This document shows, in pieces, positions 1-30,624 of a stretch of 30,624 bases of DNA; position 1 is the stretch's first letter; every line of letters begins with the position of its first letter. Where the stretch lies: positions 1 through 30,624 of IMG/VR virus record IMGVR_UViG_3300008108_000227, one strand, 5' to 3'. The notes beneath the pieces were generated by a model. That model was given only the letters and a program-made list of their open reading frames with translations, was not told the origin of the DNA and ran no database searches. Position numbers and translations under genes: made by a program. This DNA comes from a virus.

Positions 1-43
1 GGCTTTTCCTGCACTCCTTTGCACGACGAACCGCCTCGCCGTC

Positions 44-538
44 ATGCTTGATGGCATGAGAGGTCGCCCCCCGAAGCCGAAGCACATTCTCGAACTGACG
101 GGCTCGAAGCACGCCAAGGGCCGTGAGGAGTTGGGGACCGCGCCGGCCACGATGCAGCCGCCCGACTGGCTCAAGCCGAGGGCGAAACTCATCTTCACGA
201 GGCTGGTCGACTGGTTGACAAAGATGGGCACGCTCGCCGAAACCGACGAGCACGTCCTGATTCGTTACTGTGTCGTGTATGTCATGTGGGAGTATGCCGC
301 CCAGCAACTCCAGAGCATCGACCTCGCCTACGTCGAGGTCACGGCTCCTGACGGGAGCCTGCGATTCTCGCGGGCAACGGGCGTGGCGACCCAAGCAAAG
401 GAGTGCGGCGAGCAACTTCGGCACCTCGAAACGGTGCTGGGCCTTACCCCTGCCGACCGAACCCGCCTCGGATACGGCGCGGTGAAGGTCGTCGCCGACC
501 CCGTGGATGCACTCTTTGGCGACGTCGCCGCAGGTTGA
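44..538 (+). CDS. terS: Phage terminase small subunit, P27 family
   Basis: The small terminase recognises phage DNA and recruits the large subunit for packaging into the prohead. The 164-residue product has the basic N-terminal MRGRPPKP signature typical of P27-type small terminases (the motif starts at residue 5), then a helical region with a PPDWL segment near residue 40 and a central KMGTLAETDE helix-turn-helix-like stretch. The C-terminal part (VLGLTPADRTRLG) is also typical of the family. The gene overlaps the large terminase start by 32 bases, the usual order. The start is uncertain: ATG at 44 gives MLDGMRGR, while the in-frame ATG at 56 gives a protein beginning exactly at the conserved motif; neither has a clear ribosome binding site. 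Family assignment is from motif recognition and gene order. Confidence 0.88.
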   Translation: MLDGMRGRPPKPKHILELTGSKHAKGREELGTAPATMQPPDWLKPRAKLIFTRLVDWLTKMGTLAETDEHVLIRYCVVYVMWEYAAQQLQSIDLAYVEVTAPDGSLRFSRATGVATQAKECGEQLRHLETVLGLTPADRTRLGYGAVKVVADPVDALFGDVAAG

Positions 539-3119
539 CATCCGCGCCTTCGCGCGGCTGCTCAAGCACACCGAAGCCCCGTTCACCGGCAAGCCGTTCA
601 TACCGCAGCCGTGGCAGGACGAGTACCTCGACGCCCTCTTCAACACGAAGCGAGCGGACGGACTTCGTCAGTACCAGCGGTCGCTGCTTGCTCTGCCTCG
701 AAAGAGCGGGAAGGCACTGGCCCTTGATACTCCCATCCTGACATCAGCCGGATGGAAGACGATGGGCTCCGTCGAGGTCGGAGATGAGGTGTTTCACCCG
801 CTAGGCTACACAACACGCATTCTTGCCGTCAGCGAGGTGATGCACGACCGGCCGTGCTATAAGGTCGTATTCTCGCAGGGCGACACCATCGTCGCCGACG
901 AGGATCACTTGTGGCTTACCGACGCTAAGGCTGGAGTCACTGGGCAGGGCAGTGGTCGCATGAGCCGTGGTCTTGCCGGCATGCGAGTTCGGACCACTGG
1001 CGAGATATCGAGGACGTGCCGCACGGGAATCGCCCGCAATCATCGCGTTGTAGTCGCCGAACCGCTTGAGATGCCGGTCGCCGGCTTGCCGCTAGACCCC
1101 TATGTCCTCGGCGTGTGGCTTGGCGACGGAGCGTCGCGAGAAGCGAGCATTGCCGTCAGTTTTCACGAGAGCGACATTATTGAAAACCTCGCCGCCACCG
1201 GCGTCCCTGTGGTTGTGACTAGGTACGAGAGCAAGAACGCGCTATACGTCCGGCTCGGAGGTCGCGGACACCTCAAAGAAAACAGGCGAAGCGGAACAAG
1301 GTCAGTTCAGGAAATCCTTCGCGCAATAGGGGTTCTACGAAACAAGCACATTCCTCGCGACTACCTGATGGCGTCTCGTGAGCAGCGGCTCGCTCTCTTG
1401 CAGGGAATGATGGACACAGATGGATCAGTCGCTGTATCGGGGCAGGCGACATTCACGGCCACGAATCGAGTTCTTGCCGACGGGTTTCTTGAACTCGCCA
1501 CGGGGCTTGGCCTGAAGGCCACCATCGCCGAGGGGCGTGCAAAACTGAACGGGCGCGACTACGGACCCGTTTACTGGGTGAAGTTTCGGCCACGGCATCC
1601 GCTTGTCGTCTGCCGAATGTCACGCAAGCAGGCGAGGGTGAAGGGGGTTGCCCCCGGCCGCCCCGATAGGACTCGTCACAGGTCAATCATCTCCTGCACG
1701 CCGGCAGCATCGGTTCCGGTTCGCTGCATTCAAGTCGATTCTCCCGATGGAATGTTCCTCGTCGGCCGCTCACTAATCCCGACACACAACTCGGCCATGT
1801 GTGCCGTCATTGCAGCCTACGAGGGCTTCTTCGGTGCCGACGGCGGCCAGATTCTCATCGCTGCCGGCGACCGAAAGCAGGCGAGTCTGTTGTTCACGGC
1901 GTGCTCAAGGTACATCGAGTCATGCCCCGGCCTCCTGAAGAGGTCGAAGATTTACAAAGGCTCAATCGTCGTCCCCCACAAGAGGTCGACGATCCAGTTC
2001 CTTTCTAGCGAGCATCGGGGGAAGCACGGCTTCAATCCAAGTCTTTGCCTAGTGGACGAGTTTCACGTCCAGAAGAATCGTGACCTAATCGACGTCCTCG
2101 AATCAGGCATGGGCGCAAGGGCTGAACCACTGGTCGTCTACATCACGACGGCCGGCATGGACCGCATCGGCCCCTGTTACGAGGAGTGGCAGCGTGCCTT
2201 AAAGATTCAGGAAGGAACTCTGGTCGACCCGACGTTTCTGCCGTGCATCTACGCTGCCCCTGACGACGCCGACCCTTTCGATGAGTCGACGTGGAAGATC
2301 GCTTCACCGAACTACGGAATCACGATCCGCAAAGAGTTCATGGAGCGAGAGGCGGCCCTGGCTCGCGAGTCGGTCGCCCAAGAGATCAAATTCCGCACCC
2401 TCTACCTCAACCAGTGGGTTTCCAACGGAGCCAACCGCTTCTTCCGCATGGGCCAGTGGGACAAGTGCAGCGAACCCCTTCGCGACACCTCGCACCTCCC
2501 CTGCTACTGCGGCCTCGACCTGTCGAGCACGCAAGACACGACCGCGTTCGTGGCCGTCTGGCCTGGGGTCGACGAGGACGGCAACCACGATGGCACCTAC
2601 GACGTCTTCGCTCACCTCTTCCTCCCCGAGGCGAACGCTGACAAGGACGAGGCTCCGTACCGCCAATGGGCGAAGGATGGGTTTGTTACACTAACAGAAG
2701 GCGATATTGTCGATTACGACGTCGTTCGGAACTACGTTCTCTCGTTTTGCGAAGAGAACATGGTCCGCGGCGTAGCCATCGACAGGTGGAATGCCACGCA
2801 TATCACGACGCAACTAACGTCGGAAGGCGTGGAAGTGAAGCCGTTCGGGCAGGGATACGCCTCCATGAGCGCGCCCTGCAAGATGCTGGCCGCGCTTACA
2901 ATTTCAGGCAAAATACGTCACGGCGGCAATCCGGCGCTGGCCTACCAGATGAGCAATCTTCAGGTCCGCACCGACGACGCAGGGAACATCAAGCCCACCA
3001 AGGCTCATTCCCACTCGACCGCCCGAATCGACGCTCCCGTGGCCTGTGTTATGGCCCTCGGACTAGCCTCCGGTGAGGCTGTCGGCCCCGATGAAGACCC
3101 GCAACTGGTGGTGTTCTGA
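507..3119 (+). CDS. terL: Terminase large subunit, interrupted by an intein
   Basis: This is the ATP-driven packaging motor and headful or site-specific nuclease. The 870-residue precursor contains a 359-residue intein (residues 70-428); the spliced exteins would give about 511 residues, normal for a terminase. The Walker A P-loop reads PRKSGK (residues 64-69) and resumes with Ser after the intein, so the insertion splits the P-loop between Lys and Ser. Walker B is visible as LCLVDEF (about nt 2040-2065). The RNase H-like nuclease domain shows acidic residues in CGLDLSSTQDTT (about nt 2505), VAIDRW (about 2773) and STARIDAPVA (about 3019). The ATG at 507 lies inside the end of the small terminase gene. 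Without splicing the P-loop would be broken, so activity must depend on protein splicing. Confidence 0.95.
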   Translation: MHSLATSPQVDIRAFARLLKHTEAPFTGKPFIPQPWQDEYLDALFNTKRADGLRQYQRSLLALPRKSGKALALDTPILTSAGWKTMGSVEVGDEVFHPLGYTTRILAVSEVMHDRPCYKVVFSQGDTIVADEDHLWLTDAKAGVTGQGSGRMSRGLAGMRVRTTGEISRTCRTGIARNHRVVVAEPLEMPVAGLPLDPYVLGVWLGDGASREASIAVSFHESDIIENLAATGVPVVVTRYESKNALYVRLGGRGHLKENRRSGTRSVQEILRAIGVLRNKHIPRDYLMASREQRLALLQGMMDTDGSVAVSGQATFTATNRVLADGFLELATGLGLKATIAEGRAKLNGRDYGPVYWVKFRPRHPLVVCRMSRKQARVKGVAPGRPDRTRHRSIISCTPAASVPVRCIQVDSPDGMFLVGRSLIPTHNSAMCAVIAAYEGFFGADGGQILIAAGDRKQASLLFTACSRYIESCPGLLKRSKIYKGSIVVPHKRSTIQFLSSEHRGKHGFNPSLCLVDEFHVQKNRDLIDVLESGMGARAEPLVVYITTAGMDRIGPCYEEWQRALKIQEGTLVDPTFLPCIYAAPDDADPFDESTWKIASPNYGITIRKEFMEREAALARESVAQEIKFRTLYLNQWVSNGANRFFRMGQWDKCSEPLRDTSHLPCYCGLDLSSTQDTTAFVAVWPGVDEDGNHDGTYDVFAHLFLPEANADKDEAPYRQWAKDGFVTLTEGDIVDYDVVRNYVLSFCEENMVRGVAIDRWNATHITTQLTSEGVEVKPFGQGYASMSAPCKMLAALTISGKIRHGGNPALAYQMSNLQVRTDDAGNIKPTKAHSHSTARIDAPVACVMALGLASGEAVGPDEDPQLVVF
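714..1790 (+). mobile_element. Class 3 intein with LAGLIDADG homing endonuclease, inserted in the TerL P-loop
   Basis: This in-frame 359-residue insertion starts at Ala1 (ALALDTPILT) and ends THN, followed by Ser+1. Block B reads DEDHLWLT with His65 and Trp67; block F reads VRCIQVD with Cys338; block G ends Thr357-His358-Asn359. Trp at B:12, Cys at F:4 and Thr at G:5, with a non-nucleophilic residue 1, define class 3 inteins, where the block F Cys replaces Cys1 as first nucleophile. Two LAGLIDADG motifs are present, LGVWLGDG (132-139) and LLQGMMDTDG (228-237), with their acidic residues kept, so the endonuclease may be active. Insertion at the invariant GK/S of the ATPase is a classic conserved homing site. 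Boundaries follow from the block motifs and from restoration of PRKSGK-SAM. Confidence 0.93.
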
Positions 3120-3124
3120 CGCCT

Positions 3125-4786
3125 ATGCAACACTCCACCACTCCAGAAGACAACGAAGTCGCCGACCTGATCGAGATGCGGAGCAACCTCTCCCGCATCT
3201 TCGAGGAGATCGTCAACACTCGCCGAACGGTGGCCGGCATCACCGTCAGCCCCGAGACGGCTCTTGAATGCAGTGTCGTCCTGGCCTGCGTCCGCGTGCT
3301 CGCAGAATCAATTGCCAGCCTCCCTATGGGCGTCTACCGTCGCCTCCCCGGCGGCGGCAAGGAGATCGCCGAGGATCAGCACCTCCACGAGGTGCTCTGC
3401 TACCAACCGAACTCGTGGATGACGGGCTTCGAGTACCGTGAGTTGCTTCAGTCGTGGCTTCTCCTCTGGGGCAACGCCTATTCGTACATCAAGCCCGGCC
3501 GCAACGGTGCCGTCAGCGAACTGATCCCGCTTCACCCGTCGCGGATGGAGGTCAAGCGGCTCTCAAACGGCAAACTCCGCTACTACTACACCGAGCCGAC
3601 CACGCCGATTCAGCCGGAGATTCGTGTCACCGAGTATCGGCAGGACGAGATTTTTCATCTTCGCTGGTTGTCATCGGATGGGGTCACAGGATTTGTGCCC
3701 ACCACGCTCTCGCGAGACGCGATCGGCCTCGCCCGCGCGACCGAGATGCACTCGTCGGCATACTTCGGGAATGGCGCGAAGAGTGGGACGTATGTCGAGG
3801 TCGACCAGCCTCACAAGCCAGAGGCTCTGCAACGGTTCAAGCAACAGTGGGACGAGGCCCATAAGGGGCCAGCCAATGCGTTCAAAACTGTGATCATGCC
3901 GTATGGTTTTCACAAGAAAGAAGACCCGACGCGGAATGATACGGCTCAACTCATTGAGACACGCCGTTTTAGTGTCGAAGATGTGGCGCGCGTCTACAGG
4001 TGCCCGCCCCATTTGATCGGCGATTTCAGCAACGTCCGCTTCTCGACGGCGGAACAGTCGGCCATCGACTTCGTCACCTTCTCGCTGACGCCGTGGCTGC
4101 GTCGCTGGGAAATGGCCTGCCGTCGCGACCTCGTCATCGACGACAAGAACTACTTCGTCCACTTCGATACCAATGCGCTCCTCGCCGGCGACTATCAGGC
4201 GAGGGCTCAGTTCCTCCGCGAGGCGTTCAACAACGGAGCGATCGACGTTGACGAGTACCGTTCCGCGATTGGCTACAACCCGCTGCCGAACGGCCTCGGC
4301 AAAAAGCGGTTCGTTCAGGTCAATATGCAGTTGCTCGAAGCGTTTACGCCGAACAACCCGACCGGCCAAGCGACCGGCCAGGAACAAGCCCCGGCAGAAC
4401 CTTCAGGGCCGGAAGAATCGCCGTCCGGCGACGATCCCGAAGGCGGCCAAAGTGCCGGCCAGGACTCGGAGCCGCGAAGCCTCGACACGAACGAAGTCAT
4501 CTTCCGCACCAACCTTCGACGCCTCGCTGCCATCGAAGCCGACGGAATCATCGAGCGTCGCAACAAGCCAGACAAACTCGCCGCATGGTTCGAGCAGATG
4601 CAGTCAAGAATGCGAACCGAACTACGCGACGCAGCAAATGCTACTGGCCGCGACATTGACGAGTTCGTGGTATCGTGGATAGGTCGCTCGAAAGACATCC
4701 TTTTGGGGTGCCATCGCAGCGGAAAGAAGTACGAAACCGTGATGGAGACGTGGTGCGAGCAGCACCTTGACGACCATGCCGAGTGA
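3125..4786 (+). CDS. Portal protein, HK97 family
   Basis: The portal forms the dodecameric ring at the head vertex through which DNA passes. The 553-residue product has typical HK97-type portal features: the early VSPETALECSVVLACVRVLAESIASLP segment, in which new peptides pass from hypervariable N-terminus to the core; the GFEYRELLQSWLLLWGNAY region; LIPLHPSRMEV; and RVYRCPPHLIG followed by STAEQSAIDFV near residues 290-320. Length is somewhat above the usual 400-450 because of a C-terminal extension: a Pro/Gln/Glu-rich linker (about residues 410-450) and a charged helical tail ending near residue 553. The tail has no assigned role. It starts 6 bases after the terminase and overlaps the next gene by 11 bases, implying coupled translation. 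Confidence 0.94.
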   Translation: MQHSTTPEDNEVADLIEMRSNLSRIFEEIVNTRRTVAGITVSPETALECSVVLACVRVLAESIASLPMGVYRRLPGGGKEIAEDQHLHEVLCYQPNSWMTGFEYRELLQSWLLLWGNAYSYIKPGRNGAVSELIPLHPSRMEVKRLSNGKLRYYYTEPTTPIQPEIRVTEYRQDEIFHLRWLSSDGVTGFVPTTLSRDAIGLARATEMHSSAYFGNGAKSGTYVEVDQPHKPEALQRFKQQWDEAHKGPANAFKTVIMPYGFHKKEDPTRNDTAQLIETRRFSVEDVARVYRCPPHLIGDFSNVRFSTAEQSAIDFVTFSLTPWLRRWEMACRRDLVIDDKNYFVHFDTNALLAGDYQARAQFLREAFNNGAIDVDEYRSAIGYNPLPNGLGKKRFVQVNMQLLEAFTPNNPTGQATGQEQAPAEPSGPEESPSGDDPEGGQSAGQDSEPRSLDTNEVIFRTNLRRLAAIEADGIIERRNKPDKLAAWFEQMQSRMRTELRDAANATGRDIDEFVVSWIGRSKDILLGCHRSGKKYETVMETWCEQHLDDHAE

Positions 4787-5264
4787 GCCAACGCTTCCGC
4801 CGATCACGACCGCAGGCGTCGTCGCGTCACTTCAGGCCGGCGTGCGTCTGCACCTGACGGCCATCGAGAACTACGCCACCCAGGCGGCTCACTTCGGGCG
4901 ATGGGGATACTCGAAACTGGCCGCGAAGTACGCGGCTGACGCCGAAGAAGAGCGAGGGCACCTGAAGTCGCTGCTTGAACGGCTCGAATACTACGACGTT
5001 CAGCCGGACTGCGCACACGATCAGCCCATGTGGCCGCGTCACGACTTCGAGGGAGTCCTCGCGGCGAACTATGAACTCGAAACGGCAACCGCCGCGGCCG
5101 AGCGAGCGGGTGTTTTGGCCTGCCGCGCTGTCGGAGATGAGCGTTCGGCCCTCGTTTTTGCCTCCAACTTGGAGGGAAGCGAGGACTCGATCGCTGACAT
5201 CGAGGCCACCCAGAGGGTTCTGGAGCAGATCGGCCTCGACAACTACCTCGCGAATCAGGTGTGA
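4776..5264 (+). CDS. Bacterioferritin-like (ferritin fold) protein with degraded metal site
   Basis: The 162-residue protein aligns without gaps, by eye, to bacterioferritin over its first half: LTAIENY matches LVAINQY, FGRWGYSKL matches FKNWGLKRL, and EERGH (Glu59, His62) matches the ExxH ferroxidase ligands. The end, LEQIGLDNYLANQV, matches the bacterioferritin C-terminus (IQKMGLQNYLQAQI in E. coli). However, the first Glu ligand position is His26, the second ExxH motif is Ser135/Ser138, the fourth ligand position is unclear, and the haem-ligand Met position is Arg60. The fold therefore looks kept and the diiron site looks mostly lost. ATG at 4776 overlaps the portal stop; a TTG at 4767 is possible. 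Its place between portal and protease suggests a head-related or moonlighting role, which is inference. Confidence 0.82.
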   Translation: MPSEPTLPPITTAGVVASLQAGVRLHLTAIENYATQAAHFGRWGYSKLAAKYAADAEEERGHLKSLLERLEYYDVQPDCAHDQPMWPRHDFEGVLAANYELETATAAAERAGVLACRAVGDERSALVFASNLEGSEDSIADIEATQRVLEQIGLDNYLANQV

Positions 5265-5266
5265 GC

Positions 5267-6955
5267 ATGGCAAACGCTGAAATCGAGCGTCGGATCACGT
5301 TTTCGGACGCCTCCATCGAGTATCGGGACGGCGAAAACGGCGAAAAACGGCCGACAATTGTCGGTTACGGGGCCGTGTTCAACTCCGAGAGCCGAAATCT
5401 CGGCGGCTTCATCGAAACCGTGCATCCGAAGGCGTTTGATGACGTCCTTTCGACGAATCCTGACGTCCTCGGGCTCTACAACCACGACAAAAACAAGTTA
5501 CTCGCCCGTTCGAGCAATGGGTCGCTCAAGTTGGCGGTCGATGGCTACGGTTTGCGGTACGAAATGTCGCTGCCGGCGACTCGTGACGCCGAAGATGTCG
5601 CCACAATGGTGAAAGAGCGACTCGTCACCGGGTCATCCTTCGCCTTCGCGGTGCGAAAAAACGGCGGCGACGTCTGGAGCACCGACGACCGCGGCATGAA
5701 GCGGCGGGAAATCCGCTCCATCGGCCTCCTCGAAGACGTCGGCCCCGTGGTTCGCCCCGCCTACGATGCGTCCAGCGTCGTGGTGAGCCGCCGAGCCATC
5801 GAAATGGCCCTCGGCGAGAACTACCGGCCGAATCAGACGATGTCGAACGCGGCTCGCCGTGGCCTTCGGATCGCCGAAAAGCGAGACGACATCGACGCCC
5901 GGCTCCTCGTGATCGCCGAACGGATCGCCAACCGCGACGTCATCAGCGTCGAGGAAGTCGCCCACCTCGCCGAGGTGCAGGAGCGATGCGCCGCCGCCAA
6001 GGCTGCCAACTGGACCGGAACCACTCCGCACGTCGAGTGGCTCCTGGCCGGCGGGGACAGCGGCCAGAAGTGGATCGAGCGGCGTAACGAAACCGATGCT
6101 CAAGTCGAAACGAGCGTAGGTTCCGTAACACCCGCCGCCGACCTGGGCGACGACTGCGAAGTCCGCGACGGCGACGTCAGCCTGAAGCCGACGGCCGGCA
6201 TGGCCGCGGCCTGCCGGCGTGGTCTGAAACTCTACGAAGAGGGCCGCGGCGGCGACGGGCTCGTGCCGGCGACGATTTCGTGGGCTCGAAAGATCGCCGC
6301 CCGCGAGAACCTGACCGAGGAGAAGGTCATCAAGATGCGGGCGTGGCACGCTCGCCACAAGGTCGACAAGAAGCCCGGCTGGGACAAGGCCGGCGAGGAA
6401 ACGCCTGGATTTGTGGCGTTTTTGCTCTGGGCTGGGGAACCCGGCCGCCGCTGGAGCGAGGCAAAAGTCGCTCAGATGCCGTCGGAAAAGCGAGAGGTAG
6501 ACGGCGACGAAGACTACTCGGAGTACGGCACGCTCTCGCCAGCGAACCTAGCCTATGCCGAGTCTCTGGAGGGCATCGCCGACGAGTTCGGCCCCTGGCC
6601 GCAGGGCGGCCCGGCCGGAGCCCACTATATCGAAGTCAGCCCCTTCGCCGAACGCGGCCTGAAGTGCAGCAACTGCATCTTCTTCGAGGCCGGCGCGTGC
6701 GAGGTGGTGCAGGGAAGCATCTCGGAGGATGGAGTCTGCAAGTTATGGGTCATCCCCGAGGGCAAGATGAGCGAAGAATCAAAGCGATCAGAGTCCGCTG
6801 TCGTCGAGGACGCTCAAGTCCAGGCGGAAGCAACTACCGAAGAAACTCCGGCAGTTGCCGAGCCGACGATCGACGAGTCGCTTGCTGCGAAGGTCAAGTT
6901 GGCGGAACTCAACGCTGTCTTGCTCCGCACTCGTTTGCAAGCGAGCAAGCAGTAA
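5267..6955 (+). CDS. Prohead protease (S78/HK97 type) with duplicated C-terminal domain and four-Cys cluster
   Basis: Residues 1-175 form the HK97-type maturation protease: IVGYGAVFN, VHPKAFDD, the catalytic His73 in LYNHDKN, the catalytic Ser in VTGSSFAFAV (Ser123 or Ser124), and GPVVRPAYDASS. It would cleave scaffold and capsid precursor during maturation. The 562-residue length is far above the usual 180-250. Residues about 313-400 carry a known phage domain (AACRRGLKL, RAWHARHKVDK, FLLWAGEPGRRW), and residues about 195-273 look like a diverged first copy (AARRGLRI, WLLAGGDSGQKW). Residues 467-491 hold CX2CX7CX12C, similar to HiPIP-type cysteine spacing. A Glu/Ala-rich tail follows. The start is ATG 5267 or GTG 5261; the latter overlaps the previous stop. 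Confidence 0.9.
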   Translation: MANAEIERRITFSDASIEYRDGENGEKRPTIVGYGAVFNSESRNLGGFIETVHPKAFDDVLSTNPDVLGLYNHDKNKLLARSSNGSLKLAVDGYGLRYEMSLPATRDAEDVATMVKERLVTGSSFAFAVRKNGGDVWSTDDRGMKRREIRSIGLLEDVGPVVRPAYDASSVVVSRRAIEMALGENYRPNQTMSNAARRGLRIAEKRDDIDARLLVIAERIANRDVISVEEVAHLAEVQERCAAAKAANWTGTTPHVEWLLAGGDSGQKWIERRNETDAQVETSVGSVTPAADLGDDCEVRDGDVSLKPTAGMAAACRRGLKLYEEGRGGDGLVPATISWARKIAARENLTEEKVIKMRAWHARHKVDKKPGWDKAGEETPGFVAFLLWAGEPGRRWSEAKVAQMPSEKREVDGDEDYSEYGTLSPANLAYAESLEGIADEFGPWPQGGPAGAHYIEVSPFAERGLKCSNCIFFEAGACEVVQGSISEDGVCKLWVIPEGKMSEESKRSESAVVEDAQVQAEATTEETPAVAEPTIDESLAAKVKLAELNAVLLRTRLQASKQ

Positions 6956-6982
6956 CGCTAATCTACAAGTAGAGACACAGTG

Positions 6983-7004
6983 CTACGCGATGGATGTCGC
7001 GTAG
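6983..7004. repeat. Perfect 8-bp inverted repeat upstream of the capsid gene
   Basis: CTACGCGA at 6983-6990 and TCGCGTAG at 6997-7004 pair perfectly around the 6-base loop TGGATG. The hairpin is flanked by a direct repeat CAGTG (6978-6982 and 7007-7011). It lies in the largest non-coding gap of the window (6956-7114), directly before the major capsid gene. No T-run follows, so it is not a standard intrinsic terminator. It may be an mRNA processing or stability element, or a protein-binding site. The rest of the gap shows no clear -35/-10 promoter. Confidence 0.6.
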
Positions 7005-7114
7005 GGCAGTGCGAGCGACGTGAGGATTCACGGCGCGGCGCGCTAGCGGGAAACACACACCCGCCGGCCGCCGCACCTTCGCGTTGGCCGGCTTCAACAG
7101 GAGCAGGGCCAACC

Positions 7115-8467
7115 ATGGCATCGAATCTCAAGCGTCTTCAGGAGCGGGCGGCCGGCATCTCGGCTCGCATGGCGGAACTCACTGCGGTCGAGGATCGCAG
7201 CGCCGACCAGACCAAGGAACTCCTCTCACTGTCGGCCCAGGCCGATCAGGTGAAGACGGACCTCGAATTCGAGGAGCGGATCGCGGCCAAGGAAGCCGAA
7301 CTCCGCTCGGTCGTCGAGAAGGCTGCTCCCGCCCCCGCCGCGGCCCCCGTGGCCGAGGTGAAGGACGAGCCCAAGAAGATCGAGATTCGGGGCATCGCTC
7401 CGCATCACACGCAACTCTCCGCGTTCAACGACGGCCCCGAGGCTGTCGAGAGCGCCTACCGCTGCGGCCGCTGGCTGCGTGCGGCGGTGTTCAAGAACGC
7501 CGACGACATTCGGTGGTGCAAGGAGCACGGCGTCGAGAACCGCGCCCTCGGCGAGAACTCCAACAGCACCGGCGGCGCGCTGGTGCCGGAGGAGTTTGCT
7601 GCCCGCGTGATTCGTCTTGTCGAAAACTATGGCACCTTCGCCGCGTCGAGCGTCGAGAAGGTGACGATGACCCGCGACACGATGATCGTGCCGAAGCGTG
7701 TCACCGGAACCACGGCTTACTTCGTCGGTGAAGGCACTGCCGTCACCGAGAGCGAGCCGACCTACTCGAACGTCCAGTTGATCGCCAAGAAACTGGCGGT
7801 TGGCACCCGGATGTCGAGCGAGGTTGTCGAAGATGCTCTGATCTCTCTGGCCGACGCCGTCGCGACCGAGTTCGCGACCTCGCTGGCCTACAAGATCGAC
7901 CTCTGCGGCTGGGTTGGCGACGGCACCTCGTCCTACGGTGGCATCCATGGCGCGGTCAACCGTGTCAACGACGGCACCCACACGGCGAGCATCGTGACCT
8001 CCGGCTCGACCCGCACTGGGTTCGAGACGCTGACCGTGACGGACTTCGTCAACATGATCGGCAAGATGCCGCTGTACGCTCGCTCGGGCGCTCAGTGGTA
8101 CATCTCGCCGGCCGGTTTCGCCTCCTCGATGGCTCGCCTCCGCTACGCGGCCGGCGGGAACACCGTCGAGACGGTGGGCGGCGGTGTCAACGAGACGTTC
8201 CTCGGCTTCCCGGTGAACCTCGTCCACGTCATGGACTCGACCCTCGGTGCAGACGCCGGCAAGGTCAAGGTTCTCTTCGCGAACCTCGGCCTGTCCTCGA
8301 TCTACGCCCGTCGCCGGGACTTCTCCGTGCGGATGTACGACCAAGTCTACGCCACGACCGATCAGTTGCTCCTCCAGGGCACGATGCGGTTCGACGTCGT
8401 CCACCACTCGCTGGGTGACAACACCACGGCGGGCCCGGTGATCGCTCTCAAGACCGCCGCGTCGTGA
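7115..8467 (+). CDS. Major capsid protein, HK97 fold, with N-terminal scaffold-like delta domain
   Basis: This is the main shell protein. The 450-residue product begins with a charged coiled-coil-like segment (residues about 1-70, LKRLQERAAG to VVEKA), then an Ala/Pro linker (70-80). This resembles the HK97 gp5 delta domain that acts as scaffold and is removed by the protease encoded just upstream. The core starts near residue 145 (ALGENSNSTGGALVPEEF), the usual start of mature HK97-type capsid proteins, and continues with the MTRDTMIVPK, EGTAVTESEPTY and LIAKKLAVGTRMSSEVVEDA motifs. The frame stays open upstream to 6980, but ATG 7115 is preceded by AGGAG at 7099-7103 and matches the family N-terminus. 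It is probably the most highly expressed gene here. Confidence 0.95.
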   Translation: MASNLKRLQERAAGISARMAELTAVEDRSADQTKELLSLSAQADQVKTDLEFEERIAAKEAELRSVVEKAAPAPAAAPVAEVKDEPKKIEIRGIAPHHTQLSAFNDGPEAVESAYRCGRWLRAAVFKNADDIRWCKEHGVENRALGENSNSTGGALVPEEFAARVIRLVENYGTFAASSVEKVTMTRDTMIVPKRVTGTTAYFVGEGTAVTESEPTYSNVQLIAKKLAVGTRMSSEVVEDALISLADAVATEFATSLAYKIDLCGWVGDGTSSYGGIHGAVNRVNDGTHTASIVTSGSTRTGFETLTVTDFVNMIGKMPLYARSGAQWYISPAGFASSMARLRYAAGGNTVETVGGGVNETFLGFPVNLVHVMDSTLGADAGKVKVLFANLGLSSIYARRRDFSVRMYDQVYATTDQLLLQGTMRFDVVHHSLGDNTTAGPVIALKTAAS

Positions 8468-8500
8468 ACCTGACATAGAAAACAAGGAGTACCCAGAACC

Positions 8501-8932
8501 ATGATTGCATCCCAGATGAGCAAGGTTGTCGCTGCGGTTCCGACTGCGGCCACGACCAACACCACGACCCTCGTGATTGACACGCTGTCGTGGGACTATG
8601 CCTCGGTCGCTGTTCTTCGTGCCTCGAACGCCGCGACGACGTTTGCCTCGACCCTCAAGGTCGAAGAGTCGGACGACAACTCGGCCTACTCGAACGTCAG
8701 CGGCTTCGTCGGCGGAACGGATTTCACGATCCCGACCGTGACGGACACCGCCAGCGTCGCTGTCGTGAAGTTGGACATCGACACCAAGGTGCGGAAGCGT
8801 TACCTGAAGGTGTCGGCTTGCCCCTCGACCTCCTCGGCAATCGCCGTGGCGATCTCGGGCCGGCTGTCCCGTGGCGATAGCGCCCCGACGACTGCCGCAG
8901 AGGCTGGTTGCATCGGCTGGGTCAAGGGCTGA
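8501..8932 (+). CDS. Probable head decoration or minor capsid protein
   Basis: The 143-residue product is Ser/Thr/Ala/Val-rich and reads as a beta-rich domain: alternating hydrophobic strands (TTTLVIDTL, YASVAVLRAS), a KVEESDDNSAYSNVSGFVGG segment, and DTKVRKRYLKVSACPSTSSAIAVAISGRLSRGDSAP. That last pattern (arginine-flanked RYLK strand, then a C-terminal LSRGDSAP) is seen in small proteins encoded right after capsid genes in many siphophages. It lies 33 bases after the capsid gene and has a good AAGGAG ribosome site 9-14 bases before ATG. Position and predicted strand content suggest a capsid-binding protein. No catalytic motif is seen, and the function is inference. Confidence 0.6.
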   Translation: MIASQMSKVVAAVPTAATTNTTTLVIDTLSWDYASVAVLRASNAATTFASTLKVEESDDNSAYSNVSGFVGGTDFTIPTVTDTASVAVVKLDIDTKVRKRYLKVSACPSTSSAIAVAISGRLSRGDSAPTTAAEAGCIGWVKG

Positions 8933-9014
8933 TCCCGATTCAAGCGGGACGGCCAATGACCGGCCGGTGAAGGCGCAAGGACGCGCGCCCGCTCCCGTCA
9001 AAAGGAGCGAACCG

Positions 9015-9743
9015 ATGAAGTTGCGTGTTGGAAACGTCGAGGCAGACGCACGAGTCGCGGCGGTCATGTCGACCCCGCGACTCGCGTTTACCGACAACCT
9101 CCTCTGCGTCTCGGCAGCCCTCGCACCTCACGGCCTCTCGCCGATCAAGGTGACTGGTGCCTACTGGTCGCAGTCGCTCGCCAAGGGGATGTCGAGCGTC
9201 ATCGACACGCACGACTTCATCCTGACAGTCGATTACGACACCGTCTTCAACGCGAAGACTGTCGAGGCTCTCCTCGCCCTTATGCTTCACAGCGGGGTTG
9301 ACGCCATCGCTCCGCTTCAGATGAAGCGAGAGACGGACTCGGTCATGTTCTCCATGCCCGGAGTCTCCCCCGACGACAAGTGTCAGGTCGACGGTTCGTG
9401 GTTCGAGAAGCCTGTTCAGTTGGTCGGCACTGCTCACTTCGGGCTGACGTTCCTGCGGACTTCTGCCCTCAAGCGGATGCCGAAGCCCTGGTTCGAGTCG
9501 ACGCCGAACAAAGATGGCGAGTTCACGGGCGGTCATATCGACGAAGATGTGTCGTTCTGGAACAAGTGGCTGGCCGTCGGCAACACGCTCGGTATGGCAA
9601 CGGGGGTCAGTGTGGGTCACTGCGAGTTGATGGTGACGTGGCCGAGCCTGGGGGCTCCAGACAACAAGATTCAACAGCACTCGACGGAGTATTGGAACAG
9701 CGGACAGAAGGCACCAAAGGAAGCCTGGGGAGCCATCCAATGA
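9015..9743 (+). CDS. GT-A fold glycosyltransferase (GT2-like)
   Basis: The 242-residue protein has the hallmarks of a nucleotide-sugar-dependent GT-A transferase: an early strand VAAVMSTPRLAF, a DXD-like metal motif TVDYDTVF (Asp73, Asp75), the acceptor-region GTAHFGLTFLRTSALKRM (138-155), and an HIDEDVSFWNKWLAVG segment (174-189) like the catalytic ED motif of GT2 enzymes. A VSVGH with His202 follows, a common metal-ligand position. The frame is open upstream to 8871, but ATG 9015 has AAAGGAG at 9001-9007 (preceded by further A) and begins a sensible N-terminus. The gene sits among capsid and connector genes, so virion-protein glycosylation is a reasonable inference; modification of host surface or DNA is not excluded. 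Confidence 0.85.
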   Translation: MKLRVGNVEADARVAAVMSTPRLAFTDNLLCVSAALAPHGLSPIKVTGAYWSQSLAKGMSSVIDTHDFILTVDYDTVFNAKTVEALLALMLHSGVDAIAPLQMKRETDSVMFSMPGVSPDDKCQVDGSWFEKPVQLVGTAHFGLTFLRTSALKRMPKPWFESTPNKDGEFTGGHIDEDVSFWNKWLAVGNTLGMATGVSVGHCELMVTWPSLGAPDNKIQQHSTEYWNSGQKAPKEAWGAIQ

Positions 9744-9943
9744 AAATCCGCATCGTCCGAGGTTTCGACGCCTACGAGCCTGGACAAGTCTTCGAGGACT
9801 GGCCGGGCGGCATGTGCGAAATCCTCATCGCCCGCGGCCTGATCGAGGAAGTCAAGGACAAGGTCGTCGAGCGGAGCATCGACGAGCCGGAGGTGGAGAC
9901 GGCTGAAGCCTCGCCGAGAGCAGTCAAGAAGCCACGAAAGTAG
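9740..9943 (+). CDS. Small conserved phage head-region protein
   Basis: A 67-residue protein starts at the ATGA overlap with the glycosyltransferase stop, which fixes the start. The N-terminal half (MKIRIVRGFDAYEPGQVFEDWPGG, then MCEILIARGLIEEV) matches a pattern found in small proteins between capsid and connector genes of many phages: a beta strand, a PGQVF turn, and a helix ending ARGLIEE. The C-terminus is basic (RAVKKPRK). The role is unknown; it may assist head assembly or bind nucleic acid. Confidence 0.75.
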   Translation: MKIRIVRGFDAYEPGQVFEDWPGGMCEILIARGLIEEVKDKVVERSIDEPEVETAEASPRAVKKPRK

Positions 9944-9955
9944 CAAGGGAATGCA

Positions 9956-10600
9956 ATGGACACGATTGTCTTCGGCACGCCGCACCCGCCGAACTCGACG
10001 CTGACCCCATACCGGAGCCTCGTCCGCGTGACGAGCCCGGCCGTCGAGCCCGTCACGCTCTCGATGGCGAAGACGCAGTGTCGAATCGACACAAGCGCCG
10101 AGGATGAGTACATCCAAAATCTGATCGCCGTGGCGAGGCAGTATGTCGAGGACGTGCTCGACATCACGCTCTGCACAACCGTCTGGGAAACTCGCTACGA
10201 CCTGTTTCCAATCTGGGCGATCGTCCTGCCGCGGGCCCCGATGGCCGCCGGGAACGTCACCGTGACCTACCGGAATGGCGACGGGACGACGGCTACCCTC
10301 ACAAGCGCCGCCGGCGACTTCCAAGTCGACACCAAGTCGATCCCAGGCCGCATCTTCCCGCTCTGGGCGAGGGCGTGGCCCCCGACCCGAGGCGACGAGA
10401 ATAGCGTCGTCGTGCAGTTCACGGCCGGCTACGGTGCGGACGGCACGAATGTGCCCCCGGTCGCCAAGCACCTCATTCTCATGCTCGTGGCACACCTCTT
10501 TGAATCGAGGCAACCGGCCGTCGTCGGCGGCGTCACCTCGGTGCCGTACACGTTCGACACGCTTCTGGCCGCCAGCGGCCTGGGGATCAACTACCGATGA
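9956..10600 (+). CDS. Head-tail connector protein, gp6-like
   Basis: The connector (HK97 gp6 / SPP1 gp15-like) forms the ring under the portal. The 214-residue protein has the standard helical opening EPVTLSMAKTQCRID, EDEYIQNLIAVARQYVEDVLDITL (residues about 35-75), where these proteins bear 'L..AK.hLRi' and 'I..ai..A...vE...g..l'. A beta-rich insertion follows (VTVTYRNGDGTTATLT), then VPPVAKHLILMLVAHLFESRQP, the typical C-terminal helix. Length fits the long form of the family. A GGGA-type ribosome site lies just before ATG, and the gene ends in an ATGA overlap with the next. Confidence 0.88.
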   Translation: MDTIVFGTPHPPNSTLTPYRSLVRVTSPAVEPVTLSMAKTQCRIDTSAEDEYIQNLIAVARQYVEDVLDITLCTTVWETRYDLFPIWAIVLPRAPMAAGNVTVTYRNGDGTTATLTSAAGDFQVDTKSIPGRIFPLWARAWPPTRGDENSVVVQFTAGYGADGTNVPPVAKHLILMLVAHLFESRQPAVVGGVTSVPYTFDTLLAASGLGINYR

Positions 10601-10926
10601 CCATCCGCGCCCGAATCGACACCGACGTCATCTACCACAACTCGACCGACACGACGTTCACCATCGGGTCGCTGTCCGAGCACTCGATGGCAACGGCGAC
10701 ATCGGCCTTGACCGTCGCCGGCACGGCCACGACGGCCGCCACGCAGATCGTCGGCTCCGGCCCGCTGTCCACCCTGGCCGTCAAGAACACCGGCACCACC
10801 GTGCTGCGGCTGGCCGGCGCGATCGACGTTCCGGCCGGGCGGGTGGCCGTCATACCGACGACCGCGACGATCACAGTCTCGACGCCCAGCGGCTCCTGCC
10901 CCTACACCGCACTCTGGATTGGCTGA
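10597..10926 (+). CDS. Small beta-rich virion-associated protein, unrecognised
   Basis: The 109-residue protein starts at an ATGA overlap with the connector gene. It is almost entirely short hydrophobic and Thr-rich strands without charged helices: MATATSALTVAGTATTAA, LSTLAVKNTGTTVLRLAG, VPAGRVAVIPTTATITVS, ending CPYTALWIG. The plan of strand, NTGT turn, P-A-G-containing strand and final aromatic strand recurs in the proteins at 18013 and 30252. I do not recognise a named family. It lies between connector and head-closure genes and is probably a virion component. Confidence 0.65.
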   Translation: MTIRARIDTDVIYHNSTDTTFTIGSLSEHSMATATSALTVAGTATTAATQIVGSGPLSTLAVKNTGTTVLRLAGAIDVPAGRVAVIPTTATITVSTPSGSCPYTALWIG

Positions 10927-10928
10927 CC

Positions 10929-11243
10929 ATGAAGATCGGCCTCATGCGCGAGCGGGTGACGATCCAGGCTCCAGTGGATCAACAGAACCCGTTCGGAGAG
11001 GCGACGGTCGAGTGGCAGAACGTCGGCGAGGTGTGGGCAAGCGTGGCTGGCGTCAGCACCAGAGACTATTTCTCGGCGCAGCAGTCAGGCGTGCTCGTGA
11101 CGCATCGCATCTTCATCAGGGCGTATCCGGGGCTGACGCACCAGCACAGGCTCGTGTGGCGAGGCCGGCACCTTGAGATCACCAGCATCCTCGAACGCGA
11201 GATGCGGACGGTCTACGAACTCTTGGCGAGGGAAGACCCATGA
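10929..11243 (+). CDS. Head closure (head-tail joining) protein, SPP1 gp16-like
   Basis: The 104-residue product begins MKIGLMRERVTIQAP, the signature opening of head-tail joining proteins (a strand with R-x-R-V-x-I), continues with DQQNPFGEATVEWQNVGEVWASVAGVSTRDYF, and ends with VLVTHRIFIRAYPGLTHQHRLVWRGRHLEITSI and REMRTVYELLARE. These are the beta-barrel motifs of SPP1 gp16 / HK97 gp7-type stoppers that close the head after packaging. The start at ATG 10929 follows the previous stop by two bases. The frame is open far upstream but only in a shadow of other genes. Confidence 0.88.
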   Translation: MKIGLMRERVTIQAPVDQQNPFGEATVEWQNVGEVWASVAGVSTRDYFSAQQSGVLVTHRIFIRAYPGLTHQHRLVWRGRHLEITSILEREMRTVYELLAREDP

Positions 11244-11992
11244 TCACCCAAGGACAGGGTTCACCTCGTGACTTCGGCGGCCAGTCCGGCAAGCAACTGA
11301 CCGAGGGGTTCGTCACCGTTCAGACGGCCGGCGCTCGCGAGGTGGCCGAGCAACTGCGGGCACTCGCGAACAAGGTCGGCGAAGACGCCGACAGGCTCCT
11401 CGGCGACGCCTGCCGAAAGGCGGCCGGTGTTATTCAGTCGAGGTACAAGTCACGGGTCGGCAACGTCACGGGGAATCTCAAGAAGTCCGTCAGGATCAGG
11501 ACGAAGGTCTATCCGCAGGACGGTGCCGTCATCGCCATCGTCGGGCCGCTCCAGACAGGACGCGGAGCCAGCCAGGAGGGGGCCGAGTCGGGCAACCACG
11601 CATGGCTCGTGGAGTTTGGAACCGGCCGCCGAAAGCCCGGCACGAACGGCCGCCGGACGTACCTGAACGTCCACCAGATGATCAACGGCAGGATGCGTCG
11701 AGCAGGGTCGTTCAACAATGATCAGTTCGCCAATATGTCGAAGGGCCACTACTACCTTATGGGCTCGATCAATGAGCCGACGAGGCAGGCTCGCATGGGC
11801 AATGGCTACCCGCACGACTTCGGCGTGACGAACGGGAAAATGCACCCGATCACCCTCCACCCCGGCGAAACCTACGGGGCCATGCCGCCAAAGCACGCCA
11901 TGGAGCAGGCTATTTCAGAGTCCGGCTCCGAGGCTCTGAACGTCCTCATCAACGGCATACAGAGCAAAATCAACGGGATGCTGGGTCAATGA
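11240..11992 (+). CDS. Neck/tail component, HK97 gp10-like
   Basis: The 250-residue product belongs by motif to the gp10-like family at the head-tail neck: an N-terminal helix VTVQTAGAREVAEQLRALANKVGEDADRLL, AARKA-type helix with VIQSRYKSR, then GNLKKSVRIRTK (about residues 77-88) and HAWLVEFGTGRRKPG (about 118-132), the family's most recognisable segment. A C-terminal PKHAMEQAISESG helix is also typical. Length is above the common 130-160 residues because of an insertion (residues about 140-205) with Gly/Asn/Tyr-rich sequence of unknown role. It overlaps both neighbours by ATGA. Confidence 0.82.
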   Translation: MITQGQGSPRDFGGQSGKQLTEGFVTVQTAGAREVAEQLRALANKVGEDADRLLGDACRKAAGVIQSRYKSRVGNVTGNLKKSVRIRTKVYPQDGAVIAIVGPLQTGRGASQEGAESGNHAWLVEFGTGRRKPGTNGRRTYLNVHQMINGRMRRAGSFNNDQFANMSKGHYYLMGSINEPTRQARMGNGYPHDFGVTNGKMHPITLHPGETYGAMPPKHAMEQAISESGSEALNVLINGIQSKINGMLGQ

Positions 11993-12414
11993 TCATCTCT
12001 CCCGAGAAACACGTCTGGCTGCGGCTGGTCACCACGCCGGAAGTGGCGAGGACGGCAGGCTTTCAGGTCTACGCCGTCGCCGTGCCGAAGGCGGCCACTA
12101 TGCCGTTCTGCGTTTACCGGCGGGCCAACATCACCCGCGAGTCGACGCTGGCGGGGCCGATCTTCCTCCCGCTTGTTAACCTCCAGATTGCCACTTGGGG
12201 GAAGAACTACGACGAGGCTCGCGAGTTGGCTGACGAGGTCCGGCTCGCGCTGGACGGCCGAATCGGCACACTCGCCGGTTGTACAATACATGATATGAGG
12301 CTTGTCTCCGAAACGGATGACTACCTCGATCCGTCGGCCGTGGGAGCGCAACTTCCGCCGGCCTACGAAGTGCGGCAGTTGTACCAGATTCGATGGAGTG
12401 AATCCGAGGGGTAA
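11989..12414 (+). CDS. Tail terminator / tail completion protein, DUF3168-like
   Basis: The 141-residue protein has the pattern of gp17-like tail completion proteins: an N-terminal helix (EKHVWLRLVTTPEVARTA), FQVYAVAVPKAATMPFCVYRR (strands), LVNLQIATWGKNYDEARELADEVRLAL (about residues 63-90), a strand-turn segment, and a final beta strand YEVRQLYQIRW. Tail terminators cap the tail tube and join it to the head. It starts in an ATGA overlap and is followed by the tail-tube-like genes, the expected position. Confidence 0.83.
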   Translation: MIISPEKHVWLRLVTTPEVARTAGFQVYAVAVPKAATMPFCVYRRANITRESTLAGPIFLPLVNLQIATWGKNYDEARELADEVRLALDGRIGTLAGCTIHDMRLVSETDDYLDPSAVGAQLPPAYEVRQLYQIRWSESEG

Positions 12415-12416
12415 CA

Positions 12417-12752
12417 ATGGCTTACACCGTATCACAAGGCGTCTCCTGCACCCTCGGCGGCTCGGCCGTCGCGAACGTGACCCAGGTCACGGTCAATGAG
12501 ACGTGCCCGACGGTCGAAACGTCGGACATGAGCATCGCGAACAACGGATACAAGACGTTCATCAAGGGCCTGCCGGACGCCGCCGACATCACGATCAACC
12601 ACATCGGCTCCGCGTTGACAATTGGCGACAAGCCCGGCGGGTTCTCCTGCGGCAGCATCTCGTTCACTGGGGCCACAGTGATGTCGAGCGAGGTTGCGTA
12701 CCGCGTCGGCGAGATCGTCGCCTACTCCACAACCGTGCGGGCATCGAACTAA
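12417..12752 (+). CDS. Tail-tube-like protein A
   Basis: The 111-residue protein is beta-rich: MAYTVSQGVSCTLGGSAVANVTQVTVNE, then PTVETSDMSIANNGYKTFIKGLPDAADITINH, GDKPGGFSCGSISFTG and EIVAYSTTVRASN. The pattern of strand, 'E-T/D-M/T' turn, 'K-x-L/F-x-x-G', strand is typical of tail tube subunits. Two further genes of similar plan follow, suggesting a set of paralogues. It lies after the tail terminator and before the tail chaperones, where the major tail protein is expected. GAGGGG at 12407-12412 precedes ATG. It is small for a tail tube protein. Confidence 0.68.
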   Translation: MAYTVSQGVSCTLGGSAVANVTQVTVNETCPTVETSDMSIANNGYKTFIKGLPDAADITINHIGSALTIGDKPGGFSCGSISFTGATVMSSEVAYRVGEIVAYSTTVRASN

Positions 12753-12788
12753 CCTCTACCCTATACGCCACCACAAGGAGTCGTTCCA

Positions 12789-13109
12789 GTGCCAGCCGCT
12801 CTTTCTTCGACCGGAATCACGTTCTCCGGCAGCACCTACGCCTGTGCCAGCGTCACTGTCCGCGACTCCGCGGAGCAGTTGGACGTCACGACTCTCACCG
12901 ACACCCAGAAGCAGTACCAGAACTCGCCGCTGAAGAACGGCTCGGAAGCGACGCTGGAGTTCATGGGGTACGGACCTCGGGCAGGAGCAACTGGAGCGTT
13001 CTCGGCTCCGGGCGTTGCCAACCTCGGCGCGACCGTGACTTCGTCGAGTGTGACGTTCGCCGTGAACAACATCATTCGGTCGCAGGCGACGCTTCAGTTC
13101 TCTCCGTAA
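12789..13109 (+). CDS. Tail-tube-like protein B (GTG start)
   Basis: The 106-residue product is decided by GTG at 12789 with AAGGAG at 12775-12780, spacing 8. It reads SSTGITFSGSTYACASVTVRDS, then EQLDVTTLTDTQKQYQNSPLKNGSEATLEFMG and SSVTFAVNNIIRSQATLQFSP. 'AEQLDVTTL' and 'PLKNGSEATLEF' are characteristic of small tail tube subunits with the 'vdvTt..d..k.y.pgl.d.g...l.f' motif. It is probably a main tail tube component; which of A, B and C is the major one cannot be told from sequence. Confidence 0.68.
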   Translation: MPAALSSTGITFSGSTYACASVTVRDSAEQLDVTTLTDTQKQYQNSPLKNGSEATLEFMGYGPRAGATGAFSAPGVANLGATVTSSSVTFAVNNIIRSQATLQFSP

Positions 13110-13123
13110 CGATCGGCTGATCA

Positions 13124-13498
13124 ATGCCCCCCCCCTCGCCAAAGGTAGCGCAGGGCGCGACTTTTTCGTTCCCTGGCATTTCGGGCAAGCCGACTCGCGT
13201 GACCGTTGAGTCGCAGACGCCCGAGATCGTGAACATGACTGCCGCCAGTGACGGTGCTGACAAGAATGTACTCGTGCCAACTGGTGTAAAAACAGGCGGA
13301 TCTGTGACGGTTGAGTTCTTCTCAAGTGGCGACCCTACCACGAGCATCGGGACACTCGGCCAACTCCGTTTTACATCCGACGGTTTTAGCGCGTCGAAAC
13401 AAGTGATTCTTGAGTCTGTGTCCGTGTCAGCGCAGGCGGGCGACGTCGTCAAGGGTACGGCGAAGTTCTTATTTACTGACTACTACCAGAACGGCTAG
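13124..13498 (+). CDS. Tail-tube-like protein C
   Basis: The 124-residue product has strands VTVESQTPEIVNMTAASDGADKN, SVTVEFFSSG, LGQLRFTSDGF, and a long C-terminal region KQVILESVSVSAQAGDVVKGTAKFLFTDYY. The 'EIVNMTAASD' and 'GDVVKGTAKF' segments match the tail tube pattern seen in A and B. The coding sequence begins with ATG followed by nine C, giving Met-Pro-Pro-Pro. No strong ribosome site is visible; the intergenic gap is 14 bases. If the C-run is miscounted, the start shifts. Confidence 0.68.
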   Translation: MPPPSPKVAQGATFSFPGISGKPTRVTVESQTPEIVNMTAASDGADKNVLVPTGVKTGGSVTVEFFSSGDPTTSIGTLGQLRFTSDGFSASKQVILESVSVSAQAGDVVKGTAKFLFTDYYQNG

Positions 13499-13505
13499 AG
13501 GTTTT

Positions 13506-13877
13506 ATGGCTCTCAATAAGGCTGCGATTCTCGCCGCCGGCGACTCGAAGACCGAGAAGGTCAACGTCCCCGAGTGGGGCGGCGACGTGTTCATCAAGAC
13601 GATCACTGGCTTTGACCGCGATCGTTTTGAGGACGGCTACTCCGAGCAGAAGATGAAGAACTTCCGTTCGCGATTCCTCGTCCTGACGCTCTGCGACGAC
13701 AAGGGCGACAGGCTGTTCACCGACGCCGAGGTCGACGAACTGTCGAAGAAGTCAAGCCTCGTGATCAACCGGCTCTTCGAGAAGGCGTGGTCCCTGAACG
13801 CCTTCACCAACGAGGCTGTGGACTCGCTGGGAAACGATTCGACCGTCGTCCCGAGCGACGGTTCTATTTCCGCCTAG
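13506..13877 (+). CDS. Tail assembly chaperone, unshifted (gpG-like) product
   Basis: The 123-residue protein begins MALNKAAILAAGDSKTEKVNVPEWGGDVFIKT, the common opening of tail assembly chaperones of siphophages (AAGD, VPEWGG), and continues FDRDRFEDGY, FRSRFLVLTLCDDKGDRLFTDAEVDELSKKS, and VINRLFEKAWSLNAFTNEAVDSLGN. This is the short form made without frameshifting. ATG 13506 lies eight bases after the previous stop with AGAGG near 13497-13501. Codon 110 (AAC) is the last codon of the slip site. The chaperone pair coats the tape measure during tail assembly. Confidence 0.88.
   Translation: MALNKAAILAAGDSKTEKVNVPEWGGDVFIKTITGFDRDRFEDGYSEQKMKNFRSRFLVLTLCDDKGDRLFTDAEVDELSKKSSLVINRLFEKAWSLNAFTNEAVDSLGNDSTVVPSDGSISA
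13829..13862 (+). promoter_or_regulatory. Programmed -1 ribosomal frameshift signal (GGGAAAC + hairpin)
   Basis: The heptamer G GGA AAC spans 13829-13835 in the chaperone frame, exactly X XXY YYZ. Six bases later a 7-bp perfect stem, ACCGTCG (13842-13848) with CGACGGT (13856-13862), closes a 7-base loop. Lambda uses GGGAAAG for the gpG/gpGT shift, so both position and form fit the known family. Slippage leads into the next reading frame (13835-14143). Confidence 0.93.
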
Positions 13878-14143
13878 CGCTCGCACTCGGGAAGACGGTC
13901 AAGCAACTCCTTCAAGAGATCGACAGTGAGGAGTTGAGCGAGTGGTTTGCCTACGACCAGCGATGGCCGTTGCCTGACCACTGGCAGCAGACGGCAAGGC
14001 TGTGTCGGATCGTGATGGCATCGTCCGGCAACTACAAGAAGCACGACATTCCAGATGAGTCTGCTTTCATCCCCACCGCCAGACGCCCCGTGCAGGGCGA
14101 GCAGGAGATGATCGCGGAGTTCAAGAAGTTGCAGGGGCTCTGA
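13835..14143 (+). CDS. Downstream half of frameshifted tail assembly chaperone (gpT-like)
   Basis: This frame is expressed as a C-terminal extension after -1 slippage at 13829-13835: the long product joins 110 residues of the upstream frame to about 102 residues here, total about 212. The region reads RFYFRLALALGKTVKQLLQEIDSEELSEWFAYDQRWPLP, then DHWQQTARLCRIVMASSGNYKK and DESAFIPTARRP. 'LALALGKTVKQLL...ELSEWFAY' matches the tail chaperone downstream domain of many siphophages. It ends one base before the tape measure start. No start codon with a ribosome site in this frame would make a sensible independent protein. Confidence 0.9.
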   Translation, partial: RFDRRPERRFYFRLALALGKTVKQLLQEIDSEELSEWFAYDQRWPLPDHWQQTARLCRIVMASSGNYKKHDIPDESAFIPTARRPVQGEQEMIAEFKKLQGL

Positions 14144-14144
14144 C

Positions 14145-17100
14145 GTGGCAAACGGCTACCTCGGCAAAATCTCCGCGATCGTCACGGCCAACACCGGCGA
14201 CTTCAAGCCGAAGTTGGATGCGGCGGCGAAGGACGTAACGTCTTTCGCGAAGTCGATGCAGTCGACCTTGGCGTCTGCCTCGTCAGCGTCGTCGGCTTCG
14301 CTTAGGGCCATCTACACCGAAGCACAGAAGTTCGACCGCGCTCTGGCGGCGGCAACGAGCCGAAAGTTGTCCTTCAAGGGTTTCGACGCGGCCGACCTCG
14401 GCGCTGCCGCCGACAAGATGCGGCAACTGTACTCCGCGACCAATCAAGTCTCAAAGCCGCTCGCCGACGCCGCCAAGACTTTCGGCAAACTCTCCTACGA
14501 GGTTCAGGGCGAGTTCCTTCCGGCGCTGATTTCGGCTCAGAAGGCAACGGAGGCGCTGGCGTCCACGATCAACCGCACTGGACAAGTCGGCGAGGAGCGA
14601 TTTGGCCGGGTGCAACAGAAGGTCGCGGCGGTCATAGCGTCGATGTCTCGGATCAGGGAGGCAGACGCTCTCGCCGGCGGCCTCGCCACCGGGCGGGAAC
14701 TCGCCTTCCAGCAACCCGGCCTAGTTGCCGAGATGCAGCGGTCACGGGCACTCCAGGCAAAAGCGCTGACACTTAGCCCTGAAGCCCTCGCAGGATCGCA
14801 GATCACGGGGCTTGTTGGTCAGCAAAAAGCCGCCGCAGCCGAGGCAGTTCGCCTGCACGCCGCACTGGAGAAAGTCAGAAACTCTCGAAACGGCGACGCA
14901 GGGTCCGCGGAGGCCGCACTCAACAGCCAACTCGCGTTGTACTCGCAGATCAACGCTCAGATTGAGCAACAGATTACAAACATTGAGCGGGCCGCCGCTG
15001 CTCGGGCGAGAGACGCCGAGATCGAGCAGAGCATCGGTCAGTTCTCGCGGCGGGCGACGCCAGTCGCAGACCTCCTTCGGATGAGGGCCGAGGACGAGCG
15101 CAGGGCGAGAGACGCCGAGATCGAGCAGAGCATCGGTCAGTTCTCGCGGCGGGCGACGCCGCTCGGCCCAGGCTCCGGGCCCGGCAGCCCCCCAGTCGGG
15201 ACCAACTACTTTGCCGATCAACTTGAGCGAGAAGCACGCCGAAGGATGGGGGGCGACATCCCAGGCGGGGCCGGGGTGCTCGGCGGAAGGCTAGACGTCG
15301 GCCGTCAAGTCGACAACATCACGGCCCGCGTCGCTGCGGCTCGGCAGCAAATTGATTCGCTGCCAGACCCAATCCGATCCGCACTCATTCCGTCGCTGCA
15401 AGACGCCACCAATACCGCCGCCAATTTGGCAAGGGCTGGTTTCGGGGCGACCGCAAATCAAATCAGGATCGCCGCCGCGGAGGCCGAGCGGCTTGAGCAG
15501 CGAGTTTCGCGAACTCGCCGAGGCATGGAGTTTGGCCTCCAGTTTGGGGGGCAAGGCCGCCGTGGCGTAGAGTTCGGACTTCAGGAAATATCGCTTCGGG
15601 GCTACTCAGCGCAACTTCAGGTCATCCAGCGAGCCCTCGCGGGCGCGGCGTCGGAGGCAAGGGGCCCCGCGTCCGGAGCATTCAATCAACTGCGGTCGGC
15701 GATCTCGCAGGCAGCCGCGAGAGGAACGCTCGACGTTCGCGGAACTCGGACGGAGATCGAGCGCCTCACCCAGGAGGCCGTTAGGGCCGCCGCCGCTGCC
15801 GCCGGCATCTCGCCCGGCAGGCTTTCGCGAGCAGTCGGCCGCGCAGGGGACGTCGGGCGCGGAGCATTTGGAAACGCCGGCCTTGCTGTGCAGCAGGCCG
15901 TCTTTGCCTTCGACGACTTCATGTCCGTCACAGGGGGACTAGACCAACGAATTAGGGCCGCCGGCAACAACCTGTCCCAACTCGGATTCATCGTCGGCGG
16001 CACTGCCGGACTCATTGCCGGCGTCCTCACCTCCGCGATTGCACAAGTCGTCGTCGGCTACATCAAGTGGCAGAACGCCGGCGTTGGGACTGAAGACGCC
16101 CTGCGTGCCATGAACGGAGCAATCGACAAGCAGCGGTCGCTCGTAGACGAACTCGCGCAATCGTTCTCGTCGCTTGCCGACGAAATATCCCGAGTGGGGC
16201 TGTCGAAGCAAGGCAGCGAGGCGTCGCAGTTGTCGAAGCAACTCTCGGACATCAGAAAAAAGCAGCAGGACTTCAACAGGGAGCGATTTGCGGAACTTGA
16301 CCCTGAAGTTCAGCGACAGAGAGGCATCGTCGAGGCTCGCGAGCGAACGCTGAAGGAGACAGCGGACCCTGGAGAACGGATTCGCCTCCAGGGCGAGATT
16401 GTCGCGGCCCGCAGGGCCGAGAAGGAAGCCGCCGACCGCGCCATGGCAGCGGCCCCTATTACGGCAGCCGAGGCAGCGAGGGTTGCCGTCGAGTCGAGAC
16501 GGGCGGTCGAACTCCAGTTTGCAACCGAGAGCGAGAGCCCGTCAGGTGTCGCCGGCGCTAATGCGAACGCCGCCGCCGCGCAGGGCCAGATGAACGCGAG
16601 GCTTGCCGGCGCTCGGTCGCAGGCCGAGCAGATGGCAATCGCCCAGGATCAACTGCTTTTTGAGAAAAATCGGCTTGAGAGGGAAATAGAGAGTAACAAT
16701 TTTTTTGGCGCTGGTCTTTTGGCCGGCGGCAGCAACACCGTCCGTCGGCAACAACTCGTTGAGGTCGAGCGAGCCCTGCGCCAACTTGAGCAAGCAATGG
16801 TTAGCGCCGCAAACAAGATCGAAGTCGAGACGGCCGGGGCTGCGGTCAGGGCCGCCCGAAGGATCGGCGTCGCGCAGGAGTCGGTGGCAAAGGGCATTGA
16901 GGCCGGCGTCCCAGGCGCTTCCGGGCTCCAGTCTGAACTTGACACCACGAGCGAGAGGCTCGCGGAAGCCATCGGAGAAATGGATCGAGCCCAGAAGCGA
17001 GCAAGAGAGTCTGGCGTCGGCGCTGATTACGAGGCCGCAAGAAAGGCTGAAGCAACCGTTCGATCCATTGCGGAGTCAATCAACGCTCGCGAGCGAGAGG

Positions 17101-17999
17101 CCGCCGCAATCGAGGCCGCAGCCGCCGCCGCACAACTGTTTGCCACCGCCTTTGACAAAGTGCGGCAAGAAGCCGAAGGAAACCTTCAGGCGGCGCAGGC
17201 CGCAGCCGATCAGCGGAGAGGCGACTCGCTTGAGCAGGGAACCGCGGGGTCGAGGGCAAGGCGAGAGCAGGCAAGGGCTGACCTTGAGCGACAACAGGCA
17301 CTAAGAAACGACGTTCGCAAGGAAACAGCACTCGCAGAGGAACGAGCGCGACAGAATGTGGATGTTAGGAGGCGAGAGGAGGAGATCGCTGCGATAGATC
17401 GGCAGTTGGAATCGACTGGCGTCCTCGCCCCTGGTCAGCGGGAGGCTTTAATCGGACGGCGAGAAGACCTCCGCGATCAAAACGAAGCAGCGGTTCAGAG
17501 TTCCGTCAACAACGACCCGGCGGTCGTGAGAGCGCGAGATGCGTCAACCGCGGAGGAACGGCGAAGGCAGTCTGCGGAGCGAGGACGTCAGGCGGCGATG
17601 ACTCCAGCCCAGAAGGCGGGCGAGGAATTGGCGGGCACGCTTCGCGACATTCGGGCGAACTTTGCCGCGCAGCCCGGCGGGGTTATTGGCAATCGCCGGC
17701 AACTCGACGAAGCCAATCGTCGGGCCGTCGAAGACTCCATGCGTCAGCAAGCCCCCGCCATCTTTAACCTCGCCGACTCCGTCAAGAACGCCGTCTTTCA
17801 GGGCCCGTCTCGGGCCGCCCTTCAGGCATCCGACACGACGACGTCCCAGGGTGCCGCTGAACTCAACCGGCTCATTCGCGGCGACGACTCGGCGAAGAAC
17901 CAAGACCTTGTCGAACTCCAGAAGCAGTCTGGCCTACTTCAGCAACTCGTAACAGCCACCATCGCAAACGGCGCGCCGCCCGCAGTTCTAGACCTCTAA
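14145..17999 (+). CDS. Tape measure protein
   Basis: The 1,284-residue product starts at GTG 14145, one base after the frameshift product stops. It opens like tape measure proteins (NGYLGKISAIVTANTGDFKPKLDAAAKDVTSFAKSM) and is Ala/Gln/Arg/Glu-rich with long helical coiled coils. A hydrophobic stretch (residues about 613-641, LGFIVGGTAGLIAGVLTSAI) is likely a membrane or DNA-channel segment. It contains an exact 58-bp duplication (residues about 287-338) and a short repeat RRGMEFGLQF/RRGVEFGLQE. By the usual rule of about 0.15 nm per residue the tail would be near 190 nm; this is an estimate. Gene position after the chaperone pair is diagnostic. Confidence 0.95.
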   Translation: MANGYLGKISAIVTANTGDFKPKLDAAAKDVTSFAKSMQSTLASASSASSASLRAIYTEAQKFDRALAAATSRKLSFKGFDAADLGAAADKMRQLYSATNQVSKPLADAAKTFGKLSYEVQGEFLPALISAQKATEALASTINRTGQVGEERFGRVQQKVAAVIASMSRIREADALAGGLATGRELAFQQPGLVAEMQRSRALQAKALTLSPEALAGSQITGLVGQQKAAAAEAVRLHAALEKVRNSRNGDAGSAEAALNSQLALYSQINAQIEQQITNIERAAAARARDAEIEQSIGQFSRRATPVADLLRMRAEDERRARDAEIEQSIGQFSRRATPLGPGSGPGSPPVGTNYFADQLEREARRRMGGDIPGGAGVLGGRLDVGRQVDNITARVAAARQQIDSLPDPIRSALIPSLQDATNTAANLARAGFGATANQIRIAAAEAERLEQRVSRTRRGMEFGLQFGGQGRRGVEFGLQEISLRGYSAQLQVIQRALAGAASEARGPASGAFNQLRSAISQAAARGTLDVRGTRTEIERLTQEAVRAAAAAAGISPGRLSRAVGRAGDVGRGAFGNAGLAVQQAVFAFDDFMSVTGGLDQRIRAAGNNLSQLGFIVGGTAGLIAGVLTSAIAQVVVGYIKWQNAGVGTEDALRAMNGAIDKQRSLVDELAQSFSSLADEISRVGLSKQGSEASQLSKQLSDIRKKQQDFNRERFAELDPEVQRQRGIVEARERTLKETADPGERIRLQGEIVAARRAEKEAADRAMAAAPITAAEAARVAVESRRAVELQFATESESPSGVAGANANAAAAQGQMNARLAGARSQAEQMAIAQDQLLFEKNRLEREIESNNFFGAGLLAGGSNTVRRQQLVEVERALRQLEQAMVSAANKIEVETAGAAVRAARRIGVAQESVAKGIEAGVPGASGLQSELDTTSERLAEAIGEMDRAQKRARESGVGADYEAARKAEATVRSIAESINAREREAAAIEAAAAAAQLFATAFDKVRQEAEGNLQAAQAAADQRRGDSLEQGTAGSRARREQARADLERQQALRNDVRKETALAEERARQNVDVRRREEEIAAIDRQLESTGVLAPGQREALIGRREDLRDQNEAAVQSSVNNDPAVVRARDASTAEERRRQSAERGRQAAMTPAQKAGEELAGTLRDIRANFAAQPGGVIGNRRQLDEANRRAVEDSMRQQAPAIFNLADSVKNAVFQGPSRAALQASDTTTSQGAAELNRLIRGDDSAKNQDLVELQKQSGLLQQLVTATIANGAPPAVLDL
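15004..15160 (+). repeat. Exact 58-bp direct repeat in the tape measure gene (period 99 bp)
   Basis: Bases 15004-15061 and 15103-15160 are identical, separated by 41 bases, offset 99 bases (33 codons), so the frame is kept. Each copy encodes RARDAEIEQSIGQFSRRATP (starting after the first base). Identity at nucleotide level in a gene otherwise free of exact repeats suggests a recent in-frame duplication that lengthened the helical rod. Confidence 0.95.
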
Positions 18000-18012
18000 G
18001 AAGGCAACACAA

Positions 18013-18381
18013 ATGTCAGACATCAACTACAGCGTCAACATCAATGTATCGAAAGACATTCTTTCTCATTCCGCGTCCGCGTCAGGCATCACGGCGGCAA
18101 TGAATGTCGCTGGCCTGAAGAGCGACACTTACGTCCTATCGGCAACGCCGACGAGCATCAGCACGGCGTCGCTGACGTCTGTCGGACTGGCGTTTATGCG
18201 AAACCTCGCCACCGCCACAGCGACAACGTGCTCAATCGGAGTCGTGTCTGGTGCATCGATGATTCCGTTCGCGTCACTTCGTGCCGGAGAGGCGGCGGTC
18301 CTGCGGCTCTCGTCAGGAGCGACGTACCAAGCGTCCGGCGACTCGAACTGCCGACTCCTCGTCAACATCATTGAGGGGTAG
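18013..18381 (+). CDS. Small beta-rich tail-region protein, unrecognised
   Basis: The 122-residue product starts at ATG 18013 with AGAAGG near 18000. It is Ser/Thr/Ala-rich: INYSVNINVSKDILSHSASASG, then SVGLAFMRNLATATATTCSIG, MIPFASLRAGEAAVLRLSSGA, and CRLLVNIIEG at the end. The plan (N-terminal strands, L/I-P-x-x-x-L-R-A-G turn, final hydrophobic strand) resembles the proteins at 10597 and 30252. No catalytic motif is seen. It lies after the tape measure, so a distal tail component is likely by position. Confidence 0.62.
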   Translation: MSDINYSVNINVSKDILSHSASASGITAAMNVAGLKSDTYVLSATPTSISTASLTSVGLAFMRNLATATATTCSIGVVSGASMIPFASLRAGEAAVLRLSSGATYQASGDSNCRLLVNIIEG

Positions 18382-18386
18382 GCGAC

Positions 18387-19478
18387 ATGGCAACGGTATC
18401 GGAAATAACATCGGGGTCGCAGAATTCGAGAAGTGTCGATGGTGGTGGGCTCGCCGACTCTTCTACGAGGGTGTTTCGGGTTCTCCTGGGCACTCCGGGT
18501 GAGTCGTTCGACATACAGGGCGCGTGTGGCGTCTCTGTCGGAGACGCCCACCCGGTAAACACCGGAATCAGGTGCTGGTCGTTCGATTCCCGGTATGAGA
18601 ATGACAGCCGTCTGTCCCTGGTCTGCACGTTCAACTACAAGTCGATGGCAGACGCCGCGCCGGGCGGCGGCGGCCCCCTGTCCCAGGCACCTGACGTGCG
18701 GCCGGCGAACTGGTCGACGAGCGTGTCAACCTACGAGTCGCCGGCGTGGTCGTGGAGAAAAGTCGAAAAGGAGGGCTCCGTATGGAAGGCCGCGACCGAC
18801 AGGTCGCCGGCAGTCAACACAGCGAAAGACCTCTACGACGGAATTGCGAACCTTGAGCCAGTGCTCACTATCTCCGTCGAGCAGTTCTCCACCGCGTCGC
18901 CGCTGGTGTATCGCGACGCCGTGGGGTGCGTCAACAAGAAGGAGTTGATAGTCGGAGGCCAGCGAATGGCGATAGGCACTGTGATGCTGCGGTCGATCTC
19001 TTCCCAGCCGGATGTTCAGCCATGGGGGAAGAACATATACCGCGGATGGAAGTCGACATACGAGTTTCTCTACAAGAAGAACCCGGCCAGAATCTACAAC
19101 GGCACAGCGGAGGAGACTGTCAACATCGGCTGGGACATCGCCGTGCCGCAGACCGGATTCAACTGCAAGACATTCAATCCAGCCGCAGCCGGTGCCACGC
19201 AAGACCCTTGGGGGCAGCCGCTCAAGCACAGTAACGGAAAGGTCGTCCTTCCGCTCGCGCTCTTTGACAACGTCGCCGCCGGAGAAAAGGTGAGGGCGAT
19301 GGTGAAGGTCTTCTCCTATTCCGACGGTGGTGCTTCGCAAACGCCTTCATCACAGCCGATCGCACTGAACGACGACGGGACGCCACGCAAAGACACGGCG
19401 ACGCCTCCTGTTCTCGTGTACCGCTATCGCATTTATGACGAATACGACTTCACGACCATGCAAATAAGGCTGACCTAA
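18387..19478 (+). CDS. Putative tail-tip region structural protein, unrecognised
   Basis: The 363-residue product has no motif I can name. It is soluble and beta-rich: SSTRVFRVLLGTP, HPVNTGIRCWSFDSRYEND, SRLSLVCTFNYKS, LTISVEQFSTASPLVYRD, KNIYRGWKSTYEFLYKKNPAR, NIGWDIAVPQTGFNCKTF, and VLVYRYRIYDEYDFTTMQIRLT. A Gly/Pro-rich linker (about residues 92-100) sits after the first domain. It begins six bases after the previous gene and ends in a TAATG overlap. Its place between tape measure and the giant distal protein suggests a distal tail or hub part; this is positional inference. Confidence 0.65.
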   Translation: MATVSEITSGSQNSRSVDGGGLADSSTRVFRVLLGTPGESFDIQGACGVSVGDAHPVNTGIRCWSFDSRYENDSRLSLVCTFNYKSMADAAPGGGGPLSQAPDVRPANWSTSVSTYESPAWSWRKVEKEGSVWKAATDRSPAVNTAKDLYDGIANLEPVLTISVEQFSTASPLVYRDAVGCVNKKELIVGGQRMAIGTVMLRSISSQPDVQPWGKNIYRGWKSTYEFLYKKNPARIYNGTAEETVNIGWDIAVPQTGFNCKTFNPAAAGATQDPWGQPLKHSNGKVVLPLALFDNVAAGEKVRAMVKVFSYSDGGASQTPSSQPIALNDDGTPRKDTATPPVLVYRYRIYDEYDFTTMQIRLT

Positions 19479-19843
19479 TGAAAAGCGGCACTGGGTTCCT
19501 AGTAGGACAAGGGCTCCGCGAAAAACTGCGCGGCATGGTGGCGGCCTACGACGACAAAACCATTGGAGGCAGCGCCAGCACCATTCCGACAAGGCACGAG
19601 CGGCTCCCGCAGCCGTCAGGAATTACCGTCGTCGAGGCGTACTACACAGGCGGCTGGAACAAGGGGGCCACGAAGCAGATACGTTTCGCATCGGACACGG
19701 CCTCGACGTCTACGGCGATTAATCTTATTCGCGGCGTTCCGATAAACGCGGGAGGGCAGACGTCAAGGATTTGCACCGTAACGGTGCGAACCGCTGCGGA
19801 TGCGTCTGGAGCAGAGTATGTCCTCCTGAATACCGAGTGCTGA
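19478..19843 (+). CDS. Small tail-tip region protein, unrecognised
   Basis: The 121-residue product starts in the TAATG overlap (stop 19476-19478, ATG 19478-19480). Sequence: MKSGTGFLVGQGLREKLRGMVAAYD (helix), then RHERLPQPSGITVVEAYYTGGWNKGATKQIRF, NLIRGVPINAGGQTSRICTVTVRTAADASG, ending VLLNTEC. An N-terminal helix precedes a beta-rich part. It is coupled to both neighbours. I see no membrane span or catalytic motif; an adaptor at the tail tip is possible. Confidence 0.62.
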   Translation: MKSGTGFLVGQGLREKLRGMVAAYDDKTIGGSASTIPTRHERLPQPSGITVVEAYYTGGWNKGATKQIRFASDTASTSTAINLIRGVPINAGGQTSRICTVTVRTAADASGAEYVLLNTEC

Positions 19844-19846
19844 CAG

Positions 19847-22800
19847 ATGTCGTTCTGGGCATTTTGCTGCAAGTTCCCGCAAGTCTACAGGCCATTCTCG
19901 GGAGCCTATCAGTACCCGCGTGAGACGGTCGCTGTTGGCGGCGGTGGTAATCCAGAACTAGAGGGCTGCACCGACCCGTCCATAGACAACGAGGGCGATT
20001 GGAAGTGCCTGTCGGATTATGCTGGGATCAGGGCAGACGGAACCTTATGGTGCTGGATTCGAGCGATCGTTGCTGTCGAGACATTCAAGACTCACGGCAC
20101 CACAGGCTATGGTGGAACCGGTGGACAAGACCGCCCCGTTCAGATAAGCGACGACACAGACTGGGATTTCGTTACGTCTGACGCCGATCGGGGGTTTGCG
20201 ATCAAGTCCGGCGGGGCGATGTATGCGTTCGGCACAGGCGGCTACGGCTCGCTTGGGATCGGACATGGCCGAAACCGAGGAGACGTGGGGAGCGGCTACC
20301 AACTAGACTCGTACCGAGGAAGGCTGTCTTCTGGAATCGCTCGCGTAAACATGGCGTCAGTAACTCTCACTGGCAAGCCTACCGCGACAATTGTTGGCGG
20401 CCCCAGTGGAATGCTTGGTTCAGGGGCGGAATTAAGCGTCGAGTGGACAGGACGAGCCACCACCTCGATCTTTCCCACGAGCGGCGGGTCTGGGTTCACG
20501 TCTGCGCCTTTAATAGAACTTGTCGGAAACACGTCCGAAGACGCAGGAAAACGGCTCGCCGCGAGTACGGTGGTCATGTCGTCCTCCAATGTGACAGGGT
20601 TTGAGGTGATTAGCGGAGGGGAGGGGTACACCTTCGCAACAGCCACGCTTAGATACTACAACGCGACGGCAACTGCCACGATAGAGAACGGTGCGATTAC
20701 TGGCTGGACTGTCACAAACCAGGGGACGGCGGCGTCGGTCGCAGCGGCGACATCTATCCTTGAGTCGCCGGGATATGGCGTCATAGTGTCAGGGGACGGG
20801 GACGGGGGCGTCGCAAAGCCGGTATTCGGCACGCGAAGCGTCAGTCAAGTGGGGTTCCCTCCAACGGAAATCTGGACATCGCCCCCGCGAGTTGAAGTCT
20901 CCGGGGGCGGCGGAAGCGGCGTGAGCATCAACGTATCGAGTTCACTCATCGGAACTGTGAAGTCTATAAGCGTCACGAACCCAGGAAGCGGGTACACGCA
21001 GTCGGCAGGCGAGATGCTTCGGGTGCAACTGACGCACCAAGGCATCGTGTACGATGGCGGTTCTGTCGACTTAACGCCTTCAAAGGTTGTCTCAGTCCAT
21101 GCAAAAGTCGACACGTCATCGCTCCCGAAACTGATGAAGCAGTCGGATGGGAAGTTGTTCCCATTTACCATCAACTCAAGTAACTATCTATTGGCTTCGC
21201 CGTGGGACGGCCCCCAGATTGAATCCGTTCGCGTGGTCAAAAACGGAGGGTCGGAGTTTCCGATATCCAATGCGGGCGTGAGCGCGTCGACTATTTCTGG
21301 ATGCCGATACCCTCCGTTCATAAAAACATACTTCTCCTATCCAGCGCACACAACAAATTCGACGGCTATCCACGCCGTATCCGAAAAACTTCAAGATGTG
21401 TGCTGCACCGGATCGTTCTGCACATACGATGTGTTCGTTTCGCCGGGCGTGCCGCCGCCCTCCACGGGGAATTCCTGGCCTGCCTCGGGAACGGGTGGGA
21501 CATTTAGCGGCAACGGCAGCGTCACTTATAAGTGTATTGACGGCAACAATGTGGAAACGGGCCGCACATGGGTGGAATGGGGCACCCGCTCGTCTGGCGG
21601 GTATTCCCAACCACTTCCCAGCGACTACACAGTTACTTCAACTCGATATACTGGACGCATAGCGGCAAAAGTTGGCAACATTTCTGTCATCGGCACGACC
21701 ACTCAGTGGCCTTCGGAGGTGTCGCTTTACCGAGGCACGGTATGGTCAACGCCCACAATAGAGCATAAGTCTCGCATCTTCTTCGCCCCCTCGTCGATCA
21801 GCGGAACGGCGGCGTATGCCGAAGCATCGCCGGTCGGCGGCGACGTCGTCTACGGATTCGGTACGTCACCCACCCTCATAAGCGACGGCGATGCGCTATA
21901 CGACCTTGAGCCCACCTCACTTAGCATAACTGACACTTTTGAATACCCGGTTGTGGTCGGAAACGAGTCGTGGAAGTCGGTTTCTATAAGCGGACAGTCG
22001 TCTTACGGCGTCACGACGGGTGGGGCGCTCTACTGGTGGGGAAACAACACCGCGTGCGGCAGAGTACTGCCGTGTGTGTCCCCGTCGCCCGTGGGGCAGG
22101 GGGCGACAATCGATATTTTGGCCACTGGCGAGTTAGCACGCTTCGGAGATCGCGGGAGCAGCGGTGCGGGCCTAACCAATCGAGTGTGCCTCTCTGTTCC
22201 TGACCACGGCGTCTACAACGTGGGCAATATCGAGGGGTCTAGTATTGACGCATCAGCCCTGTCGAGGTTGGTGGAAGAGCGGGTGGCATTTGCGTCAAAC
22301 TTCGCCAAGGCCAGTTCTTATGGGGTGATGACTTACTTTCCTCCAGAAACGAACCTCTGGACGCGAAACGGCGCGTTTGGTGGAGCCGGGTATACAGCAA
22401 CCCCTTCGGCCGAGTTCTTGTATGCCGGAACTGCGCCTGCCACGTTTACGGCGAGGCTTTTTGGCCCTTCGGCCTTCAGTGAAGTTCGCGAGGACTGCGC
22501 AAAAGGCACAGACGGGAGGTGGTATCACTTGGGCGACCCACTTGGTCCGCAGGCGGTGTATAAGTCGCCAAGAAAACTTTACGACTACACGTTCACATAT
22601 AACGGAACATTTGATGCAAGGTATTCAAGCACAACCGGCACGCGCTCGATCGCCCGCGAGCAGTACCCGACATACATCTACGTCTCCAACGGCGGCAGCG
22701 GTTACTCGTCTGCCTCGATGTCTCTCGCCCTTTCGCGTAATGCCATTGACGAGTACGACCCTAATAGCCCAACGTCTCAGACGTTCGTCGTGAACAGCAA

Positions 22801-25744
22801 GGAGACGTGCGGGGGCGGGTCTGAAGTGGTGACTAGTTCGACGCAGACAACGACCTACAGCCATCCAGCCGCATCTACGATCACTTCCACTGGTGAACTC
22901 ACGATACGGCACGGTGCTATTGCTCCAAGTCCCGCAAGCGGAACGTATATCGGGTATCTTAACGAGGGTGAGGTGTCCGCTTCGATCTCGGGCGTTGGCG
23001 GGAGCGGTGGAGCCTTGTCTGTCGTGCAGTTTTCGCAACCTTTTGAGTCTCATCTTCTGCCCCTCACCCCAGCGGGAGTCGAATCATTTAGCCGAAGTGC
23101 AGGCATCGGAACTAAGTCTTCGTTGCTCTGCTCATTTCCATACACTAGGTATTCTTACAGAACAGACGGCTACTATTTCCCCTACGACACCGGATGGGCT
23201 TCGTATTCGGCCGGAGAGTTCGATGGCAAAGTGAAAGTGTCGGGCCGTTCCATCCGCAGGGACGGCGACTCGTCGATTTTGAGGGCCAGATCGGCTGATG
23301 TGCAAACCGACCTTACGACAATGGCGGCGTACAAAGTTCTTTCATCAAGTCTCACTCTTGAATCAACCGGATCAGGCTACGGAGATGTCGCGTCAGCGAC
23401 TGTGTCTCAGCAGGCCGGAGTAGCCACGGCGAGTGCCGTCTACTCCGCAAGCGTGATGGCGATCGGCGTGCTCAATGGCGGTGGTGGATACACGTCACCA
23501 CCAGAAATCACCCTGACGGCCAGCGGCGGCGGGACTCCGGGGACAGCGACCGCAGTGATTGCCGGCCCTGTTTCTAAGATTAACGTAACTGCTTCAGGAA
23601 GCGGCTACAGGATTCCGCCGAGAGTCTCGTTTTCAGGCGTTGGCATCCACGCTGAAGCCACATGCACACTAAACGAAGCCGGCGGTGTCGAGAGCGTGTC
23701 TCTTTCTGACGGAGGAAGGTACAGGAATTCGCCCCCGACCGTGTCATTTACGCCCATATCGCAAGTCGAATCCATATCATTAACCAGCGGCGGCAGCGGG
23801 TACACCTCTGCCCCTGACGTATTTATTGGCGGTGGCGGTGGTGGCGTTAACGCGACGGCGACGGCGACCTTCAAGGCAAAAGTGGTGAGCGTGGAGGTGC
23901 TCAACGGCGGTTCGGGATACTCGTCAACACCGACAGTATCATTCTCAGGCGGTGGCGGCGCGGGGGCTTCGGCCACGGTGTCTGTGTCTGAATCAGGCGC
24001 TGTGACAGGAATTTCGATCGTAAACGAAGGGGACGGATACACGTCCGCTCCTTCGGTATTTATTTCTGGCGGTGGTGGAAGCGGAGCGACGGCAAAAGCG
24101 AAGATATCTGGAAGCGTAGACAGCATAACGCTCACTTCACGGGGGGAAGACTTCTCCATCCCGCCTACGATTGTCTTCTACAATGGCGGCGGCGGAAGCG
24201 GGGCGTCAGCCACGGCGACCCTGTCGTCTCCCGGTAGCGGAGCCGCCGCGACCGCCACGCTAAACGGCTCTGTCATGTTTTGCGCCCACTCCGGCTCAAG
24301 TGGGCTACAGGAAGAACCCGTAGCGACTGTGTCGCACTCATCGAACTACATCATTTCGGACTTGAATGCGCGCTTCTCTAGCGGGGAGATCAATCAACAA
24401 GAGTTCGACCGAGGCTTTGCGGCGGCGGCGGCACGGCTGAAGACAAGAATATCAGGATCAGTTTCCAGCGTCACCGTCACGTCTTCAGGGAACTCATACA
24501 AGCAGAGCACTGACTACACAAACCTCCCCGGGTACATGGAGAAGAAACTCCCCGGAATAGCGCAGATCAGGGGCGAGATGGCCGAGTATGCGTCAAGTGG
24601 CGCGAGGGCCGGAGACACGATCGTTCTCGGCAACGTAAGCGGAGGAGGCATCTCGTCTTTTACGACCCCATCGATTCTTTCGCAGTTGAGGTTCTGGAAA
24701 AAGCCCGAGGTGGCCGCAATAGATGGCATTTCAGCGATCCCCAGCACTTGTCTTACTCTGCGATCTGCCGCAGTTCGTTCGGCTGGAACAAATTCTGGCA
24801 CGATCACCCGCGGCCCTGTCGTGGGGAACGGTGTGTTTTCGGCAGCCATCACAAACGCTTCGGCGGTTGATTCGCTGATCATGTCGGGCGCGTTTTCCAG
24901 CCAATCGTTCAGTCAATCTTACGCCGCATTCTATAGGCAATACTACGCAAACGCATACTCAACAAAACCAACCGTCACCCTTGAGGACGAGGCTGGCTCT
25001 GGAGCGACTGTCGGGGCGATGGATGCCGCGACGATTGTCTCTGGCGGGGATGGATACACGCTGGGCGCAAGGCTCGTGATAAAAGGAGGAACGCCCTATG
25101 CGTGGACGTCGCCGGCAGACGCTGTCGCTACGGTTAGCAATGGGAGCGTCACCAGCATCTCCGTGATCAACAGTGGCAGAGGTTACTTAACCGCGCCGTC
25201 TGTGTTCATTGTGGGCGGCGGCGGCACCGGAGCGAGGGCCGAGGCTAATCTGTCGCCAGGGCCGAATTTTCAGATCGCAAGCATCACGGTCACAAACGCA
25301 GGGCGAGGGTACACTTCGACACCGACCGTGATTGTGGTGGATAACGAACGGCCTTTTCAATTTTCGGCGGTTGCGAAGGCTCTTGGGTACGTCAATGGAA
25401 TAAGGGCCGTTGAGTTCCCCGTCCTTCAGGACTACAAAGTTGAGTTCTGCTTGGTATCACGGGCCAATCAAGGCCAGATGACCATTACCTCGCCTGTCGG
25501 GCTTATTCCTGGCAACTACAATGCGAGGTTCGTCCCGTTTTTTGAAGACGACGGCTACGTTGAGGGTATTTTGTGGTCATACATCTACAGCGGAACAGAT
25601 GGCTACTTCTGCGGGGTGAGGAATTTCACCCAAGCGCCGACGGTCACGGCTGTCGGGCCGTGCAGCGGGCCGGCGACATTCTCGACAAAGATCGAGGGTT
25701 GGTCTGATGTGTTCTCCGAGAATGCCTTAAAACTTGCCGACTAA
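19847..25744 (+). CDS. Giant repeat protein with RCC1-like motifs; probable tail-tip/receptor-binding protein
   Basis: The 1,965-residue protein is the longest in the window. Four RCC1-like strand sets are visible: ADGTLWCW (about 50-72), [19 protein letters not shown] then [13 protein letters not shown] (about 98-140), [20 protein letters not shown] then LYWWGNN (about 705-740), and [18 protein letters not shown] (about 877-900). Between and after these are at least fifteen copies of a motif close to [23 protein letters not shown] with ATATA strands, eight in tandem. No signal peptide or membrane span is seen; the N-terminus has several Cys. Base use is visibly less GC-rich than in the head genes. 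Such Gly/Tyr-rich repeat proteins downstream of tape measure genes are typically host-contact proteins. The exact role is inference. Confidence 0.85.
23335..24230 (+). repeat. Tandem array of about eight GGSGYTSAP-type repeats
   Basis: In the giant protein, residues about 1163-1461 hold eight consecutive units of about 33-38 residues. Core examples: [79 protein letters not shown]. Each is followed by [11 protein letters not shown]-type glycine and alanine runs. DNA copies are diverged, so the array is old. More single copies lie near nt 20480, 20610, 20990, 22375, 22690, 25040, 25160 and 25300. Confidence 0.85.
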
Positions 25745-25756
25745 GGATAAATCGCC

Positions 25757-25969
25757 ATGACTGAACAAGAGCCGGGCCTTGGGGATTTAGTCGCCGACGC
25801 CCTTGAGTCCATGGGCATTACAGAAGAAGGCGTGCAGGCGATTGCCAGCAAGGTCGGGATCAGCGACTGCGGGTGTGGGCGTAGGAAGTCTGCGCTAAAT
25901 GAACTGGGGGCTAAGTTTCTTGGCCTGCCGCCGGGATCGAAGGCAGAAAACCCCATTGACTCCCCGTAG
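25757..25969 (+). CDS. Small acidic protein with C-G-C motif
   Basis: The 70-residue protein has an acidic helical N-terminus (GLGDLVADALESMGITEEGVQAIASKVG) and DCGCGRRKSALNELG at residues about 37-51. A CGC-x-x-R-K-x-x-L-N pattern occurs in small phage proteins of unknown function; the two cysteines could bind metal or form a disulphide. The gene follows the giant protein by 12 bases and precedes the HExxH gene by 21 bases. A GGAT-type weak ribosome site precedes ATG. Confidence 0.7.
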   Translation: MTEQEPGLGDLVADALESMGITEEGVQAIASKVGISDCGCGRRKSALNELGAKFLGLPPGSKAENPIDSP

Positions 25970-25990
25970 TCTCTTCGTCACGATATTCAG

Positions 25991-26281
25991 ATGCCGACAG
26001 ACCATCATTTCACCCTGGCCGGCGTCAAGTGGCTCCTCCGGTTCACGAGGCTGCGAGGGCAGGCGGCCGGCTGGGCCTATCTGCCGGACTCCAAGAACCC
26101 GCTGATGAAGCGGAAGATTCTCATCGACGAGCGGCTCAAGGGCCGCGCTCTTCTCGAAACCACTATCCACGAGTGCCTTCATGCCTGCTACCCGCAGATG
26201 TCAGAAGAAACCGTCACCGAGTCGGCTCGCGACATCGCCCGAGTCCTCTGGGCCCTCGGCTACCGGCAGTCGGCTTCTTGA
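25991..26281 (+). CDS. Small HExxH zinc metalloprotein (putative metallopeptidase)
   Basis: The 96-residue protein carries THIHECLH-like sequence, precisely ETTIHECLHACYP, with His60-Glu61 and His64 as the HExxH zinc motif. It continues MSEETVTESARDIARVLWALGYR, a helix with Glu73/Glu77 that may provide the third ligand as in gluzincin-type enzymes. The N-terminal half has WLLRFTRLRGQAAGWAYLPD and RKILIDERLKG, a strand pattern like small phage minigluzincins. No signal peptide is seen. It ends 4 bases before the next GTG. A protease role in virion or host interaction is possible; an inactive or regulatory role is not excluded. Confidence 0.78.
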   Translation: MPTDHHFTLAGVKWLLRFTRLRGQAAGWAYLPDSKNPLMKRKILIDERLKGRALLETTIHECLHACYPQMSEETVTESARDIARVLWALGYRQSAS

Positions 26282-26285
26282 TCGG

Positions 26286-26516
26286 GTGGCCGCCGCGGCG
26301 TCAAGGAGTCGAGACGCTCGATACACAACGTGGCTCGATCGCCTGGACTGCGAAGTTCGAGATGAAGTCATTGCCGTCCGCGATGCCTACCGGGCCGGCG
26401 AACTGGACGTTAAGGCGAGGACGCTCGCGTCCGCGATCCTCGAAGACCTCAAGCAGAATCGTGATCTCACCCCGTGCAGCCTCCACACGATGAACCAATG
26501 GCTCCTCCACGGCTAA
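26286..26516 (+). CDS. Small helical protein, unrecognised (start uncertain)
   Basis: The likely product is 76 residues from GTG 26286, just after the previous stop at 26281: SRSRDARYTTWLDRLDCEVRDEV, IAVRDAYRAGELDVKARTLASAILEDLKQN, and a C-terminal MNQWLLHG. The frame extends upstream to ATG 26181, but that part is a basic, Ser/Pro-rich shadow of the HExxH gene. The end overlaps the phosphoesterase start by 19 bases. The sequence is mainly helical, with D-x-x-Y-R-A-G and K-A-R-T-L-A-S-A-I segments resembling small phage DNA-binding or adaptor proteins. I do not assign a function. Confidence 0.62.
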   Translation: MAAAASRSRDARYTTWLDRLDCEVRDEVIAVRDAYRAGELDVKARTLASAILEDLKQNRDLTPCSLHTMNQWLLHG

Positions 26517-27520
26517 AAGACAGAGTGGTCGCCGTCACGGCCGACGCAGAGGCAAGCCGCCTCCGCGGCGAACTGACCGCCTTGCGTAAGAAGTACGAGG
26601 TGGCCCTCGGTCAACTCGACCGTGAGAAGCAGGCCCGCGAGAACCTGACCGCCCTGGCCGGCGTCAAGTCGAAGAAGATCAGCCGCGCCAAGCCCGCCGG
26701 CAAGCGACCGGAGGCCACGGCTATCCTCGTCTGCTCTGATTGGCACGTCGAGGAGCGAGTCGATCCTGCCACCAACGTGCCTGGGAACGAGTACACGCTC
26801 GACATCGCCGACCGCCGCATCAAGCAACTGGTGCAGCGGGCGTCGATGCTCATCGAGCACGAGAAGTCGCTGACCAACATTCGCCGCGTCGTCGTGGCCG
26901 CTTTGGGGGACATGATCACGGGCCAGATTCACGACGACCTCGTGGAGATGACCCAACTGGCTCCGCTGGCCGCGACGCGGTGGGCGCAGGCCCGCCTCGG
27001 CGGCGTCATCGACGCGATGTCGGAGATCGCTCCCGTCGTCGTCGCAACGAGCAGCGGCAACCACGGTCGAACGACACACAAGCCCAGGATCGCCACCGAG
27101 AACGAGCATTCGTTCGAGCAGCATATGTACCTGACAATGGCCGCCGCAGAGAAGCGTCCGAACGTCTCGTGGCAGATCGGCCACGGCTACCTGAACGTCG
27201 TCGACCTCGACGGTTTCGCAGTTCGCTTTCATCACGGTCACGCCATTCGGTTCGGCGGGGGCGTCGGGGGTCTGACCATTCCCGCCAACAAGGCGATCGC
27301 CAACTGGAATATCTCTCGGCGAGTTTCGCTCGACGTGTTTGGTCATTGGCACACTTTTTGTTGGCTCCCCTACCGCTTCGTCGCCAACGGGTCGCTCATC
27401 GGCCACAACGCCTTCGCCGACCGCATCAAGGCCGAGTTCCAGCCCCCGTCGCAGTCGCTGATCATCGTCGATCACGACCACGACAGAGTGACCAAAGTCC
27501 TCCCGGTGTTCGTCTCGTGA
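26498..27520 (+). CDS. Calcineurin-like metallophosphoesterase
   Basis: The 340-residue protein has the full set of metallophosphoesterase motifs: D-x-H in CSDWHVEE (Asp81, His83), GD in ALGDMI (Gly137-Asp138), GNH in SSGNHGR (187-189), HGH (246-248) and GHWH (Gly282, His283, His285). These bind two metal ions and support hydrolysis of phosphodiesters or phosphomonoesters. Residues 15-60 form a charged coiled-coil-like helix followed by a Lys/Arg-rich linker, not part of the catalytic domain. ATG 26498 is chosen over GTG 26474. The stop overlaps the next gene in GTGA. Substrate cannot be told; phage homologues occur near nucleotide or DNA-processing genes. Confidence 0.88.
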   Translation: MAPPRLKDRVVAVTADAEASRLRGELTALRKKYEVALGQLDREKQARENLTALAGVKSKKISRAKPAGKRPEATAILVCSDWHVEERVDPATNVPGNEYTLDIADRRIKQLVQRASMLIEHEKSLTNIRRVVVAALGDMITGQIHDDLVEMTQLAPLAATRWAQARLGGVIDAMSEIAPVVVATSSGNHGRTTHKPRIATENEHSFEQHMYLTMAAAEKRPNVSWQIGHGYLNVVDLDGFAVRFHHGHAIRFGGGVGGLTIPANKAIANWNISRRVSLDVFGHWHTFCWLPYRFVANGSLIGHNAFADRIKAEFQPPSQSLIIVDHDHDRVTKVLPVFVS

Positions 27521-28014
27521 TTGAACGCCCGATGACAGAGGTCGACATCCTCCGGCTCGCGGCCCGCGAGGCGACGAGGCACTCAAGCGACACCCAAACC
27601 CAGAACGGGGCCGCGGTGGCGAGGCTCAACGACCTCGTCTTCACTGCCGCCAATGCCTTCCCGGCCGGCGTCGAGCGGCGGCATCACCGGCTTGGGCGTC
27701 CCGAGAAGTACACGTTCATCGAGCACGCCGAGCGGAACGTCATCTACAAGGCCGCGTCGGTCGGCTGGGCCACCGGCGGCGCGACGATGTACTGCCTCTG
27801 GTTCGCCTGCCCCGATTGCGCCAGGGCGATCATTCAGGCCGGCATCTACGAGGTCGTCGGCCACGTCAAGCCTCGGAACGCCACACCGTCCAGATGGCTC
27901 CAGGCCGTCAGGGACGGCGAGACGATGCTGCGGGAGGCCGGGGTCGGGATGCGGTGGCTCACCGACGACCTCGGGGTAACGATTCGATTCGATGGAAAGG
28001 AGATGCGACTGTGA
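27517..28014 (+). CDS. dCMP deaminase-like cytidine/deoxycytidylate deaminase
   Basis: The 165-residue protein holds the zinc deaminase motifs: HAE at residues 70-72 (EHAERNV) and C-P-D-C at 98-101 (ACPDCARAI), with an Ala where the family usually has Pro before the first Cys. The N-terminal region with TQTQNGAAVAR and NDLVFTAANAFPAG corresponds to the substrate-pocket strand (N-G-A-A-V, N-x-F-P). Deoxycytidylate deaminase would convert dCMP to dUMP for dTMP supply; activity on another base or nucleotide is possible. Start is GTG 27517, in GTGA overlap with the phosphoesterase; ATG 27532 is the alternative. It sits next to a dNMP kinase, consistent with nucleotide metabolism. Confidence 0.85.
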   Translation: MIERPMTEVDILRLAAREATRHSSDTQTQNGAAVARLNDLVFTAANAFPAGVERRHHRLGRPEKYTFIEHAERNVIYKAASVGWATGGATMYCLWFACPDCARAIIQAGIYEVVGHVKPRNATPSRWLQAVRDGETMLREAGVGMRWLTDDLGVTIRFDGKEMRL

Positions 28015-28559
28015 TCCTGATCGGACTCTGCGGAGCCGCCGGCAGCGGCAAGGGAGAGGTGGCGCGGCGGCTGGCGAGCAGTCACGGCTTCACCGAAATG
28101 GCCTTCGCCGACCCTCTCTACGAGGCCGTCTCGGCGATCGTGGGGAAGCCGGTCGCGTGGCTGAAGGACCGGGCCAACAAGGAGGCCGTGATCCCGTGGC
28201 TCGGCAAGTCGCCGCGGGAACTCCTGCAACTCATGGGGACGGAGTTCGGCCGGAACATGATCCACCCTGAAATCTGGGTCAGGAGTGCCGTGGAGCGGTT
28301 CGACTCGTCGCAGCGGGTTGTGATCACCGACGTCCGGTTCGACAACGAGGCCGAGATGATTCAGGAGGCCGGCGGCGTCATCTTTCAAGTCGTCCGACCA
28401 GGGGGCCGGTGCCTGTCGGACGCCACCGCCGCCCACGAAAGCGAGAGCGGTATCGCGGCCGATCACATCTACTCGACCATTGAGAATGCCGGCACGCTCG
28501 ACGACCTCGCAGCCGCCGTGGATGCGGCCGTTGTTAGTCTATACGCCGATATAATGTAG
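28011..28559 (+). CDS. Deoxynucleoside monophosphate kinase
   Basis: The 182-residue product begins MILIGLCGAAGSGKGEVARRLA with P-loop G8-x-x-x-x-G-K at residues 8-14. Further features fit phage dNMP kinases: FTEMAFADPLYEAVSAI (residues about 31-47), SPRELLQLMGTEFGRNMIHPEIWV (about 66-88, the typical R-x-L-L-Q-x-x-G-T-E-x-x-R), VVITDVRFDNEAEMI and a lid-like RPG segment. It would phosphorylate dNMPs to dNDPs for phage DNA synthesis. GTG 28011 with AAAGGAG at 27996-28002 (8-base spacing) and GTGA overlap with the deaminase decides the start. The frame is open upstream but only as a shadow. Confidence 0.9.
   Translation: MILIGLCGAAGSGKGEVARRLASSHGFTEMAFADPLYEAVSAIVGKPVAWLKDRANKEAVIPWLGKSPRELLQLMGTEFGRNMIHPEIWVRSAVERFDSSQRVVITDVRFDNEAEMIQEAGGVIFQVVRPGGRCLSDATAAHESESGIAADHIYSTIENAGTLDDLAAAVDAAVVSLYADIM
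28550..28555 (+). promoter_or_regulatory. Weak candidate -10 element (TATAAT)
   Basis: A perfect TATAAT occurs at the end of the dNMP kinase gene, 38 bases before the start at 28593. The nearest TTG-type hexamer, TTGTTA at 28531-28536, is only 13 bases upstream, too close for a normal sigma-70 promoter, and no TG extension precedes the hexamer. In GC-rich DNA such a hexamer is uncommon, so it may drive the next genes, but chance is a real possibility. Confidence 0.2.
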
Positions 28560-28592
28560 GGAGGCAGTTTCTGTCGCCCAAGGAGGGGCGTG

Positions 28593-28901
28593 ATGAGCGA
28601 AAAAGCGCCCCAGACGACCACCGAGGTCGCCATCAGGGTCGCCGAGAGATTCGGCGTCCCCGTTTTCGTTTTGATAGCCCTGCTCTGGATGATCCGCGAG
28701 GCGGCGACCTCGCTGAACGGCACGGTCGTCGTTCCGATCGTGAAGTCGCACACCGAGTTCCTCGACACGACTCGCGAGACGCTGACCGAGATCAGCCGGA
28801 CGCAGTTGCAACAGGCTTCGACCATGCAGGAAATCGCCGAAAACCAGAAGGAACTCAAGATCATCGTCACCAGCCGGCAGGGTGACGAGGGAGGTCGGTG
28901 A
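28593..28901 (+). CDS. Single-TM coiled-coil protein; holin candidate
   Basis: The 102-residue product has AAGGAGG at 28580-28586, spaced 6 bases from ATG 28593. Residues 1-21 are polar; 22-35 (VPVFVLIALLWMIR, roughly) form one membrane span; residues about 52-92 form a charged helix with heptad-like hydrophobics (EFLDTTRETLTEISRTQLQQ, ASTMQEIAENQKELKI), likely a coiled coil. One-TM phage proteins of this size in the distal tail region are often holins or lysis accessories, but no endolysin is within the window, so a tail-associated membrane protein is equally possible. Confidence 0.72.
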   Translation: MSEKAPQTTTEVAIRVAERFGVPVFVLIALLWMIREAATSLNGTVVVPIVKSHTEFLDTTRETLTEISRTQLQQASTMQEIAENQKELKIIVTSRQGDEGGR

Positions 28902-28902
28902 C

Positions 28903-29271
28903 GTGGCAGATGTCATTCAGATTCCAGGGGAATTGAACGTCACACTGATCCCAGGCGATGAACTGCGGGTGCCGTGTGACTTCGACGTCAACATCACCGG
29001 CTACACCGTCACCAACTCGATCTACGTCACCAACGTCTATGCGGCCGGCGGCGGCGGCAGCGGGTTTGTAACGACCATCGGTGCCACCGTGACGTCCTTT
29101 GACCAGACCGTCACGAACGCTGCGAGTGGGCAGATTCTCCTGACGCTCCCCGAGAACAAGTCTTCACTTCTGTCGCCCGGAGTCGCCTATCGATGGTATC
29201 TCCGGTGGATTGACACTGACAGCGCCACGAGAACGGTCCTGTCTGGGAGCGTCACCGCGGCGAATCCGTAA
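28903..29271 (+). CDS. Beta-rich tail-associated protein upstream of the tail fibre
   Basis: The 122-residue product starts at GTG 28903 with GGAGGT at 28890-28895, spacing 7; GTG 28882 would be a longer alternative inside the previous gene. Sequence: VIQIPGELNVTLIPGDELRVPCDFDVNITGYTVTNSIYV, a Gly-rich turn, ATVTSFDQTVTNAASGQILLTLP, LLSPGVAYRWYLRWIDTDSATRTVLSGSVT. This order (PGDEL, ITGYT, GQILLTL, SPGVAYRWYLRW, TVLSGSV) matches small Ig-like or jelly-roll proteins encoded just before tail fibres in many phages. It is probably a baseplate/fibre attachment protein; no enzymatic motif is seen. Confidence 0.75.
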   Translation: MADVIQIPGELNVTLIPGDELRVPCDFDVNITGYTVTNSIYVTNVYAAGGGGSGFVTTIGATVTSFDQTVTNAASGQILLTLPENKSSLLSPGVAYRWYLRWIDTDSATRTVLSGSVTAANP

Positions 29272-29273
29272 CC

Positions 29274-30239
29274 ATGGTCAGCGTCAACGTCACCAGCACC
29301 GCGATCGGCGCTACCGTCTCGTCCGCGGGCAGCGTGAGCGTCTCCGCGACCCAGGCCGGCAGCATCGTCGCGGTCGGCAGCGCGTACCAGCCCGCCAGCC
29401 ATGCGGCATCGCACGGTGCGGGCGGTTCCGACGAAATCTCTATCTCGCAATCGCAAGTCGAGTCGACTCTCGGAAACGGAAGCCTTATCGAAGACCTGTC
29501 GACCATATTGCTGGTCGCATCGAGCGCATCGAATATCTCCAGCGGAACGCTGTCGAGCCAAAGGCTCCCCGTCGCAACGACTACCGCTGTCGGTGCTGTA
29601 GCCGTGGGGACAGGGCTGTCCATGGTCGGCGGCACCTCGCTGCGGGCCAACGTCGTGAGCGTCAACGGGAGGACCGGAGTTGTATCGCTCACCGCATCGG
29701 ACGTCTCGGCGGCCGATGGCGACCACTCGCACGGCCCGATCGCAGGCGACGGGACGGTGAACGGCGAAATGTTTTTCATCGGCGACAACGACACAAGCGG
29801 GTCGATCAATGGAGGAACGGCCTACCTCTCCGGCATTGTGTTCTCAGGAAACCTGTCGTCGCAGAACACGGCATTCACCGGCTCGGCCGGAGCGCTGACG
29901 TCCGGCACACTGTCCATCGACAGGCTACCCGTCATTCAGGACAAGTCGTCTTCACTGGGCAACACCGGCTCGTCGCTGACTCTGTCGCTCTCTTCCGCGA
30001 GCGTGCAGCGAGCCACGCTCTCGGCGAACTGCACATTTACGATGCCGACGGCGACCGCCGGCGCATCCCTGATCCTGATCCTGACGCAAGGAGGCACCGG
30101 CAACACGGCGACGTTCACGAGTGTCAAGTGGCCTGGGGGCTCGGCCCCAACGGTCACGGCGACGAACGGGAAGGTTGACGTGCTTCGATTCGTCAGCGAC
30201 GGAACTTCTTGGTACGGATTCGCTCACCAAAACTACTGA
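29274..30239 (+). CDS. Tail fibre-like protein
   Basis: The 321-residue product is Ser/Thr/Gly/Ala-rich with no predicted helices of note. N-terminal strands (VSVNVTSTAIGATVSSAGSV) are followed by HAASHGAGGSDEIS (a His-containing turn common in fibre shafts), then IVSVNGRTGVVSLTASDVSA with DGDHSHGPI, a repeat motif frequent in phage tail fibres (residues about 126-155). The C-terminal region ATLSANCTFTMPTATAGASLILILTQGGTG, then VDVLRFVSDGTSWYGFAHQNY, is the typical fibre tip. ATG 29274 lies two bases after the previous stop. It probably forms a trimeric fibre that contacts the host or decorates the virion. Confidence 0.87.
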   Translation: MVSVNVTSTAIGATVSSAGSVSVSATQAGSIVAVGSAYQPASHAASHGAGGSDEISISQSQVESTLGNGSLIEDLSTILLVASSASNISSGTLSSQRLPVATTTAVGAVAVGTGLSMVGGTSLRANVVSVNGRTGVVSLTASDVSAADGDHSHGPIAGDGTVNGEMFFIGDNDTSGSINGGTAYLSGIVFSGNLSSQNTAFTGSAGALTSGTLSIDRLPVIQDKSSSLGNTGSSLTLSLSSASVQRATLSANCTFTMPTATAGASLILILTQGGTGNTATFTSVKWPGGSAPTVTATNGKVDVLRFVSDGTSWYGFAHQNY

Positions 30240-30251
30240 TTGGAGTCTCAA

Positions 30252-30536
30252 GTGTCACTCGTCCACACATCACGAACGGTCGGAACGGCCATCACGTCGA
30301 TTGTTCCAGCCTCCGGCGACAACTACGAGTTCATCGCCATCGCCAACAACGGTTCGGGCACGGCCTATCTCAAGATGGTGCCGTCGACCGTGACTCTCAC
30401 TGTCGCCAACGGCATCCCGCTCGCGTCGGGGGCGTCGATCCTTCTGGATCAGGACGTGACGCCGATCCTCACCGGCGGCGTGTCGGCGGTCTGTGACACT
30501 GGCGCAACCACGACCCTGGCCGTGCAGGCATACTGA
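30252..30536 (+). CDS. Small beta-rich protein, unrecognised
   Basis: The 94-residue product starts at GTG 30252 with GGAG at 30242-30245, spacing 6; a TTG at 30240 in the same frame is less likely. It reads VHTSRTVGTAITSIVPASG, YEFIAIANNGSGTAYLKMV, TVTLTVANGIPLASGASILL, and ATTTLAVQAY. It shares the layout of strand, NNGSGT turn, P-L-A-S-G, and final hydrophobic strand with the proteins at 10597 and 18013. No enzymatic motif is visible. It lies after the tail fibre gene and is probably a virion or fibre accessory protein. Confidence 0.65.
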   Translation: MSLVHTSRTVGTAITSIVPASGDNYEFIAIANNGSGTAYLKMVPSTVTLTVANGIPLASGASILLDQDVTPILTGGVSAVCDTGATTTLAVQAY

Positions 30537-30537
30537 A

Positions 30538-30624
30538 ATGGGCTTCCTGTCAATCAACGGCGACAGGTCGGCGTCCTCGAAGTCGAGGATGGTAGCCTCT
30601 GGAGCATTCACCCCTCGCTCCATC
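30538..30624 (+). CDS. Partial CDS running off the window end
   Basis: ATG 30538 starts two bases after the previous stop (spaced by A) and the frame is open for 29 codons to the last base: MGFLSINGDRSASSKSRMVA, then SGAFTPRSI. Ser/Arg-rich, no motif. The opposite strand has a longer ORF here, which I take as a shadow because all neighbours are plus-strand and coupled. Function cannot be told from this length. Confidence 0.5.
   Translation, partial: MGFLSINGDRSASSKSRMVASGAFTPRSI

Follow-up and report, generated by a model that had tools for sequence, protein, structure and literature searches.

The window analysed here, 30,624 bases in length, is a complete IMG/VR virus record. On its plus strand, a gene for a terminase small subunit (TerS) of the P27 family (44-538; NCBIfam TIGR01558 E=2.9e-15, Pfam Terminase_4 E=1.7e-13) is accompanied by a reading frame at 507-3119, free of stop codons throughout, which encodes a large terminase (TerL) precursor of 870 aa, or 511 aa once spliced (Pfam TerL_ATPase E=2e-17, TerL_nuclease E=1.8e-34). 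TerL is of the HK97 type, having both ATPase and nuclease domains and the P27 TerS, an HK97 portal, a protease and a capsid protein as its neighbors. Three parts make up the precursor, all on the plus strand: a 69-aa N-extein (507-713), 96% identical in amino acid sequence to that of the intein-free phage L036; a 359-aa class 3 intein (714-1790); and a 442-aa C-extein (1791-3116), 93% identical to those of the intein-free phages L035-L037. The C-terminal end of the N-extein is the Walker A sequence ...PRKSGK (696-713). A search for the host among 84,980 bacterial and archaeal genomes returned no relatives of the C-extein.

The intein occupies precursor residues 70-428, from the first base of Ala1 (714) to the last base of Asn359 (1790), with termini ALALDTPILT...LIPTHN. 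The original prediction had placed a class 3 intein at exactly these coordinates, and all of the residues it named were found at their positions. The N-terminal splicing (HINT) segment, residues 1 to ~117 (714-1064, +; boundary approximate), was delimited by alignment to 6bs8, the class 3 DnaB1 intein of M. smegmatis, and by the invariant columns of 21 related inteins, and it carries Ala1 (714-716, +), His65 (906-908, +) and Trp67 (912-914, +). The C-terminal splicing segment with blocks F and G (1668-1790, +), delimited from 6bs8 and the residues invariant in the 21 relatives, contains Cys338 of block F (1725-1727, +) and Thr357-His358-Asn359 of block G (1782-1790, +). The phmmer match to 6bs8 (E = 7e-26) is far above chance, and the alignment covers both ends of the intein, with query residues 1-78 on 1-78 and 330-359 on 110-139. 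The nucleophilic Cys or Ser that was looked for at position 1 in this alignment is absent; the residue is Ala in the window and in all 7 inteins of its clade. The Trp-Cys-Thr triplet of class 3 is present at B12, F4 and G5 as W67, C338 and T357. H65, W67, C338, T357 and N359 are invariant across the 21 related inteins, and no fewer than 90% of these have H358. An AlphaFold (AF2) model of the intein (pLDDT 89.6, pTM 0.88) was matched by Foldseek to the HINT folds 6rix, 6riy and 6bs8 with TM-scores of 0.82-0.86 over the target. The mini-inteins MsmDnaB1 (6bs8) and MchDnaB1 (6rix) share with the window the splicing domain, the His65/Trp67 numbering, the WCT triad and a P-loop Lys before Ala1, but they reside in a helicase and lack an endonuclease. 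In MchDnaB1, Cys, His and Thr act as a triad (PMC7664689).

Between the splicing segments lies a LAGLIDADG homing endonuclease segment, residues ~118-318 (1065-1667, +; boundary approximate), recognized by Pfam LAGLIDADG_3 (E=8.5e-08, above its cut-off) and Hom_end (E=3e-05) and by Foldseek matches to PI-SceI (E=7.8e-20) and I-DmoI (E=2.6e-05). The first motif, LGVWLGDG (residues 132-139; 1107-1130, +), includes the catalytic-type Asp138 (1125-1127), and the second, LLQGMMDTDG (residues 228-237; 1395-1424, +), includes the catalytic-type Asp236 (1419-1421). Both acidic residues, previously described as kept, are invariant in the 21 relatives. The splicing and endonuclease domains both look constrained, with dN << dS in each part and dS saturated. 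Matches of intein residues ~134-203 (window 1113-1325) to the malonate decarboxylase protein MdcG (PF20866, TIGR03135) fell below cut-offs and are likely spurious.

As predicted, the intein interrupts PRKSGK and S, that is, it sits between the Walker A Lys and the next Ser of the HK97-type large terminase; joined, the extein flanks read LLALPRKSGK followed by SAMCAVIAAYEG. This is a P-loop site of the TerL1-a type, the name used for mycobacteriophage terminase inteins that lie between Lys and Thr of the P-loop (Kelley et al. 2016, PMC5050341). Searching viral contigs with the C-extein yielded 75 loci, and a profile search added further ones; the loci with readable sites comprised 67 distinct intein-free alleles and 7 distinct intein alleles, the window included. 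The intein-free relatives have a P-loop uninterrupted at the exact insertion point (PRK.GKT), as anticipated, but it reads GKT in 67/67 distinct alleles and not the expected GKS. The +1 codon (1791-1793, +), which completes the divided Walker A motif, thus specifies Ser in 7/7 intein alleles and Thr in 67/67 intein-free alleles, and this strict split is part of what is new at this locus. When the junction pattern permitted Thr, Ser or Cys at +1, no intein contigs beyond the known set, all with Ser+1, were recovered.

We considered and rejected, as a general rule, an incompatibility of Thr+1 with class 3 splicing, because Thr+1 occurs in 43 of the 123 inteins that follow Gly-Lys and also in the terminase intein of the phage Tomaszewski. 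These 123 belong to 159 tabulated class 3 inteins from phage contigs and bacterial genomes, a set picked by similarity to the family of the window intein. Phages and prophages very often carry class 3 inteins behind a Gly-Lys, so this is not a rare kind. The earlier description of class 3 as a minority mechanism, correct for inteins overall, is overstated in this respect, and the same class was already known at the same terminase site. The terminase intein of Tomaszewski gp8 (MN096364, a cluster E mycobacteriophage) lies at the TerL1-a site and has class 3 residues, with RKNGK preceding ALDVETPIL...VCIQI...PTHN and TELL following it. It resembles the window in its P-loop terminase site, class 3 signature, retained LAGLIDADG motifs and 45% aa identity in alignment, but it has Thr rather than Ser at +1, a mycobacteriophage setting and an only distantly related terminase. 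For the BAKA TerL1-b and Bethlehem TerL1-c inteins, both splicing and cutting of the inteinless partner gene have been shown (PMC5050341). Bethlehem TerL1-c likewise belongs to class 3, sits in a terminase and has LAGLIDADG blocks; it differs in being inserted in a poorly conserved helix instead of the P-loop, and its activity was measured, whereas that of the window intein is predicted from sequence.

The nearest relative of the window is L036, which is intein-free. Identity between the two is 99.4% over positions 1-686, 77% over 1791-2396, 99.9% over 2397-3116 and 98.6% over 3117-7116. Within the terminase gene, the window and L036 share 99.9% identity outside a single tract and 76% inside it; the tract begins 27 nt ahead of the insertion point and runs ~606 nt past it. 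A two-breakpoint fit assigned 151/633 differences to the tract and 1/900 to the remainder (dlnL 140), placing a 5' part of ~27 nt at 687-713 (+) and a 3' part of ~606 nt at 1791-2396 (+). The last tract mismatch is at +605 and the next mismatch to L036 at +647, and the likely 3' crossover interval (2397-2437, +) falls in a conserved NQWVSNGAN block. Inside the tract the window instead resembles the intein-bearing phage L038, to which its first 530 nt are ~95% identical. Two intein-free phages, L035 and L036, retain 92-99% identity to each other across the part of this tract that follows the insertion point, and therefore the window is the sequence that changed. The comparison shows that the lineage of the window acquired its intein recently: an intein-free phage matches it at 99-100% on both sides, and a different, intein-bearing phage matches it inside the tract. 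This pattern is what would be expected as the footprint of recent homing with co-conversion, and it lends support to the mobility proposed originally. The tract is lopsided (~27 nt upstream, ~606 nt downstream), and within it the Thr codon has given way to the incoming Ser+1.

The intein body of L038 (L038:2921-4000, compared with window 714-1790) is only 58% identical to that of the window, so the actual donor lies outside the sampled sequences, among which the best identity to the window intein is 61%. The last ~30 residues of the two inteins (90-93% identity in nucleotides) and ~600 nt of flank are nevertheless shared, and two inteins have probably exchanged sequence within the C-terminal splicing block.

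The footprint is repeated in four other phages, in the pairs L038/L041, L063/L089, L088/L087 and L002/L072. Outside the tract, L038 is 95-98% identical to the intein-free L039-L041, L063 98% to L089, L088 95% to L087, and L002 88-91% to L069-L076; inside it, all four drop to 77-81% against those intein-free neighbors. L077 is different, with almost no tract relative to its intein-free neighbor L087 (95.1% outside, 93.3% inside). One intein allele was found in both L002 and L003, which come from two metagenomes. A tree built outside the tract pairs the window with L036 as its sister and requires 7 changes, one for each intein allele, with well-supported branches forcing at least 6 of these. The tract tree unites the window with L038 and L063 in one clade (support 96 and 99) and requires only 4 changes; 0/500 shuffles gave a count as low. 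The intein tree conflicts with the extein tree, grouping L004 with L088 (support 100). The 3' borders of all five intein-allele tracts lie between +531 and +606 in a conserved block that is followed by a stretch among the most divergent in the gene (mean identity 65% at +630 to +645); such borders would fit repair stopping where good homology ends.

Phage genomes undergo modular recombination, and the intein could be real and splice yet have been transferred when co-infecting phages swapped the terminase ATPase segment through ordinary homologous recombination, with the endonuclease not driving the transfer. Two intein-free phages, L052 and L053, do show a similar swapped segment relative to L061, from -162 to +528 around the same site and with a 3' border near those of the intein alleles. 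This module can therefore recombine without an intein; the swap could be plain recombination or the trace of a lost intein. Apart from these and the pair L046-L060, however, the ATPase segment is mostly not hypervariable where inteins are lacking, so that the association of inteins with swaps is strong but not absolute. A fall of more than 8 points against the nearest intein-free neighbor was seen in 5/6 intein alleles and in 5/52 intein-free alleles (Fisher p = 3e-4, a guide only because the rows are not fully independent). In addition, the insertion point is inside the segment in all five cases, the 5' border in the window is only ~27 nt from the insertion point, and both catalytic-type Asp residues are invariant in the 21 relatives. 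We consider ordinary exchange unlikely on these grounds.

Decay is common among endonuclease domains, and an intein that has lost its endonuclease or splicing activity might merely persist. Every splicing residue is retained, as are the two acidic LAGLIDADG positions, dN is low relative to dS in both parts and the insertion is recent, all of which makes this an improbable account of the window. It is still less probable that an L036-like and an L038-like phage were joined into the window by faulty assembly. Metagenomic contigs, of which the window is one, can be chimeric, and identity changes abruptly at two borders here, but the reading frame runs open through both of them, other contigs show this architecture with other partners, the allele shared by L002 and L003 comes from two metagenomes, and the intein of the window is in none of the compared contigs. 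Assignment to class 1 or class 2 can be set aside almost completely, as position 1 is Ala, neither Cys nor Ser, the Trp-Cys-Thr triplet is complete with its Cys in block F, and the closest sequence matches are class 3.

Taken together, we think it highly probable that the P-loop of the TerL in the window is interrupted by a class 3 intein that is full-length, mobile and predicted to splice, and that the lineage of the window gained this intein recently. By analogy with the family, Cys338 of block F, helped by His65, Thr357 and Trp67, would attack the Lys-Ala1 bond; the acyl group would then transfer to Ser+1, Asn359 would cyclise, and the 511-residue TerL would be released with GKS restored. 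That packaging would be impossible without this splicing is a sound deduction. During co-infection, the LAGLIDADG part would be expected to cleave intein-free terL alleles at the P-loop, and repair of the cut allele from an intein-bearing copy would insert the intein. Transfer between close relatives is what we see; the suggestion that homing would spread to any intein-free relative was overstated.

Homing between wild phages has usually been inferred from the patchy distribution of inteins, whereas here a recipient, a relative of the donor flank and a product with clear borders are all at hand. The new element appears to be this clear natural triplet, with L036 as recipient type, L038 as donor-flank relative and the window as product. 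They provide a concrete pair of sequences for studying endonuclease specificity, the asymmetry of co-conversion and whether splicing requires an imported Ser+1. Co-conversion accompanying homing is classical in T4 (PMC2988022), where the flanks of the td intron are also co-converted lopsidedly after an endonuclease cut; that element is an intron with the GIY-YIG enzyme I-TevI and was measured in crosses, while the window holds an intein and its history is read from sequence. In the haloarchaeal MCM-d intein, the +1 residue is reported to be co-converted to Ser upon invasion (PMC10643990). Invaded alleles there, as in the window group, all have Ser at +1 and uninvaded alleles another residue, a change attributed to co-conversion, but MCM-d resides in an archaeal helicase and its uninvaded alleles mostly carry Pro, a residue incapable of splicing, as opposed to Thr, which other class 3 inteins use. 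Tentatively, and with less than even confidence, we propose that, in this phage group, homing of P-loop inteins repeatedly moves the Ser+1 codon and the ATPase module's downstream half (as far as about codon +180 to +200) into new backgrounds, the intein being a gene drive under which packaging motors are reshuffled, with all 3' borders at one conserved block before the divergent stretch. The footprint in the window also shows how a selfish element can carry pieces of an essential motor gene from phage to phage.

Several other genes of the window were noted. A ferritin-like gene (4767-5264; Pfam Ferritin E=2.7e-11, EExxH motif) lies between those for the portal and the prohead protease and is common to 11 related phage loci at 52-99% identity; it seems unusual for a phage structural cluster. 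To the 3' side of the capsid region, 8871-9743 has a weak glycosyltransferase-like match (PF13632) below cut-off. A 1965-aa reading frame at 19847-25744 contains many repeated glycine motifs, e.g., GGGGSGA, and probably encodes a virion or host-contact protein. A deoxynucleotide monophosphate kinase is encoded at 27816-28559 (Pfam DNMK E=2.4e-14), its true start probably being internal to the reading frame.
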